In this document: piece after piece, positions 1 to 64,000 of the stretch | How the letters are laid out: every line of letters starts with the position of its first letter | Numbering within the stretch: position 1 is the first letter of the stretch | Assembly: GCF_015265455.1 (NCBI RefSeq) | Contig: NZ_CP054492.1 | Coordinates: 2,542,001-2,606,000, forward strand | Origin: Candidatus Sulfurimonas baltica | Lineage (GTDB): Bacteria > Campylobacterota > Campylobacteria > Campylobacterales > Sulfurimonadaceae | Length of the DNA stretch: 64,000 bases | Direction of reading: 5' to 3' | Notes under the pieces: generated by a model | The model's input: the letters and a program-made list of their open reading frames with translations, nothing else | The model's database searches: none | Told to the model about the DNA's origin: nothing | Translations under genes and position numbers: made by a program

Positions 1-1
1 G

Positions 2-511
2 GAGGGAGATTTAGCCATTAAAGTTGGATTCCCATCTCTATTTAGAGCTTATCTACATGAACATGAGAAATATGATAAATGTTTTGTTGGAGATTGGTAC
101 ATCTCCGGTGATTTGGCGTACAAAGACAAAGATGGGTACTTTTGGTTTGTAGGTCGGGCGGATGATATCATCAAAACCTCCGGTCATATGGTTGGTCCTT
201 TTGAGGTTGAGAGTACACTTATGGAGCATCCGGCAGTTGCTGAAGCTGGAGTTATCGGCAAGCCTGATGAGCTTATAGGTCAACTTGTAAAAGCCTTTGT
301 ATCTCTAAAATCAGGATATAAACCAAGTGAGGAGCTCAAACGTGAACTCATAGGTTTCGGGCGTAAAAAACTCGGGGTTGCTGTAGCCCCAAAAGAGATA
401 GAGTTTCAGGAAAACCTCCCAAAGACCAGAAGCGGAAAGATTATGCGCAGACTGCTCAAAGCAAGAGAGATGGGACTACCTGAGGGTGACACCTCAACAC
501 TTGAAGATTAA
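2..511 (+). CDS. Acyl/acetyl-CoA synthetase (AMP-forming), C-terminal part
   Basis: The frame is open from base 2, so the true start lies outside the window. About 169 C-terminal residues are present. AMP-forming acyl-CoA synthetases activate a carboxylic acid to acyl-AMP and then acyl-CoA. Visible family marks are the hinge motif [20 protein letters not shown], the [11 protein letters not shown] segment that starts the mobile C-terminal domain, and [11 protein letters not shown] near the end, whose lysine is the catalytic and acetylation-regulated residue. The wording is closest to acetyl/propionyl-CoA synthetases, but specificity cannot be read from this fragment. The stop lies 11 bases before the E1 alpha gene, so it is probably the first visible member of the 2-oxoacid dehydrogenase operon. 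Confidence 0.9.
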
Positions 512-522
512 AGGGGTTTGTA

Positions 523-1497
523 ATGGAACTTGATTTAACTAAAGCTAAAGAGTTTTACTCCAAAATGCTTTTGATTCGGCGATTTGAAGAGAGGTGCGTA
601 GAGTTTTATTCTAAGCAAAAAATTCGTGGTTTTTTACATCTTTACATTGGTGAAGAGGCTATAGCAGTGGGAATAATGAGTGCATTGACTCCAGAGGATG
701 CTGTCCTTGCAACATATAGAGAACACGGACAAGCATTAGCAAAGGGAGTAAGTGCAAACAGCATTATGGCAGAGTTGTTTGGTAAGCAGGAGGGAACTTC
801 ACGTGGACGAGGCGGTTCTATGCATCTTTTTGATGCAAATACACGATTTTATGGAGGTACTGCCATAGTTGCTGGCGGTTTACCTCTTGCTGTTGGAATG
901 GCATTAGCAGATAAAATGATGAAACGTAATCGTGTAACAGTTTGTATGTTTGGTGATGGAGCCGTTGCTGAAGGGGAGTTTCATGAGTCTCTAAATCTTG
1001 CCGCATTATGGAATTTACCAGTTCTTTTTGTTTGTGAAAATAATCGTTATGCTATGGGAACTGCTTTAAATTTAACAGAATCTGAAACAGATATTTATAA
1101 AAAAGCAGCCTCATACAAGATAAACTCAAAACAGGTAGACGGGATGAGTGTTATAGAGGTGGCTAAAGCTGCTTCAAGGGCTGTAGAAGACATTAAAGAT
1201 GGGAAAGGACCCGTATTCCTTGAGTGTCTTACCTACCGTTTTCGTGCCCACTCTATGTTTGATGCTGAACTATATCGGGAAAAAGTTGAAGTTGAGGAGT
1301 GGAAAGAAAAAGGTCCATTGGTTGTGTTTCAAAAGAGACTTGAAGAGATGGGACTATGGTCTGAGATGGATGTAAAAGAGCTTGAAGATGAAATAAAAAA
1401 TACCATGGATGAAGCAGTAGAGTTTGCAGAGAATGGCACACTTGAACCTATAGAAGATTTAGAAAAATTTGTTTACTCGGAGGTGAGTAATGGATAA
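523..1497 (+). CDS. pdhA: Pyruvate/acetoin dehydrogenase-type E1, alpha subunit
   Basis: 324 residues, the normal size for the alpha subunit of a heterotetrameric thiamine-diphosphate E1. The family decarboxylates a 2-oxoacid or acetoin and passes the acyl group to lipoyl-E2. The ThDP-binding motif is visible as [17 protein letters not shown] followed by CENNRYAM (about residues 143-179), and [10 protein letters not shown] (about residues 95-104) is the conserved phosphorylation-loop region. The ATG follows a GGGG-type Shine-Dalgarno shortly after the synthetase gene. Its end overlaps the E1 beta start by 8 bases, so translation is coupled. Pyruvate and acetoin enzymes are hard to separate by eye, so the substrate is uncertain. 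Confidence 0.88.
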
Positions 1498-2473
1498 TAC
1501 TATTACATATCGTGAAGCTGTTAGAGAAGCTATCCGTAAAGCTATGAGTGAAGATGAACGAGTTTTTTTGATGGGTGAAGATGTTGGTAATTATGGTGGT
1601 TCTTACGCAGTTAGCAGAGGACTTTTAGATGAGTTTGGCCGTGAACGAATCATAGATACACCTCTTAGTGAATCAGCTTTTACAGGTGCGGGTATTGGTG
1701 CAGCAATGAACGGAATGAGACCTATTGTAGAGATTATGACTGTAAATTTTAGCCTTTTAGCACTCGATCAGATTATAAATAATGCTGGAAGTTTGCTTCA
1801 CATGTCAGGAGGACAGTTCAATGTTCCTTTAGTTATTCGTATGGCAACAGGTGTCGGCAATCAATTAGGTGCCCAACACTCTCACTCACTAGAGGGATGG
1901 CTGTCATATATAGTTGGTGTAAAAGTTTTAACACCAGCAACGGTACAAGATGCTTATGACATGATTGGTTTGGCTTTGAGTGATCCAGACCCTGTTCTGG
2001 TTTTTGAGAACTCACTTCTTTATAATTCTAAAGGCTCACTCGACACTAAATCTACACCGATACCTATTGGAAAAGCCTTGGTTCATAGACCTGGTAAAGA
2101 TATAACGATTTTAACCTATGGAATAAATCTTTTTAAAGCACTCGAAGCTGCCGAGACTTTAGCAAAAGATGGGATTGATGCGGAAGTAATTGACCTACGT
2201 TCTCTTCGCCCATTGGATGATGAGACAATTATGAAGTCAGTAGCCAAAACGCATAGAGTTGTCATTGTGGATGATGGGTGGAAGTCAGGCAGTATCTCAG
2301 CTGAGATTATGGCCCGCATTAATGAGCAGGCATTTTATGAACTAGATGCTCCTATGGCTAGAGTGTGTACTCTCGAAGTTCCTCTTCCTTATGCTAAGCA
2401 TCTTGAAGATGCTGCCATTGTACAGGTTGATAAAATAATCGAGATGGCAAAGAAAGTGATGGTGCAATCATGA
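1490..2473 (+). CDS. pdhB: Pyruvate/acetoin dehydrogenase-type E1, beta subunit
   Basis: 327 residues, full length for an E1 beta subunit (transketolase central plus C-terminal domains). Visible marks are [10 protein letters not shown] near the N-terminus, the [20 protein letters not shown] segment that contributes the ThDP glutamate, and the [12 protein letters not shown] loop. The C-terminal domain contains [15 protein letters not shown], typical of the family. It overlaps both neighbours (8 bases with E1 alpha, ATGA with E2), so the three subunits are made stoichiometrically. Function: with E1 alpha it forms the ThDP active site at the subunit interface. No E3 (dihydrolipoyl dehydrogenase) gene is visible here. 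Confidence 0.88.
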
Positions 2474-3669
2474 GCAAATTTCTTATGCCTAGTTTGGGCG
2501 CAGACATGGAGTCGGCTATCTTAATGGAGTGGCTTGTTAAAGAGGGAGACAGAGTAAGCAAGGGTCAGATAATAGCCGAAGTTGAGACCAGCAAGGGTGT
2601 TATTGAGATAGAAGTTTTTGAAGATGGCATTGTTGAAAAACTATTGGTAAAAGAGGAGAGCGAATGCAAAGTTGGGGAGCCTCTTGCTATTATTGCTTCT
2701 GATGAAAAGAAACCTCTACATGTAGAAGAAAAACATGAATCTAAACAACCGGTCGTGCAAGAGACAAAAGAGGAACAAATAGTATCAGAGCCACCTAAAC
2801 CGACAGCTTTACATGTAGAGCAAGAAGCGCGTCTAAAGATATCCCCTGCAGCTCGCAAAAAAGCGGGTGAAACAGGTGCTGATTTATCAAAGTTTGACCC
2901 TAATGACGGAGTTGTACAACTTAGCAAAATAGAGGCTGCTTCCACTACAGAACAAGAAGAACCAACTAAAATAGAATCAAAATCAGATACTCATATAGAG
3001 AAAAATAGTGGTATGCGTCAAGCCATAGCGACTGCCATGAGTCGCTCCAATGCTGAAATACCACACTATTACCTTTCAACTTCAATCAACATGACACCGG
3101 CACTAAAATACCTAGAAGAGCTAAACAAAAAACGCAGTATCAAAGATAGAATACTCCCTGTTGCCATTTTAATTCGTGCAGTTGTTCTATCACTAAAAGA
3201 GGTCCCTGAGCTAAACGGTTTTTGGCAAAATAATTCACACCAGATAAGCAAAGAGATTCATCCAGGTATCGCCATAGCACTGCGAAAAGGGGGATTAATT
3301 ACCCCTGCACTATTAAATGCAGATATTATGACTATAGATGACACAATGAACTCTTTAAGTGATTTGATAACACGAACTCGTGGTGGTAAACTCCGCTCCA
3401 CAGAGATGACTTCTCAAACAATCACCATCACAAACTTGGGCGATTTGGGGGTTGAGAGTGTGTTTGGAGTTATTTATCCTCCCCAGCTTGCAGTTGTGGG
3501 GCTAGGAGCCATCATAGATTCCCCTTGGGCTGAGGGTGATGCTCTTTGTGTGAGAAAAGTTATGCGGGCAACTTTAGCAGGTGACCACCGCGCAACCGAC
3601 GGTCGCACGGGGGGAGTATTTTTAGACAGACTAAACCACTATTTACAAAATCCAAAGGAGCTATTATGA
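2470..3669 (+). CDS. pdhC: Dihydrolipoyl acyltransferase (E2) with one lipoyl domain
   Basis: 399 residues. Residues about 1-75 form a lipoyl domain, with the lipoylated lysine in [11 protein letters not shown] (about residue 41). An acidic and proline-containing linker follows. About residues 118-155 form a small E1/E3-binding domain ([20 protein letters not shown]). The catalytic acyltransferase core fills the rest, ending in [20 protein letters not shown], which holds the catalytic His and Asp. All parts of a functional E2 are therefore present. It shares ATGA overlaps with the E1 beta gene and the acyl carrier gene. The presence of an E3-binding domain implies that an E3 must be supplied from elsewhere in the genome. 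Confidence 0.9.
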
Positions 3670-3908
3670 CAAAAGAGGAACTAAAACGGGCGATAATTGA
3701 GCAAATTTTGGAAATTGCCCCCGATGTAGATGAGAGTGAGATAGATCCAGATGCGAATATTCAGCGCTCTTTAGAGATAGACTCGTTTGATTTTTTAAAA
3801 ATTCTTACATCCTTGAATGAAAAAGTTGGTATTGAAGTTCCTGAGGCCGATTATGCCAAGGTTGATACTGTGGAACATATGGCTGAGTACTTCTCAAAAC
3901 ATTTGTAA
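3666..3908 (+). CDS. Stand-alone acyl carrier protein
   Basis: 80 residues, acidic, with the four-helix acyl-carrier pattern. The phosphopantetheine serine is visible in LEIDSFDFLKIL (about residue 40); the usual DSL is DSF here. The start ATG overlaps the E2 stop and has a strong GGAG Shine-Dalgarno inside the E2 end. It is not in a fatty-acid-synthesis cluster but in an operon with an AMP ligase and E1/E2 subunits. Inference: the synthetase or E2 may load or exchange an acyl group with this carrier, or it may serve lipoate or octanoate supply. Its partner is unknown. Confidence 0.85.
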   Translation: MTKEELKRAIIEQILEIAPDVDESEIDPDANIQRSLEIDSFDFLKILTSLNEKVGIEVPEADYAKVDTVEHMAEYFSKHL

Positions 3909-3920
3909 ACTGCAAAAAAC

Positions 3921-4739
3921 ATGAAAGTTATAGCTACAATTAATGGAAGTATCACCGCAGAGAGCATGGCGTTTTATGCTTTGAAATATGCGCAAGTCCA
4001 AAATCTAACGCTTGTTCTGCTACATGTAGAGAATAAAAAAGATAATTTAGATGATGTTCATGCGAGCATGCATAGGATAACCACCATATCTGAATCCCAA
4101 AATATTAAAACTGAGCGTGTGCTCCTAAAGGGCTCTACCCAAAAGGCTATCAAACTCTTTTTATCGGACGGTTTTACAGACACTATTTTCTGTAGCACGC
4201 GGAAAAAAAAGAATCTGCTGAGCAACTCATTTAGCTTGCTCTTGACAAAAATGAACCTTAATGTTGATATTGCTATTGTCCGTATTACCAAGATAAGCAG
4301 TATTATGGATTTAGACAGTGTAGTACTCTCTATAAAAGAGGACAGACTCTCAGTTGAGAAGTTTACTTTTTTTTCAACAATCGCCTTGGCATTTAAGGCA
4401 GAGGGAGAGATATACTCCGTGTCAAGCATGTCAGTAAGGGAGCTATCAAGAGTAGATATACATAAAGCCAGAGAGAAGCTCGGGGTTATCAATCACAATC
4501 TAAGACACTACCTAAAACTCGCAAATATAATGAAATTTCCTCTTAATATCAAGCATGATTTTACCAATAGTGAATCCAAAAGCATATTTACCCATGTAGT
4601 AAAATCAGATGCTCAATTGGTTGTGATTGGTGCTAAACGACTATCGATAACATCCTTTTTAAACAAAGAGATGCCTATAGAAAAGTTGATGCGTGAAGCT
4701 TCTGTAAACACCATTGCATATTACCCTAAAGAGAAGTAG
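3921..4739 (+). CDS. Universal stress protein family, tandem-domain type
   Basis: 272 residues, about twice the length of a single UspA domain. The first half has the start beta strand and helix typical of the fold (MKVIATINGSITAESMAFYALKYA). The end has LVVIGAKRLSITSFLNKEMPIEKLMREASVNTIAYYP, close to the GxxxS/T-type nucleotide loop in which the final Usp strand is preceded by a phosphate-binding segment. The canonical G-x2-G-x9-G-S/T motif is only partly kept, so nucleotide binding is uncertain. It starts 12 bases after the acyl carrier gene and ends 2 bases before the P-type ATPase, so all are probably one transcript. Role (stress or energy sensing) is inferred from family only. Confidence 0.72.
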   Translation: MKVIATINGSITAESMAFYALKYAQVQNLTLVLLHVENKKDNLDDVHASMHRITTISESQNIKTERVLLKGSTQKAIKLFLSDGFTDTIFCSTRKKKNLLSNSFSLLLTKMNLNVDIAIVRITKISSIMDLDSVVLSIKEDRLSVEKFTFFSTIALAFKAEGEIYSVSSMSVRELSRVDIHKAREKLGVINHNLRHYLKLANIMKFPLNIKHDFTNSESKSIFTHVVKSDAQLVVIGAKRLSITSFLNKEMPIEKLMREASVNTIAYYPKEK

Positions 4740-4741
4740 CA

Positions 4742-7429
4742 ATGCAGCCGTATAAACTGAACTCTCAGGAACTTTTTGAAAGCTTTCACACCTCAAAAAA
4801 TGGCTTAAGCACAAAAGAGGCTAATCGCAGAATAGTCGATTTTGGCGAGAATAAAATTCAAAGCCAAACAAAGAAGAACTATCTTTTAGAGTATTTAAAA
4901 CAGTATATACAGTTCTTCGCTCTTTTGCTTGAAGTAGCGGCTTTTTTGGCATTTATCGCCGATTATTACGCTCCTAATGAGGGGAATGACATTCTTGCCT
5001 ATGCAATTTTGATAGCTGTAATTATTAATGCTACTTTCGCTTTTTGGCAGGAGTACAAGGCAGATAAAGCAATGGAGGCGCTAGTAAGGCTTATGCCGAG
5101 TATGGTTACCCTTGTGCGAGATGGCGAGGTGAAAACTATTGATGCAAAAGATTTGGTTCCCGGCGATATTATTATTCTTGAAGAGGGGAATAAAATCGCT
5201 GCTGATGCTGTTTTAATAAAAAACACGACACTCTACATAAATACTTCATCACTAAACGGCGAATCAAGACCCTCAAGGCGCGAATTGGAGATTGACAGCA
5301 ATATTACATGCGCTTTAGATGCAAGAAATATGGTTTTTGCAGGTACTGCCGTTATTTCCGGAAGTGCAGAGGCAGTAGTAGTCTCAACGGGACAAAGTAC
5401 GGAGTTTGGAAAAATAGCAACACTTACAAAAAATGTTCAAAAAACCATCACCCCTATGCAAAAAGAGGTCATTCGTATTACCCATATTCTCACTATTATT
5501 GCTCTTGGAATGGGTCTGCTGTTTTTTTTATTTGGAGTCTTTTCAGAGCAGAGCCTTTTAATGGCCTCCATATTTGCCCTCTCACTCATTGTTGCAAATG
5601 TACCTGAGGGAATGCTCCCAACCATAACACTATCACTCTCTTTGGCGTCGCAGCGTATGGCAAAGAGAAATGCACTTATAAAAAATCTTGATTCTGTCCA
5701 GACTCTAGGGAGTGCCACCGTTATATGCACTGACAAGACAGGCACTCTTACACGAAATGAGATGACGCTAAAAGAGCTTGTTTTGGCTGGTGGTGAGTAT
5801 ATAACGGTCGGAGGAGAGGGGTATGCCACCGAAGGTGAATTTGATTTTGACAACTCTAATGAGAGTTCACAAACCCGTTTAGATGAGATATTAACAGCAG
5901 GGTTTATAAATTGTCGTGCAACTATCGAAGATAAAAAACTTTTTGGAGACCCAACAGAACTTGCCATTGTGGTTGCTGCTAAAAAACGCAATATTGACCT
6001 AAGTTCATTAGAGAAGATTGATGAGATCCCATTTACCAGTGAGAGAAAAATGATGTCATCTGTCTGTATAAAATCTGAAGAGAAGATTCTATACATAAAA
6101 GGTGCTGCTGAAGTTATCTTTGAAAAAGCAACACATTTTTTAGACAAAGACCAAGCCGTGAAAATTTTTGATGATGATGCCAAAAAACGTATGCAAATGA
6201 GTGCCGAAGCATTTGAGAATGAGGCATACCGTGTATTGGCAATTGCGAAAAATTCAGACATTATAGAAGAGGGACTAACGCTTCTAGGCCTTGTAGCCAT
6301 AATGGATTTACCAAGAGAAGAGGTAAAAGAGGCGATAGCACAGTGTAAAACGGCCGGAATACGCACTATGATGATTACCGGTGACAACTCTAAAACCGCT
6401 CAGGCAATAGCCAAAAAAATCGGTCTTGAATTTGATCGCGTACTGACAGGAGATGAAGTACGGATGTTGAGAGAAGAGGAGCTGGAAAAAATTCTCTCAA
6501 AAGAGAGTGTACTTTTTGCAAGAATGGCGAGTAATCAAAAATTAAAAATTGCCATTGCTCTTCAAAACTGCGGTGAAATAGTGGCGATGACCGGAGACGG
6601 AGTCAATGATGCCCCAGCACTAAAGCGTGCAGATATTGGCATAGCTATGGGTATTTCAGGCACAGATGTAGCAAAAGAAGCGGCTGATATGATACTCCTT
6701 GATGACAATTTCAACTCTATAGTCGCAGCGATAGAAGAAGGGAGAGCAGTATATTTTAATATTAAAAAATTCGTAACATATATACTCTCTTCAAATGTTC
6801 CAGAAATTGTCCCTTACATCTTGCACTTTTTTTTACTCATACCGCTACCGCTTTCAGTTATTCAAATCCTCTCAATAGACCTAGGTTCAGATATGCTCCC
6901 AGGGCTTGCTCTGGGGAGTGAAAAACCTGAAAAAAATATCATGAAATCTCCGCCGGTAGGAAGAGGCGAAAAGATTCTTGATTGGGAGGTGTTTAAAAGA
7001 GGCTACTTTTTTATCGGTGTTATTGAAGCGACTGCCGCTATGGTAGCCTTCATAAGCTTCTTATCTCTTCATGGATGGGAGTATGGAACTGTTGATTTGA
7101 AAAACCCTCTGTTGCAGTCTCAGGCAATGACTATGACTCTTTTAGGTGCAATAAGCTGTCAGTTGGTCAATGTTTGGACTATGCGCAGCTGGGAGTATTC
7201 AGCTTGGAGCGTTGGGTGGACAAGCAACAGGCTTCTTCTTGGAGCTATGGCTCTGGAGTTTTTATGGATTTGGATGATGCTCAGTTATGAACCTGTCCAA
7301 AAAATATTTCACACCGCTTCCATTCCTCTCAATGAGTTGTGGATATTGCTGCCTTTTCCAATGATACTTTTTGTCAGTCATGAATACTATAAATATACAA
7401 AACGTTCAGAAAAAGCAAATTTAATTTAA
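4742..7429 (+). CDS. P2-type cation ATPase, Na,K-ATPase-like
   Basis: 895 residues with the complete P-type layout. The N-terminal cation-ATPase domain starts at residue 1, an M1-M2 hairpin lies at about 50-100, and the actuator loop carries NGES at 172-175. M4 has IVANVPEGMLPTITLSLSLA. The phosphorylated aspartate is D331 in DKTGTLT. Further marks are MITGDNSKTAQ and MTGDGVNDAPALKRADIGIA, then four to six C-terminal helices. The M4 stretch and the following KNLDSVQTLGSATVICTDKT are closer in wording to eukaryotic-type Na,K/H,K pumps (P2C) than to the usual Ca pumps with AIPEGLP. The conserved TGES threonine is Asn here. The transported ion is not determined by sequence reading. Confidence 0.92.
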   Translation: MQPYKLNSQELFESFHTSKNGLSTKEANRRIVDFGENKIQSQTKKNYLLEYLKQYIQFFALLLEVAAFLAFIADYYAPNEGNDILAYAILIAVIINATFAFWQEYKADKAMEALVRLMPSMVTLVRDGEVKTIDAKDLVPGDIIILEEGNKIAADAVLIKNTTLYINTSSLNGESRPSRRELEIDSNITCALDARNMVFAGTAVISGSAEAVVVSTGQSTEFGKIATLTKNVQKTITPMQKEVIRITHILTIIALGMGLLFFLFGVFSEQSLLMASIFALSLIVANVPEGMLPTITLSLSLASQRMAKRNALIKNLDSVQTLGSATVICTDKTGTLTRNEMTLKELVLAGGEYITVGGEGYATEGEFDFDNSNESSQTRLDEILTAGFINCRATIEDKKLFGDPTELAIVVAAKKRNIDLSSLEKIDEIPFTSERKMMSSVCIKSEEKILYIKGAAEVIFEKATHFLDKDQAVKIFDDDAKKRMQMSAEAFENEAYRVLAIAKNSDIIEEGLTLLGLVAIMDLPREEVKEAIAQCKTAGIRTMMITGDNSKTAQAIAKKIGLEFDRVLTGDEVRMLREEELEKILSKESVLFARMASNQKLKIAIALQNCGEIVAMTGDGVNDAPALKRADIGIAMGISGTDVAKEAADMILLDDNFNSIVAAIEEGRAVYFNIKKFVTYILSSNVPEIVPYILHFFLLIPLPLSVIQILSIDLGSDMLPGLALGSEKPEKNIMKSPPVGRGEKILDWEVFKRGYFFIGVIEATAAMVAFISFLSLHGWEYGTVDLKNPLLQSQAMTMTLLGAISCQLVNVWTMRSWEYSAWSVGWTSNRLLLGAMALEFLWIWMMLSYEPVQKIFHTASIPLNELWILLPFPMILFVSHEYYKYTKRSEKANLI

Positions 7430-7445
7430 TTACAAGGAGTTTAAG

Positions 7446-8471
7446 ATGTCAGAAAGAGCATGGCTAAGTAAGAGGCTTGAATCGGGGAAAATTTTGTGCC
7501 AAGCATGTGCGCAAGCATGTAAGCTTGACGAGGGTGAATATGGTATTTGCGGGGTTAGAAGAGTTGAAGAGGGTGAGTTAAGACTTCTAGTTTATGGTCT
7601 GGCCGCTGCTGTAAATGTAGACCCGGTGGAGAAAAAACCTATGTTTCATTTTTTGCCAAAAAGCAGAGCTTTCTCTGTTGGAACAGTTGGTTGTAACTTC
7701 TCCTGTAAATTTTGTCAAAACTATGATATATCTCAGTACCCAAAAGAGCATGAGCATAAAATCATAGGTCATGAACTTCCCCCTGAAAGCATAGTAAAGT
7801 TAGCGCTAGAAAATGGATGCGACTCTATTGCCTATACCTACAATGAGCCGGTTGTCTTTTTTGAATACACTTACGACACAGCAAAACTCGCACATGAGAG
7901 AGGACTGAAAAATATCTACGTTACAAGTGGATTTGAAACGCATAAAGCGATAGACCTGCTTGAGCCTTACATTGACGGGATGAATATAGATATTAAAAGT
8001 TTTTCAGATGAGTTCTACAAAGAGATTTGCGGAGCAAGACTTGAACCTGTACTTGAGTGTGTTAGATATGCTCATAAAAAGGGGATATGGGTAGAGATTA
8101 CAACGTTGCTGATACCTGGGAAAAATGATTCTGATGACGAGATTCGCTCTATTGCAAAATTTTTAGCAAATATTGACACATCTATCCCCTGGCATCTATC
8201 CGCTTTTCACCCCACATATAAAATGCTAGAACCTCCTCGTACTCCGGAATCCACCCTGCTTCGTGCTTACAATATAGGTCAAGAAGAGGGTTTGAAATAC
8301 CTATATATAGGAAATGTGGACAACGAGGATTACGAATCTACCTACTGCCCAAAATGCAATAAAAGAGTAATTGACAGAAGTGGAAATATTGGACAGTTTG
8401 TTACAAATGAACTCAATGAAAACGGTAGCTGTCCGAAGTGTGGCTATAAACTAGATGGCATATGGAGTTAA
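7446..8471 (+). CDS. amrS: AmmeMemoRadiSam-type radical SAM protein
   Basis: 341 residues. The radical SAM cluster motif CNFSCKFC (about residues 83-90) is preceded by an N-terminal region with a CQACAQACKLDEGEYGICG cysteine set, and two cysteine pairs (CPKC, CPKCGYK) close the protein. This arrangement is that of AmrS proteins, which occur with AmrA (AMMECR1) and AmrB (Memo-like); neither partner is in this window. A GGAG Shine-Dalgarno precedes the ATG. It follows the P-type ATPase by 16 bases on the same strand. The next gene is convergent and starts only 5 bases away, leaving no room for a normal terminator between them. Confidence 0.9.
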   Translation: MSERAWLSKRLESGKILCQACAQACKLDEGEYGICGVRRVEEGELRLLVYGLAAAVNVDPVEKKPMFHFLPKSRAFSVGTVGCNFSCKFCQNYDISQYPKEHEHKIIGHELPPESIVKLALENGCDSIAYTYNEPVVFFEYTYDTAKLAHERGLKNIYVTSGFETHKAIDLLEPYIDGMNIDIKSFSDEFYKEICGARLEPVLECVRYAHKKGIWVEITTLLIPGKNDSDDEIRSIAKFLANIDTSIPWHLSAFHPTYKMLEPPRTPESTLLRAYNIGQEEGLKYLYIGNVDNEDYESTYCPKCNKRVIDRSGNIGQFVTNELNENGSCPKCGYKLDGIWS

Positions 8472-8476
8472 TATTT

Positions 8477-10141
8477 TCAATCAACTATCCGCATCACCTC
8501 TTGCAGGCTGGTAGCTCCTTTGATAAGTTTTTCAAGGGCATCGGTTTTCATGTCACAGCTTTTAGTACTGCGGATATAGTTGTGTAATTCGATACTGCTT
8601 TTATTGTGTTCAATCATATCTCTAATTATCTCATCAACCTGGAGCACTTCTACAACAGCTATGCGCCCAATGTAGCCACTTTGTCTACAGTGTTCACACC
8701 CTACTGCTTCATATATTTTCACCCTCTCACTCTTAGGTGACAAGATTGTTTCAGCTGAATCAGAAAAGTATTTAATTAGCTCATCTCGAGAGAGTTCTAC
8801 CTCTTTTTTACACTCATTACAGAGCCTTCTCAGTAGCTTTTGTGATACTATACAGAGCAGTCCATCGGCTAAAAGATACTTATCAACTCCAAGATCTTTA
8901 AGACGTGCTATTGTGGTAGTGCCACTGCTTCCAGAGAGTGTTGATAATATAAGATGCCCCGTTGCAGAACTCTGTATTGCCAGCTTCGCTGTTTGCTCAT
9001 CTAAAATCTCACCAATAGCAATTACATCCGGATCCTGCCGTGCTATGGAATGAAGAGCCTTGTTGTATGTATAGTTTGAGCGGGTATTAATCTGCACCTG
9101 ATTGACGAATGGGAGATGGTACTCCACCGGCTCTTCAACACTTAGCACGTTTCTCTTTAGTATGTCAATTTTACGCAGCATTGCATAGAGAGTTGTTGTT
9201 TTTCCACTTCCGCTAGCACCTACAATAAGTATAATCCCACTATTTTTTTGTAAATTATAACTAAGCTGTTTAACCAAGTCTGGCTCAAAACCTAGATTTT
9301 CAAGGGTAAGAAGCTTGAAGTTTTCAGGCATAAGCCTAAGTGCAAGTTTTTCCCCATTTACTGTGGGGATGATAGATACTCTAATATTATAATTACTCTG
9401 AAAAAATTCAAATTCAAATTCACCGTTTTGTGGTAAAAGGTGCTGGGCAATATCGAGGCTAGAGAGTACTTTTATACGTAAGAGTATATGATTGTGCACT
9501 GCCGAGGGTATGGAATATGAGTGTTTTAACACACCGTCAATCCGGTAAAAAATGTGAGAGGTAAGCAGTTCTGGTGTTATATGAATATCAGTGGCACGAT
9601 TTTTCAAAGCATTACTTATAATTAGATTCATAAAAGCAATTACATCAAGTTCTTGTTTTTCAACAGAATCTTCAATCATATCATTAATTCTATTTTCAAT
9701 CGGATAATCAAGCTCTTCATAATAAAACTGAATATACTTCCCAATCACTTTAGTGTCACTTACTGTAAAACGGATTGGATAGCCTGTACTCTCTTGAAGA
9801 TATTCTAACATTGTCTCATCATTCGGCCATGCAGTTGCTACGACAAGAACACCTTCATCTACTTTTAAAGGTAACACCATATTTAAAATAGCGAACTCAC
9901 TCTCAATCAACTTCAATGCCTCTCTCATAGGGACATAACTATCTAAATCAATATATTCAAGATTGTGCAAAAGGGCAATAGCGTGCGCCAATTCATCTGT
10001 TGTAACAAAATTAAGTTTTACAAGAATTTCACCAAGGACTTCATTTGTTGCTTTTTGCACATGTAGCGCCGCTTCGAGCTGTTCTTGGGAAACAGTTTGC
10101 ATCTCTTTTAAAATCTCGCCGATAATCTGAGCTCTCATCAT
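8477..10141 (-). CDS. GspE/PilB-type secretion or pilus ATPase
   Basis: 554 residues. The N-terminal region (about 1-150) resembles the GspE_N / MshEN domain. Residues about 170-510 form the motor, with Walker A GASGSGKTTTLYAML, the Asp-box segment VLSVEEPVEYH and RQDPDVIAIGEI (Walker B). Four cysteines (CNEC and CEHC) provide the usual zinc site. The family powers type II secretion or type IV pilus assembly from the cytoplasmic face of the inner membrane. It is an orphan: no pilin, GspF or secretin gene is next to it. Its gene is convergent with amrS and is followed upstream by rdgB on the same strand. Confidence 0.9.
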   Translation of the reverse strand: MMRAQIIGEILKEMQTVSQEQLEAALHVQKATNEVLGEILVKLNFVTTDELAHAIALLHNLEYIDLDSYVPMREALKLIESEFAILNMVLPLKVDEGVLVVATAWPNDETMLEYLQESTGYPIRFTVSDTKVIGKYIQFYYEELDYPIENRINDMIEDSVEKQELDVIAFMNLIISNALKNRATDIHITPELLTSHIFYRIDGVLKHSYSIPSAVHNHILLRIKVLSSLDIAQHLLPQNGEFEFEFFQSNYNIRVSIIPTVNGEKLALRLMPENFKLLTLENLGFEPDLVKQLSYNLQKNSGIILIVGASGSGKTTTLYAMLRKIDILKRNVLSVEEPVEYHLPFVNQVQINTRSNYTYNKALHSIARQDPDVIAIGEILDEQTAKLAIQSSATGHLILSTLSGSSGTTTIARLKDLGVDKYLLADGLLCIVSQKLLRRLCNECKKEVELSRDELIKYFSDSAETILSPKSERVKIYEAVGCEHCRQSGYIGRIAVVEVLQVDEIIRDMIEHNKSSIELHNYIRSTKSCDMKTDALEKLIKGATSLQEVMRIVD

Positions 10142-10210
10142 CTGTACCTTTACATGTAATAAAGGTTATTATACAATATTATTTGTTAAATAATATTTTA
10201 CAATGTTGCT

Positions 10211-10804
10211 TTAAAGAGTTTTTAAAATAGACTTAGCTAGATTTAGAGCTTTTGAGCGGTGTGATAATTTTTTCTTAACTTCATCATCCAGCTCTCCTAA
10301 AGTTTTATTAAAACCTAATGGAATAAACATAGGATCGTATCCAAATCCGCTATCTCCGATTGCTTCATTTATGGCTGTGCCGTGCATCCATCCATGAACA
10401 CAATACTCCCCATTTTTTGTAACTATCGCTATTGCCGCGGTATAGTGGGCAGGCGATGAGCTGACATTTTTATCTTTTATATCCTTAATAAGTTTATATA
10501 AATTGTCTTTGTCGTTTGCATCTTTGCCTGCATGTCTTGCGCTGTAGATACCAGGCTTTCCATCAAGAACATCAACACTTATCCCGCTATCATCGGCTAT
10601 AACTATAACGTCATCATCATTTAATGCTTTAAAAACCGCTCTTGCTTTTATTAGAGCATTCTCCTTGAAACTATTACCATCTTCTATAATTTCAAACTCT
10701 TCCATAAGTTCAGAGTATGGAATGACTTCATAATCCTCACAAAGCGCTTTTATCTCTCTTACTTTACCTTTGTTTGACGTAGCCAATACCAACTTCACAT
10801 ACAA
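10211..10804 (-). CDS. rdgB: XTP/dITP diphosphatase (Ham1/RdgB)
   Basis: 197 residues, the standard length. The family hydrolyses dITP, XTP and related non-canonical purine triphosphates to the monophosphate and keeps them out of DNA. Visible marks are [15 protein letters not shown] at the N-terminus, [24 protein letters not shown] in the substrate pocket, [13 protein letters not shown] and the C-terminal LSHRSKAL. The coding region lies 69 bases from the secretion ATPase on the same strand; that gap is AT-rich. Confidence 0.95.
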
Positions 10805-10906
10805 TCCTTACAGTTTACTTTATTTACTAACTTTTTCAATCTACAAAGTTAGTGTAAACAATCTTTTAAATATAATATCACCATTATATAATATTTAAGG
10901 TATCAA

Positions 10907-12223
10907 ATGTTTAAAAAAGTCTTTCCCCTCTCAGCAATTCTTTCTCTTAGATTCTTAGGTTTATTTTTAGTTTTGCCGGTTATATCTGTATACGCTCTGG
11001 GTCTAGAAAATTCTACACCACTTTTAGTTGGAGTCGTCGTCGGCGGATACGCACTAACTCAAGCAATCTTTCAAGTCCCCTTTGGAACAATGAGTGATAA
11101 AATAGGAAGAAAACCCACCCTTCTTGTTGGTCTTCTTATATTCTTAATTGGTTCGGTAGTATGTGCATACTCTACTGATATTTACACTCTTATGATTGGT
11201 CGTTTTCTTCAGGGTGCCGGTGCAATCGGCTCTGTAATAACAGCTATGATTTCTGATTTAGTTGAGGAAGAGATTCGCGGCAAAGCGATGGCTATAATGG
11301 GTGGAACAATTGCTCTTAGTTTTGCTCTTGCTATGGGTCTTGGTCCAGTAATTGGAGCTAAGTATGGAGTAGAATCTTTATTTATAATCACTGCTGTTTT
11401 AGCAGTTTTTGCTATTGTTCTTCTTTTTACAAAAGTGCCGACTCCTCCGAGAATCAAACATATTTACCACGCAACGGCAAAAACTTCTGATATTTTAAAA
11501 GACTCTAATCTTTTAAATATGATTGTAATTAATGCAATGCAAAAAGGTCTTATGACAGTTGCTTTTGTTCTTATCCCTATTATTCTTACTAGCACAGACT
11601 TTGCTTGGGAGAAGTCTGACCTCTATATGGCTTATCTTCCAGCTATGATTTTTGGCTTAGTTGCTATGGGTCCAGCTGCCGTTTTTGGCGAAAAGTACAA
11701 CAAACCAAAACAGATATTTTTAATCTCTATAGTTATGTTTATTGGCTCATTTTTAATTATGGGACTTACAGCTGACAGTACTGTTTTTGTAGTTGGTGTC
11801 GTGATGTTTTTTATCGGTTTCAATATGATGGAGCCTCTAGTACAGTCAATGATTACAAAGTTTGCAAAAGTTCACCAAAAAGGTGCAGCTCTTGGAATTT
11901 CAAACTCCGTTGCATATTTTGCTACATTCATCGGCGGTACATCTGCTGGACTTCTCTTGGGAATCAGTGACAGAGAGACAATAGGTATATCTGTAGCTGT
12001 TATAGCAACTCTATGGCTTTTGTGGACACTTAAACTTCAAAACCCGACCAAGCACTCTCATCTCTATCTTCCGCAGGATAATGTAGATATTAAAAAATTG
12101 ACAAGCATTGAAAACGAGCATATTGCCGAGTGGTATATAAACGATAGTGAAAATATAGTTGTTGTAAAATATGTAACAGGTGCTATAACGCAAGAAGATT
12201 TAAAAACTAAAATCTCTAAATAA
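10907..12223 (+). CDS. MFS transporter (drug/proton antiporter type)
   Basis: 438 residues with about 12 hydrophobic segments. The MFS signature between helices 2 and 3 is visible as GTMSDKIGRKPTLL, and GRFLQGAGAIGSVITAMISDL resembles motif C of drug/H+ antiporters. After the last helix there is a cytosolic tail of about 60 residues (from about residue 380). It is followed by an ABC exporter 31 bases downstream on the same strand. The substrate is not recognisable. The gene is divergent from rdgB; the 100-bp gap should hold both promoters. Confidence 0.87.
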   Translation: MFKKVFPLSAILSLRFLGLFLVLPVISVYALGLENSTPLLVGVVVGGYALTQAIFQVPFGTMSDKIGRKPTLLVGLLIFLIGSVVCAYSTDIYTLMIGRFLQGAGAIGSVITAMISDLVEEEIRGKAMAIMGGTIALSFALAMGLGPVIGAKYGVESLFIITAVLAVFAIVLLFTKVPTPPRIKHIYHATAKTSDILKDSNLLNMIVINAMQKGLMTVAFVLIPIILTSTDFAWEKSDLYMAYLPAMIFGLVAMGPAAVFGEKYNKPKQIFLISIVMFIGSFLIMGLTADSTVFVVGVVMFFIGFNMMEPLVQSMITKFAKVHQKGAALGISNSVAYFATFIGGTSAGLLLGISDRETIGISVAVIATLWLLWTLKLQNPTKHSHLYLPQDNVDIKKLTSIENEHIAEWYINDSENIVVVKYVTGAITQEDLKTKISK

Positions 12224-12254
12224 ATTGTTGTAATTTGCTGGTATACTAACACTT

Positions 12255-14024
12255 ATGGATAAAGGGCAAATAACACTAAAAACTATATTTAATCTCATTT
12301 TAGATAAAAAACCAGCTCTTATTTATGGGCAGGTAATAACTCTACTTGCTATACTAGTAAGTATCCCTGTTCCACTTATGCTTCCTATAATGGTTGATGA
12401 AATTCTTTTAAACAAGCCATCTTATTTTGTTAACAGCATAAACTATTTTGTTGGTGAAACAACACCATTTTACTATATAGCCTTGGTAACTTTTGCAGTT
12501 ATATTTTTACGGTTTGTTTACTATGCTTTTGGTGTTGTAATAACAAAAATATTTACAAAAATATCAAAATATGTCACATTCATGATACGAACAAGACTAC
12601 TGCAACATTTAAAAGTAACTTCCATGAATGAGTATGAAACATTAGGAAGCGGAGCTATAACTTCAAACTTAGTGACTGATGTGAATACTCTTGACAGTTT
12701 TATTATGACAAGCGTAAGTCGTTTTGTCTCTTCCGTTTTAACACTTTTAGCTGTTGGCATTGTAATGATTGCAATTGACCCTATTTTGGGAGTTCTAATT
12801 TTAATAATTCAGCCGCTTATTATGCTACTGAGTAAAAAGATGTCAAAAATTGTAGGTGCTTTAAAAAAAGAAGAGAATGAATCAATAGAGGCTTTTCAGA
12901 ATAATGTTGGTGAGACACTAGAGCTTTATGGACAAATAAAAGCAAGCAACAAAGAAAACTACTTTTTCTCTAGTGCAATAGCACAAGCGCAAGATATTCA
13001 AAAAACTTCAAATGAATATGGATACAAAAGTATTGCTTATGAAAAACTATCATACACAATATTTTTGGTAATGTTTGAACTCTTGCGTGCCTCTGGTCTT
13101 CTTTTAGTTGCTTATAGTGATTTAAGCATAGGTATGATGTTCGCCATGTTTGGATATATTTGGTTTATAATGACTCCTGTTCAGGATATACTTTCTATGC
13201 AGTACAGTTATGCATCCGCAATGGCAGCGTTAAAACGTATAAATAAAATCCTTACTTTAAAAACTGAACATACAGGAAGTAAAACTATAGATTCAAAACA
13301 AGTAGATATATCTTTAAAAAATTTAAACTTCTCTTATGCGCTGGGGAAAAACACACTTCAAGATATCTCTTTAGATATAAAAGCTGGCTCTAAAATCGCT
13401 CTAATCGGGGCAAGCGGGAGTGGAAAAACTACTCTTGCCCAGATTATTTCAGGTTTTTATGAAAAAAATAGCGGTTCTCTTACTTACAATAATATAGAGA
13501 TGCAAAATTTGGATAAAACTTCATTAAGAGAAAAAATATTTTTAGTTTTACAAATGCCAATACTATTTAACTCTACTCTTAGATTTAATATTACGATGGG
13601 CGATGTAGGCATTAGCGATGAACAGATAAATGAAGCATTACAAATTGCTCAACTCAAAGAGATGGTAGACTCTATGGACAATGGACTAGATACAGTCGTT
13701 GGGCATCATGGAGTTAGACTCTCAGGTGGACAGAGACAACGCCTAAGTATCGCTAGAATGATAATTGCAGATCCAAGTGTAGTAATATTTGATGAATCAA
13801 CTTCTGCACTAGATGTGCATACTGAGGCAAAGCTTCATACTGCAATCGCACCAATATTAAAAGATAAAACAGTTATTACAATCGCACACAGATTGAGCAC
13901 TGTTAAAAATGTTGATATTATTTATGTATTAGATGCTGGTAAAATCGTTCAAAGAGGTACTCATAAAGAGTTAGAAGAGGAAGAGGGACACTATATAGAG
14001 TTTGTTAAAAATCAATTACTCTAA
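12255..14024 (+). CDS. ABC exporter, fused permease and ATPase half-transporter
   Basis: 589 residues. Residues about 1-330 are a six-helix exporter membrane domain. Residues about 345-580 are the nucleotide-binding domain, with Walker A GASGSGKTTLAQIISG, Q-loop LVLQMPIL, ABC signature LSGGQRQRLSIARM, Walker B VVIFDESTSALD and the H-loop histidine in TIAHRLSTV. One copy implies a homodimer. Substrates of such exporters (lipids, peptides, drugs) cannot be chosen from sequence. It probably shares a transcript with the MFS gene just upstream. A long hairpin begins at its stop codon. Confidence 0.92.
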   Translation: MDKGQITLKTIFNLILDKKPALIYGQVITLLAILVSIPVPLMLPIMVDEILLNKPSYFVNSINYFVGETTPFYYIALVTFAVIFLRFVYYAFGVVITKIFTKISKYVTFMIRTRLLQHLKVTSMNEYETLGSGAITSNLVTDVNTLDSFIMTSVSRFVSSVLTLLAVGIVMIAIDPILGVLILIIQPLIMLLSKKMSKIVGALKKEENESIEAFQNNVGETLELYGQIKASNKENYFFSSAIAQAQDIQKTSNEYGYKSIAYEKLSYTIFLVMFELLRASGLLLVAYSDLSIGMMFAMFGYIWFIMTPVQDILSMQYSYASAMAALKRINKILTLKTEHTGSKTIDSKQVDISLKNLNFSYALGKNTLQDISLDIKAGSKIALIGASGSGKTTLAQIISGFYEKNSGSLTYNNIEMQNLDKTSLREKIFLVLQMPILFNSTLRFNITMGDVGISDEQINEALQIAQLKEMVDSMDNGLDTVVGHHGVRLSGGQRQRLSIARMIIADPSVVIFDESTSALDVHTEAKLHTAIAPILKDKTVITIAHRLSTVKNVDIIYVLDAGKIVQRGTHKELEEEEGHYIEFVKNQLL

Positions 14025-14051
14025 AGATGATATTTTATAATATCATCTTTA
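14022..14051. terminator. Bidirectional hairpin between convergent genes
   Basis: The 12-base arms (starting AAAGATGATATT) are perfectly complementary around a 4-base TTAT loop. The structure begins at the stop codon of the ABC exporter and lies 24 bases from the stop of convergent infC, the position of a shared terminator. The U-tract is weak on both strands, so termination efficiency is uncertain. Confidence 0.6.
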
Positions 14052-14074
14052 CGTTATGAAGAGGCTACTATATA

Positions 14075-14590
14075 TTACTTTTTAGGAAGTACGTACATAT
14101 TGTAGTAACGACCCTCAAATTTTGGTGATTTATCCATAACGCCAATATCTTCAACCATTGGCCAAATTCTTAAAAGAACATCTTTTGCAGCTTGAGGGTT
14201 AGCCATTTCACGACCTCTCAAGAAAACACGAAACTTTACATGTTTACCTTGTTCCAAGAATTCTCTTGCATGTTTAACTTTGTAGCTGATATCATTCTCA
14301 GCTATTTTTACAGACAACTTAATCTCTTTAATATCAATTTTAACTTGATTTTTTCTCTGTTCTTTAAGTTTTCTCTCTTCTTGGTATCTATATTTACCGT
14401 AATCCATAATCTTTGCAACAGGTGGTTTTGCATCAGGGGCAATTAGTACTAAGTCTAAACCTAACTCATTTGCTTTATCCATTGCCTCATCAAGAGAAAC
14501 AATTCCTAAAGGTTCTCCTCCATCTACATTACATCTTAATTCCGTTGCACGGATATCGTCATTCATTATGACACGGTCTTTTTTAGTCAA
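14075..14590 (-). CDS. infC: Translation initiation factor IF-3
   Basis: 171 residues with both IF-3 domains. The N-terminal domain contains [28 protein letters not shown] (given here in part as [13 protein letters not shown]), and the C-terminal ribosome-binding domain contains [15 protein letters not shown] and [13 protein letters not shown]-like wording. IF-3 controls start-codon fidelity and subunit dissociation. The start codon is TTG at 14588-14590, and it overlaps the TGA stop of thrS (TTGA). Non-AUG starts are a known autoregulatory feature of infC genes. The order thrS-infC is kept, while rpmI-rplT is about 49 kb away. Confidence 0.95.
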
Positions 14591-16395
14591 AAATTTACCT
14601 CATTTATTTTAGTTTGTATAAGCGATAAGAAATCTTCTTCGCTTAGATTGTATTGCTCTCTCGTTCTTCTATCTCTAATTGCTACTGTTTTGTTCTGAAT
14701 TTCATCATCACCAATAACTATTATCATAGGAACCCTAGTCTTTTCTGCAGTTCTTATTCTCTTGTTTAAAGAGTCATTTTTAGCATATATCACACTATCG
14801 GCATTAATGTCGATAAGTTTATCTGATAGTTGCTTAGCATAATCTTTATGAGTATCTGCAACCGGAACTATTGCCACTTGTGTTGGAGCTATAAACATTG
14901 GAAATTCACCGGCATAATGCTCAGTTAAAATTCCTATAAAACGCTCAAATGAACCTAAAATTGCTCTGTGAATCATAACCGGCTGAATTTTATCGTTATT
15001 CTCACCGTTATATTCTAGCTCAAATCTCTCTGGTAGATTGAAGTCGAGTTGAATTGTTCCACACTGCCACTCACGGCCAATTGCATCAGTTATTTTTATA
15101 TCTATTTTAGGACCATAAAAAGCCCCTCCACCCTCGTCTATCTCATAAGGAAGATTGTTTTTGTCCATAGCATTTTTAAGAGCCTGTGTAGAAACTTCCC
15201 ACACTTCATCATTTCCAACTGCTTTTTCTGGTTTAGTAGAGATCATCATCTTATAATCAAATTCAAAAGTTGACATAATCTTATCTACAAAATCAACAAC
15301 TTCAATAATCTGCTCTTCTATCTGCTCTGTTGTACAAAAAATATGTGCATCGTCTTGAGTAAACTCACGAACACGGAAAAGTCCATGAAGCGCACCTGTC
15401 ATCTCATGACGATGAACAACTCCATACTCAAAATATTTAATCGGTAAATCTCTATAAGAGTGTAATTCATCTTCATACACTTTGATGTGACCAACACAGT
15501 TCATTGGTTTTACGCCGAACTCTATTTCATCAATATTTGTGAAATACATGTTTTCACCATAATTTTGATAGTGTCCTGATGTTTTCCATAAATCACTTCT
15601 TAACATTTCCGGCCCACGCACAGGCTCATATCCACGCTTTCTGTGAGCTTTAAAAAGTAGAGACTCAAGTCTTGCACGAAGTCTTCCACCGGCTGGTAAC
15701 CAGATAGGAAAACCTGCACCAACTTCTTCACGGAATGTAAACATTTTCATCTCGGCACCAATCTTACGGTGATCTCTCTTCTCAGCTTCTGCCATTTGGT
15801 CTAAATATGCTTTTAATGATTCTTTATCTGCGAAAGCTATACCGTATATACGAGTAAGCATCTCATTTTTTGAATCTCCACCAAGGTAAGCGCCAGAAAT
15901 TTTAGTAAGTTTAAAGTATCTAATCAGTCCAATGTTTGGGAGGTGAGGTCCACGACATAAGTCTTCAAATTCACCCTGCTTATATATAGAAACAGTGTCA
16001 CTCGGTATTCTCTCCATAACAGAAAGTTTCAGGTGGTCACCTTTAAACTTCTCTTTTGCCTCATCCATAGATATTTCATATTTCTCTATTTCGTACTTTT
16101 TCTTAGCAAAAGAAAGCATCTGCTTTTCAATGTTCTTTAAATCGGCTTCACCAACTTCTGAGTCAGTTTTAAAGTCATAATAAAACCCCTCTTTTACAGT
16201 AGGCCCTACGTAAAACTTTGCATCTGGATAGAGTGACTTTATAGCCTGAGCCATTAGATGGGCTGTTGAGTGACGAAGAACTTCTAAAGAGTCAGGCGAG
16301 TTATCAAGGTGTATTTGTTCACCCTCGAATCCTTGCTCTTTAGCAGTCTGTAGGTCAATTATTTCATCGTTATGTTTTATTGCTATTGCATTCAA
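14587..16395 (-). CDS. thrS: Threonyl-tRNA synthetase
   Basis: 602 residues. It charges tRNA-Thr with threonine. The N-terminal TGS-like part is followed by the editing domain, with [16 protein letters not shown] (HxxxH-type metal site) and a [10 protein letters not shown] motif. The class II catalytic core has [21 protein letters not shown]-type motif 2 wording and the zinc ligands of MNCVGH. The C-terminal anticodon-binding domain ends the protein. The TGA stop is shared with the infC start. The start at 16395 gives the expected N-terminus. Confidence 0.96.
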
Positions 16396-16423
16396 TATTC
16401 TATTCCTATTCTATATTTATCTA

Positions 16424-18109
16424 TTACAGTTCAGTTTTTAAAATTGCACCATTTGATGCGTTAGAAACTAGTAGTTGGTATCTTTTAAGCCATTTAGATT
16501 TAACTTCATTCTTATGAGGTTTCCAAGCAGCTCTTCTTTTGGCGATAATTTCTTCACTTACATTAAGTTGTAAAAGATGGTTGTCAGTATCTAGCTCAAT
16601 CTCATCACCATCTTCTATAAGTGCTATCACTCCACCCTCAGCAGCCTCAGGAGAGATATGACCAATACTTGCTCCACGAGTAGCACCGCTAAAGCGACCA
16701 TCAGTTATAAGTGCGACAGACTCACCAAGCCCCATCCCCATAATAAGTGATGTTGGTGCTAGCATCTCTTGCATACCAGGACCACCCTTTGGACCCTCGT
16801 AACGAATAACGACAACATCACCAGACTTCACTTTATGACTCATTATGCCAGCAAGTGCTTCTGGCTGAGAGTTAAAACATACTGCCGTTCCTTTAAATTG
16901 CTTCATATTTCCAGTTATGCCTGCTGTTTTAACAACTGCTCCCTCTGTTGCAAGGTTTCCAAAAAGAATAGAAAGCCCACCAACTTGAGAGTAAGCATTT
17001 TCATTTGTATGAATAATGTTTTCATCTAAGATTTTAGCACCCGCTATTCTCTCGCCGAGAGTTTCGCCAGATACCATTAGAGAATCAAGGTGTAACAATC
17101 CACCACGACGAGCGACTTCACCCATAACTGCGTTTACTCCACCAGCTTTGTTTATATCATCCATATGAACAGTACTCAAAGATGGAGATATTTTTGCAAT
17201 GTGAGCCACCTTGTCAGCTATTTTGTTAATGTTTTCAATTTTATAATCAACATCTGCCTCTCTTGCAATTGCTAGTAGGTGTAAAACAGTATTTGAACTT
17301 CCACCCATAGCCATATCAACAACAAATGCATTGTGAATTGCTTTTTCATTTAAAATATTTTTCATTTTAAATCTAGGATCTTCTGCCTTTGCCATTTCAA
17401 CAACTCTTTTAGCAGCTTTTTTAACAAGCTCGATTCTTTCTGGAGTCATTGCTAATATTGTTCCATTTCCTGGAAGTGCTATCCCCATAGCTTCACATAA
17501 AGTATTCATAGAATTTGCAGTAAACATACCAGAACATGAACCACCACTTGGACATGCTTCACACTCAATCTCATAAAGTTCTTCGTCTGTCATCTTACCT
17601 TCAGCATGTTGACCAACAGCTTCAAATGCAGTTGCTAGGTCAATTGGTGTACCATCTTTTTTATGTCCTGCAGCCATTGGGCCACCTGAAACAAAGATAG
17701 TAGGAACATTAACACGAAGTGCTCCCATAATCATTCCTGGAACAATTTTATCACAGTTGGGGATACAAATCATTGCATCTAATTGGTGAGCATTCATTAC
17801 GGTCTCTATAGAATCCGCAATAATTTCACGAGAAGGAAGAGAGTAAAGCATACCTTCATGACCCATTGCAATGCCGTCATCAACACCAATAGTATTGAAT
17901 ACAAATGGAACACCACCAGCCTCGCGAATAGCTTCTTTTACAATTTCACCATATTCGTGCAAGAAAAAATGCCCAGGGATAATATCTATGTAACTATTTG
18001 CTATTCCGATAAATGGTTTATCAAAATCTTCATCTTTTAAACCTGTTGCACGAAGTAGTGAACGGTGAGGAGCTTTATCAAACCCTTTTTTAATAATGTC
18101 ACTTCTCAT
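16424..18109 (-). CDS. ilvD: Dihydroxy-acid dehydratase
   Basis: 561 residues, the normal length. It dehydrates 2,3-dihydroxy-isovalerate and 2,3-dihydroxy-3-methylvalerate in valine and isoleucine synthesis, using an Fe-S cluster. Cluster cysteines are visible in [10 protein letters not shown] and [17 protein letters not shown]. The C-terminal [23 protein letters not shown] motif region (GRFSGATRG) carries the conserved active-site serine. It starts 28 bases upstream of thrS on the same strand. No other ilv gene is adjacent. Confidence 0.96.
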
Positions 18110-18187
18110 AAAAATCCTTATACAATAATTGTTATTTTTAATATAAATGCGATTATACCATTTTTTTAAATTTTTTTGTAAAAACTC

Positions 18188-18216
18188 TTTACAAACGAAA
18201 ATTAAGTCGCTATAAT
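18188..18216 (+). promoter_or_regulatory. Sigma-70 promoter of the tRNA operon
   Basis: A -35 box TTTACA (18188-18193) and a perfect -10 TATAAT (18211-18216) are separated by 17 bases. The first tRNA starts 34 bases after the -10 box. The four downstream tRNAs have no other promoter of this quality between them. Confidence 0.8.
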
Positions 18217-18250
18217 TCCGCTCACTTAAAAATAAGTGTGTTCTTTAATT

Positions 18251-18325
18251 GCGGGAATAGCTCAGTGGTAGAGCACAACCTTGCCAAGGTTGGGGTCGCG
18301 AGTTCGAACCTCGTTTCCCGCTCCA
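18251..18325 (+). tRNA. tRNA-Gly (GCC)
   Basis: A 75-base cloverleaf with encoded CCA. The acceptor stem GCGGGAA pairs with TTCCCGC, the D-arm has AGCTCAGTGGTAGAGC, the anticodon loop is TTGCCAA and the T-arm has GTTCGAA. It is the first gene of a four-tRNA cluster. Confidence 0.97.
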
Positions 18326-18353
18326 TTTATAAATTGTTAAAAATACCCCCGAT

Positions 18354-18440
18354 GCCCGGGTGGTGAAATCGGTAGACACAGGGGACTTAAAATCCCCCGG
18401 TAGCAATACTGTGCCGGTTCAAGTCCGGCCCCGGGCACCA
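18354..18440 (+). tRNA. tRNA-Leu (TAA)
   Basis: An 87-base class II tRNA with a long variable arm. The acceptor GCCCGGG pairs with CCCGGGC, the anticodon is TAA in CTTAAAA, the T-loop is GTTCAAG and CCA is encoded. Confidence 0.97.
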
Positions 18441-18457
18441 TGGAAAATTGATTGACT

Positions 18458-18531
18458 GGTGCCATCGCCAAGTGGTAAGGCCGCAGCCTGCAAAGCTGCT
18501 ATCCCCAGTTCAAATCTGGGTGGCACCTCCA
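18458..18531 (+). tRNA. tRNA-Cys (GCA)
   Basis: A 74-base cloverleaf. The acceptor GGTGCCA pairs with TGGCACC, the anticodon is GCA in CTGCAAA, the T-loop is GTTCAAA, the discriminator is T (U73 is typical of tRNA-Cys) and CCA is encoded. Confidence 0.97.
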
Positions 18532-18558
18532 ATTTATAATACTTACAAATACAAACGT

Positions 18559-18647
18559 GGATCTTTGGCAGAGTTGGTCGAATGCACCGGTCTTGAAAAC
18601 CGGCGAGGGTTATACCTCCCAGAGTTCGAATCTCTGAGGGTCCACCA
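18559..18647 (+). tRNA. tRNA-Ser (TGA), island insertion target
   Basis: An 89-base class II tRNA. The acceptor GGATCTT pairs with AGGGTCC through G-U pairs, the anticodon is TGA in CTTGAAA, a long variable arm follows, and CCA is encoded. Its last 27 bases are repeated exactly at 39084-39110, so the island was inserted at its 3' end and restored the gene on the left. Confidence 0.97.
18621..18647 (+). repeat. attL: 27-nt direct repeat (tRNA-Ser 3' end)
   Basis: The sequence runs from AGAGTTCGAATC to GGTCCACCA and is identical to 39084-39110. It covers the T-arm, acceptor 3' strand and CCA of tRNA-Ser, the usual target of tRNA-directed integrases. Identity stops one base after CCA (T here, C on the right). 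Confidence 0.93.
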
Positions 18648-18692
18648 TTTTAAACCCCTATATTACATACTTTCAAGCCTTAAGAATTCATT

Positions 18693-18712
18693 GGGTCTCA
18701 TTACAGGTCTCA
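18693..18712 (+). promoter_or_regulatory. Two GGTCTC arm-type repeats, left end
   Basis: GGGTCTCA at 18693-18700 and AGGTCTCA at 18705-18712 lie in the same orientation, cores 12 bases apart. They share the core and spacing class with four repeats next to the integrase at the right end, suggesting integrase arm-binding sites. Function is inferred. Confidence 0.65.
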
Positions 18713-18724
18713 CATTTTACTTTT

Positions 18725-20011
18725 TTACAATCTATTTTTTTCACCAGTTATAAGTTCTTTATACTTTTCATCATCAATATATTCTTGTATTAGTGTATGA
18801 TAATATTCAACTTTATCAATGGCAGGGTCCCCATCTTTTGTAAATATTCCAGCAATAAATGCTATCTCATTTTTTAGTTCTACACTGGTGTAGGTATTAT
18901 TAATATTTCTGCCTATTGCACCACTCTTTTGTTTTTCTCTAAACTCCCTCTCTTCTCTTTCAAATATAGGAGTAAGCACTTTATATAAATCATAGACACA
19001 AAAAGCATTAGAAAAAGCAATCTTTCTTTTCTTTTTAGCTGGCATTTTCTTTAAACTATTTGGTTCTATAGCCTTCTCAATTTTCTTACCTAATAATTCC
19101 ATAGGAGTTTGTATAATTGATTCATTTTCATCATAGTCATCTTTAATTTTTGATACGTAAGCCTCTAGTTCAGTTTTTGGTAAATTTAAATTAATAGGTA
19201 AATTAATAATTTTCGACTCTTTAAAACTTAGTGTAGGTCTTGTATATACTGGCTCGGTATCAATACGTTTATATTTAATATATCTATCTTCTATTGACTT
19301 AACAAAGTCACTATCTAACTTGCTTGTAGGTAAATCTTTATTTAAAGGAGTCAATGTAGGTTTATTCTCTACGCTATCCATAAGAATAATATAGTAATTA
19401 CCATAGTTTTTAAATATCTTATTGACTAATGAGTGTTTTTTATTTTTGATATCATCTACTACAACTTTCTCTAGTTTTAAATTACTATCTATTTGATAAA
19501 TTTCTTCTTTTTCTAAATAGTACTCGATTAACAGATACAAACCATTATCAAAATCATCTATACTTATATATTTTTTGCTTTGATACATAAGTCTAAATTT
19601 ATGTTCTGAATCTAAAATTATCATATCTTCCGGAAAAATATAAGTTGATGGGTCTAATCCTAAATATACTGCATCTTTAATCCACTTATCATGGTCTTCA
19701 TATTGATTATATGTTTTCATTTTATGAAATTTATCAGTACGAATTACCATTTCATATGCAATACAATTAGTGTACTCATAATCTTCATAGTCTTTAATAT
19801 GTTCATATCTTGGGTCATTTGGTAATGGTAAATAGACACCATAGTCTGTATAATATTCTACTAACTTATTTAAGTTTTCAACTTGTTCTTCTGTTAAATT
19901 ATCTGGATCTAGGTCTTGTAACAGAGGGGAAATATAGTTTTGAAAATCAAAATTATCTACATCTCCTATTTTTTCATATAAGTCATCAATATCTTGTTCT
20001 AAAGTAGCCAT
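18725..20011 (-). CDS. Hypothetical acidic island protein, 428 residues
   Basis: I do not recognise this protein. It has no signal peptide and no membrane segment. It is rich in Asp, Glu, Lys and Tyr and has an unusually acidic N-terminus (about the first 60 residues). A basic patch (KKMPAKKKRKIAF) lies at about residue 325, followed by a helical region with EREEREFREKQKSG. It is the leftmost gene of the island, transcribed toward tRNA-Ser, and its stop is about 77 bases from that tRNA. No neighbour within 200 bases shares its strand tightly, so it is probably a single-gene unit. Position at the island edge opposite the integrase suits a cargo gene, but that is only positional inference. Confidence 0.8.
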   Translation of the reverse strand: MATLEQDIDDLYEKIGDVDNFDFQNYISPLLQDLDPDNLTEEQVENLNKLVEYYTDYGVYLPLPNDPRYEHIKDYEDYEYTNCIAYEMVIRTDKFHKMKTYNQYEDHDKWIKDAVYLGLDPSTYIFPEDMIILDSEHKFRLMYQSKKYISIDDFDNGLYLLIEYYLEKEEIYQIDSNLKLEKVVVDDIKNKKHSLVNKIFKNYGNYYIILMDSVENKPTLTPLNKDLPTSKLDSDFVKSIEDRYIKYKRIDTEPVYTRPTLSFKESKIINLPINLNLPKTELEAYVSKIKDDYDENESIIQTPMELLGKKIEKAIEPNSLKKMPAKKKRKIAFSNAFCVYDLYKVLTPIFEREEREFREKQKSGAIGRNINNTYTSVELKNEIAFIAGIFTKDGDPAIDKVEYYHTLIQEYIDDEKYKELITGEKNRL

Positions 20012-20222
20012 CCTGATACAACTCCTATTATAAATTTATCAACTCAAATACATATATTTTACATTCTATTTAACGACACATTATGCCCAACACCTTAGTA
20101 GTTGTAAAAACCACTACAGGCAGGGAATTTCAAAGGCTATTTTCTATTGAAGTATATCCCCTATACCTCTAACTTTTAAACACATTCTTTCTAAACTTAC
20201 AAACCTAATTCAAACACTACTT

Positions 20223-20921
20223 TTACATTAACAATTTTTGACATGTTTCACTTATGATCTCAGGAGCATTTTTAGCATCATCGATATATTTCTCAAAGGG
20301 TGCTACTATCTCAATTTCTTCATTAAATGTTTCTCTATCTAATCTCTCAATCGAATTGTACAAATCTTGGATATCTTCTCTATTAATTTTTTCAGCTATA
20401 AACAACTTTTCTAAAATATTATCAGCATGCTTTATTGAAATAGCAATATCAATGATATCTCTTGTAAGGTTATCATTACGTCTGTAAACAATTTTCTTAG
20501 CGATTATATCTTCAATACTCTCAACATAAACATCACTACTAAAAATAGCTCTCGAATCATCAAGCAGATAATCCATAGATGAATCTTGTGTAACAAGCAC
20601 ATCTACTTTTATATTGTTCTTTTTCTCTAGCACTCTTATATGGTTTGACAAATCAATGTACTTACTGTTATTGAAGTTGCTTGTCTCTTCTATCCAGTGC
20701 TTTGGACTAAGATAGTTTAGCACTTGAACATCTGTTACAAATAAATCTATATCAAAACTAAGACGATGTTGAAAATAGTATATCGCCAATGCTGTTCCTC
20801 CACCAAAACGAATGAGTGAATGATCCTGATTAGGTAAGTACTGATATACATCCTTGATAAAACTATTTAAAGCATGTATCTGTTCATTATAATGCTCTTG
20901 TATAAATTCAATATTTTTCAT
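20223..20921 (-). CDS. AbiEii-like nucleotidyltransferase toxin
   Basis: 232 residues. The nucleotidyltransferase motif is visible as FGGGTALAIYYFQHRLSFDIDLF (GG-T then DxD, about residues 40-62), as in the AbiEii/AbiGii toxin family, and a later KKIVYRRNDNLTRDIIDIA carries the family's conserved basic/DID segment. The family's toxins block growth by nucleotidyl transfer, in some members to tRNA. It shares an ATGA overlap with the upstream HTH gene, the normal antitoxin-toxin order. It is distinct in sequence from the second AbiEii-type protein at 36084-37115. Confidence 0.8.
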   Translation of the reverse strand: MKNIEFIQEHYNEQIHALNSFIKDVYQYLPNQDHSLIRFGGGTALAIYYFQHRLSFDIDLFVTDVQVLNYLSPKHWIEETSNFNNSKYIDLSNHIRVLEKKNNIKVDVLVTQDSSMDYLLDDSRAIFSSDVYVESIEDIIAKKIVYRRNDNLTRDIIDIAISIKHADNILEKLFIAEKINREDIQDLYNSIERLDRETFNEEIEIVAPFEKYIDDAKNAPEIISETCQKLLM

Positions 20922-21310
20922 AATGACAGTAGCACCTCATGAACTCTTTTAGGCGATATCTTATAGTACTTGGTAAAATCTTCTATCTCTTCTTGTAGTG
21001 CTTCATTCTTTATTGTCTTTAATGCATATTTATCATATGTACTTAGGTCTTCCCTCTTATAAAATAGCTTCTTTAACCCTGTAAGTGTATAGTGCTTCTT
21101 CTTATTCCCAATAGAACAATTTACTGTTGATAAAAGCATCATTGGCTTTGGTGTTTCATACTGTTGTGATTCTACTATCTTTTTTACATCTTCAAGAGAT
21201 ATACCTTTTAGTAATTGAGCAAGAATATTCTTCTTGTTATCTTCTTTACTCCAATCAGACATTGTTGATGGAGCAATACCAAATACTTTATATATATCTT
21301 TCGTTTTCAT
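20918..21310 (-). CDS. HTH protein, probable antitoxin of the AbiEii-like toxin
   Basis: 130 residues. The N-terminus reads as a helix-turn-helix (DIYKVFGIAPSTMSDWSKED, residues about 4-23). The rest is helical and ends in a TKYYKISPKRVHEVL segment. It directly precedes and overlaps the nucleotidyltransferase gene, the genetic layout of type IV toxin-antitoxin pairs, but it is not similar by eye to classical AbiEi. A very strong AGGAGG Shine-Dalgarno precedes the ATG, consistent with more antitoxin than toxin being made. A palindrome 25 bases upstream may be its operator. Confidence 0.7.
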   Translation of the reverse strand: MKTKDIYKVFGIAPSTMSDWSKEDNKKNILAQLLKGISLEDVKKIVESQQYETPKPMMLLSTVNCSIGNKKKHYTLTGLKKLFYKREDLSTYDKYALKTIKNEALQEEIEDFTKYYKISPKRVHEVLLSL

Positions 21311-21334
21311 AGGTATCCTCCTTTTTTATAATTA

Positions 21335-21347
21335 TACGATATTCGTA
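21335..21347. promoter_or_regulatory. Palindrome upstream of the HTH/toxin pair
   Basis: TACGA and TCGTA arms flank a 3-base centre, starting 25 bases before the HTH gene's ATG and within a TATA-rich promoter region. It is a candidate autoregulatory operator; binding is inferred from position only. Confidence 0.45.
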
Positions 21348-21514
21348 CTAAAATAGCAAGTAAGTACCCGTATAGCTTTTTAATTCTATCTAATGCCAAA
21401 GTACAATCTTTCTCTATAAACCCCGTCATAGGGAACGGAGTGAACGATAGGGGCATCAAACGAAGTGCGATAGAACTTCAATTGTATAGTTTATGACTTA
21501 ATAGGAGCTATACC

Positions 21515-21604
21515 TTGAGATTGAAAGAAAATATAACCATATATTATAGATATACCAAAGCACTAAAAGGCTTTGAAACACCGTCAACAGAAGGACTACG
21601 ATGA
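21515..21604 (+). CDS. Micro-ORF 1 of a coupled trio (29 residues, TTG start)
   Basis: A TTG start sits 8 bases after an AGGAG Shine-Dalgarno. The 29-residue peptide is basic with an aromatic centre (ENITIYYRYTKALKG). Its TGA stop overlaps the ATG of the next micro-ORF (ATGA). Too short for family assignment. The combination of ribosome site and overlap makes translation likely, either as a real peptide or as a leader that couples translation of what follows. Confidence 0.45.
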   Translation: MRLKENITIYYRYTKALKGFETPSTEGLR

Positions 21605-21681
21605 TTGTAGAACCAAAAGAGATTAAGTTTTTCTCTATCCCACAAGAGATACTTAAAAAAATACTAAATGGAGGTATTTAG
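21601..21681 (+). CDS. Micro-ORF 2 of a coupled trio (26 residues)
   Basis: The ATG overlaps the stop of micro-ORF 1 and follows a GAAGGA ribosome site. The peptide (MIVEPKEIKFFSIPQEILKK then a short tail) looks amphipathic. Its own 3' end holds a GGAGG sequence that serves as ribosome site of micro-ORF 3. Not recognised. Confidence 0.45.
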   Translation: MIVEPKEIKFFSIPQEILKKILNGGI

Positions 21682-21683
21682 CC

Positions 21684-21764
21684 GTGCTACCTATCGGAAC
21701 TATTTTAACAATTATTTCAACTACAGCAGTTATTTTAAAAGAGACCCTTTCAGATAAAGATTGA
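21684..21764 (+). CDS. Micro-ORF 3: 26-residue hydrophobic peptide (GTG start)
   Basis: The GTG start is 9 bases after GGAGG. The peptide has a single hydrophobic stretch (IGTILTIISTTAVIL) followed by a charged tail, as in small membrane peptides. It ends in TGA 54 bases before the DUF932 gene. Could be a phage-type small membrane protein; no family recognised. Confidence 0.45.
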   Translation: MLPIGTILTIISTTAVILKETLSDKD

Positions 21765-21818
21765 AGTTTTAGCCCTAGGCTTTTAACCAACCCATAAACA
21801 TAAATAAAGGAAATCCAT

Positions 21819-22643
21819 ATGTCCACTATTCCATCAATTTTAACTAATGAACAACTAAAACAACAAGCTCCATCAATTTTTTCAGATTCGCCTATAGAAT
21901 CTGTTTCATCCATGTATCATTTTGTAAAAACAAGTGAAGTATTGAAAACTTTTCGTGAAGCAGGCTTTTTTCCAATTTTATCTGGAGAGGCAAAATCTCG
22001 TACAAAAGAGGGGCAACCATATGTCAAGCATTTAATTCAGTTTAGATCGCTTGAAAACCTTCTTAAAGTACCTAAAAACGGTCTATATTATGATATCTGT
22101 ATAAAAAATAGCCATAATAAAACTAGCTCTTTTACCCTTGAATTATCTTGCTATAGGCTTGTCTGTAGCAACATGCTCACAATTTCTACAGATCAATTAT
22201 TATATCGAAGGATAATTCATAAAGGATTTCAAGCATCTAAGATAACTAGAGCTATAGTAGAAATGGTAAATTATATACCTACCGTTGAAAAAGAGATTGA
22301 ACAAATGAAGCAAGTAACTCTTAATGACATTGAAGCTTTAGCTCTCAGTAAGATAGCAATTGATATTCGTTTCGATACAGCAAAACATGATATAGATCCA
22401 CAAGAACTACTTACTATAAAACGTCCCGATGACTCTTTTCCATCCGCCTTTAACATCTATAACCGCCTTCAAGAATCTATCATCAATGGTGGTATCAAAT
22501 TAAAAGACAAAATGAGTCAAAAAGTTCTAACAAGTAAATCTTTAACATCAATTGATGAAAGGATAAAACTGAATAAAGAACTATACAAGACTATGCAGAA
22601 CCTCATATCTCTGAAATCAGAGTCATATATGATGGCTGCATAA
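21819..22643 (+). CDS. DUF932-family phage/plasmid protein
   Basis: 274 residues. The wording FREAGFFPILSGEAKSRT, the central CYRLVCSNMLTISTD and RIIHKGFQASKIT match the DUF932/DUF945 family found on plasmids and phages next to single-strand annealing genes. Biochemical role is unknown. A ribosome site (AAAGGAAATCC) precedes the ATG. It begins an operon of at least five short genes that includes the Gp157-like and Rad52-like genes, so a role in DNA recombination or replication of the element is likely. Confidence 0.8.
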   Translation: MSTIPSILTNEQLKQQAPSIFSDSPIESVSSMYHFVKTSEVLKTFREAGFFPILSGEAKSRTKEGQPYVKHLIQFRSLENLLKVPKNGLYYDICIKNSHNKTSSFTLELSCYRLVCSNMLTISTDQLLYRRIIHKGFQASKITRAIVEMVNYIPTVEKEIEQMKQVTLNDIEALALSKIAIDIRFDTAKHDIDPQELLTIKRPDDSFPSAFNIYNRLQESIINGGIKLKDKMSQKVLTSKSLTSIDERIKLNKELYKTMQNLISLKSESYMMAA

Positions 22644-22659
22644 CAAAAGGATAAATATT

Positions 22660-23244
22660 ATGAAAATGACAAACTATCGCTTACAGACAGAGATGGAGCA
22701 CATTAAGCCAGAGAGCCAAGAGTGGTACAAAGACTATGTCAGACAGGTTCTAGAGAGTAATAAGCCCTATCATGCTAAAGCAGACTACATAGGCTTATCC
22801 ATCCAAGAAATCCAAAACAAGATAGATTACCTAGGAAATGATATTAAAGAGATGACAGCTCTTAAAAAGACTCTCACAGCCTCAAAAGCTACAGCACTAG
22901 AAGCTACTGCTTCAGTTTTAGAAGAATATGGAATTGACCGTTTAGATGGTACTTCAATCTCTTCTATAACTATTACACCACATAAAACAAAACTCAAAGA
23001 GACTTTTAAAATCATAGATGAGGAAGCGCTTATTAAACTTGGCTTTTATACGGTTATTGTTGATGAGAAAAGTGTAAAAGCTGAAATGCTAACAGTTGAG
23101 GGGATGGATAAAATTGATGCCTTTGTAGAAGTAAGTGTAATAAGTGAAGAAGTGCCCGCTCGTATCAAAGTAAATGCTAGAAGATCTAGCTCAAACAATC
23201 AAGCAAGCGAACTACTAAACTTAGTAGATTCGCAAGCTGCATAA
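22660..23244 (+). CDS. Siphovirus Gp157-like protein
   Basis: 194 residues. It has a long helical middle (IGLSIQEIQNKIDYLGNDIK then EMTALKKTLTASKATALEAT) and the segment LEEYGIDRLDGTSISSITI that is characteristic of Gp157-like phage proteins. In phages these lie beside recombination genes; one member was linked to phage resistance of its host, but the mechanism is not settled. The gene starts 16 bases after DUF932 with an AAAGGA ribosome site, and is followed 11 bases later by the Rad52-like gene. Confidence 0.72.
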   Translation: MKMTNYRLQTEMEHIKPESQEWYKDYVRQVLESNKPYHAKADYIGLSIQEIQNKIDYLGNDIKEMTALKKTLTASKATALEATASVLEEYGIDRLDGTSISSITITPHKTKLKETFKIIDEEALIKLGFYTVIVDEKSVKAEMLTVEGMDKIDAFVEVSVISEEVPARIKVNARRSSSNNQASELLNLVDSQAA

Positions 23245-23255
23245 CAGGAGATAAA

Positions 23256-23951
23256 ATGTTTTCAGAAAATCAGATAAAAGCACTAGGATATAACCTTGAA
23301 GAAAGTCGTGTAAAGTCCATAGACAAAGCCGGATTAAGCTTCCGATACCTTGAAACTTTTGACTGTATCAATGTAGCCAATACCATCTTTAATTTTATGT
23401 GGGACTACACAATCTCTCGCTTAGAGGAAGTTTCAAGGGAAACTAACCAAAATGGTAACCATGTAATTACATTTAGTGCTATCATAAAGGTAAAAATCTA
23501 TGATAATCAAAGAAACTTCATAGAAAGAGAAGATACCGGAGTCGGTACAGGTACGGCTCGTATGCTGGGCGATGCGATAGATAATGCTTCAAAAAGTGCA
23601 GTATCAGATTCTTTGAAACGCGCACTGAGATCTCTAGGTGGACAATTTGGAAATAATTTGTATCAAAAGACAGCTAATACAAACCAAAATAATCAACAAA
23701 GCTACCAACAACCTACACAATTACAACAGCCGCAACAACAATATAACCAGTCACCGAATAATCAAGTTCTTAACAATACACCTCAAGATTATTCTAGCCT
23801 TTACAACATCGGCTTAAGCATAATGGAACAAGGTCAAAACTTAGTCGTTGTTGGAGATGATATTTTTGCTAAGAAAGACAGCATTAAAGCATGTGGTTTT
23901 AGATGGAACGGAGAATTTTGGTGGAAACCTCTCGAAAAACAAGCTGCATAG
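23256..23951 (+). CDS. Rad52-like single-strand annealing protein
   Basis: 231 residues. The N-terminal two thirds have the Rad52/Rad22 fold wording: VKSIDKAGLSFRYLETFDC, a beta-rich centre, then GTGTARMLGDAIDNASKSAV and SDSLKRALRSLGGQFGNNLY, the signature helix of the family. A Gln/Asn-rich linker (about residues 142-180) leads to a C-terminal segment, KDSIKACGFRWNGEFWWKPL, which resembles a small domain found at the end of several phage proteins. Family members anneal complementary single strands during recombination. It lies in one operon with the DUF932 and Gp157-like genes. Confidence 0.85.
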   Translation: MFSENQIKALGYNLEESRVKSIDKAGLSFRYLETFDCINVANTIFNFMWDYTISRLEEVSRETNQNGNHVITFSAIIKVKIYDNQRNFIEREDTGVGTGTARMLGDAIDNASKSAVSDSLKRALRSLGGQFGNNLYQKTANTNQNNQQSYQQPTQLQQPQQQYNQSPNNQVLNNTPQDYSSLYNIGLSIMEQGQNLVVVGDDIFAKKDSIKACGFRWNGEFWWKPLEKQAA

Positions 23952-23963
23952 AAGGAGACTTAC

Positions 23964-24065
23964 ATGTATAGAAATCCTTTAAGACCTAATCTTCTACTTA
24001 TAGCACTTACTGTAGGTTGATTCATTGGTGCTCTAGCTTGTAAAGATGGTGTGTATTATGAGTAA
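23964..24065 (+). other. Small membrane ORF with an in-frame TGA (18 or 33 codons)
   Basis: A strong GAAGGAGA ribosome site precedes the ATG at 23964. The frame reads MYRNPLRPNLLLIALTVG, then TGA (24018-24020), then FIGALACKDGVYYE and TAA. The part after TGA continues a plausible membrane segment and overlaps the DUF2958 start by 8 bases, as expected of a coupled gene. TGA in place of TGG is the simplest reading: a recent nonsense mutation, or an 18-residue peptide. TGA is used as a normal stop elsewhere in the island (24373-24375). Confidence 0.4.
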
Positions 24066-24375
24066 ATTAATACCTGATGAATTTTTAGTATCTATCCCCG
24101 ACTTATACCAAACGGAAGGTTCTCTTAATCCCATATGTCATATTAAATTATTCACACCTGACTCTAATTGGAGTTGGTATATCATTGAGTTCTCAAAGGC
24201 TGATAAGAACACCTGCTACGGCTATGTACAAGGATTAGAACATGAACTTGGCTACTTCAACCTATCTGAACTTGAATCTGCCCGTGGTCAGCTTGGTTTA
24301 GCGATTGAACTAGACTTATCATTTATTCCTACAGCATTCGCTATTATCAAAAATTATGACTATGAAAGTAGCTGA
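24058..24375 (+). CDS. DUF2958-family protein
   Basis: 105 residues from the ATG at 24058, preferred over an in-frame ATG at 24046 because LIPDEFLVSIPDLYQTEG is the normal beginning of the family. Further marks are IKLFTPDSNWSWYIIEF and ELGYFNLSELESARGQLGLA, clearly DUF2958. The family is common on plasmids and integrative elements, often close to single-strand DNA handling genes; no activity is established to my knowledge. The ribosome site is weak, which suggests dependence on coupling with the small ORF upstream. Confidence 0.85.
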   Translation: MSKLIPDEFLVSIPDLYQTEGSLNPICHIKLFTPDSNWSWYIIEFSKADKNTCYGYVQGLEHELGYFNLSELESARGQLGLAIELDLSFIPTAFAIIKNYDYESS

Positions 24376-24613
24376 TATGAACGAACTAAGAATCAACTCA
24401 TTTATAAAAATACTGAAGGATGATAAAAGTGTTCACTTCTCTTATAATGAGCACTACTACGAGATATTTGAATCAATTACCGACAGTGGATATATTGTTA
24501 ATGTTTACTCCAGTGATGAGAAAGATGAAGGTAATGACTACATCGATAAATACTTGATAGATGGAGGTATTTGTACTGGTTCAGCTATAGATGCTATTTA
24601 CTTTATGTTGTAA
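24356..24613 (+). CDS. Hypothetical protein, 85 residues
   Basis: It overlaps the DUF2958 gene by 20 bases. Either ATG at 24356 or the one at 24362 could be the start; neither has a clear ribosome site. The protein is acidic with a NEHYYEIFESITDSGYIVNV core and no membrane segment. It is the last gene of the rightward recombination operon. Not recognised. Confidence 0.6.
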   Translation: MTMKVADMNELRINSFIKILKDDKSVHFSYNEHYYEIFESITDSGYIVNVYSSDEKDEGNDYIDKYLIDGGICTGSAIDAIYFML

Positions 24614-25171
24614 GAATATAACTTAACTATTTAATTGTTATTACTTTATTTGGTAAACATTGCTATCAACTGTCTTATTCTATTTCTTTAATAAATATAT
24701 TATTTATATTTTGTACTATTGATAGGGGCTTCGCCCCTCACGTTGTCTCTTTTTTGCTTGCTGCTATGGGTGCTATCTTTTCGCTTACGCTCTTTCTTTT
24801 TATGGGCTGTTCTTCTTTCCTCCTGAGATGCTGCTCAGGTCATCAAGTTAGCCTAACTGTGTTAGGAATGTATTTTTCTTTTCATTGGGAGTTCTAACAA
24901 TAATATTATTGTCATATAAGAGTAACTATAAAAGATAAATATTGTTTTTTAGACTTACTAGTTTGACTTATCTCCAATAATATATTGCCAACTAAGTAGT
25001 CTTAATGTTATGATTTCTCAAATATACTCTATGTATCTTCTGTACTGGAATATTTATCTAGTGACAAGCGTGAGAGATAATCAGATGATTCTAGCTAAAC
25101 TAATTAAAATATAAAATAATTGTTAATGAAAGCTTATTTTACAGTTTCTCTCAAAATAATATACCTTAACC
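24614..25171. other. Gene-free AT-rich stretch with clustered palindromes
   Basis: 558 bases between convergent transcription units, with no convincing ORF. It contains a GC-rich hairpin AGGGGC-TTC-GCCCCT (24724-24738), a hairpin CCTGAG/CTCAGG (24822-24839), a 13-base palindrome AGTTAGCCTAACT (24846-24858) and a perfect 16-base palindrome ACAATAATATTATTGT (24897-24912). The first may end the operon on the left. The others could mark an origin, a transfer origin or a small RNA. No function is demonstrated. Confidence 0.5.
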
Positions 25172-26725
25172 TTAAAGTGACATCAAACTAAATATTCTTT
25201 CTAAGTTAACCTTACCATATCCATAATAATTATTTCTTTCATTCTCATAAGATACATTACCTATCTTATCGCTACTATTTTTTAATATATTCTCAATCTC
25301 ATTTCTCGTAAGGTTTGGATTTTTTTCAAGCATAAGTGCTATAACTCCACTTATAATTGGAGCAGATGCAGAAGTACCAATAAATGAGTTTGAATCATTG
25401 TATAAAAGATAATTATCATCTATTGAAGATATTCCATTGCTGCCCATACTGTCTAAAGTGGTTATCCCTATATCATAACCACCTGGGGCTACTATATCAA
25501 GGTTTTCACCATAGTTGCCATACCATGCTCTTAAATTATCTTTATCTGTGGAACCTACAGATATAACTTCTGGTATAGATGATTCATCATTTCCCATATC
25601 TCTATCATCATTTCCACTAGCAAAAACGATTATGGTTCCTTTTCCGTCTCTACCTGTATTTGCCAAATCTACAATTTTATCTTTTACACTTTGTGATACA
25701 TCATAAGTACCCCAACTACAATTTATAATATCTGCTCCAAATTCTTGAGCTTTGTTAAAAAGTTCAATCGTCTCACTATCACTCATACCTTCTTTATGTT
25801 TTAGAAATATAATTTTCGATTTACTTGCTATGCCTTGTATTCCTTTAGAGTTTACTCTTGCTCCTATTATCCCAGTTATAGCTGTACCATGATAATCACT
25901 TTGATTTGTATGCGATACGTTTGTAGACTTCGTAGATACGTTATAGCTGTTTATAATTGAACCTTCTAAGTCTTCATGTGTTGTATCTAGTCCATCATCT
26001 ATAATAGCTATCTTGACACCATTTCCTGTATAACTTTTTAATAAGTTCACTGAATTTATATGTGCGTTTTCATTAATATTATTTTGAGTATAAAAAGTAC
26101 TATTGTGTTCTAAGTACCATTGCTGATAATAATATGGTTCAGATTTAAGTGTAACATCTAGAGTATTTTGAAGTGTATCTATATAATGTTCTAAAGCTTC
26201 ATTTTGAAATATTAGATTTCTTCCAATAGAAGTTAGTGTAGTATTTAAATCATTTTGTGCTGTATTCATATCTGATATATCTAAACTAAATCCTATTAAA
26301 TTATCTCTTGTTATTGAGTTTATATCTATTCCATTTGTTGCATTGTTATCTGTATCTAATGACTGAACCAATTGTATAAAGTTTAATACTCTTATGTCAG
26401 TAATATTGTCATTTTCTAGTCCATAGAGTTTTGCGGGTGTAAGCTGTTCTATACTTTGAGCAGTTGAGATTATGAAACTACCTAAATTTATACCACCAAT
26501 TGTAAAAGTTACAGTTGAGTTAAGAGGACAAGTGAAGTTGCCATCTATTGTAGTTATGTCTATTGTTGAATCACAACTGTATGTTACACCGCTTATAGCC
26601 GAATCTAACAAGACTCCAGTAACAGTTTGAATACTAGATGATGGGTTACTAGATGATGAACTCCCGCCTCCGCTACAAGCTACGAAAAATAGAAAAATAA
26701 TGGGAAAAAGAATCTTTTTTAGCAT
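25172..26725 (-). CDS. Subtilisin-like serine protease, lipoprotein
   Basis: 517 residues. A lipoprotein signal ends in FFVAC (cysteine at about 17), followed by a Gly/Ser linker. Residues about 35-200 form a Campylobacterota-type N-terminal domain (GVTYSCDSTIDI, GNFTCP, TIGGINLGSF). The S8 catalytic domain follows, with D243 (AIIDDGLDTTHEDLEG), H279 (DYHGTAITGI), the oxyanion region VFASGNDD and S452 (GTSASAP). All three catalytic residues are present, so an active protease is expected at the cell surface or periplasm. It has no I9-type propeptide of its own; a propeptide-like protein is encoded by the gene 1 base upstream. Confidence 0.92.
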   Translation of the reverse strand: MLKKILFPIIFLFFVACSGGGSSSSSNPSSSIQTVTGVLLDSAISGVTYSCDSTIDITTIDGNFTCPLNSTVTFTIGGINLGSFIISTAQSIEQLTPAKLYGLENDNITDIRVLNFIQLVQSLDTDNNATNGIDINSITRDNLIGFSLDISDMNTAQNDLNTTLTSIGRNLIFQNEALEHYIDTLQNTLDVTLKSEPYYYQQWYLEHNSTFYTQNNINENAHINSVNLLKSYTGNGVKIAIIDDGLDTTHEDLEGSIINSYNVSTKSTNVSHTNQSDYHGTAITGIIGARVNSKGIQGIASKSKIIFLKHKEGMSDSETIELFNKAQEFGADIINCSWGTYDVSQSVKDKIVDLANTGRDGKGTIIVFASGNDDRDMGNDESSIPEVISVGSTDKDNLRAWYGNYGENLDIVAPGGYDIGITTLDSMGSNGISSIDDNYLLYNDSNSFIGTSASAPIISGVIALMLEKNPNLTRNEIENILKNSSDKIGNVSYENERNNYYGYGKVNLERIFSLMSL

Positions 26726-26726
26726 A

Positions 26727-27113
26727 CTATCTACGAATTCTTTTTTTGATAAAATTAGGGTGAGCGTATTCTACATATTCTTTTTCAGTAAGTCTATTTG
26801 ATATGTCTATTGTTAAGCTTTTATCTGTAGTTTTTAATAAGTATAGATTTTTATCTAAATTCTTTTCAATTGATATATTGAACTTTGATAATAAGTTATT
26901 TATCGATATATCATTTTTTAGTTTGACAATTAGCTTATCTGTTATACCTAATACTACACCTTTTTCATTTTGATAGTAGTCTATATTTGAACTGCTTCTT
27001 AATGAGATATTATAAGGGATTAAATATACTTTTTGATTATTATGATAGTAATAGCTGTCACTTGCACAAGCAAGTTGCAAAATTGATATTATGATTAATA
27101 AGGACTTTTTCAT
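26727..27113 (-). CDS. Secreted, separately encoded subtilase propeptide-like protein
   Basis: 128 residues. It starts with a hydrophobic signal (KKSLLIIISILQLACA; a possible lipobox at LACA). The body contains LIVKLKNDISINNLLSKF, then KNLDKNLYLLKTTDKS and LTEKEYVEYAHPNF, the pattern of the propeptide that precedes many S8 catalytic domains. It ends in a basic KKRIRR tail one base before the protease start codon. Reading: an intramolecular chaperone/inhibitor that acts in trans on the neighbouring protease. Propeptide function is inferred from the motif and gene order. Confidence 0.75.
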   Translation of the reverse strand: MKKSLLIIISILQLACASDSYYYHNNQKVYLIPYNISLRSSSNIDYYQNEKGVVLGITDKLIVKLKNDISINNLLSKFNISIEKNLDKNLYLLKTTDKSLTIDISNRLTEKEYVEYAHPNFIKKRIRR

Positions 27114-27128
27114 ATTATTAATCTCAAA

Positions 27129-27572
27129 TTAGAATGATAAAAAAATTATGGAAATAATCATTGGAAAAATAGCGAAATATAAAAGTTTTAACAAATCAGA
27201 TCGTAGTACAATTAATTTATTATTTTTATAAGCTATACCCGTATCACCTATTTTGTATCCTGCCATTGAACTATAAAAAGTGGTTCCTCTATGTTCAATT
27301 GAATTAATTAAATAAGTAAAAGTATAGACTCTTCCTCTTCCTACAGGAGTCATATTAGGCATACCATCTTTACCATATTTATAATCTATGATTTTTATTT
27401 CTATTTTTTGTGATAAAAATAAACTCACTATAAAAGAAAAAAGTAACAAACCTATTAAATAAAAAATAGAAAGGAATAAAACATCCTCTAGATTTTTATT
27501 AAAGTAAAAATGCCCTACCCCTATATATAAAAAATATAGAGGGAGGCTAATAAACAATATTCTTCTTATCAT
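27129..27572 (-). CDS. DUF3592-like small membrane protein
   Basis: 147 residues with hydrophobic segments at about residues 3-20, 30-55 and at the C-terminus (LLYFAIFPMIISIIFLSF). The extramembrane part GRVYTFTYLINSIEHRGTTF followed by YKIGD resembles DUF3592-type proteins. It is placed inside the four-gene lipoprotein/protease operon, 11 bases after the large lipoprotein and 15 bases before the propeptide gene, so co-expression is expected. Function is unknown. Confidence 0.65.
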   Translation of the reverse strand: MIRRILFISLPLYFLYIGVGHFYFNKNLEDVLFLSIFYLIGLLLFSFIVSLFLSQKIEIKIIDYKYGKDGMPNMTPVGRGRVYTFTYLINSIEHRGTTFYSSMAGYKIGDTGIAYKNNKLIVLRSDLLKLLYFAIFPMIISIIFLSF

Positions 27573-27583
27573 TTTGTTTATAA

Positions 27584-30500
27584 TTACTTACTTGGAAGAT
27601 TTAGAAATAAACTTTTCTCTTCTTCTAAGTTTCTGTCAATATTTCTTGAAACACCACTATACTCTGTACTTTGAATACAGTTTGATGTACATCTAACAAG
27701 CTGACCATTTATGATATCAAATACTTTCCAGTATTCTCCATCCTCATTTGGTACATTATAAGTAGTTGTTGTATCTCCATAATATATCTCAACTTTTGCA
27801 GATGAGTCTTTTAATGTGCTACTACCACTAAAATGATAAACATAATATGAATAAGTTGAAGAACTACTAACATCTGCAATGGTTGCTGTTTCAGGACCAA
27901 AACTTGATGTATCATCTGTATCTAAACTATCGCCATTATTATTCATATTAGAGTAATAAATATGATAATCCGTAGCATCTCCTGTTTTTTTAACTAAATG
28001 ACTATCTAAATCACTTGGATTTTCTCCCCAACTTAATTTTATTCTCATTTCACCTGAAGTTAATATAGGTGAAATTGATAAATCCTTAGTAATTGTTTCA
28101 CTACCTACAACATAAATATTTTCACTCGCAGTAATATAGCCATCTTTTGAAATGTTAAAAGTATAATATCCAGTAGATAAAGTATTAATTGAATAGTTAC
28201 CATTACTATCTGATACTAATGTATCTATTATTGTTCCACTCGTATTATCTCTATCTTCTCTTATGTCAATTGTTGCACCTGAAATATTTCCACCAGTTAC
28301 AGCATCTTTGATTTTACCATTATATGTTCCTATTGCATCAGCTAGTTCTGCAGACGAAATAATAATTTGTTCAAAAGAATTAACTCCAGAGACTATCTCA
28401 TATTCCTCAGTTATAAAATCATTATAACCATCTCTTTCTACAACTACTCTATAAGTTCCTGGCATTAAGTCACTAAATTCAAAGTTACCATCTTGACTTG
28501 TAGTAGTAGAATTTGACAAGGTAGTTAATCTTATCGTTGCACCAACAATAGGATTATTATTCTGATCTTTTACTGCAGATGAAAAAGTTCCATATTCTGG
28601 AATGTATACTGCAATCTCACCTTCATTTACTTCTGATTGTGTATTACCATAGTACGCAAGATGTCTAATACAGTATCTTTTTCCTTCTTCGATATTATGT
28701 ATACTTTTTACATCGTCAAAATTTATTGAAACATAATCATTTTCTATTTCAAATCTACTATCATACTCATTTATACTTGTTATGAAACTAGTAGTTGTAT
28801 CATCACAAGTTCTAGATGTGTCATTATAGTCTGATATATAAAATTTAAATCCCTTTTCTTCTTCATAAGAATCAACTACTGAAGAAGGCCATTGATAAGA
28901 ATTAAATCCTGTAATAAAAAACTTTTTAATACTAGTTCCTGTAATTGATACATTTACAGGTTCTTCAGGAGCTAAAAGTTGTGCTTTAAATTCAGAAAAA
29001 ATATTTTCTTCTATATAATTTTCATCATCATTATCATTGCTAAACTTTAAAGTTCCTCTCCATGTCTGTCCAGTAAAACTGCTTAAATCATTGATATTAA
29101 CTGAAATGGTAATTTCTTCAGTATCATTTGCACTTAATGTACCACTTTCTTTTGAAATATCAAAAAGAGTTGGTAAGTAGCCACTCGTGTCTAAACTCCA
29201 ATGTAAATCTTCATCTCCTGTATTTCTTACTTGAAATACATAATTTGCATAATAGCTTTCATTTACATATAAAATTTCATCTATTGGTACTGTAGATACT
29301 TCCAAATATGCTGGCTTTTGTTCATTTGTAGAAAGTTCTTTTTTCCAAATGTTATATACTACATCAAAAGAAGTATTACCTAAAAATCTGTTATTTGCAG
29401 ATGTTAAGACATTTTTTAAAGAATCTGGCATATAACTTCCTGCAATAAACCTTGGTCTTATCCCTATTTTAGCATCCACTTTTTGAGAAGCAGCAGCTTG
29501 AAAACCATTATTGTATTCTCCACCTGCCTTTGCTGTGTAGTATCCTCCAGCTTGTACAGTAGCTCCTAAACCAATAAAATTTTGAAATAATATTCGAGGT
29601 TGTGGTTCTATAAATGCACCCACACTTACTTCAATATTTGTTCCAGGCATTTCTCCTAACATATAATAATTTGTTGCAGAAGATTTAATAGATGTTGCTT
29701 CACCATTACTATAATTTACTCCAACTGTTCCTGTTGTATTCCATCCAACTCCAACAGTTAAAGCTGTATTTGAACTTCCCTTAACACCAATAAATACTGG
29801 TACATCTACTTGTGTATATAAGTAACCTATCCAAAATCCAAAACCCAGTGATTTTAAATCAGAACTATTTTCATTCGTAACTATACTAGGAAGATTTAAT
29901 AAACTGATTTTTCTTTCTAATTCAAATCCTGCCGTAGCAACAAGTTTTGCCTCACCAATATTCTCAATCTGATATGCAATTTTCGCACTCTTAACATTTA
30001 AGAATTTAGTATTTATGTCAATTATAGGTTTAATTTTAAAAGATATTTTACCTTGAATTGAAACAGCTTGTGTTTGATCATTACTTTCCCATATTTTCCA
30101 TGTACCTACCAAATCATCCACAGTTCTATTAATGCTATGGCTAGGGATAGGTGCAATAGTAAATATATCATCACCTTTAAATCGTGGAGGCAATAATTGC
30201 ATACCTTTCGCTCTTAAGCTTCTATTGATTGTAGCTTCATTAGTAAGATCATCATGTGTTAAATTTTTGTTAAAGCTTATTCCAGCTTGGCTAAACACAT
30301 CTAAAACAGAAGCTCCTTCTGTTTCAAATATATAATTATAATCATCTACTTTAACTTTTGATAAAACTTTTCTGGCAAATCTTTGAGATGTTCCCTTCGC
30401 AACAATTATATCATCTACTACAATAGCTTCTACAAAGTCTCTACTTGAACTATTTACATCTAAATCCAAACTTACTGTATAGTTATTATCATTAATCGCA

Positions 30501-31552
30501 ACAAAATAATTAGTAACATCTTTTACATTATCGTTGAGTAGTGACTCTTTATATATTATTGATGGACTCACTTGTCTATCAGATGAAATATTTTGTATAG
30601 AACAAGTTAACCCATCTGTTGAAATAAGATCACACCCATTCCAAGCATTTATCTTAACATTATCACTTAAGCTAATAGTAAAACTTACATTTGAGTCTTT
30701 TGTTATAAAATCTTTTAATTTACTAGTATTGTTGTCATTATTAAAAAATAAAGAACTTCCAATTGAAGTAATACTTGAATCAAAGCCTGGAATTAATTCT
30801 ACTTTGTAAAAATTATTATCTCTTTTTATGTTATTTGAATTAAATGTAAGTTTTTGAGAAAATAAATCATTTAGTTTATTTTCAATCACACTATTATTAC
30901 CATCATTATGAATACTATTTGCTAGCGAGTCCTCTCCCGTTAATGCAGAATAATCAAAATCAAGTTTATTCTTTGATTCACTATCTATTGGGACAAAGTT
31001 ATTTATATCTCTATATGAGATAGCATCTCTATTTATGTTTTCTTTTAGTAATTTAGCACTAACTATATTCATTGCTTGTTCTAAATCATCTTGATGAACT
31101 TCACCTATTAAGTGCTTAACATAAGAATATAATACTTCACTAAGTAATGTAACATTTACATTTCCACTTTTTAAATCACTAGCTTTTGCTAATCCTCTAA
31201 TGGTACCACTATTCGTAGTTGGTGTGTCATCTAGAATACCATCATCATTTGTATCAACGTCTTGACCACCTGAGATAGAAATCATTAACATTTCAGTGTC
31301 TGGAATCCCAGTTAACGCTACTGAATATGCACCTAAATTACCTGTTAGTGTTTCTTCTATTGAGTTCTCTAAGTCAGTTAACTTATAAATTTTAACAGTC
31401 GCACCTTTTAATGGTCCCATTATTGCATTATTTGAATTATCATTAATTGAGTATGAACTTGTTGTAGTGCTTGAATCACCACCTCCACCACCACTACATC
31501 CTATAACCATAAAGGCAAGTAATATCGCCAATATTAAACTAAGTTTTTTCAT
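27584..31552 (-). CDS. Large multidomain surface lipoprotein, 1322 residues
   Basis: The lipoprotein signal ends in MVIGC followed by a Gly/Ser spacer. A first carboxypeptidase-regulatory-like domain (GPLKGATVKIYKL) is at about 45-130. A long beta-rich central region follows. An Ig-like/abnormal-spindle type segment (about 795-880) contains NTGDEDLHWSLDTSG. Two more carboxypeptidase-regulatory-like repeats lie at about 1055-1210 (VGATIRLTTLSNSTTTSQDG and SGATIDIREDRDN). A C-terminal YfaP/DUF2135-like domain contains LSWGENPSDLDSHLV. Domains of this kind bind carbohydrate or protein outside the cell. It begins the operon that ends with the protease, which might process it. A G9 run lies 54 bases before the start. 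Confidence 0.85.
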   Translation of the reverse strand: MKKLSLILAILLAFMVIGCSGGGGGDSSTTTSSYSINDNSNNAIMGPLKGATVKIYKLTDLENSIEETLTGNLGAYSVALTGIPDTEMLMISISGGQDVDTNDDGILDDTPTTNSGTIRGLAKASDLKSGNVNVTLLSEVLYSYVKHLIGEVHQDDLEQAMNIVSAKLLKENINRDAISYRDINNFVPIDSESKNKLDFDYSALTGEDSLANSIHNDGNNSVIENKLNDLFSQKLTFNSNNIKRDNNFYKVELIPGFDSSITSIGSSLFFNNDNNTSKLKDFITKDSNVSFTISLSDNVKINAWNGCDLISTDGLTCSIQNISSDRQVSPSIIYKESLLNDNVKDVTNYFVAINDNNYTVSLDLDVNSSSRDFVEAIVVDDIIVAKGTSQRFARKVLSKVKVDDYNYIFETEGASVLDVFSQAGISFNKNLTHDDLTNEATINRSLRAKGMQLLPPRFKGDDIFTIAPIPSHSINRTVDDLVGTWKIWESNDQTQAVSIQGKISFKIKPIIDINTKFLNVKSAKIAYQIENIGEAKLVATAGFELERKISLLNLPSIVTNENSSDLKSLGFGFWIGYLYTQVDVPVFIGVKGSSNTALTVGVGWNTTGTVGVNYSNGEATSIKSSATNYYMLGEMPGTNIEVSVGAFIEPQPRILFQNFIGLGATVQAGGYYTAKAGGEYNNGFQAAASQKVDAKIGIRPRFIAGSYMPDSLKNVLTSANNRFLGNTSFDVVYNIWKKELSTNEQKPAYLEVSTVPIDEILYVNESYYANYVFQVRNTGDEDLHWSLDTSGYLPTLFDISKESGTLSANDTEEITISVNINDLSSFTGQTWRGTLKFSNDNDDENYIEENIFSEFKAQLLAPEEPVNVSITGTSIKKFFITGFNSYQWPSSVVDSYEEEKGFKFYISDYNDTSRTCDDTTTSFITSINEYDSRFEIENDYVSINFDDVKSIHNIEEGKRYCIRHLAYYGNTQSEVNEGEIAVYIPEYGTFSSAVKDQNNNPIVGATIRLTTLSNSTTTSQDGNFEFSDLMPGTYRVVVERDGYNDFITEEYEIVSGVNSFEQIIISSAELADAIGTYNGKIKDAVTGGNISGATIDIREDRDNTSGTIIDTLVSDSNGNYSINTLSTGYYTFNISKDGYITASENIYVVGSETITKDLSISPILTSGEMRIKLSWGENPSDLDSHLVKKTGDATDYHIYYSNMNNNGDSLDTDDTSSFGPETATIADVSSSSTYSYYVYHFSGSSTLKDSSAKVEIYYGDTTTTYNVPNEDGEYWKVFDIINGQLVRCTSNCIQSTEYSGVSRNIDRNLEEEKSLFLNLPSK

Positions 31553-31605
31553 TTTTTAAATCCTTGAATATTTTAAACATGACTTCCAAAAGTAAATATC
31601 TCATA

Positions 31606-31614
31606 GGGGGGGGG
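31606..31614. repeat. G9 homopolymer upstream of the large lipoprotein gene
   Basis: Nine G residues on the plus strand, C9 in the lipoprotein's reading direction, 54 bases before its start codon. Tracts of 8 or more G/C are slippage hot spots and switch genes in Campylobacter. Here a length change could alter promoter spacing. Inferred. Confidence 0.6.
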
Positions 31615-31680
31615 CAATGTTTATGATGAAACTGTACAGTATTTTTATTTATAATATGCTTAATAATGTTAAAATTAGAA

Positions 31681-31881
31681 TTAATTTTTTTTGTTATTAT
31701 TTGTAATATTTAAAACCCCTTCATTAGCACTTTGACTATGACTTAAATGGTCAACTGTCTGATAGTAGGATGTAACTGTTCCACTATGTTGATGACCTAA
31801 AGATGCAGACAACACTTGTGCTGGTACGCCTGCTCTTCCAAGAACAGAAACTAAAGTATGCCTGAAATAATGCATTGTCAA
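31681..31881 (-). pseudogene. Truncated tyrosine recombinase, C-terminal fragment
   Basis: Only the last 66 or so codons remain. They hold HYFRHT (catalytic HxxR), SLGHQHSGTVTSYYQ (LGH, then the active-site tyrosine). The first catalytic Arg and the whole N-terminus are missing. The wording differs from the intact island integrase at 37795-38910, so this is the remnant of a second integrase. The fragment ends where homology to another gene begins on the opposite strand (31891), marking a recombination junction. Confidence 0.8.
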
Positions 31882-31890
31882 TTCTGATTT

Positions 31891-32172
31891 ACAGTTTGTG
31901 CGCCTAGTACTCCATGGGCTTTACTTTGTGGTGTTGTTACAGGTACAGCAAGCTGGGTAGGGGTTGATACTGCCTTAACAAAAATCGATCAAGCATTTAA
32001 TGAATATAATTTTCAATTGAGTGTTAGAAAAATGATAGATGCAGAAAATCATACCTTAAAAACTTTGATAAAGGCTTCCTATCACAAGTGGGTACTTAAT
32101 ATTTTTGAAGAACTAAATGAAAGTAGAAGTAATTTAAAATCACCGCACGAACAATTACAAAAAAATATATAA
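31891..32172 (+). pseudogene. C-terminal fragment, paralogue of the 41848-43683 membrane protein
   Basis: The frame from 31894 reads VCAPSTPWALLCGVVTG, then SWVGVD, FQLSVRKMIDAEN, KASYHKWVLN and SPHEQLQKN, ending in TAA. This closely matches the last 90 or so residues of the chromosomal gene 9.7 kb to the right (VCAPSGPWALLCGVVTG and SPHEQLQKNNS). It has no start codon and no ribosome site. The remainder of the gene is absent. Confidence 0.85.
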
Positions 32173-32179
32173 ACCTCTT

Positions 32180-32206
32180 CCAGCATAGCTTTTTAGGCTA
32201 TACTGG
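32180..32206. terminator. Hairpin after the gene fragment
   Basis: Arms CCAGCATAGC and GCTATACTGG form a stem with one mismatch around a 7-base loop, 8 bases after the fragment's stop. It is probably the terminator that belonged to the complete gene and was carried along. U-tract is weak. Confidence 0.5.
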
Positions 32207-32264
32207 AGAGTATCTTCTCAGTTTAATCGTAGATGCTCTATTATACAGGTAAGAATATAATTAT

Positions 32265-33125
32265 TTAAATAAAATCAACCTTCTGACCGCTAATTAAGCT
32301 CCAATCACTAAAGAAATAATTCTTCATTTCATCATTAGTTTTAAAAATAAAAAAATTATGCAAATTATCGAATATTTTCATTTGTTTCATCTTGTAAGTA
32401 ACTATATTTTTAAGAGTTTCAAACTCACAGACTACTACCACCCGGTTAGATCTTTCAAAGTTATACTTTTGAGATGCTATTCCCTCTGAAATTGCTATAG
32501 CATGTAGACACAACTGCTCTATAAGCCTTTTTGATGATTTTCCATTGTGTTGCTCGAATAAAAAGAGATAATCCCTCTCAGCTACCTTAAACTTAGTAAT
32601 AGCATCAGGAATGAAAGACACACCATTATCTAATTCAAGACTATTAATAGCCTTTAAGTGTTGGATTCTATCTTTACTCCTGTTATTTCCAACTTTATCA
32701 AAATCATAGTTTAAAAAAACAACGCTACCATCATTACAATTCAGCCATTCTCTTAAACATATATGAAAATCAATGGTGCTCTTTCTATGAAAATAAGTTT
32801 GAGTTGATGTCGGCTTACTTTTCGTTGCTTTAATTTGATCCTCTGGGTAATCTAAGTCTTCAATCAAAAACTTGACACCCCTGCTAGTTAAGTAATAAAT
32901 AGATTCCAGCTTACCCTTTTCAGGGTCTACCGGAAATGTGATTTTATCGATTAAAGGTCGCTTTTGGTCTGTGAGCTGCTTAAGATTATTTGTCACATCC
33001 CCTCTATGTTTATTTAGTCCTAATTTAACAAGCTGTGAAGAGGTTAAAAATTTATATGTAGCTATATGTTTCATCGCTTCTATGTGTTTATCTTTTAAAT
33101 ACATCCCATCCTCCTTAAAATTCAT
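32265..33125 (-). CDS. Replication-relaxation family protein
   Basis: 286 residues. The N-terminus is a winged-helix type (FLTSSQLVKLGLNKHRGDVT then IYYLTSRGVKFLIEDL), and the C-terminal half contains FIPDAITKFKVAERDYLFLFE, as in the replication-relaxation family of plasmids and integrative elements. Family members are tied to plasmid relaxation or transfer, but the biochemical role is poorly known. It overlaps the upstream VirD4/HerA-like ATPase gene by 11 bases, a pairing that recurs on mobile elements, so the two probably act together on element DNA. Confidence 0.72.
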   Translation of the reverse strand: MNFKEDGMYLKDKHIEAMKHIATYKFLTSSQLVKLGLNKHRGDVTNNLKQLTDQKRPLIDKITFPVDPEKGKLESIYYLTSRGVKFLIEDLDYPEDQIKATKSKPTSTQTYFHRKSTIDFHICLREWLNCNDGSVVFLNYDFDKVGNNRSKDRIQHLKAINSLELDNGVSFIPDAITKFKVAERDYLFLFEQHNGKSSKRLIEQLCLHAIAISEGIASQKYNFERSNRVVVVCEFETLKNIVTYKMKQMKIFDNLHNFFIFKTNDEMKNYFFSDWSLISGQKVDFI

Positions 33126-35628
33126 CTATAAATGGAACTAAGGAGCTTTCATCTACTAGAACTTCAGTTTCAAGTGTTTGTTTAAACTCGGCATTATTCA
33201 TTGTCTGTAAACTTTCATCTTCAATTGGTCTATAATAGTGCTTAGTGAGATACTTTAAATGCTTCTTCCACTTCTTAGAACTTATAGCATTTTTGTTACC
33301 TAGAAACTTCGTTGTATGCATTATTTTTACAGCTGGTATTGAGCCAACTTTTAAGAAAAATTCACCTACATTAAGGTTCTCCATCTCCTTAACATCTACT
33401 TGAATCTCTTTACTCAATATTCTAAGATTTTCATAAGAATTTTTCCCAATAAGCTTAATATTCGTACAACTAAGGATGATACTTTTTAATTTACTATCAA
33501 GTTGAGATATTGACTGGTGGATTAAGGTTACAGAACATCCATACTTTCTACTATCTGTAAGTATCTCTTCAATTGTTACACCAATATAGTGCTGGAATTC
33601 ATCAAGATATAAAAATGTTTGAGGTCTTAAGTGCGGAGATAATTTTTCTCTCTTGAGTATAATTCCTTGAATCGTCGCCATCATTAATCTGTTATATAAA
33701 CTCATCGTATTTTTCATCTTAGCTTTTGAAGTTTGAAAAATAAGTATTTGACCAGGAGTGTTTATCTCTTTTTCTACATCAATCTTATTTTCTCCGCTGA
33801 TAAGATTAGCAAATTTTTCATCATTTAAAAAAACCTGTAATTTAGTTCCGATAGCATCTTTAGTAACTTCATATTTATCCATATTAAACGAAGATTTAAA
33901 GAAAATCCTATGTCCTTTAACAGGACTCTTTTTACCTAATTTTATAAGGTCCGCATTATTATTAGGATCCATAAATCTTTGTAAATCAAAGATACCCAAG
34001 TGATCTTCTCTAAGTATAGTTGAGATACAAGGGATCAAAACTGCTGTCATATTGATTGACCATTCTATTCCAAGTCCAATTTCAAAAGCACTTAACAATT
34101 CTTGAGACTTAAGAGCTATCAATTCTTCATCTTTAGTTGTAGTTTTAAATGGATCAATAGTTGGTATTTTATCTTTATGCATAAAGGGGTTAATTAAAAT
34201 TAATCTCTTTTTATCTTGAATTCCTTTGGCTATCTCTAAAGCAAAATCTCCATGAGGGTCAAAGACCACTACACTGCTATCTCCCTTTTTTATTTTAGAA
34301 TTTACTAATGATTTAACTAGCTCTGTTTTACCGACGCCAGAAGCTCCTGAGACATGAGTATGTTTTAATAACTCTTCCGGTGGAATCAATATATCAAAGT
34401 TACTATCTGTTGGATCCAAAGTTAGACTACTAAGATTAGACCTTATAGAGCTTAAGATAGAAGGTTGTATCATAGATATAAAATTTGCCTTTCTAGGTCT
34501 CCTTCCCTTCCCTTTCACTTCTTTAGTTGCTGCTGTGTCCATATCTAATGGAACAACTTTAATTGGACTACTTTTATCATTCAAGTTCTTATTTATTACT
34601 TCAATATCTATAGCTTTAGCACGTCTAATCTCATTTGTTAAATTTGAACTATGCTCAAAATCAAGAGAGAGCATATTGTCTTTTTCAAACTTATCAAGCA
34701 TCTCTTCAGTAATAGCTAGATTGAACATTTCTTGTTTAATAGACTCATCTACAACCGATAGCTTATCCAGTAGGCAATCAATTTTATTTGCTAATTTAAC
34801 AAATGTTTTCATTAGCATTATAGGATGTGCTACTGGTGTACTATTAACAATTATAGGCTTATGATTTTTAGTTCTATTATCCTTCCACAATGTTTTCTTT
34901 GGAAATCTAAAGCTATTTGTTTTATCAATACCTTCAAATATAAATCTATAGATAGTTTTTAGAATTTCTATCTCTTTTTTAGATAACGTCACTCCAAGCA
35001 ATTTATTATCGTTTACTACTTTTAACAACCTATACAATGGAAATGAAACTTCTGTAAATAGATCCATCCGTATATAGTCTACCTCTTCATTTTTAACATT
35101 ATATATGTTGTTATAAGATTCGATAGTCTTACTATCATCAACTATAGTATGCTTAAGTTCTGCATCCATTTTTATCAAAATATCTTGGCTTGCTTTATTT
35201 TTAATAACGCCATACAACTTAGACCATGTCTCCGTCATATTTTGATTCACAATATCTTCTGCACTTGAGTTATCAATTTCATGTAAGCTGAGTACAAGTT
35301 GATTTAACTCTTGATTATTCTCGTTATGCAGCTCTGGGTTAGAAGCAAATTTTATCAAATACGAAAACACTACATCTATTTTTGATGAAAGAACTGCTGA
35401 AATATGCTTTTTAATCAAGTGAGCACTACAATCTTTCTTCTTACTAGTAAGATTTAATAATAAGAACTCATTTCTTAGTGGTATATGACCACTATTTAGA
35501 AAGAATGATTTTTGATTACATTGTACCGAGGTCTTTATAATATTTTTAGTGTCTGTAATTAAATTGTTCTCTTCTACCTGAAGACCTATTGATTCTAAAA
35601 TCTTTTTTTGTGACTCTACAAAACTCAT
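33115..35628 (-). CDS. VirD4/HerA-like DNA-pumping ATPase
   Basis: 837 residues. The motor domain is in the C-terminal half, with Walker A GASGVGKTELVKSLV (K434), VVFDPHGDFALEIAKGI as in the HerA/TraD group, Walker B FLYLDEFQHYI, and a sensor-like LIHQSISQLDSKL segment. The N-terminal 400 residues are helical with no membrane helix, so unlike classical coupling proteins it seems soluble. Such ATPases bring DNA to a secretion channel or act in DNA processing. It has ATGA overlap with the excisionase-like gene and overlaps the replication-relaxation gene. No mating-pair genes accompany it. Confidence 0.85.
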   Translation of the reverse strand: MSFVESQKKILESIGLQVEENNLITDTKNIIKTSVQCNQKSFFLNSGHIPLRNEFLLLNLTSKKKDCSAHLIKKHISAVLSSKIDVVFSYLIKFASNPELHNENNQELNQLVLSLHEIDNSSAEDIVNQNMTETWSKLYGVIKNKASQDILIKMDAELKHTIVDDSKTIESYNNIYNVKNEEVDYIRMDLFTEVSFPLYRLLKVVNDNKLLGVTLSKKEIEILKTIYRFIFEGIDKTNSFRFPKKTLWKDNRTKNHKPIIVNSTPVAHPIMLMKTFVKLANKIDCLLDKLSVVDESIKQEMFNLAITEEMLDKFEKDNMLSLDFEHSSNLTNEIRRAKAIDIEVINKNLNDKSSPIKVVPLDMDTAATKEVKGKGRRPRKANFISMIQPSILSSIRSNLSSLTLDPTDSNFDILIPPEELLKHTHVSGASGVGKTELVKSLVNSKIKKGDSSVVVFDPHGDFALEIAKGIQDKKRLILINPFMHKDKIPTIDPFKTTTKDEELIALKSQELLSAFEIGLGIEWSINMTAVLIPCISTILREDHLGIFDLQRFMDPNNNADLIKLGKKSPVKGHRIFFKSSFNMDKYEVTKDAIGTKLQVFLNDEKFANLISGENKIDVEKEINTPGQILIFQTSKAKMKNTMSLYNRLMMATIQGIILKREKLSPHLRPQTFLYLDEFQHYIGVTIEEILTDSRKYGCSVTLIHQSISQLDSKLKSIILSCTNIKLIGKNSYENLRILSKEIQVDVKEMENLNVGEFFLKVGSIPAVKIMHTTKFLGNKNAISSKKWKKHLKYLTKHYYRPIEDESLQTMNNAEFKQTLETEVLVDESSLVPFIDEF

Positions 35629-35873
35629 AAGTTATCCTTTGTATATTGAGTACCCTGAATTTGATGCTCTTCAAGCCATTCATTTATGGCTTTCCTTTTA
35701 TACCTAACATAGCCACTTACCTTACTAAATGGTATTGTTGAGCTAGTACTAGCCATCCTCATTTTTGCTTGAGTAGATTTACTAAAACCATACTCTATTG
35801 ATAATCCCATAGGGGATAACCATTCATTTTTGAGTTTCTCTTCTTTATCAGTATCTTCTAAATTCTTAGACAT
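35625..35873 (-). CDS. Excisionase-like HTH protein
   Basis: 82 residues from the ATG at 35873, chosen because it follows an AAAGGAC ribosome site; an upstream in-frame ATG at 35906 would overlap a palindrome and has no such site. The centre (LSPMGLSIEYGFSKSTQAKM then SKVSGYVRYKRKAINEWLEE) has the AlpA/excisionase-like winged-helix pattern with a wing ending in an RxxINEWL helix. It heads the operon with the VirD4/HerA-like ATPase and probably controls it or directs excision. Role is inferred. Confidence 0.72.
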   Translation of the reverse strand: MSKNLEDTDKEEKLKNEWLSPMGLSIEYGFSKSTQAKMRMASTSSTIPFSKVSGYVRYKRKAINEWLEEHQIQGTQYTKDNL

Positions 35874-35895
35874 ACTAAGTCCTTTTTTTGAATTT

Positions 35896-35911
35896 AAAAA
35901 TTGCAATTTTT
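35896..35911. promoter_or_regulatory. Perfect 16-bp palindrome upstream of the HTH gene
   Basis: AAAAATTGCAATTTTT is fully self-complementary and centred about 31 bases before the preferred ATG (35873). It is a candidate operator for the HTH protein. Sequence observed; binding inferred. Confidence 0.5.
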
Positions 35912-35920
35912 ATAAGTGCC

Positions 35921-35958
35921 GGAAATAAAAGTGTTTAAACGCGTTTCTTTTATTTTCC
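35921..35958. promoter_or_regulatory. Nested inverted repeat upstream of the HTH gene
   Basis: The outer arms GGAAATAAAAG and CTTTTATTTTCC are nearly perfect complements. In the centre lies a second palindrome, AAACGCGTTT (35937-35946). It could be an operator, an excisionase-binding site or a replication-related structure. Confidence 0.5.
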
Positions 35959-36083
35959 TAACAGTGTAAGTATAGAAAAGTAGTTGAAATTTTATAGAGG
36001 GGAAAAATTGAGGAAATTTCCCCAGAAGGATTATTTGGATTTTATGATACGGGATATTTTCTTAAAAATTAAGTAAAAACTTA

Positions 36084-37115
36084 TTAAATAGCTTCTTCTA
36101 TTTTATGAAGAATTTTTAGTAGCTCTTCATAAGTTGGTGGACTACCAATTATCATACTTTTAGCCATATCTTCATAATCTACTTTGAAATTATGATTTAA
36201 CTCATTTGTTGGAACTATCTTTATATTTTCGGGTGTGGCATTTGAATAATCAGCTCTATTATCTTTATAAAAAGTAGATTTGTGTTTGACTACATCAGCT
36301 AATAATTCCAGGTTATTGATAGCCATTATCCCATATTCACTATTGTATAGTTTTACTAAATCATAGATATGTCGGCTCATGTGATTTCTCTTCTCTATCC
36401 TTGACGGCTCATTTCTAGAGTTTTCAGCATGTAAAATTGTAGCTTTCTCCCAGAAGGTTCTATCAGGACGAAGTATTTCAACTTCTATAGGATCACTCTT
36501 CTCTAAAACTTGCTCAAAAAAACTATCTATACTTCTTGTAATAGTTGGTACTCTCGCCGACCTTACTCCTGCTTCTACTTTTATTACAGGCTGAACATAA
36601 CTCTCCCCGTACTCCATATCTTCTAATAATTTTGGGTAATGGATAAAGAGTGTCATCTCACCTTCTGACACTATGTCAAAAGGCAAGTTAGTAATTTTGC
36701 TTAGTTCGTCCTCAACAATACGCAATAAAATATCATCAGTATATTTTTGACCTAGGTTCTTGATATTTAAAAGCTCTCTTTCTAATTTCTTATTAGACCA
36801 GTTACTCTCATCATCAAAATAATTCCAAGGGTTTTCAAACTCGCCATAGTGTTGTTTTAATGTGTCAATAGAGTATGTAACATCTATATCTTCAGAAAAT
36901 CTATCTATTAAATCAAATCCTTTAGATAAAGAAGTACCTCCCTTAAACAAGATTCCTTCTGAACCATTTTCTCCGAATAAAATATGCAATAAAATCGTTA
37001 CCCATAAATCTTTTTCAACTACAATAAGGGGTAAACCCTTCTGTGTTGCAACATGACTTAAAGCAGCTTGCTGTTCCTCTAATGGTAGTGTAAAAAACTC
37101 TTTAATGTATTTCAT
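36084..37115 (-). CDS. abiEii: AbiEii/AbiGii-type nucleotidyltransferase toxin
   Basis: 343 residues. The nucleotidyltransferase motifs are clear: LFKGGTSLSKGFDLIDRFSE followed by DIDVTY (about residues 58-82). Later motifs include VKVEAGVRSARVP-like wording (VIKVEAGVRSARVPT) and FWEKATILHAE, the conserved basic segment of AbiEii, plus RHIYDLVKLY. This is the typical type IV toxin of the AbiE family, which causes growth arrest and can abort phage infection. Its start overlaps the antitoxin gene by 14 bases. A GGGGAAA/TTTCCCC inverted repeat (36001-36025) lies beyond its stop and may terminate the unit. Confidence 0.88.
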   Translation of the reverse strand: MKYIKEFFTLPLEEQQAALSHVATQKGLPLIVVEKDLWVTILLHILFGENGSEGILFKGGTSLSKGFDLIDRFSEDIDVTYSIDTLKQHYGEFENPWNYFDDESNWSNKKLERELLNIKNLGQKYTDDILLRIVEDELSKITNLPFDIVSEGEMTLFIHYPKLLEDMEYGESYVQPVIKVEAGVRSARVPTITRSIDSFFEQVLEKSDPIEVEILRPDRTFWEKATILHAENSRNEPSRIEKRNHMSRHIYDLVKLYNSEYGIMAINNLELLADVVKHKSTFYKDNRADYSNATPENIKIVPTNELNHNFKVDYEDMAKSMIIGSPPTYEELLKILHKIEEAI

Positions 37116-37716
37116 TTATAATCTCACTCACTCTAGTTTTTACCCACAATGGATAGTATCTCGAAGCCATATCTAAATCCTTGACATCTGAAACCTTTAG
37201 TTTACTGGCAAAGTCTTTTACTAAGTCCTTATCATCAAAAGCATCTTTACCGAGGTAGTCAATTGCGCTTAAAACAAGACCTACTCTTTTATTAGATGTA
37301 GTTAGTTTTTTAGCATTTATTCTTTTAAATACTATCTCGGTATTTCCAACAAACTCACTTTTATGTAGTTTATCATTGAGATATATATACTTCATAGGTA
37401 CTTGATCTGATAAACCCAACATATTTAAAGCCATCGAACCATCTGGAACTATGTGAGCATCATTTAGTTTAGCGATAGCTTGTGCGATAGCAGAGGGGTT
37501 AGGTAATACATCTCCAAAGAGGGAACTCTTCTGTGGCTTGTAATATATCCCTTTTCTAAATCGTTTAATCACACCATCAGCATTTAACTTACTTAATTCT
37601 TTCTCAACACTATTTTGATTAGCATCTAGAAATCTAAAACTATTAGAAGCAAAGACAACACCATTAGATAGGGATGATATTTTAGATTGTACTCTAGTCG
37701 TAATGGGTTGTGTCAT
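37102..37716 (-). CDS. AbiEi-family antitoxin (DUF6088-like)
   Basis: 204 residues. The N-terminal winged helix (VQSKISSLSNGVVFASNSFR, then VEKELSKLNADGVIKRFRKG) is the DNA-binding part seen in AbiEi-type antitoxins, followed by IYYKPQKSSLFGDVLPNPSA and a C-terminal antitoxin domain. It is the first gene of the pair. Antitoxins of this family neutralise the toxin and repress the promoter. A perfect 9-bp inverted repeat sits directly upstream, which fits that mode. Confidence 0.85.
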   Translation of the reverse strand: MTQPITTRVQSKISSLSNGVVFASNSFRFLDANQNSVEKELSKLNADGVIKRFRKGIYYKPQKSSLFGDVLPNPSAIAQAIAKLNDAHIVPDGSMALNMLGLSDQVPMKYIYLNDKLHKSEFVGNTEIVFKRINAKKLTTSNKRVGLVLSAIDYLGKDAFDDKDLVKDFASKLKVSDVKDLDMASRYYPLWVKTRVSEIINEIH

Positions 37717-37732
37717 CTTCTGCTCCTTTAAT

Positions 37733-37762
37733 ATTCAGTATTATTAATTAATTATACTGAAT
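37733..37762. promoter_or_regulatory. Inverted repeat operator before the AbiEi-type gene
   Basis: Arms ATTCAGTAT and ATACTGAAT are perfectly complementary and separated by 12 AT-rich bases that could contain the -10 region. The repeat ends 17 bases before the antitoxin ATG. AbiEi proteins are known to bind inverted repeats at their own promoter; binding here is inferred. Confidence 0.65.
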
Positions 37763-37794
37763 TTATACGCTTATGTCAATAATTGAATTATTTG

Positions 37795-38910
37795 TTACTT
37801 AGTACCTAATAATTTTGCTGATATGTCATTTGTATTTCTTGTAGCAGTCTCTCTTTGTAATGATAAATACTTTTTAAGTGTTGAACTATCATTATGTCCA
37901 AGTAGTGCTGTTAAGTCTCCAAGACTCGCACCCATCGCACTTAATGCACTCACAGATAAATTTCTCATCCAGTGAAAAGTGAATTCTTCTATTCCTGATA
38001 TAAATCTTATTTTAGGGTAATGGTCTTTAGTATGCTTAATCATAAAAACATCTCCTCTCGTGTCCACAAACTCAAGTAGTGCATCTCTGACATCTCTTGC
38101 TAAAGCAAATGTCATATCGGTATTTACTTTTGAGTTACTTCCTCGTACTAAGTACTCATTAGTCTCAAAGTTTATATCTTCCCATTGTAAAGTTAAAACC
38201 TCTTGTAATCTACGCCCATAAAATCCGAACAAAAATAATGCTCTATGATGTGGATTCTCATTACATTGTATGCTCTTCGTATCACTAATAACTACGAGAT
38301 CATCTGAGCCAAATAATTGATGTATAGTCTCATGTATTTTCTTATATTTGTTTACAGCATCTGTAACAATCTTTTTTTCTTCAAGTTGCTTGCGAACAGG
38401 TATATGACTTTTTTTAATAGGACTCTTAACGATTAAGTCATCTTCAACCGCTAAATCAAATAGTGGTTTTAAAATTTCATATGCTTTTTTTCTTGTTGCT
38501 GGTGCGAAATCCTTTAGCGATACATTTAAAGAGGTAAACTGAGCAGCTTTAACATCTCGTAGTTTTAGTTTCGCAAGTTTTAATAAATGCTTTTCAAAAT
38601 AGTAATCGTAATTACGGATAAGAATATCATTCCACCCTTTTACAATTTTCACTTTTTCCCAATAATCTCTTACTGTTGCATTAACATCTGCCGAGAGAGT
38701 ATTATCATGAATAATTTCATCTTTGATTCTATCAAGTTCTCTTCTTGCTGTTTTTAATCGGTCTTTAGGAGAATGAGATTTACTACTACTCCATAATCGA
38801 CTATATCGTTTTCCCTCTACAGAAAAATCAAACCAAAACCTAACTCCATCATTATGGATTTTAATACCAGCATCATTAGTTTTATTATAAGATTTTTTAT
38901 CTATTGCCAT
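37795..38910 (-). CDS. Tyrosine recombinase, island integrase
   Basis: 371 residues. The N-terminal part includes an arm-binding/SAM-like region (about 1-170). The catalytic domain has the first Arg in FGFYGRRLQEVLTLQWEDI, HWMRN (HxxR), LLGHNDSSTLKKYLSL (LGH and active-site Tyr). All catalytic residues are present, so it should be active. It lies 173 bases inside the right 27-nt repeat and reads away from it. Four GGTCTC repeats stand between it and the repeat. It is the enzyme expected to integrate the island into tRNA-Ser. Confidence 0.93.
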   Translation of the reverse strand: MAIDKKSYNKTNDAGIKIHNDGVRFWFDFSVEGKRYSRLWSSSKSHSPKDRLKTARRELDRIKDEIIHDNTLSADVNATVRDYWEKVKIVKGWNDILIRNYDYYFEKHLLKLAKLKLRDVKAAQFTSLNVSLKDFAPATRKKAYEILKPLFDLAVEDDLIVKSPIKKSHIPVRKQLEEKKIVTDAVNKYKKIHETIHQLFGSDDLVVISDTKSIQCNENPHHRALFLFGFYGRRLQEVLTLQWEDINFETNEYLVRGSNSKVNTDMTFALARDVRDALLEFVDTRGDVFMIKHTKDHYPKIRFISGIEEFTFHWMRNLSVSALSAMGASLGDLTALLGHNDSSTLKKYLSLQRETATRNTNDISAKLLGTK

Positions 38911-38933
38911 GTATAAACCTTTAAGTTTTCATT

Positions 38934-38976
38934 GGGTCTCGTCTTGGGTCTCATTAGGTCTCGTGTTTAGGTCTCA
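38934..38976 (+). promoter_or_regulatory. Four GGTCTC arm-type repeats, integrase end
   Basis: RGGTCTCR units at 38934-38941, 38946-38953, 38956-38963 and 38969-38976, all in the same orientation, with cores 12, 10 and 13 bases apart. Two more lie at the left end of the island. Positions near helical-turn spacing next to the integrase suggest arm-type binding sites that may also control the integrase promoter. Confidence 0.68.
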
Positions 38977-39083
38977 TTTTTGAAGATATTGAGAGGAATA
39001 AATCGGAACAAATAAGTCTACTATTATACCTATTATAGGGCTTAAAAGCAATCAATAGGAATCATTAAGATATCTATAGTTTT

Positions 39084-39110
39084 AGAGTTCGAATCTCTGA
39101 GGGTCCACCA
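39084..39110 (+). repeat. attR: 27-nt direct repeat
   Basis: Identical to the last 27 bases of tRNA-Ser (18621-18647). It is not preceded by the rest of a tRNA, so it is the displaced 3' end of the target gene and marks the island's right border. Confidence 0.93.
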
Positions 39111-39335
39111 CTTTAATAATCACAAACAATCAAAACACTCCTTAACCCTTACAACACTAAACCTCAAAGCTATTTTAGTCTTTTGAACTATTTACAAGTA
39201 GACACAAAACACACCGAGCTCTATACTTGAAATACACTTTAATATTAGTTTGCCGCCAATAAGAACAAACACCATGCTAAACCAAAATTAGAAATATGAT
39301 AAAATATACCAAGATTGACGTAAAAGGCTAACTAT

Positions 39336-40565
39336 ATGAATAGTGATAAATCTGCTGATTCAAAAAATAAAAATTTTTTATCCTATATAAAAGATAAAAT
39401 CAGTAAATTAAAAAAGCTGATAGGAATTATTGATGAAAAGACACAAGTATCTTTTGAGCTTTCGGAGTTTATGCAGGAAATTGACTCTGCTCTTGAAAAT
39501 TTACCTGAAGAGTATGAAAACCTTTATGAACTTAAACCAGCAGAAGAAGCTTTTTTTGTAAATAGAGAAATAGAGATGAAAAAACTTGAAGACTCGTTTG
39601 AAAACTGGACAAAAAATCGCTTTGTCACATGTACGATAATCGGTGAAAAAGGGTGCGGTGTCACCTCTATATTAAACTCATTTTTAAAGAAAATCCCTCA
39701 AACAGATACAATTAGAGTAGATTTGCATGAAAAAATTTATACCAGCGACAAATACTTTGAATTTTTTAACTCCTTGCTAAAAACAGATGGCATTAAAAGC
39801 AATAAAGAGTTGATAGACTTTTTAAATAATATTAAAGATAGAAAAATTATCATTATAGAAAATCTTCATCACATGTATTTAAAAAAAGTAGGCGGCTTTG
39901 AGAGTATGGAGATGCTCTTTGAGGTTATCTCATATACTACTAAAAATATTTTTTGGATAGGAGTATTTACACAGCAGACATGGAACTATCTTGATAAAAC
40001 CATCTCAATTTCAAACTATTTTACCAGCGAAATAGTAATGCAAGAGTTAAGTTATGAAACTATCAAAGAGATTATATTTAAACGAATTGATTATAAATCT
40101 AGTAAAATCAAATTTATCCCCAATGAGGATACTTTGGAGAGTAAAACTTTTCAAAGTTTAGATAATGATAAAAAACAGCTTTTTTTGGAAGAAAAATTTT
40201 TTAAACTTCTCCATAAGCTTTCAAATGGAAATATTTCTCTTGCTCAACTTTACTGGATTCGTTCAATAAGCATAAACAATGAGAAAACTTTAAATATTAA
40301 AGAGATTGATGATTTTGATCACTCTTTTATTAAAAACATCTCCGAGGAGGCACTATTTACTCTCCAAGCACTAATTTTACATGACGGATTGACGATAAAC
40401 GATTTTGCCATCATCATGCATGAATCTATATCCGAGTCCCGCAAGATACTTATGCCTATGCTTGAAAAAGGGCTACTTATTCAACCACATAATAAGTACA
40501 ATATAAATCCTGCAATCTATAAATCGGTGTATGATTTTCTATCATCAAAAAATTTTATTCACTAA
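39336..40565 (+). CDS. Degenerate P-loop (AAA-like) ATPase paired with MscS
   Basis: 409 residues. An amphipathic, Lys-rich N-terminus (about 1-75) is followed by an AAA-like domain. The P-loop reads GEKGCGVTS (residues 103-111); the Walker A lysine is Val109. Walker B reads KIIIIENLHH, with Glu-Asn in place of the usual Asp-Glu. The C-terminal third is helical and looks like a winged-helix lid (LQALILHDGLTINDFAI). The start has a plausible -10 (TATGATAAAAT) upstream. The gene lies just outside the island and 14 bases before an MscS channel gene. It may bind nucleotide without normal turnover and gate or sense the channel; that is inference. Confidence 0.75.
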   Translation: MNSDKSADSKNKNFLSYIKDKISKLKKLIGIIDEKTQVSFELSEFMQEIDSALENLPEEYENLYELKPAEEAFFVNREIEMKKLEDSFENWTKNRFVTCTIIGEKGCGVTSILNSFLKKIPQTDTIRVDLHEKIYTSDKYFEFFNSLLKTDGIKSNKELIDFLNNIKDRKIIIIENLHHMYLKKVGGFESMEMLFEVISYTTKNIFWIGVFTQQTWNYLDKTISISNYFTSEIVMQELSYETIKEIIFKRIDYKSSKIKFIPNEDTLESKTFQSLDNDKKQLFLEEKFFKLLHKLSNGNISLAQLYWIRSISINNEKTLNIKEIDDFDHSFIKNISEEALFTLQALILHDGLTINDFAIIMHESISESRKILMPMLEKGLLIQPHNKYNINPAIYKSVYDFLSSKNFIH

Positions 40566-40579
40566 ATAGGAGCGACATA

Positions 40580-41452
40580 ATGAAATTTATAATATTTTTT
40601 CTAGTTATTTTTACCCAGGTTTGTTATGCGATAGACGTTCATCCAGTGAACTTTATTGAAATCATTTCCTTTTCTAAAATTTTTTGGACTATTCTCTTTC
40701 TTATAATAAGTTACATTTTTATAACTCTACTTACAAAGATAATTGAGTTTTTTGCAGAAAAAAGTTCTCGTCTTAGAATAAGCATAAAAGGGGTTGTCCC
40801 AATACTCCGAATCGGGCTTTGGATAGCCGTTATAACTATTGTCATAAAAGTTATATATAATCCACCTATAGAGATGTTAATGACTGCTATGGCATCAGTG
40901 GCCATAGCCATAGGTTTTGCTACACAAGATTTGTTAAAAAATATATTTGGCGGGATTATGCTTCTTTTTGATCGCCCGTTTAAAGTGGGAGACAAGATAA
41001 AAGTGGGAGATAATTATGGTGAAGTAATAACAATCAACCTTCAAACAACTCGTATTGTAACTCCTGATGATTCAATTGTCATAATTCCTAACATGGAGCT
41101 TATGAACTCTCGTATTTCTAATAGTAACTCCGGTGAGCTCTATTGCCAAGTAGTCGCCAAAATAGCACTTCCTGTTGATGCGGATATGCAAAAAGTCCGT
41201 AAAACTGCCATCGAAGCGGCACAAGTTTCAAAATATATTTATCTTAACAAACCGATTACGGTACTTTTTACAAATGAAATCAACGAACATAAAATTTTTT
41301 TAGAGATGAAACTAAAAGCTTATGTAATGGACATCCGTTATGAGTTTTTGTTTAAGAGCGATATGACGGAGGTTGTTATAAAAGAACTTATAAATCAAGG
41401 TCTCTTAAACAATAATGAGATTAAAGAATTAAATTTTACAAAAAGTATGTAA
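40580..41452 (+). CDS. MscS-family mechanosensitive channel
   Basis: 290 residues. A signal-like or first membrane segment (residues 1-18) is followed by three helices. The pore-lining helix and following beta domain read AMASVAIAIGFATQDLLKNIFGG (about 103-125) and LLFDRPFKVGDKIKVG, the MscS signature. The small cytoplasmic domain ends at about 275. MscS channels release solutes under membrane tension. The gene starts 14 bases after the ATPase gene with a AGGAGC ribosome site, so the two are one operon. The ATPase partner is not a usual companion of osmotic MscS channels. Confidence 0.9.
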   Translation: MKFIIFFLVIFTQVCYAIDVHPVNFIEIISFSKIFWTILFLIISYIFITLLTKIIEFFAEKSSRLRISIKGVVPILRIGLWIAVITIVIKVIYNPPIEMLMTAMASVAIAIGFATQDLLKNIFGGIMLLFDRPFKVGDKIKVGDNYGEVITINLQTTRIVTPDDSIVIIPNMELMNSRISNSNSGELYCQVVAKIALPVDADMQKVRKTAIEAAQVSKYIYLNKPITVLFTNEINEHKIFLEMKLKAYVMDIRYEFLFKSDMTEVVIKELINQGLLNNNEIKELNFTKSM

Positions 41453-41473
41453 GAGAGAAAAGATAATAATTTA

Positions 41474-41499
41474 AAATCAACAACTAAAAAAGTTGATTT
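41474..41499. terminator. Hairpin downstream of the MscS gene
   Basis: AAATCAAC and GTTGATTT arms with a 10-base A-rich loop, 22 bases after the MscS stop and between convergent genes. No good U-tract, so weak. Confidence 0.4.
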
Positions 41500-41518
41500 A
41501 AAATACGCTTAGTATAGA

Positions 41519-41680
41519 TTATGTTTCATGATTATTGGACGTATTTGAAGCTGTAGGTGTATCTTCTTCTTGTGTTTCATCACTATTTTGTGCTAATTTT
41601 TTCTTACGCTTTTCTTCTTTTTTCTTCTCTTTTTCCAGCTCACGAGCTCGTTTTTCATAACTGTAGTTTGTTTTTGCCAT
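41519..41680 (-). CDS. Small conserved charged protein, 53 residues
   Basis: Start at 41680 (MAKTNYSYEKRARELEKEKK) is chosen because an AGGATT ribosome site precedes it and because that N-terminus is widespread in small proteins of Proteobacteria and Campylobacterota. A longer frame to 41803 has an unlikely hydrophobic start. The first half is Lys/Glu-rich and probably helical; the tail is acidic and Thr/Asn-rich. Function unknown. Confidence 0.72.
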   Translation of the reverse strand: MAKTNYSYEKRARELEKEKKKEEKRKKKLAQNSDETQEEDTPTASNTSNNHET

Positions 41681-41847
41681 TAGTAATCCTATTTTTAATA
41701 TTTGATAAATCGTAGTGTTATAGTCTATAGTATAGCAAGTTTTATCGCCTATATTGTTTCCATTTCGTCGAATGAGTATTATTATTACATTAAAACTATA
41801 CAAAAAACGCCTACCAAGTACAAACCTGAATGGAGTTAATCGAGAAA

Positions 41848-43683
41848 TTATGAATTATTTTTTTGTAATTGTTCATGGGGTGATTTTAAATTATTTGAGC
41901 TATCTTCGAGCTCTTTAAAAACATCTAGTATCCATTTATTATATGAAGCCTTCATTAAAGTTTTTAAGGTGTTCTTTTCAGAATCTATCATTTTTCTAAC
42001 ACTCGATTGAAAATCATTTTCATTAAATGCCTGATCGATTTCTGTCATGGCAGCATCTACGCCTACCCAACTTACTGCGCCTGTGACAACGCCACAAAGT
42101 AATGCCCATGGACCACTTGGGGCACAGACTGTTAAGCCAGTAGCAGAACCAGCCGCAAAACTTGCTGCTTTGCCAGCGCCATTTGCACCAAATTTTAAAA
42201 GCATTTTTGACATTACTGTTTTAGAAATAGAACTTGTCAGTAAAACTGCACCTGTTCCGCTTAAAGTTTTTTTTGCTACATCTCTTGATGAGGCTTCAAA
42301 TATCTCATCAAATTTAGAATTTATATTCTGTAATTGTTGTTGAGTTTGTTCATTATTTGAGATATTTTCACTATTTTCAAGAGACTCAATACTGCTCTTC
42401 ATTTCATCTCTCAAATAACTAATATTATTCACTATAGCCTTGTTTACATTTATTGAGGCTCTGTTAATATGCATGTCAAAACTACTCTCAATAAATAAGT
42501 ATCTATTTATTCTTGCTTGTATCTCATCATCTAGCATTTTATCATTACATTTTTTTAGTTTATACCCATTTGGCAAGAATTGATTATAGTAGGGAACTAA
42601 TGTACCATTTTTATATCCACAATAGAGGTCATGACCTTTTAAAGCTATTCTTGTGTATTCACCTTTTACGGAGTAGTAATAACTCGATAAACTCGGTATT
42701 GCATCATAGACCGGAGCAAAAGCAGTATCTATTTGATTATCTATAATTTTATCAATTTCATCAAGTATCTTTTGTTCATTGGATTTCAACTGTTTATTAA
42801 GGGTGGACTCGATTTCAACATAAGTCTTTTTAACAAGTTTTTGCATTTTTTGAATATGTTGTTTTTCGTATAGATGATTAATAATTAATGTTGAGACAAA
42901 AAGGAGTAAAATAGCCCCTATAAAACCTATAAAAAAATAGTTTTTAATTTGCAGATTGTCATCTGTCTTGATTATAGACTTAGGAATATCTACACTCAAT
43001 AATAATTTTGAGTATGCCCATGCAAAGATACCCTGTGAGATAAATAGATAAAACATCCAACCGAAGAAACTAGTATTGTTATCCAAGCTATCCATTGATG
43101 AACTGATTAGTTTCCATTCTATAAGTTCTTTGTATCTTAAAGTAGATGATAAAAAATCCAAAAACTTACAATTAATCACTTGTACTTCAGCTGTGGGGGT
43201 TGTAAAAAATTGATATATTACGAAAACTATAACAAGAAGTGCAGTATTTATCCATGCGGTCCATCTACGAACCACAGCACTAAGAAATGGAGATTTAACA
43301 GTTAAGAGGAGCCTATCTCTTATCTTATTATGGATTATCCATATTACTACAATATCAGCACCTAAAATGGCTAAAATAACTGGGTTTATATAAATACTTT
43401 GAATTAATAAAATTGTTGATGCACCAAGAGCTATGAATGATGACAGCAATAAAGTGAACCATGCACTTTTAACTATATGAAATAAAGATGTTGTGTTATG
43501 AAATAATCTCTCTGCTATGGCATACTTGTTAATAATCTTTGTTTCGGATAGTGCGATAGTAAGGAGTGTAGTTATCCCTACGACATAAATTGCAAAAACT
43601 ATACATGTAGCTGTATCAGCAATAGCTGTCCAAATTATCAGAAAAATAAAAATTAATAAACTTTTAAACATGTGGCCTCTCAT
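41848..43683 (-). CDS. Large membrane protein of unknown function, 611 residues
   Basis: I do not recognise the family. It has about six hydrophobic segments in the first 280 residues (for example LLIFIFLIIWTAIADTATCI at the N-terminus), then a soluble helical region with two Gln/Asn-containing coiled-coil-like parts, and a hydrophobic Gly/Ala-rich hairpin at about 500-560 (GAGKAASFAAGSATGLTV, then WALLCGVVTGAVSWVGVD). The C-terminal 50 residues are helical and charged. The last 90 residues have a close paralogue as a fragment inside the island (31891-32172). It is flanked by a small conserved gene and an SDR gene, both in separate units. Confidence 0.75.
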   Translation of the reverse strand: MRGHMFKSLLIFIFLIIWTAIADTATCIVFAIYVVGITTLLTIALSETKIINKYAIAERLFHNTTSLFHIVKSAWFTLLLSSFIALGASTILLIQSIYINPVILAILGADIVVIWIIHNKIRDRLLLTVKSPFLSAVVRRWTAWINTALLVIVFVIYQFFTTPTAEVQVINCKFLDFLSSTLRYKELIEWKLISSSMDSLDNNTSFFGWMFYLFISQGIFAWAYSKLLLSVDIPKSIIKTDDNLQIKNYFFIGFIGAILLLFVSTLIINHLYEKQHIQKMQKLVKKTYVEIESTLNKQLKSNEQKILDEIDKIIDNQIDTAFAPVYDAIPSLSSYYYSVKGEYTRIALKGHDLYCGYKNGTLVPYYNQFLPNGYKLKKCNDKMLDDEIQARINRYLFIESSFDMHINRASINVNKAIVNNISYLRDEMKSSIESLENSENISNNEQTQQQLQNINSKFDEIFEASSRDVAKKTLSGTGAVLLTSSISKTVMSKMLLKFGANGAGKAASFAAGSATGLTVCAPSGPWALLCGVVTGAVSWVGVDAAMTEIDQAFNENDFQSSVRKMIDSEKNTLKTLMKASYNKWILDVFKELEDSSNNLKSPHEQLQKNNS

Positions 43684-43760
43684 TTTAACGGAATAATAAC
43701 TTTATCATATTTAAGTAGAAAAAACTTATAATGGTTATAAATATACTTTAGGACTTAATT

Positions 43761-45182
43761 ATGAAAGTATTACTAACAGGGGCAAACGGATATATAGGCA
43801 GACGACTAAAAAAGTTGCTTATAGCACATAAAGACATTGAGCTGAGGGTGTTTGTACGAAACAAGAATAGTTTATCTAAAGAGATACTCGAAAACTATGA
43901 GATAGTTGAAGGCGATACTTTTGATAAAGAGGCTTTAAAAAAAGCCTTAGACGGTGTTGACTGTGCTTTTTATCTCATACACTCATTAAACAAAAAAAAT
44001 TATAAAGAACTAGATAAAATCTCCGCACAAAACTTTATAGATACAGCAACGGAGTCTGGAGTTAAACGGGTTATATATCTTGGAGGGCTGGGTGTAAAAA
44101 ATAGTGAAACAAGCAAGCATCTCCTAAGCCGTCTTGAAACAGGAGAGGTTTTAAGCTCATCTAAAACAACTCAAACTATTTGGATAAGAGCCGGAGTCAT
44201 TATAGGTTCAGGAAGTGCAAGTTTTGAAATAATACGAAATCTTGTAGAAAAATTACCAGTTATGATAACACCAAGATGGGTAGAAACGTATGCCCAACCT
44301 GTTGCAGTAGATAATGTGCTTGAGTATCTTGTCTCATCTTTGTATCTAAAATATGACAAAAATCTTATCGTCGATATCGGCTCTGAAAAAATGAAATATA
44401 AAGATATTATGCTCCAAGCTGCAACAGCTCTTGGACTAAAAAGGTATCTTTTACCGGTTCCATTTATGAGCATTAATTTATCATCTTACTGGCTTAATCT
44501 ATTTACTCCAATACCATTTAGTGTTGCAAAAGCACTTATTGAAGGGCTTAAATCTGAAGTGACTATGCAAAATGACAATGCAAAAGAGTATTATCCGCAA
44601 ATTGAACCTATGAGCTATACAGATGCTGTTAAAAAAGCTGTTGAGGAGATAGAACAAAACCAAGTAGTAAGCAGATGGAGCGACACAGACGGGACAACTT
44701 GGGACCAATCACATGCAAAGCAAATAAATGATGCAATTTTTGTAGATAGAAAAGAGGCAGACATAAGCTCTTATGATAAAGAAAAACTCTTTAAAGTCAT
44801 CACCTCCATTGGTGGAAAAAATGGGTGGTTTGATTATGATTTTTTATGGGAGATAAGAGGCATTATTGATAAAGCACTTGGTGGAGTTGGACTTAGCCGA
44901 GGAAGAAGAGATCATTGTGATTTAAGACTAGGTGACTGCTTAGATTTTTGGAGAGTTGAAGATATAAAAGAAAACGAGAGATTACTACTGTTTGCACAGA
45001 TGAAGTTACCTGGTTCTGCTTGGCTGGAATTTAAAATAGTAGATGATAAACTTATCCAGTCAGCCTACTTTTATCCAAAAGGCATATGGGGTCGAATTTA
45101 TTGGTATGCTCTTTTGCCAGTGCACTATTTTATTTTTACAAATATGATAAATAATATTTTAAAATCTTGTAAAAACATTTAG
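43761..45182 (+). CDS. SDR-type NAD(P)-binding oxidoreductase with DUF2867 domain
   Basis: 473 residues. The N-terminal Rossmann fold carries the nucleotide motif TGANGYIGRRLKKLL (GxxGxxG) and the extended-SDR-like FYLIHSLNKKNYKELD. The region from about residue 310 on (WSDTDGTTWDQ, GVGLSRGRRDHCDLRLGD, AWLEFKI, GIWGRIYWYALLP) is the DUF2867 domain that is often fused to YbjT-like SDR proteins. Substrate unknown; a link to quinone or lipid metabolism is suggested for relatives but not shown. Single-gene unit. Confidence 0.88.
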   Translation: MKVLLTGANGYIGRRLKKLLIAHKDIELRVFVRNKNSLSKEILENYEIVEGDTFDKEALKKALDGVDCAFYLIHSLNKKNYKELDKISAQNFIDTATESGVKRVIYLGGLGVKNSETSKHLLSRLETGEVLSSSKTTQTIWIRAGVIIGSGSASFEIIRNLVEKLPVMITPRWVETYAQPVAVDNVLEYLVSSLYLKYDKNLIVDIGSEKMKYKDIMLQAATALGLKRYLLPVPFMSINLSSYWLNLFTPIPFSVAKALIEGLKSEVTMQNDNAKEYYPQIEPMSYTDAVKKAVEEIEQNQVVSRWSDTDGTTWDQSHAKQINDAIFVDRKEADISSYDKEKLFKVITSIGGKNGWFDYDFLWEIRGIIDKALGGVGLSRGRRDHCDLRLGDCLDFWRVEDIKENERLLLFAQMKLPGSAWLEFKIVDDKLIQSAYFYPKGIWGRIYWYALLPVHYFIFTNMINNILKSCKNI

Positions 45183-45218
45183 TATAATTATGAAAAAATG
45201 AGTTAAATTAGGAATTAA

Positions 45219-45992
45219 ATGAAAAAGCTACATAAAAACAACATTGCAATGTTTATAGACTGTGATAATGTTAGCTCTAAATATATAGAGAGTATATTTG
45301 AAGATTTATCACAATACGGGACTGTAAACATTAGAAGAGCTTACGGAGATTGGAAAGACAAAAAACTTTTGGGGTGGGAAAATGTTTTACATGAATACAA
45401 CATTAAGCCTATTCAGCAGTTTGCTTACACAAAAGGGAAAAATGCGACAGATATAGCTATGATAATTGATATTATGGATATTCTCTACACCAAAGAGCTT
45501 GAAGCTATAGTTTTGATAACAAGCGATAGTGATTTTACTCCTATTGTTACAAGAATATTATCTGATGGATTAACAGTTTACGGATACGGGGAGTCGAAAA
45601 CTCCTATGCCCTTTGTAAACGCATGTTCTCAATTTATTTATGTTGAAAAATTAAGTGGTTTACACAATGAGACAACTATAGAAAACAACACTACAAACCA
45701 CAATGATGGCAGTATTACTAACTATGTCGGAAATAACTATGATATAAAAAAAGACTACAAGCTTATTAATTTACTCAAGCAAGGTGTTGAAATAACAGCA
45801 GATGAACAGGGGTGGGCAGATGTTAAAGACATGTCCATGTACATAAGAAAAAACTCTTCTTTCTCTCAGGTTAACTATGGATTTAAAAAAATGGGTGACC
45901 TCATCAAAGCATTAGACTTATTTGACATGGAATATTTTGGAGATAGAAAAACTCAACTGATGATAAGAATAAGAGACAAGCGGAATAAATAA
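45219..45992 (+). CDS. NYN-domain (LabA/DUF88-like) protein with OST-HTH
   Basis: 257 residues. Residues about 5-150 form a NYN/PIN-like nuclease domain: acidic residues in MFIDCDNVSS, GKNATDIAMIIDIMD and ITSDSDFTPIV are the conserved metal-binding set. A linker rich in Asn leads to a C-terminal OST-HTH/LOTUS-like domain (about 175-255; ADEQGWADVKDMSMYIRKN), which binds RNA in other systems. The likely role is RNA turnover. The complete acidic set argues for an active enzyme. Confidence 0.88.
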   Translation: MKKLHKNNIAMFIDCDNVSSKYIESIFEDLSQYGTVNIRRAYGDWKDKKLLGWENVLHEYNIKPIQQFAYTKGKNATDIAMIIDIMDILYTKELEAIVLITSDSDFTPIVTRILSDGLTVYGYGESKTPMPFVNACSQFIYVEKLSGLHNETTIENNTTNHNDGSITNYVGNNYDIKKDYKLINLLKQGVEITADEQGWADVKDMSMYIRKNSSFSQVNYGFKKMGDLIKALDLFDMEYFGDRKTQLMIRIRDKRNK

Positions 45993-46008
45993 ATTTTTGT
46001 TCCGCTTG
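45977..46008. terminator. Shared terminator hairpin between convergent genes
   Basis: CAAGCGGAA and TTCCGCTTG form a perfect 9-bp stem with a 14-base loop, overlapping the NYN gene's stop and ending 10 bases before the convergent putP stop. Confidence 0.65.
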
Positions 46009-46017
46009 AAACTACTT

Positions 46018-47490
46018 TTACGACTTTCTCAATCTCTCTTGAACCTCATTAAATATATCTTCTACATCTTTAGAATTTTTAGAACCTATTTTACTGAACA
46101 CAAGTATCGCAATCCATGCAGCGACAAAACCGGGAAGAATTTCATATAAATCAAAAATTCCACCTTCAAGCTGTTTGTAAATTATGACAGTCAAAGCACC
46201 GACAACCATTCCGGCAATAGCTCCATTCTTGGTTATAGTGTGATTATAAAGAGAGAGGATAACAAGCGGACCAAATGCCGCACCAAACCCTGCCCATGCA
46301 TACGCCACAAGTTTTAAGACACTAGAGTTTTCATCTGTAGAGATGCACCAGGCGATAAGTGCAATAGCAATTACCGTGAATCGCCCCACCCACACAAGCT
46401 CCTTGTCACTAGCTTCTTTTCTGAAGATAGCATGGTAAATATCTCTTGTGAGAACTGAAGATGAAACGAGAAGTTGAGAGTCTACTGTACTCATAATCGC
46501 TGCCAAGATTGCTGCAAGTAAAAAACCTGCAATCCAAGGATTAAAAAGTAGTTGAGAGAGAGTAATAAAGATTTTTTCACTGTCTTTTAAATCTACTCCA
46601 TGTGACACAACATAAGCAAGTCCGAAAAATTCTACTGCCAATGAACCGATGATTGAGATTATCATCCAAGTCATTCCAATTGTTTTTGCACGATTCATGT
46701 CATCTTCATGGCGGATAGACATAAAACGAACAAGAATATGGGGCTGACCAAAATACCCAAGTCCCCAAGCCATTAAAGAGAGGACACTGATTATTGACGC
46801 TCCGCTTAGAATATCAAGATTTGAAGCCTCAACTGACTCTATAATTCTAAGTCCCTCACTAACACCGCCGATATCGTAAATAACGACAAGTGGTACAACT
46901 GCAAGAGCTAGCATCATCAGGATTCCCTGAATAAAATCAGTCCAGCTTACAGCATTGTAACCGCCTAAAAAAGTGTAAGAAACGATAATAAAACTTCCAA
47001 CCATAAGTGCTGTTTCATACTCAAGATGAAAAGTGGCTTCAAAAAGTTTTGCCCCGCCGACAAGTCCCGAAGATGTATAAAGAGTATAAAAAATTAAAAT
47101 AACAACAGCCGTTACAACTCGAAGTGAATTACCTTTGTCATTAAAACGGTTTGAAAAATAATCAGGAATTGTAATAGCATCTTGAAGATGGTGGGTATAA
47201 ACGCGAAGAGGTTTTGCCACATAGTGCCAGTTGATATAAGCTCCTATTATGAGGCCAACGGCTATCCAACTCCCGACAACTCCTTGGGTGTACATCATAC
47301 CTGGAAGTCCTAAAAGTAACCACCCGCTCATGTCTGATGCTCCGGCACTAAGTGCTGTAACTCCAGGTCCTAAGCTTCTTCCACCTAAGACAAAGTCACT
47401 CAAATCATCTGTTTTAAAATAAAAGTAAAACCCTATCCCTATCATAATCGCCAGATACGCTACAAATGAAATAATTACTGGTGTTTCCAT
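46018..47490 (-). CDS. putP: Sodium/proline symporter
   Basis: 490 residues with about 13 hydrophobic segments, normal for PutP of the sodium:solute symporter family. Visible marks are FVLGGRSLGPGVTALSAGASDMSGWLL-type wording (GRSLGPGVTALSAGASDMSG), the TFLGGYNAVSWTDFIQG segment and AAILAAIMSTVDSQLLVSSS. It imports proline with sodium and lies 16 bases downstream of putA on the same strand. It is intact, in contrast to putA. Confidence 0.93.
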   Translation of the reverse strand: METPVIISFVAYLAIMIGIGFYFYFKTDDLSDFVLGGRSLGPGVTALSAGASDMSGWLLLGLPGMMYTQGVVGSWIAVGLIIGAYINWHYVAKPLRVYTHHLQDAITIPDYFSNRFNDKGNSLRVVTAVVILIFYTLYTSSGLVGGAKLFEATFHLEYETALMVGSFIIVSYTFLGGYNAVSWTDFIQGILMMLALAVVPLVVIYDIGGVSEGLRIIESVEASNLDILSGASIISVLSLMAWGLGYFGQPHILVRFMSIRHEDDMNRAKTIGMTWMIISIIGSLAVEFFGLAYVVSHGVDLKDSEKIFITLSQLLFNPWIAGFLLAAILAAIMSTVDSQLLVSSSVLTRDIYHAIFRKEASDKELVWVGRFTVIAIALIAWCISTDENSSVLKLVAYAWAGFGAAFGPLVILSLYNHTITKNGAIAGMVVGALTVIIYKQLEGGIFDLYEILPGFVAAWIAILVFSKIGSKNSKDVEDIFNEVQERLRKS

Positions 47491-47506
47491 TATTTTTCCT
47501 CTTGTT

Positions 47507-50500
47507 TTAAGAGACCGCGAAGTCCAAGGTTTCCATATCTATGGTAACTATCTGATATGCTTTGCTCAATAAAATAATGCATAAGTTAATGCGTCCATGT
47601 TCTATAAACGGCTCTGTTGCTATATACAGAGCATAATCCGATACAGCTTTATAAACAGAGGTCGTTGGAGGCTGTAAAAAGCGGATTCGTTGTACTGTCT
47701 GCATCGCTTTAACCATTGCAGATTCATCTTCCATTGCAAAAGTGTCATCCCCTTCAAGCAATACAGATTTTTTCTCTCTTAGGTAAAGCAAGCCTTCACT
47801 TTTAGGATTTTGAGGAATGGACACATAAACTTTAGCTCCTACCATTTTTGCACAAGCAATAGAGGAGAGCATCTCATGCAAAAGGTCACTCTCTTCAAAG
47901 CGCAATAAAACACTTTTTACACCAATATAACGAATAATATTGCTTTCCCCTCTGATATTGGAATAATCATGCTCTTTAGTAAAGTGTGTATCCAACCAAT
48001 ATGTAAAATCAGTTGTTTGAGTAAGTGTTTTTTCAAGGCTGTAGGCAATTTTGCTCTCCTCTTTTAAAAGAGGTTTTAATTTGTTTATATATGAATTTGC
48101 ACAGCTTTTATCTTCTACATGTAGCTTCATAAATTGCGATATATAATTAAATCCGCCTGCTTTCTTGCCGCTTCCTATAGCAGATTTTCCCATTCCGCCA
48201 AATGGTTGACGAATTACTATAGCACCCGTTGTCATACGGTTTATATATAGATTTCCTGCATGCAATTTTTCTTTAAATATATTCTGTTCTCTTTCATCCA
48301 AACTCTCCAAACCTGAAGTAAGTCCATAACCTGTAGAGTTTACGATGTTGATTGCATCTTCTAGGTTTTTTGCACACATTACGCTTAAAACAGGCCCAAA
48401 AAGCTCATTCATATGGCAAAAATCACCACTTTTAGTTCCCCATCGGATAGATGGCTTTAACATGTAGGGATTATTATCTGCGTATGATGGCTCAAGCGCC
48501 CACTCTTCCCCCTCATCTAAAGTTGAAAGTGCTTTTTTCAGGTTGCCTGAGGGAGTGTTTACTAAAGAACCTACACGATTTTGGAGTTTCCACACTGAGC
48601 CTACATGTAAGGATGAAGCGGCATCAACCAGCATCTTTTTAAAGCTCTCATCCTCATACACTTCACGCTCAAGAACCAGAAGTGAGGTTGCAGAACACTT
48701 CTGTCCAGAGTTATTAAAAGCAGATGCTACTACGTTTTTAACTGCCTGGTCACGATCTGCCAATGCGGTGACAATAGTCGCATCTTTTCCCCCCCGTCTC
48801 AGCACTCAGATGAATATCTGGACGACTTTTTATAATCTGTTTTGCCGTTGTCTCTCCACCTGTAAAAATCACAAAATCTATATCACTGTTTGTTACAAGA
48901 TGCTCACCTGCCGCCTCGCCGCTGCATGGAACAAACTGTAAAGTGTTTTTGCTCACACCAGCGTCCCAGAAACATTGACAAAGTCTGTATGCACAAAGAA
49001 CGGCATCAGAAGATGGTTTTATTATAACTGTGTTACCTGCTGCCAATGCTGCGGCTATACCACCAGCAGGGATAGCAATAGGGAAGTTCCAAGGACTTAC
49101 AACAAGACCGACACCTTTGCCGACTGCTGTCACTCCATCAAGAGCCTTGAGTTTTTTGGCACTGTATGGGTAAAAGTTTAAAAAATCTATAGCCTCTGAA
49201 ACCTCAACATCAGTTTCGGAAAAGACCTTACCAACTTCCGCCGCTGCAACGCCGATAAGGTCAGCCCTGCTTTTTTTAAACTCATGTGCCGCATCCATTA
49301 AAACTTTTTGTACCTCTGTTGTACTAAGTTTGCCCCAGCCGTCAACATCAGCTTTTGCAATGAGAACAGCCTTTTGTAAGTCACTTTGGGATGCTGTTGA
49401 ATAAGTTCCGACAATAACTTTTTCGTGGTACTGGGACTTGTCTTTTACTTCTATCTTCTCTTCTGAGAGTACATCTTCTCCGCCGACAACAGCGGACGCA
49501 TTGAAGCCGCCGTTTTGTGAGATATTTTTCCATTTATCACTGATAGCTTCTGCCCATTTTATATTTTGCGGTAATGAAAAATCTGTATCACTCTCATTTT
49601 TAAAAGTATAGTTTTGCAGGTCTGACTCAGGTATAAAAATTTCATCATTTCTATTTTGAGTTCTAAAAGGGGTAAGTGCGATATGTGGAAGAACTTCTAT
49701 GGAAGCATCATAGCCCTCTACAAGTGTTTTCCATGCGGGAGAGTCTACATGTAGCCCAAAACTGTGGCGTAAAAAGTTCTCCTCTGCCGTGTTTTCATCA
49801 AAGCGTCTCACAAGGTAGGCAATGGCGTTTGTAAATGTCTCCTTCGTCGCTATGGGCGCATACAAGATAACATTCAGACCCTCTTTCTTAAGCACATGGT
49901 AAGCTGTCTCACTCATCCCCTCAAGCATCTCAGCACTACAGTAAGACTCAACTCCTCTTTGACGCGAAAGCAACATTGCTACGGCATGGTCAAAAAGATT
50001 GTGAGAAGCTATGCCGACGTGAACATAAGGAGCCACTTCTTTATCTATCATATAATCCATTAAGATTTTAAAGTTCGCATCCGTCTGCGCTTTATCCAAG
50101 TAGGTAACACATTCCCAGTTGCGAAGGCTCGCTTCTGTGAGTTCCATCTCCTGATTTGCACCTTTAACCAGTCGAACTTTAATAGGCGCTCCACCTTTGC
50201 TGACTCTATCTTTTGCCCATATTACAAGTTTTTTAAGAATCTGATGAGTGTCAGGAAGATATGCTTGTAAAACGATTCCCGCTTCAAGCAAATAAAACTT
50301 TTCTTTTGAGAGTGTCTTCATAAAAGCATCAATGGTTATGTTTATATCACGGTACTCTTCCATATCCAGATTTACAAATTTGTACTCTTTTTTTCCCTTA
50401 TTGAGAAATGTATTTTGAATCGCTGCTGAGTATATAAGCTCTAATCTGCTAGAAATTTCATTGACACTCCAATCATGGGCAACAGGAGTTACTTGTGAAA

Positions 50501-51053
50501 AGATAGTAGAAATTTTTATGGAGATATAGTCAATATGCGGATTTTTCAATGCATTAATATATTTTTTTATTCTAGCCTCAGCTTCACCTTCACCCAGAAC
50601 CATCTCACCGATTATATTTATGTTAACTCTGGTATGCTCTTCACGTCGTTTGTTAAGGTGTTTATTAAGTGCTTAGTCTTCGCCTTTTATAACTATTTCA
50701 CTAATATCATTACGAAGATATTTGATAAAAAGTTCGACAGAGATATCTGGCAAATAAATCCCTACATGTCTAAACGACCATACAAGCAACTGCTCAAATT
50801 CTGTAAAAATATCCGTACCTTTGTACTTTGAAAATATGTACTCTAATTGATTTGCAATCCGGTTGGAATCATGAGCGCGAAAACTCTGATCTAGTAACTC
50901 AATAAGAAAAATCTTATTCATAGGATTTTTAAGCATTCTTTTCATAGTCTCATGAAATTTTTTCTCACTGCTATGTCTGCTTTTGTCAATCTCGCCTTGC
51001 CATGATGCTGCTACGTTTTTTGCCGACTCAAATGTTGCCTTATTAATTTGCAT
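47507..51053 (-). pseudogene. putA: Proline dehydrogenase/P5C dehydrogenase, doubly disrupted
   Basis: The full span would encode about 1180 residues of bifunctional PutA: proline dehydrogenase, then delta-1-pyrroline-5-carboxylate dehydrogenase, converting proline to glutamate. It is in three pieces. Codons 1-126 (51053-50676) end at an in-frame TAA (50673-50675) after GED; the same frame continues as ALNKHLNKRREEHTRVN with no shift. The second piece ends at a run of seven Gs (48789-48795), one more than the frame needs for AETGGKDATIV; the third piece resumes in the other frame. Active-site wording is otherwise intact (WNFPIAIPAGGIAAALAAGN, GQKCSATS). Either real decay or sequence error; two independent lesions favour decay. 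Confidence 0.85.
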
Positions 51054-51177
51054 TTTATATCACCTCTTCTTTTTATGGTATCAGGATAGGTTTAAATCAA
51101 TCTTATTTTAGTGAGTATTTTAAATATTATCGCAAAGTTATGTTATGATATTCCTTTAAATAAGAGGAGTTTATAGT

Positions 51178-51507
51178 ATGAGAAACATAGTTAATAAGAT
51201 TGGGTTGATTTGGATATTTGTTATAGCAACGTCTGTTTTAAGTGTTGGAGGTTGCGCAAGAATTGGAACTGATTTTAAGACTCAAAATGTTCAAGAAATA
51301 AAAATTGGTGAAACTACGCAAGAGCAGATTGTTGCAATGTTTGGAAAGCCTTGGCGTCAAGGTGTGATGGATGGTGTAACTCAGTGGACTTATGGCCGTT
51401 ATACTTATCGTCTTATAGGTGAAACAGATACTAAAGACTTGGTTGTCAAGTTTGACAATAGCGGACGGGTAAGTTCTTATACTTTCAACACTACAGATGT
51501 GAAATAA
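51178..51507 (+). CDS. BamE/SmpA-like outer membrane lipoprotein
   Basis: 109 residues. A signal sequence ends in the lipobox SVGGC (cysteine at about 26). The mature part contains IKIGETTQEQIVAMFGKPW and an antiparallel GVTQWTYGRYTYRL, the BamE/SmpA-fold pattern. Small lipoproteins of this fold sit in the outer membrane and can belong to the Bam complex; here the gene is alone. A GAGGAG ribosome site precedes the ATG. Confidence 0.8.
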   Translation: MRNIVNKIGLIWIFVIATSVLSVGGCARIGTDFKTQNVQEIKIGETTQEQIVAMFGKPWRQGVMDGVTQWTYGRYTYRLIGETDTKDLVVKFDNSGRVSSYTFNTTDVK

Positions 51508-51516
51508 TATCCAAAG

Positions 51517-51592
51517 TGGTCTCCCCACGTGGACTCGAACCACGAGCTATCCCTTAGGAGGGGACTGCTTTATCCAGTTAAGCGATAAGGAG
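51517..51592 (-). tRNA. tRNA-Arg (CCT)
   Basis: A 76-base cloverleaf on the minus strand. Acceptor CTCCTTA pairs with TGGGGAG through G-U pairs, the D-arm is GCTTAACTGGATAAAGC, the anticodon is CCT in CTCCTAA, the T-loop is GTTCGAG and CCA is encoded. It is convergent with the lipoprotein gene, 9 bases away. Confidence 0.95.
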
Positions 51593-51722
51593 AAATAAAA
51601 CGTTATTATAACCGCTTGCGCTATTTTATCCAAAACTTCTAAATGTCACAATTTTCAATTAGCGTTAGATAGTTAATCATTAAAAGTGCTACAATTGCAT
51701 AAATATAACGAAGGGAAATATA

Positions 51723-52112
51723 ATGAAAATAGCTATTCCGGTAAAAGATGAAAATTTAGAATTTTTTGGCAACGCTGGACACACTCCGAAGTTTGCTATA
51801 TACAATATGAACGGAACAGGAATGTTTAGATCTTTTAAATTGGAAGTTGTAAAAAACAATCCAAGAACTGACATTGACTACAATGACGAGGAACACAGCT
51901 GTGCCCATGACGGTGACGATGCAGCGCATGTAGCTCAACATGAGAGAATGGGAACAGTTCTTGATGAGTGCGACTATATTGTCGTTGCAAGAGCGTGTAA
52001 AAACACTGCAAACACAATGAACTCACATGGTGTTAAGATTGTAAAATACAGCGGTGATTCATCTCAGGCAGACTCTATTTTAAAAGAAGTCTCTTCTCAA
52101 TTTATTAAATAA
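51723..52112 (+). CDS. NifX/NafY-like dinitrogenase cofactor-family protein
   Basis: 129 residues. The N-terminus IAIPVKDENLEFFGNAGHTPKF and the end VKIVKYSGDSSQADSILKEV match the dinitrogenase iron-molybdenum cofactor family (NifX/NifB C-terminal fold). The centre, with HSCAHDGDDAAHVAQHER, carries several His and one Cys that may bind metal. No nif genes are in the window, so a general metal-cofactor carrier role is more likely than nitrogen fixation alone. Start at 51723 has a GAAGGG ribosome site. Confidence 0.85.
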   Translation: MKIAIPVKDENLEFFGNAGHTPKFAIYNMNGTGMFRSFKLEVVKNNPRTDIDYNDEEHSCAHDGDDAAHVAQHERMGTVLDECDYIVVARACKNTANTMNSHGVKIVKYSGDSSQADSILKEVSSQFIK

Positions 52113-52135
52113 TTTTTCTCATTCGAAGAGGGAGT

Positions 52136-52672
52136 CTAGGCTTCCTTCCATCTCTCTTGTCTGATTGTTACACTGCTCTCTTCGCCTATAAGGCTAAGTT
52201 CGCCGTCACTCATATTGCACTGCAAAGAGATTGTCCTCTCAACCAACTGCTCTATATCCCCATCAATGCTAAGATAAATAACGGAGAGGTTTTTAAAACG
52301 CTTAAGGGCTTTTTCTGCCTGTTTCCACCATGCTAATGCGGCACCGTCTTGATATGTATACAGTATAACCTTCTCTGAGCGTCCGCAAGCTTTTTTAATA
52401 CGTTTCTCATCAGGCTGACCTAAATCTATCCATAACTTTATCTCACCGTCTAAAGACCTCTGCCACAAATCAGGCTCATCATCCTGCGAAATCCCCTTAC
52501 AAAACACCAAGCTCTCATCAGCATTAAAAACAAAGGCACTCAATCTTACCATTAGACGCAAGTCATTTTCCGACGGGTGTTTAGCGAGTGTAAAGTTATG
52601 CTCTGCGTAATAATTACGGTCCATATCGGCGATGTTAAGCGCAGCCTTGTAAATAGTAGCTTTTGCAGCCAT
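52136..52672 (-). CDS. yaeQ: YaeQ family protein
   Basis: 178 residues, the usual length. The start KATIYKAALNIADMDRNYYAEHNFTLAKHPSE (given in part as KAALNIADMDRNYYAEHNF) and DEPDLWQRSLDGEIKLWIDLG followed by GQPDEKRIKKAC are YaeQ signatures. YaeQ adopts a PD-(D/E)XK nuclease-like fold; its activity is not established. Single-gene unit, convergent with the NifX-like gene. Confidence 0.92.
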   Translation of the reverse strand: MAAKATIYKAALNIADMDRNYYAEHNFTLAKHPSENDLRLMVRLSAFVFNADESLVFCKGISQDDEPDLWQRSLDGEIKLWIDLGQPDEKRIKKACGRSEKVILYTYQDGAALAWWKQAEKALKRFKNLSVIYLSIDGDIEQLVERTISLQCNMSDGELSLIGEESSVTIRQERWKEA

Positions 52673-52798
52673 ATAATTCCTTTTTTTGGTTCTATAATAA
52701 TTGAGAGTATACAGTAATAGAGTTTTTATTCTATCTTTTTAGTAAAATTATGTGACAATACCGCCATAAATTTAATGACAAAGCAGTGAAGGCCAAGT

Positions 52799-53131
52799 AT
52801 GAAAACACCTATTAAAAAAAATTATAACAACAGTGTAAAATCTGCACCCCACAATAGTAAAAGAAAAGCTCCACCTAAAAATAAAACAGTTGACGTAGCC
52901 CCGAAAAACGAGGTTAAAGAGATGTTTATAAACTGGTTTAAAAAAAACAATAACGTTGGACAGATTATGAGCAAGCAGGATGTTGTAAAAAACATTTTAA
53001 CTAAACTTGATGCAAAACAAAATGATGCCTTAGAAAAAGCCATGAATGAACTAAAGCGTGATGGCTTAATCGAAGTAAAAGAGGATGGGGTCACACTAGT
53101 CTTAACTCAAAAAGGTTCTGATTCTATTTAA
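52799..53131 (+). CDS. Hypothetical basic protein with winged-helix-like C-terminus
   Basis: 110 residues. The first 45 residues are Lys/Asn/Pro-rich and probably disordered. The rest (MFINWFKKNNNVGQIMSKQD, LEKAMNELKRDGLIEVKEDG) resembles a winged helix with a short beta wing. It may bind nucleic acid. Convergent with the kinase gene 6 bases downstream. Not assigned to a family. Confidence 0.72.
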   Translation: MKTPIKKNYNNSVKSAPHNSKRKAPPKNKTVDVAPKNEVKEMFINWFKKNNNVGQIMSKQDVVKNILTKLDAKQNDALEKAMNELKRDGLIEVKEDGVTLVLTQKGSDSI

Positions 53132-53137
53132 CTTATT

Positions 53138-55159
53138 TTATATACTCGGCGCATGTAAGCGTATATTAAAGCAGACGCCACCCCCTTTATTGTAGACATT
53201 TAATGAACCTTTATGGTGCTCTTCTATAATTCTTTTTGACATGTAAAGTCCCAAACCTGTTCCATTTTTTGCACTTTTTGTAGAGAAATATGGATCGAAA
53301 ATTTTATCCATTATCTCGGGAGATATTCCTCCACCGTTATCACAGATAGAGATACTCTCTTTTTCCGTAATAATTATAATCTGAGGGTTTTTTATATGCT
53401 TTTCTTTAAAGTTATCTTGTGCATTTTTCAATATATTTAAGACAACCTGCATCATCTCATTAACATGTATTTTATGCTTAGCGCTAGAGTTATATACACA
53501 TATCAACTCTACATTATCACTCTTTAGGGAATCTTTAATAATAGACAGTGCTTTTATCGCCACCTCCTGAAGGGTTGCTTCTACGGACTCCCTATTGGGT
53601 TTATAAAAATTTCTAAAATCATCTACAGTCTCCGTTAAAGTTTTAACAAAGCCCTCTATTTTCACAAGCCTGTCATAAAAATATTTAGAAGAAGCATCTC
53701 TGCCCTCTTGTGTCTCCAAGTCAAATGTTTCCAACTCAATTTTCATTTGCAAATTTACAACTGTTGAAGAAATTGCACCGAGAGGTTGTCTCCATTGATG
53801 GGCTATCATACTAAGCATCTCCCCCATCTGAGCAAGACGAGACTGCTCAATAAACCTATTCTCCTGCACTAATCTTTCTACTTTTAGGATATTTTCTATT
53901 GTTACATCCCGAACTACAGAGAGAAGCTTGTCCCCACCAGGCATAAGACTAATGTTCATTTTCACATCAATTAGCCCGTTGTTTTTCGTAATACAGGCTT
54001 TTTCATAACCTTCATAATAGCCATCTTTAATTACTTTTGCTAGAACTTTCTTTGACTCTTCTATCATCTCAGCAACTGTGAGCTCAATGCATGATGTAGT
54101 ATAGAGTTCTGCTTTTGTAAAACCGGTCATTATTTCATATGCGTCATTAACAAATAAAAAATTAGAGTTCAAATCTAAAATAGCTATACTCTCTTTTGTA
54201 GTATTAAAAATAGTTTCAAGGAAATTTTTTGATTCTTGAAGTTCTTTAGTCTGCTCCTGAACCTTGGATGCAAGCGAATTGTTTGCTTCGTTTAGCTTAA
54301 TTTCTAAGTTTTTTTCTTTCGTTATATCACTGTGTGTTCCGCTAAAACGAAAAGGATTCCCATCTTTGTCAAACTGAGCCTTGCCCCGTCCTAAAATCCA
54401 CACCCATGAGCCATCTTTGTGTTTCATCCGAAAAGTGTGTTCAAAAACAGTTGTCTTGTGTCCTAGATAAGAGTCAACTTTATGCAAAATCTCTTCAATA
54501 TCCTCTGGATGGACGTTATCTTTCCATGTTAAAAACTCACTAGAGAGTTCATCATCTTTATATCCAAGCATATCTTTCCATCTAGGAGATAGATACAGCT
54601 CATTGGTAGTTAAGCCCCAATCCCATAATCCGTCACTGCTCCCCTCCAATGCCAACTCTAAGCGCTCTTTATACTCACGGTTGCTAGCCTCAAGTATTTC
54701 TCTCTCCAACTCTACGGCTATTCGCCCCGAGAAAACTTCAAAGAGTGTTTTAATAAAATCTTCATTCTCTATTTTTTTCTCAGAGAGAGCTACTATTATC
54801 CCCATAACATTACCTTTGGAGTCTTGCAATGGAGTACCTATATAGGATTCAATATTCATATCTATTAGAAGTTGGTCTTTAGGGTAAAGTTTAGTTATCC
54901 CCTGTGTAAAGCAGCAAACAGTGTTATCGCTGACATCAGCGCAGGGTGTATTTTTTAAATCATATACAAAATTATCGACAATTTTGCCTTTTGCGGCAAG
55001 GGCAATTGTTGAGGAGTTGTTGTGTTTGTCATCAAGGCGGGCAATGAAAACATACTCGACATCAATGGTAGAAGCCAAACTAAGAACTATTTTCTCAAAA
55101 AACTGTTGCCCTGAGGAGTTCTTCAGAGCTTCAATGATGTTTTTAAGTTTTAATTCCAT
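53138..55159 (-). CDS. Sensor histidine kinase with GAF and two PAS domains
   Basis: 673 residues, soluble. Residues about 10-160 form a GAF domain (with cysteine pair CADVSDNTVCC). A PAS/PAC domain lies at about 165-285 (GLWDWGLTTNELYLSPRWK), then a coiled coil, then a second PAS at about 308-430. The dimerisation segment has H454 in MIAHQWRQPLGAISS, a wording typical of Campylobacterota kinases. The ATP-binding domain has ICDNGGGI and GTGLGLYMSKRIIE. All catalytic parts are present. The response regulator gene upstream is 7 bases away and probably its partner. The ligand is not known. Confidence 0.92.
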   Translation of the reverse strand: MELKLKNIIEALKNSSGQQFFEKIVLSLASTIDVEYVFIARLDDKHNNSSTIALAAKGKIVDNFVYDLKNTPCADVSDNTVCCFTQGITKLYPKDQLLIDMNIESYIGTPLQDSKGNVMGIIVALSEKKIENEDFIKTLFEVFSGRIAVELEREILEASNREYKERLELALEGSSDGLWDWGLTTNELYLSPRWKDMLGYKDDELSSEFLTWKDNVHPEDIEEILHKVDSYLGHKTTVFEHTFRMKHKDGSWVWILGRGKAQFDKDGNPFRFSGTHSDITKEKNLEIKLNEANNSLASKVQEQTKELQESKNFLETIFNTTKESIAILDLNSNFLFVNDAYEIMTGFTKAELYTTSCIELTVAEMIEESKKVLAKVIKDGYYEGYEKACITKNNGLIDVKMNISLMPGGDKLLSVVRDVTIENILKVERLVQENRFIEQSRLAQMGEMLSMIAHQWRQPLGAISSTVVNLQMKIELETFDLETQEGRDASSKYFYDRLVKIEGFVKTLTETVDDFRNFYKPNRESVEATLQEVAIKALSIIKDSLKSDNVELICVYNSSAKHKIHVNEMMQVVLNILKNAQDNFKEKHIKNPQIIIITEKESISICDNGGGISPEIMDKIFDPYFSTKSAKNGTGLGLYMSKRIIEEHHKGSLNVYNKGGGVCFNIRLHAPSI

Positions 55160-55166
55160 AAATACC

Positions 55167-55559
55167 CTATTTTTGTTGTATTTTTTCGACTACTTTATGG
55201 AGTGCCATAATAAACTGTTCTGATTCCAATGGCTTTAGTATATAATCATGAACTCCGTATTTACTCACTTGACTTCCAAAATCATATGCAGATAGAACTA
55301 AAGATGGCACTCTTGAATTTAGCTTTTTTAGCATCTCCAAACCATTTAAATTAGGCATCTGCATATCTGTGATAATCAAATCAAACTGATTTTCATTGAA
55401 CTTTTCAAGACCTTCTTGTCCATCCATTGCTATAACTATATCACTAAAAAAGTTGTTTAACATTTCGAGAGTAGAATCTCTCACTTGCTTATCATCCTCT
55501 ACATACAGTAGTTTTAAAGTTTTAGTGATTTTTATAAGTTCTTTTAAATTATCTCTCAA
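55167..55559 (-). CDS. Single-domain response regulator
   Basis: 130 residues, receiver domain only. Phosphoacceptor D65 (LIITDMQMPNLNG), acidic pair EDD at 21-23, and the conserved Thr/Ser and Lys (VLSAYD, DYILKPL) are all present. No output domain, so it acts by protein contact, like CheY-type regulators. Transcribed just before the histidine kinase on the same strand. Confidence 0.92.
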   Translation of the reverse strand: MRDNLKELIKITKTLKLLYVEDDKQVRDSTLEMLNNFFSDIVIAMDGQEGLEKFNENQFDLIITDMQMPNLNGLEMLKKLNSRVPSLVLSAYDFGSQVSKYGVHDYILKPLESEQFIMALHKVVEKIQQK

Positions 55560-55615
55560 AGTCTAACTCCGATTATATTATCACAGTATATTAGCCAATA
55601 GAACCATTAAACAAA

Positions 55616-56395
55616 CTAAAACTGTATCATTCCATCTATTGGAGAAGATGCTGTTGCGTAAGGTCTTTTTGGAATTCTTCCACTTAAGTAACTCATTCGT
55701 CCGGCAATAACTGCATGTTTCATAGCCTCTGCCATAAACATCGGATTTTGTGCCTGAGCGATTGCCGTATTTGTAAGGACACCCGCAGCTCCAAGTTCCA
55801 TGGCGTATGCAGCATCACTCGCACACCCTATTCCTGCATCAACTATTACAGGCACGTTTACAGCTTCGCGAATAAAAACTATATTGTAAGGGTTTTGAAT
55901 ACCCAAGCCACTCCCAATAGGAGCAGCAAGTGGCATAATCGCATGTGCACCGGCATCTTCAAGTCTTTTTGCCATTATAGGGTCATCTGAAGTATAAGCC
56001 ATAATAGTAAAACCCTCTTTAGATAGAATTTCACAAGCTTTGATAGTCTCTATAACATCAGGATAAAGTGTTTTTTGAGTGTCTCCGATAACTTCGAGTT
56101 TTATTAAGTCAATACCGGTAGCTTCACGAGTCAAACGAAAAGTAGTTATAGCCTCTTCTGCTGTTACGCAGCCGGCAGAGTTTGGTAAAAATTTTACATT
56201 GGTTCCGGCAAAAGTATCACGAAGATTCTCTTGGTCTGGATTTGTAATATTTAAACGACGAACCGCAACTGTTATTAGTTCACTCCCGCTTGCTAGTGTT
56301 GCCTCTTTTGTTGTTTGAAAATCTTTGTATTTTCCACTTCCAACTATCAAACGAGAACCTAGTTCATATTTTCCAATTTTTAAAATGTTGTCCAT
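55616..56395 (-). CDS. thiG: Thiazole synthase
   Basis: 259 residues. It forms the thiazole ring of thiamine from deoxyxylulose phosphate, dehydroglycine and the ThiS thiocarboxylate. Visible marks are [14 protein letters not shown] at the N-terminus, [31 protein letters not shown] and [20 protein letters not shown]. The Schiff-base lysine is in IKLEVI. A small ORF lies 3 bases upstream, downstream of nnrD. thiS and thiH are not adjacent. Confidence 0.96.
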
Positions 56396-56398
56396 AAT

Positions 56399-56473
56399 TT
56401 ATTTTCCTTTATTGTTTTTATTGTTTTTTGGTTCGTATAAACCTAGCTTTAGTGCCTTTATAACATAAGCCAT
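56399..56473 (-). CDS. 24-residue ORF between nnrD and thiG
   Basis: The ATG follows the nnrD stop by one base (TAAGATG) and the stop precedes the thiG ATG by three bases. The peptide begins MAYVIKALKLGLYEP and has a Lys/Asn tail; its end contains the AAAGGA ribosome site of thiG. It looks like a coupling ORF or a small conserved protein; I cannot name a family. Confidence 0.4.
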   Translation of the reverse strand: MAYVIKALKLGLYEPKNNKNNKGK

Positions 56474-56474
56474 C

Positions 56475-57839
56475 TTATAGTTTACCTATACCCTCTATCA
56501 GGTCATCCGGAGTAAGTGAAAAATTAGAACCGTTGTAGTTTAGCGCCAGTTTCACATGTGCTAAAGAGCCGTTTATAGCAGCAAAAAAACAATCATGTCC
56601 TTGAGCAAGAAGTGAACCCACTAAACCACTTAAAACATCGCCGCTGCCGCCTTTTGCCAAAGCAGAAGTTCCATGAGGATTTATATAAAACTTATTACCA
56701 TTGGCTATAATTACATTTGCCCCTTTTAAGATAAGTGTTACATGTGGAAACACTTTACAAAAATCTTCTACATATTTAAAACGGTTTTTTTGTAGTTCTT
56801 CTACACTTATATCTGCTATCTTTGTTATTTTGAGAAGTGAGATAAACTCTTTTACATGTGGAGTTATAACTACATTTTTTCTCTTTAAAATATCTGAAAT
56901 TATTGACATGTAAAATATATCTGCATCTGCGATTAAAGGTAACTCATTGTCTAAAAATTTAGCCAACTCTTTGTCGCTAAACTCTTCTCCCAAGCCCATA
57001 CCGATTGCTATGGCAGTTGCATTTTTTGGAACTTCATGTGAGTACATTATGGTATGTGGAATATTTATATCTTCAAATCCGACAAGGGTAACCAACCCGC
57101 TTCCAAATCTCAAAGCAGACAGAGCACTGATTATCCCTGCTCCACTTTTATCTCCACATGCCAGTGCCAGATGTCCATAGCTTCCCTTGTGTGAATCCTC
57201 TTTAGTTCTAAATGGAAGAGTTAAGTCATCTAAATCAAGTAAATTCCAGTTGCTGCTTTTTTCATACAGCTCTCTGCTGAGACCTAAATTTAAAACTCTT
57301 ATCTCTCCTATAAACTCTTTTACTGAATCTAGGAACATGTTTCTTTTCAAAGCACCCATTGTAAGAGTTACGTCTGCTCTAAATTTAAAGGCAGATGGGA
57401 TATCACAAGCGATTTTAAAAGCATTAGACGAATTCATCTCGCTTATTATATTTTTTAAGTTATCACTAAGTTCACCACTAAAACCTGTTCCAACTATTGC
57501 ATCGACTAATACATCACAATCTTCAAGTTTTTTGGACTCTTTAACACCGATACTTTTGGCACGCTCCTCTTGAAGAAGTGCCATTTTAGAGCTTGGTTTT
57601 TTAGCATAAAAAATCGATACGTCATACTCTACATGTAGAAGTCTTGCACATGCGATGCCGTCGGCGCCATTATTTCCGCTTCCACATGCAAATAACACTT
57701 TTGCGCCCTTTGAAAATTTTGAACGAATATACTCAGCTATACCGTTGGCGGCATGTTCCATCAAAATATCTTCATTTAGAAAGAACTCTTCGTAGCATCT
57801 TTTATCTAAAGTAGCTACCTCTTCAAAAAGTTTTTGCAC
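56475..57839 (-). CDS. nnrD: Bifunctional NAD(P)H-hydrate repair enzyme
   Basis: 454 residues. The N-terminal half is the epimerase domain (VLFACGSGNNGADGIACARL, then VDAIVGTGFSGEL). The C-terminal half is the ADP/ATP-dependent dehydratase (GSYGHLALACGDKSGAGIIS, NPHGTSALAKGGSGDVLSG, the conserved GGSGD). Together they repair hydrated NADH and NADPH. Its end abuts the small ORF and thiG. It starts 2 bases from the neighbouring ATPase gene. Confidence 0.94.
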   Translation of the reverse strand: MQKLFEEVATLDKRCYEEFFLNEDILMEHAANGIAEYIRSKFSKGAKVLFACGSGNNGADGIACARLLHVEYDVSIFYAKKPSSKMALLQEERAKSIGVKESKKLEDCDVLVDAIVGTGFSGELSDNLKNIISEMNSSNAFKIACDIPSAFKFRADVTLTMGALKRNMFLDSVKEFIGEIRVLNLGLSRELYEKSSNWNLLDLDDLTLPFRTKEDSHKGSYGHLALACGDKSGAGIISALSALRFGSGLVTLVGFEDINIPHTIMYSHEVPKNATAIAIGMGLGEEFSDKELAKFLDNELPLIADADIFYMSIISDILKRKNVVITPHVKEFISLLKITKIADISVEELQKNRFKYVEDFCKVFPHVTLILKGANVIIANGNKFYINPHGTSALAKGGSGDVLSGLVGSLLAQGHDCFFAAINGSLAHVKLALNYNGSNFSLTPDDLIEGIGKL

Positions 57840-57841
57840 AT

Positions 57842-58576
57842 CTACTCTTCAAAAATATACTCATCTATCTGAACCACATTGCTCTTAATGTCGTTAAAAA
57901 GTAGAGTGTGATAGTCCGTTCTGTACTGATAAAAAAATCTATTTTTTGGTAATTTTTTCAACCTTTTTGTGTTAAAAGACTCAAGATCCGAACATTTTCC
58001 CAAATATAAAAACGTAAATAAAAGCTTTAACTGAGGATTTTCAAAGATACTGTGAGGCTGAGTCAAAAAAGTGAACCCATATTTTTTTAGATTTAAAAAG
58101 CCAAGCATGTAAAGCAAAAAGTCCTCAAATTTTGTATAAAAGCCATTTAGATTTTCAATATCATGAAAAAAGTAATAATAATTGTCCAAAAGCTCTTGTG
58201 TTTGAAGTACCTGTGTAAGCTTGCTTTTGATATCTCTTTTGTTGGAGAAATAGTTAGGGTTAACAGACATATATATATGTTTTTTCTCAGCTATTAGCTT
58301 GTTTAATTCATCTTTAAATGATTCACTCTCATCAAACCTTATATAATTAAAATGCTCGTCTTTGTATCTTAACTCAATATTATCCTCGTTTGAGTCTGAA
58401 AAATCAAGATATAAAGTCGGAACATCGCTGTCAATAACAAAATTTCTTATTTTGCATGCCAGATTTGTTTTGCCAGAACCCTCTTCCCCTAAAATTAGAG
58501 TGTTGTATCGAAGTGATCTCTCCTCTAGTCTCAACGTATTTATACTGCTTTCGTATTTCCCTAGTCTATCTCTCAT
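57842..58576 (-). CDS. P-loop ATPase of unknown role
   Basis: 244 residues. Walker A is visible as ILGEEGSGKTNLACKI (about 29-44) and VPTLYLDFSDSNEDN follows. It carries no other domain I recognise. The rest is aromatic- and Lys-rich. It is probably translationally coupled to nnrD (2-base gap). Small ATPases of this size are often accessory factors; no function is claimed. Confidence 0.75.
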   Translation of the reverse strand: MRDRLGKYESSINTLRLEERSLRYNTLILGEEGSGKTNLACKIRNFVIDSDVPTLYLDFSDSNEDNIELRYKDEHFNYIRFDESESFKDELNKLIAEKKHIYMSVNPNYFSNKRDIKSKLTQVLQTQELLDNYYYFFHDIENLNGFYTKFEDFLLYMLGFLNLKKYGFTFLTQPHSIFENPQLKLLFTFLYLGKCSDLESFNTKRLKKLPKNRFFYQYRTDYHTLLFNDIKSNVVQIDEYIFEE

Positions 58577-58734
58577 TTTATGCCTCTGGATAAAGTTTTT
58601 AACAAATATTATATCTTATAAAAAAGAATAAAAAAGTTTAATTTTACATACGCTTTAAATCTAATATAAAAAAATTATATTTCATAAAGCAAATTAGCTA
58701 TACAATTCGCAAATAATATTTATAAGGAAATCAT

Positions 58735-59754
58735 ATGTACTCAAAAACTCTTCTCTCCTTAGCTCTTGCTACAGCTTCGCTTCTCGCTTCTGGCTTGTCT
58801 GATAATGCAAAAAATGCAGGTTTACTGCCAATACCTAGTTCTGAAACTGAACTTTTAAAGTTGATTGACAATCCAAAAAATCCAATCACTAAAGAGAAGA
58901 TTGAACTTGGTAAAAAATTGTACTTTGACCCAAGATTGTCCAAGAGTGGTTTTATCAGTTGCAACAGTTGCCATAACCTTAGCGAGGGTGGAGATGATGG
59001 GATAAGTGCGGCAGTCGGTCATAAATGGGCTTCAAATCCACACCACTTAAACTCACCGACTGTCTATAATTCAGTATTTTTTTCTTCTCAGTTTTGGGAC
59101 GGTCGTGACCCTGACTTAGAAAAACAGGCACAAGGACCAATTCAAGCCCATCCTGAAATGGCAGCAACAAAAGAGCATGTAGTTGCAACTGTAACCTCTA
59201 TCCCTGCCTATGTAAATGAGTTTAAATTTGCTTACGGAGATGACGTAAAGATAAGCTTTGAAAAAGTTACAGATACGATTGCCATTTTTGAGAGAACACT
59301 TGTCACTCCATCCGCATATGATGACTACTTAAACGGTAAAGATGATGCGATGACTCCTCTTCAAAAAGCTGGTCTTAAAACCTTTATAGATAAAGGTTGT
59401 GCAACTTGTCACAACGGCGTTGCATTAGGCGGAGAGATGAATGCTTTTAACATTACAGGAACTTACATTCACCAAAATGTTGGTGATTTTAAGGGTAACG
59501 AAAATGGTATGGTAAAAGTACCTACACTTAGAAATATCACACAAACTGCACCATACTTTCATAATGGAAAAGTTTGGAATTTACAAGAGGCAATAGTTGA
59601 GATGGGTCGTATTCAAGTGGGTGAAAAAATCAGCGACAAAGAAGCTTCTTCTATAGAGGAGTTCTTAAAAGCATTAGATGGGAGAAAACCTGTTCTCTCT
59701 ATCCCTATGCTTCCAGCTTCAACAAGCACTACCCCTAAACCGGACCTTAACTAG
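58735..59754 (+). CDS. Di-haem cytochrome c peroxidase
   Basis: 339 residues with an N-terminal signal (LSLALATASLLASG). Two haem sites are visible: CNSCH (about residue 78) and CATCH (about residue 225), plus a conserved FGDPRLSKSG-like start of the mature enzyme (YFDPRLSKSGFISCNSCHNL). The methionine and loop regions PTLRNITQTAPYFHNG and MGRIQVGEKISDKE match CcpA/MauG-type peroxidases. It reduces hydrogen peroxide in the periplasm with electrons from cytochrome c. The gene is single, after an AT-rich 158-bp gap. Confidence 0.95.
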   Translation: MYSKTLLSLALATASLLASGLSDNAKNAGLLPIPSSETELLKLIDNPKNPITKEKIELGKKLYFDPRLSKSGFISCNSCHNLSEGGDDGISAAVGHKWASNPHHLNSPTVYNSVFFSSQFWDGRDPDLEKQAQGPIQAHPEMAATKEHVVATVTSIPAYVNEFKFAYGDDVKISFEKVTDTIAIFERTLVTPSAYDDYLNGKDDAMTPLQKAGLKTFIDKGCATCHNGVALGGEMNAFNITGTYIHQNVGDFKGNENGMVKVPTLRNITQTAPYFHNGKVWNLQEAIVEMGRIQVGEKISDKEASSIEEFLKALDGRKPVLSIPMLPASTSTTPKPDLN

Positions 59755-59767
59755 CCACTCCTATTTT

Positions 59768-59786
59768 TATACCCTTCTTGGGTATA
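59768..59786. terminator. Hairpin between ccp and purN
   Basis: TATACCC and GGGTATA form a 7-bp stem with a 5-base loop between convergent genes. U-tract absent on the plus side, so weak. Confidence 0.4.
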
Positions 59787-59795
59787 CAAGTAGCT

Positions 59796-60353
59796 CTATT
59801 CTTCGCTAAAAACTTTCACAATTGCTTTTGGCATTAACTCATACTCTAGCTCTTTTATCTTTTTTGAAAAACTCTCCAAAGTCTCGTTCTCACTGCGGAT
59901 AAACTCTTTTTGCAAGATTATATCTCCGCCGTCAAGCTCACTACTTACCCAATGCACGCTCACTCCACACCTATCACTCTCCCCCGCAAAACTTCTCTCT
60001 ATTGCTTTGGCGCCTTTATATTTTGGCAGCAAAGAAGGGTGAAGATTTATTGCTTTGATATTTGAAGTGAAAACAGAAGATAGTATTCTCATAAATCCGC
60101 TAAGCACAACCAAATCAGGAGCGTATGAATTTATTAATTTTACGAGCTCAGCGTCAAAGCTCTCTCTTGAATCAAAATCCACATGTTGCAAAACCTCTGT
60201 TTTTACACCGAGCAGAGTTAGCTTCTCTATACCTCTCGCATCTTTGTTATTTGTAATTCCGCATGTAACAAAGCACTCTTTTTTATGCAGCGACTGAACA
60301 ATATTTTGTGCATTAAAGCCATCACCGCTAAAGAGTATAACAATTTTTTTCAT
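59796..60353 (-). CDS. purN: Phosphoribosylglycinamide formyltransferase
   Basis: 185 residues. It transfers a formyl group to GAR in purine synthesis. Visible marks are ILFSGDGFNAQNIVQ, LSGFMRIL, INLHPSLLPKYKGAKAIERS (the catalytic Asn/His of INLHPSLL) and GVSVHWVSSELDGGDII. Usual enzymes have SGxGSN at the N-terminus; here SGDGFN. Confidence 0.94.
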   Translation of the reverse strand: MKKIVILFSGDGFNAQNIVQSLHKKECFVTCGITNNKDARGIEKLTLLGVKTEVLQHVDFDSRESFDAELVKLINSYAPDLVVLSGFMRILSSVFTSNIKAINLHPSLLPKYKGAKAIERSFAGESDRCGVSVHWVSSELDGGDIILQKEFIRSENETLESFSKKIKELEYELMPKAIVKVFSEE

Positions 60354-60435
60354 TTTAATAATTTCCTATTTTTTATGCAATAAAATTATATCTACATGTA
60401 CCAAAAAATGAAGACAAAAAGGGTATAATTGCGCT

Positions 60436-61398
60436 ATGAATTATAAAAAAATCGCACAAGAGACCTTAGAGATTGAAGCAAACACTCTTTTACAGAGTGC
60501 AAAAAAGATAGATGACGTTTTTGACAGAGCGGTTGAGATTATACTTGCATGTAGTGGTAAACTTATTATTACTGGTGTTGGAAAATCTGGACTAATCGGC
60601 GCAAAGATGGCTGCTACTTTCGCTTCAACTGGAACTCCTAGCTTTTTTTTACATCCTACTGAGGCGCTTCACGGTGACTTAGGCATGATTGGCAAAGAAG
60701 ATGTTGTTATCGCAATTAGCTACAGCGGAGAGAGTGAGGAGCTAAGCTCAATACTTCCACATGTAAAAAGGTTCAACACTCCTCTTATCGGTATGACAAG
60801 AGACAGGAATTCAACACTTGGAAAATATAGCGATTTAGTTATAGATGTAGTGGTTGAAAAAGAGGCTTGTCCTCTAAATATTGCACCGACAAGTTCAACA
60901 ACTTTAACTTTAGCTTTAGGTGATGCTCTTGCGGTTTGTCTAATGAAGGCTAGAGATTTCAAAAAAAGTGATTTTGCTTCGTTTCACCCTGGTGGAGCTT
61001 TAGGAAAACAGCTATTTGTAAAAGTTAGTGACCTGATGAGAACTAAAGATTTACCAATTATAAGTTCAGATACAAAATTAAAAGATGCCATTGTTAAGAT
61101 TAGCGAAGGTAGGCTTGGAACTGTACTAGTTACAGACAGCGAGAACAGACTGTTGGCACTTGTAAGTGATGGTGATATTCGTAGAGCACTTTTAAGCGAA
61201 GATTTTTCACTTGAAGATGAAGTTTACAAATATGCTACTCATAATCCAAGAACAATAGATAATGAAAATATACTTGCAAGTGAAGCACTTGTAGCTATAG
61301 AAGAGATGAAGATACAACTTTTAGTTGTAACAGATAAAGATAAAAAAGTAAAAGGTGTGCTTCACATCCATACTTTGATAGAAAAAGGTATTTCATAA
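60436..61398 (+). CDS. kdsD: D-arabinose 5-phosphate isomerase
   Basis: 320 residues: a SIS domain (about 35-180; GVGKSGLIGAKMAATFASTG and SYSGESEEL) and two CBS domains (about 205-320). It converts ribulose 5-phosphate to arabinose 5-phosphate, the first step of Kdo synthesis for lipopolysaccharide. Both regulatory CBS repeats are present. Its TAA stop abuts the start of the next gene. Confidence 0.94.
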   Translation: MNYKKIAQETLEIEANTLLQSAKKIDDVFDRAVEIILACSGKLIITGVGKSGLIGAKMAATFASTGTPSFFLHPTEALHGDLGMIGKEDVVIAISYSGESEELSSILPHVKRFNTPLIGMTRDRNSTLGKYSDLVIDVVVEKEACPLNIAPTSSTTLTLALGDALAVCLMKARDFKKSDFASFHPGGALGKQLFVKVSDLMRTKDLPIISSDTKLKDAIVKISEGRLGTVLVTDSENRLLALVSDGDIRRALLSEDFSLEDEVYKYATHNPRTIDNENILASEALVAIEEMKIQLLVVTDKDKKVKGVLHIHTLIEKGIS

Positions 61399-62187
61399 AT
61401 GATGAGATTAAATAAATACATTGCCCACCACTCAAGCTACTCAAGAAGAGAGGCTGACAAAGCCATTCAAGATGGCTATGTAAGAGTCAACGGTGAAATT
61501 CAAGACAACCCCGCAACACAAGTTGATGAAAAGGATGATATAGTTTACGTAAGCGGAAAACAAATCACTCCTAGAGATAAATACACTGTTATAGTCTATA
61601 ACAAACCAAAGGGTGAGCTTGTAACAAAGAGTGACCCTAAAGGTAGAAGAACAATATATGACGGATTAGATAAGCAGTACAAACACTTTATCCCTGTTGG
61701 GCGTTTAGACTACGCAACCGAGGGTGTTTTACTTCTTACGGATGCTTCTAAAATCGCGACTGCTCTTATGAACTCCAACCTAGAGAGAATATACAAGGTG
61801 AAAATCAAAGGCGAAATCACTTCTGAAATGGAGAGCGCTATGATGAATGGTATGACTATTGATGATGCTACTGCCGGTGGACACTCACACTCAAAAATCA
61901 CTTCAATGACGTTTGCACCTTTTATAGGTTATAAGATCCAAAAGAGCGAACATAACTACTCTGTTTTAAAAATAGCAATCTCTGAGGGTCAAAACCGTGA
62001 AATCAGAAGATTCTTTGCCCACTTTGGAACTGATGTTGCAGACCTTAAACGAATTAGTTTTGCAGAGGTAGAGTTAAATAATCTTCCAACTGGGAAAACA
62101 AGATTTTTATCTAGAAGCGAATACTCGGCTCTAACTACTTTTATGAAAGCAGAACAAAAACTCAAAAGAGAGCGTGGCGAGAAGTAG
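61399..62187 (+). CDS. RluB/RsuA-family pseudouridine synthase
   Basis: 262 residues. An S4 RNA-binding domain (LNKYIAHHSSYSRREADKAI) precedes the catalytic domain with GRLDYATEGVLLLTD, the family's active-site aspartate, and EGQNREIRRFFAHFG. It modifies rRNA or tRNA uridines; the exact target site cannot be read. It begins directly after kdsD, with no gap. Confidence 0.93.
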   Translation: MMRLNKYIAHHSSYSRREADKAIQDGYVRVNGEIQDNPATQVDEKDDIVYVSGKQITPRDKYTVIVYNKPKGELVTKSDPKGRRTIYDGLDKQYKHFIPVGRLDYATEGVLLLTDASKIATALMNSNLERIYKVKIKGEITSEMESAMMNGMTIDDATAGGHSHSKITSMTFAPFIGYKIQKSEHNYSVLKIAISEGQNREIRRFFAHFGTDVADLKRISFAEVELNNLPTGKTRFLSRSEYSALTTFMKAEQKLKRERGEK

Positions 62188-62189
62188 CC

Positions 62190-63371
62190 TTGTCAGATTT
62201 CACACACCTTTTACGACCAAAAAGCTTTGATGATTTAGTTGGGCAGGAGCATCTTAGTTCTCCAACCTCTCCGCTTAGGGTATTGTGTGAAAAGGGCGTT
62301 CTTGGGCATAGTTTTTTCTTTGGTCCTGCAGGGTGTGGAAAAACTTCAATTGCTAGAATTATTGCTAAAAAAATGGATATGCCATTTTATGAGTTTAATG
62401 CCACCTCTTTAAAAATAGAACAACTTAGAAAAATTTTTGAGCAGTATAGAAATGCTTTACAAAAACCTCTTATATTTATAGATGAAGTTCATCGTTTGGC
62501 TAAAAACCAGCAAGAAGTCTTACTTCCTGTTATGGAAAACAACTCTGTTTTAATCATAGGAGCTTCAACTGAAAATCCATTCTTTTCACTAACATCTGCC
62601 ATCCGTTCCCGCTCTATGCTTTTTGAACTTCATCACATATCAAACGAAGCACTTTTTAAACTTTTAGATATTGCACTGGAAAATTCTGAGCTTACATGTA
62701 CTGATGATGCCAAAGAGTATTTGATTGCTAGTAGCGGTGGAGATGCAAGAGCGATGCTAAAACTTTTAGAATTTTCTTCAAATATAAATACAAATATAAC
62801 ACTTGATATTTTAAAATCTTTAAGACCAAATGCTCTCTCTGCAGGAAGCAGTGAAGCCGGTGTTCATTACGACCTAACAAGTGCTATGATTAAATCCATT
62901 AGAGGCTCTGATGCTGATGCTGGTATATACTATCTTGCGAGACTTATAGATGGTGGGGAGAGTGCTGAGTTTATAGCCAGACGACTAGTTATTTTAGCCA
63001 GCGAAGACATAGGAAATGCAAATCCTCAAGCTTTAACACTTACAACATCCGCCATGACAAGCGTCTCTAAAATAGGCTATCCTGAAGCCAGAATTATTTT
63101 AGCTCAAGCTGTGATTTATCTCTGTGCCTCACCAAAGTCAAATTCAGCTTATGAAGCAATCAACAAAGCTTTAAACGCTGTAAACAATGGGGTGATGCTA
63201 GAGATTCCAAAGCATCTAAGACAGCATGGAGATGGCTATTTATACCCTCATGATTTTGGAGGCTTTGTAAAACAGAGCTACATGTCAAAATATTTGAAGT
63301 TTGTTGAGCTTAAAGATATTGGTTATGAGAAGAAAATGAAAGATTGGATAATAAGCATTACTAATATTTAA
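62190..63371 (+). CDS. rarA: RarA/MgsA-like replication-associated ATPase
   Basis: 393 residues. AAA+ domain with Walker A FFGPAGCGKTSIARI, Walker B LIFIDEVHRL and sensor 1 IGASTENPFFSLTSAIRSRS. The C-terminal part (LRPNALSAGSSEAGVHYDLT, RGSDADAGIYYLARLIDGGE) matches the MgsA/RarA/Werner helicase-interacting family. It acts at stalled replication forks. A TTG start is used 2 bases after the pseudouridine synthase stop, and the frame is correct from there. Confidence 0.93.
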   Translation: MSDFTHLLRPKSFDDLVGQEHLSSPTSPLRVLCEKGVLGHSFFFGPAGCGKTSIARIIAKKMDMPFYEFNATSLKIEQLRKIFEQYRNALQKPLIFIDEVHRLAKNQQEVLLPVMENNSVLIIGASTENPFFSLTSAIRSRSMLFELHHISNEALFKLLDIALENSELTCTDDAKEYLIASSGGDARAMLKLLEFSSNINTNITLDILKSLRPNALSAGSSEAGVHYDLTSAMIKSIRGSDADAGIYYLARLIDGGESAEFIARRLVILASEDIGNANPQALTLTTSAMTSVSKIGYPEARIILAQAVIYLCASPKSNSAYEAINKALNAVNNGVMLEIPKHLRQHGDGYLYPHDFGGFVKQSYMSKYLKFVELKDIGYEKKMKDWIISITNI

Positions 63372-63409
63372 AAATAAAAAGCTTTAATTGGTGGGTACTA
63401 TTTGTGTGA

Positions 63410-63443
63410 AGAGTGAAGTGTAACAAAAGTTACACTTTGCTCT
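63410..63443. terminator. Long hairpin between rarA and rplT
   Basis: AAGTGTAAC and GTTACACTT arms pair with a 4-base AAAA loop, extended outward by AGAG/CTCT. Between convergent genes, ending 5 bases before the rplT stop. Probably bidirectional. Confidence 0.65.
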
Positions 63444-63447
63444 TAGC

Positions 63448-63807
63448 TTATGAAGCTAATGCTGCTTTAGATGCTGTTGCAACTGCAGTAAATGCTGCTG
63501 CATCATTCATCGCCATATCAGCAAGAATTTTACGATCAAGCTCGATGCCAGATTTGTGAAGTCCATTCATAAACGTTGAATAGTTCATACCGTTAAGACG
63601 AGCAGCAGCGTTAATACGTACAATCCATAAACTACGGAAATCACGTTTTTTCTGCTTACGGTCACGGTGTGCATATACTAATGAACGTTCAATTTGTTCC
63701 TTAGCTTTACGGTAGTGTTTACGGCGTCCGCTGTAAAAACCTTTCGCTAATTTTAAAATCTTTTTGTGTCTTCTTCTACGAACAACACCTGTTTTTACTC
63801 TTGGCAT
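63448..63807 (-). CDS. rplT: Ribosomal protein L20
   Basis: 119 residues. Classic L20 start [20 protein letters not shown] and [20 protein letters not shown] are present. It binds 23S rRNA in early assembly. rpmI is upstream on the same strand. Confidence 0.98.
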
Positions 63808-63909
63808 TTCTTTCCTTTTTCTTTACCCACTCACTAATTTGTGATGAAGGTGCCACTTATTTGGTGGTCTTGCCCAGATATTATCTGGAGATTTATGATA
63901 TAACTAAAA

Positions 63910-64000
63910 TTAGTTAATCATAGCCTTGATATTTGCTTCATCCGCTTTAGAAACAACTTTTGAGCTGTTTTGATCACGACGAGTGCCTGCATCTTGTTTA
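63910..64000 (-). CDS. rpmI: Ribosomal protein L35, C-terminal part
   Basis: The minus-strand frame ending at the TAA at 63910-63912 reads KQDAGTRRDQNSSKVVSKAD then EANIKAMIN, the end of an L35. It lies 102 bases before rplT in the normal order. The start is outside the window. Confidence 0.85.
   Translation of the reverse strand, partial: KQDAGTRRDQNSSKVVSKADEANIKAMIN

What the first reader, a model, noticed from the sequence alone, without database searches (positions are those of the whole stretch)
26727..31614. Split subtilase: propeptide, DUF3592-like protein and giant lipoprotein in one operon
The S8 lipoprotein lacks its own propeptide, and a secreted protein with the propeptide pattern is encoded 1 base upstream. 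Preceding it are a membrane protein and a 1322-residue adhesin-like lipoprotein. This suggests a cell-surface processing system in which the protease, controlled in trans by its propeptide, matures or sheds the large lipoprotein.
Basis: partly seen in the sequence, partly recalled or inferred. Interest (0 to 1): 0.68.

Follow-up and report, generated by a model that had tools for sequence, protein, structure and literature searches.

The report
Lipid-anchored protease with separately encoded propeptide
In sulfur-oxidising Campylobacterota, a kexin-like protease and the folding/inhibitory "pro" segment that is normally part of the same chain are made by two neighbouring genes, split exactly where the enzyme would cut itself, apparently so that the protease itself can carry a lipid anchor; such a split was previously described for essentially one subtilase.

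Summary
The four genes are real (window 25172-31552, minus strand): giant lipoprotein, small membrane protein, 128-aa secreted prodomain, 517-aa S8 lipoprotein. The split is genuine and general. A prodomain gene directly upstream of an S8 lipoprotein gene recurs in about 54 non-redundant Campylobacterota pairs, including a second pair in this genome. The prodomains' only invariant residue is the last one, Arg128. Fused relatives carry that Arg at the same position, immediately before the catalytic chain, so the gene break sits at the presumed self-cleavage site. Proteases with a separate prodomain are lipoproteins (73 of 74 by a simple signal test); the fused relatives sampled are not (0 of 23). 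A structure model of the read-through fusion places the prodomain as in fervidolysin and pro-Tk-subtilisin; the catalytic domain best matches Kex2 and furin. Closest precedent: Aeromonas ASP with its external chaperone ORF2; a downstream, ASP/ORF2-like arrangement also occurs in Campylobacterota. The giant lipoprotein is linked in only four loci, so its being the substrate is unproven. The operon is cargo of a 20.5-kb integrative element in tRNA-Ser. Verdict: new variant of a known kind; observation confirmed, interpretation partly supported.

The parts
25172..26725 (-). S8 (subtilase, kexin-like) lipoprotein, 517 aa, without its own propeptide
   Evidence: Pfam PF00082 E=2.4e-48; closest solved folds Kex2 Z 44, furin Z 42; D243, H279, N372, S452 intact
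26675..26725 (-). lipoprotein signal peptide of the protease, ending in Cys17 (MLKKILFPIIFLFFVAC)
   Evidence: sequence; lipobox-type signal in 56 of 57 split proteases, 0 of 23 fused ones
26141..26638 (-). extra N-terminal domain of the protease (about residues 30-195), absent from most split proteases
   Evidence: also in L038, L047, L079, L183 and the giant proteases L006, L037; low-confidence in the model
25172..26128 (-). catalytic domain (residues 200-517)
26727..27113 (-). stand-alone subtilase prodomain, 128 aa, secreted (signal peptide ending ACA/SD)
   Evidence: PF22148 over cut-off; family of 31 aligned; canonical docking in the model
26730..26732 (-). codon of C-terminal Arg128, the only invariant column of the prodomain family
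   Evidence: 51 of 54 upstream-coupled pairs end in Arg
27129..27572 (-). small membrane protein, 147 aa, function unknown
   Evidence: ORF; weak homologue (E 9e-5) at the same place in L047 only; no Pfam family
27584..31552 (-). giant lipoprotein, 1322 aa
   Evidence: CarboxypepD_reg x2; orthologue or shared C-terminal module directly upstream of the pair in L047, L038, L077
27584..28600 (-). C-terminal module of the giant (about residues 985-1322) shared by all four linked giants, with tail R[NS][IL]...F.[ND]LP[AS]K
18621..18653 (+). attL: 3' end of tRNA-Ser(UGA) (18559-18647)
   Evidence: 33-nt direct repeat, 97% identical to attR
39084..39116 (+). attR of the integrative element that carries the operon
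37795..38910 (-). tyrosine integrase of the element
   Evidence: PF00589 + Arm-DNA-bind_2

Best explanation
This is a two-gene zymogen. The upstream gene makes a secreted subtilase prodomain that ends in Arg; the next, translationally close gene makes a lipid-anchored, kexin-like S8 protease with no prodomain of its own. Both are exported separately (inferred). The prodomain then folds onto the protease in trans as chaperone and temporary inhibitor, its C-terminal Arg sitting where the P1 residue of a just-cleaved propeptide would sit (inferred from homology and the model). Release or destruction of the prodomain activates the enzyme (inferred). The gene break lies at the ancestral self-cleavage site, so a stop codon and a new signal peptide replace autoproteolysis. 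The likely advantage is that the mature protease keeps an N-terminal lipid anchor, which a fused prodomain would take away when cleaved off (inferred). The giant lipoprotein upstream is an accessory partner or candidate substrate in only a few loci.
For: Recurrent pair: HMM hits in 33 of 200 genomes of the family and 28 of 397 in a phylum-wide sample; nearly all stand-alone genes lie directly upstream of an S8 gene, most often with a 4-base overlap. Second pair in the same genome. R128 is the only invariant column of 31 prodomains; 51 of 56 pairs (51 of 54 after removing two downstream-type ones) end in Arg against 7% background, 16 of 19 also where genes do not overlap. Fused Campylobacterota relatives have Arg at the same position followed by the catalytic chain (L086 KKRVR|Q, L194 KKVR|A, L196 KRRR|S, L200 RENR|L). 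Minimal split proteases have only about 43-82 residues between lipobox Cys and catalytic Asp. Model of the read-through fusion: prodomain core pLDDT about 84-95, catalytic core mostly about 90; single rigid alignments span both parts in fervidolysin 1r6v (model 22-646, 367 residues, 2.8 A) and pro-Tk-subtilisin 2zwo (58-646, 337 residues, 2.8 A). Lipobox: 56 of 57 split and 17 of 17 downstream-type proteases, 0 of 23 fused. Precedent: ASP/ORF2, where the chaperone's C-terminal Lys sits in the active site (PMC5638518).
Against: No biochemistry. The model is a covalent fusion with fused homologues in a 24-row alignment, which favours docking; no inter-domain error map or coordinates were available. 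The split/lipoprotein association rests on only 1-3 independent transitions. Arg at the junction is clear in 4 of 9 fused Campylobacterota proteins, not all. Secretion and lipidation are read from sequence.
Confidence: 0.8

Rival explanations
1. The small protein is a dedicated inhibitor only (like stand-alone I9-type inhibitors or SUB1-ProM); the protease folds without it and the inhibitor protects the periplasm until the protease reaches its site.
For: Stand-alone propeptide mimics that act as inhibitors are known (Pleurotus, yeast and Arabidopsis inhibitors, TgMIC5, SUB1-ProM; PMC6993865). Product-like C-terminal Arg fits tight product inhibition.
Against: In those eukaryotic cases the inhibitor is a gene of its own not derived from the enzyme precursor; here the protease has no other prodomain and fused relatives show the small protein is the missing prodomain itself.
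Confidence: 0.15
2. A surface-processing cassette: the protease matures or sheds the giant lipoprotein of the same operon, as dentilisin PrtP is needed for cleavage of PrcA in Treponema denticola.
For: Giant directly upstream in four loci from at least three genera, in 41%-identical full-length form in L047; conserved Arg 19-20 residues from the C terminus of all four giants; PrtP-dependent PrcA cleavage (PMC8167434).
Against: Most pairs have no such giant; tail-bearing proteins occur in genomes without this protease; no cleavage data.
Confidence: 0.25
3. Artefact: one gene broken by a sequencing error, or two genes read as one chain by programmed frameshifting.
For: The gap is one base, so the two ORFs are in different frames.
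Against: About 54 non-redundant pairs with varied junctions (overlaps of 1, 4 or 16 bases and gaps of 0-24), each protease with its own lipoprotein signal directly after the junction.
Confidence: 0.02

Closest known systems
Aeromonas sobria serine protease (ASP) and its external chaperone ORF2 (PDB 3wqb)
   Same: Kexin-like S8 protease without a propeptide (catalytic-domain match Z 37.5); separate small adjacent gene; chaperone's basic C-terminal residue (Lys) lies at the catalytic centre and it inhibits the enzyme (PMC5638518).
   Different: ORF2 is encoded downstream; here upstream and coupled. ASP is described as secreted, here lipoprotein; no P-domain here; C-terminal Arg, not Lys; only weak sequence similarity (PF18492 in 3 of 31 family members, not in the window protein).
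Treponema denticola dentilisin (prcB-prcA-prtP)
   Same: Operon with a subtilase lipoprotein, a small exported protein needed for the protease, and a larger lipoprotein whose cleavage depends on the protease (PMC8167434).
   Different: PrtP keeps its own propeptide, whose removal takes the acylated N terminus away; PrcB is itself a lipoprotein; PrtP model matched far below cut-off (64 of 300 bits).
Stand-alone propeptide-like inhibitors (SUB1-ProM, TgMIC5, Pleurotus inhibitor)
   Same: Separate prodomain-like protein acting on a subtilase (PMC6993865).
   Different: Target proteases such as SUB1 keep their own prodomain; there the role is inhibition, not replacement of the missing prodomain.
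Fervidolysin and pro-Tk-subtilisin (PDB 1r6v, 2zwo)
   Same: Prodomain fold and position on the catalytic domain; Pfam PF22148 named after fervidolysin.
   Different: Single-chain precursors.

Membership tests
Peptidase family S8 (subtilases) | S8 catalytic domain with Asp/His/Asn/Ser | tested here: met
   PF00082 E=2.4e-48; triad and oxyanion Asn conserved
Peptidase family S8 (subtilases) | N-terminal propeptide in the same chain (usual, not universal) | tested here: not met
   no prodomain match in the protease; no room for one in the minimal relatives
Kexin/furin-type convertases | catalytic domain closest to kexin/furin | tested here: met
   top VIA-align rows Kex2 Z 44, furin Z 42
Kexin/furin-type convertases | C-terminal P-domain | tested here: not met
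   protein ends at the catalytic domain
Subtilase prodomain (Fervidolysin_NPro-like) | Pfam PF22148 over gathering score | tested here: met
   22.5 vs 21 bits; 15 of 31 family members match at E<=0.01
Subtilase prodomain (Fervidolysin_NPro-like) | docks on the catalytic domain as in solved pro-enzymes | tested here: met
   model only: alignments to 1r6v and 2zwo span both parts
ASP/ORF2 external-chaperone system | adjacent separate gene supplies the prodomain function | tested here: inconclusive
   adjacency met; function not testable here
ASP/ORF2 external-chaperone system | chaperone gene downstream of the protease | tested here: not met
   upstream here; a separate downstream clade exists in Campylobacterota
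ASP/ORF2 external-chaperone system | ORF_2_N domain (PF18492) | tested here: inconclusive
   no hit for the window protein; weak hits in 3 of 31 members; one 171-aa ORF in G027 hit by both profiles
Dentilisin | PrtP equivalog NF033595 over cut-off | tested here: not met
   64.4 vs 300 bits
   no DUF3592 match at E<=1

The most novel reading that the evidence does not exclude
A mobile-element-borne surface proprotein convertase: a lipid-anchored, Arg-specific protease, kept silent by a separately encoded pre-cleaved prodomain, processes the giant lipoprotein at its conserved Arg1303, 19 residues before the C-terminal F.NLP.K tail, so that the tail acts as a removable sorting or anchoring signal.
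Probability: 0.1. Interest if true: 0.8.

Novelty: new variant of a known kind. Interest (0 to 1): 0.6.

Why it matters
A 2022 survey of subtilases names ASP as the exception to the rule that an N-terminal propeptide acts as intramolecular chaperone (PMC9549277). Here a whole group of bacterial subtilases breaks the rule, with fused relatives that show where the gene was cut. It offers natural two-chain zymogens for studying whether prodomains must be covalently linked, how product-like prodomains inhibit, and whether lipid anchoring of a protease forces the prodomain into a separate gene. It also means many annotated Campylobacterota S8 lipoproteins cannot be expected to work when expressed alone.

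Tried and rejected
Sequencing error or frameshift product: rejected, see rivals. MAFFT alignments A4 and A5 for the fold were misaligned by fragment rows and not used. Structure of the giant lipoprotein: pLDDT 39, pTM 0.25, not interpretable. PDB sequence search with the prodomain profile: only chance-level hits, ORF2 not found. PF18492 in Gammaproteobacteria: nothing rang anywhere, uninformative. Plasmid search with the prodomain: no match. A link between the giant's F.NLP.K tail and this protease across genomes was not upheld. Literature searches found no description of upstream split prodomains in Campylobacterota, but only open-licence papers were searched.

Full report
Setting. The window lies in a 2.74-Mb single-contig genome. 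Same-genus hits of the genome search correspond to named Sulfurimonas contigs, so I read the host as a Sulfurimonas species (inference).

Observation. Four genes run on the minus strand: giant lipoprotein 27584-31552, small membrane protein 27129-27572, small secreted protein 26727-27113, S8 lipoprotein 25172-26725. Spacings are 11, 15 and 1 bases. The protease has a single Pfam domain, Peptidase_S8; the small protein matches the fervidolysin prodomain family slightly above its cut-off; the membrane protein matches no family.

The split is general. A profile from this prodomain and the second one in the same genome (35% identical) finds stand-alone copies in 33 of 200 genomes of the same family. 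Nearly all lie directly upstream of an S8 gene. A profile of 31 members finds more in other families of the order, 28 of 397 genomes, and named contigs include Sulfurimonas, Sulfurovum, Sulfurospirillum, Nitratifractor, Arcobacter and one Thiotrichaceae MAG; the last looks like an isolated transfer, with no other hit in 63 genomes of its order. After reduction at 90% identity there are 56 pairs, two of which (L202, L206) belong to a different, downstream arrangement. Half of the pairs overlap by 4 bases. L076 was counted as split in the trees although its contig starts too close upstream to show a prodomain.

The cut is at the self-cleavage site. In the 31-member alignment the only invariant column is the last residue, Arg128 of the window protein. 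51 of 56 pairs end in Arg; Arg ends 7% of other ORFs in these loci; 16 of 19 non-overlapping pairs also end in Arg, so the overlap with the next start codon does not explain it. Four naturally fused Campylobacterota proteases have Arg at the corresponding position and go straight on into the catalytic chain. Established knowledge of subtilases says the propeptide's C-terminal residue occupies the S1 site after cleavage; the stop codon here therefore sits where the peptide bond would be cut. This last step is inference.

The protease has no other prodomain. In the short split proteases only about 43-82 residues separate the lipobox Cys from the catalytic Asp. The window protease has an extra domain of about 165 residues there, also seen in a few relatives and in the giant split proteases L006 and L037, but absent from most split proteases.

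Structure. The one-base gap and the stop codon were read as Gly to give a single chain and modelled with 24 sequences. The prodomain core and the catalytic domain are confidently predicted, the extra domain is not. The catalytic domain is closest to Kex2 (Z 44) and furin (Z 42); fervidolysin and pro-Tk-subtilisin align over prodomain and catalytic domain together, which is the canonical inhibited arrangement. The fusion and the fused homologues favour such a result, so this is support, not proof.

Lipid anchor. Split proteases carry a lipoprotein-type signal in 56 of 57 cases by a simple rule (the exception, L076, has FSSC after a likely wrong start); the 23 fused ones in the tree carry none. 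All 17 proteases of the downstream arrangement carry one too. The prodomains themselves mostly have ordinary signal peptides. In dentilisin the acylated N-terminal piece of PrtP is removed on maturation, which illustrates why a fused prodomain and an N-terminal anchor conflict. The tree has two well supported upstream-split clades, fused clades between them, and one downstream clade. It allows either repeated fission or fission with re-fusion, and offers only 1-3 independent contrasts, so the association is striking but not statistically established.

Known precedent. ASP lacks a propeptide and needs the downstream-encoded ORF2, whose C-terminal Lys sits at the catalytic centre and which inhibits ASP. 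A subtilase survey lists ASP as the exception. Some Campylobacterota have a similar downstream arrangement, with S8 lipoproteins of 545-819 aa followed within -4 to +11 bases by a small prodomain-like protein. One such ORF in G027 is hit by both the profile of this family and by PF18492, so the two kinds of separate prodomain may be distant relatives. The window's prodomain itself does not match PF18492.

The giant lipoprotein. Its three best matches among 228 family genomes are itself and the proteins directly upstream of the pair in L047 (41% identical over the full length) and L038 (C-terminal 334 residues); a fourth lies upstream of the pair in Sulfurovum L077. The C-terminal module is what they share; the middle differs. 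All four end in R[NS][IL] plus about 17 residues ending F.[ND]LP[AS]K. Similar tails occur in genomes without this protease. In G193 a tail-bearing lipoprotein stands directly before an S8 lipoprotein of the downstream type. So the association recurs, but a protease-substrate relation is unproven.

Mobile context. A 33-nt repeat at the end of tRNA-Ser (18621-18653) and at 39084-39116, with an integrase at 37795-38910, bounds a 20.5-kb element of 30.7% G+C against 36.4% outside. It also carries AbiEii-type genes, a Rad52-like gene and a TraD-like ATPase with a replication-relaxation gene. The operon is cargo of this element; the second pair of the genome lies outside it.

Verdict. Observation confirmed; interpretation partly supported; a new variant of the external-chaperone arrangement, with the mechanism inferred.

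Noticed in passing
window 18621-39116: 20.5-kb integrative element in tRNA-Ser(UGA) with 33-nt attL/attR (97% identical), integrase, AbiEii/DUF6088 pair, second AbiEii-like gene, Rad52-like annealing protein, TraD-like ATPase and replication-relaxation gene.
   Followed up: partly
window 31680-31950 (minus strand): Remnant of the C-terminal part of a tyrosine recombinase (HTLVSVLGRAGVPAQVLSASLGHQHSGTVTSYYQ) just upstream of the giant lipoprotein gene.
   Followed up: no
L006 3161-8838; L037 4116-8923: Second split pair in the same genome and its relative in G141: prodomain followed by a 1755-aa (1473-aa) S8 lipoprotein; the 1755-aa one has seven Big_5 Ig-like domains and Lcl_C domains in the same chain.
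   Followed up: partly
window 27587-27646; L038, L047, L077, L226, L214, L219: Conserved C-terminal tail F.[ND]LP.K, usually with an Arg about 19 residues from the end, in large secreted proteins of Sulfurimonas, also in genomes without the protease: possible unknown sorting signal.
   Followed up: partly
L202, L203, L205, L206, L207, L261-L268: Second arrangement in Campylobacterota: S8 lipoprotein of 545-819 aa followed downstream by a small prodomain-like protein, ASP/ORF2-like.
   Followed up: partly
L039 1-6017: A split pair directly after genes that look like a type I secretion system (ABC transporter, HlyD-like, TolC-like).
   Followed up: no
L085 4760-8960: Split pair in a MAG labelled Thiotrichaceae, downstream of an astacin-like protein and two small lipoproteins; no other copy in 63 genomes of its order.
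   Followed up: partly
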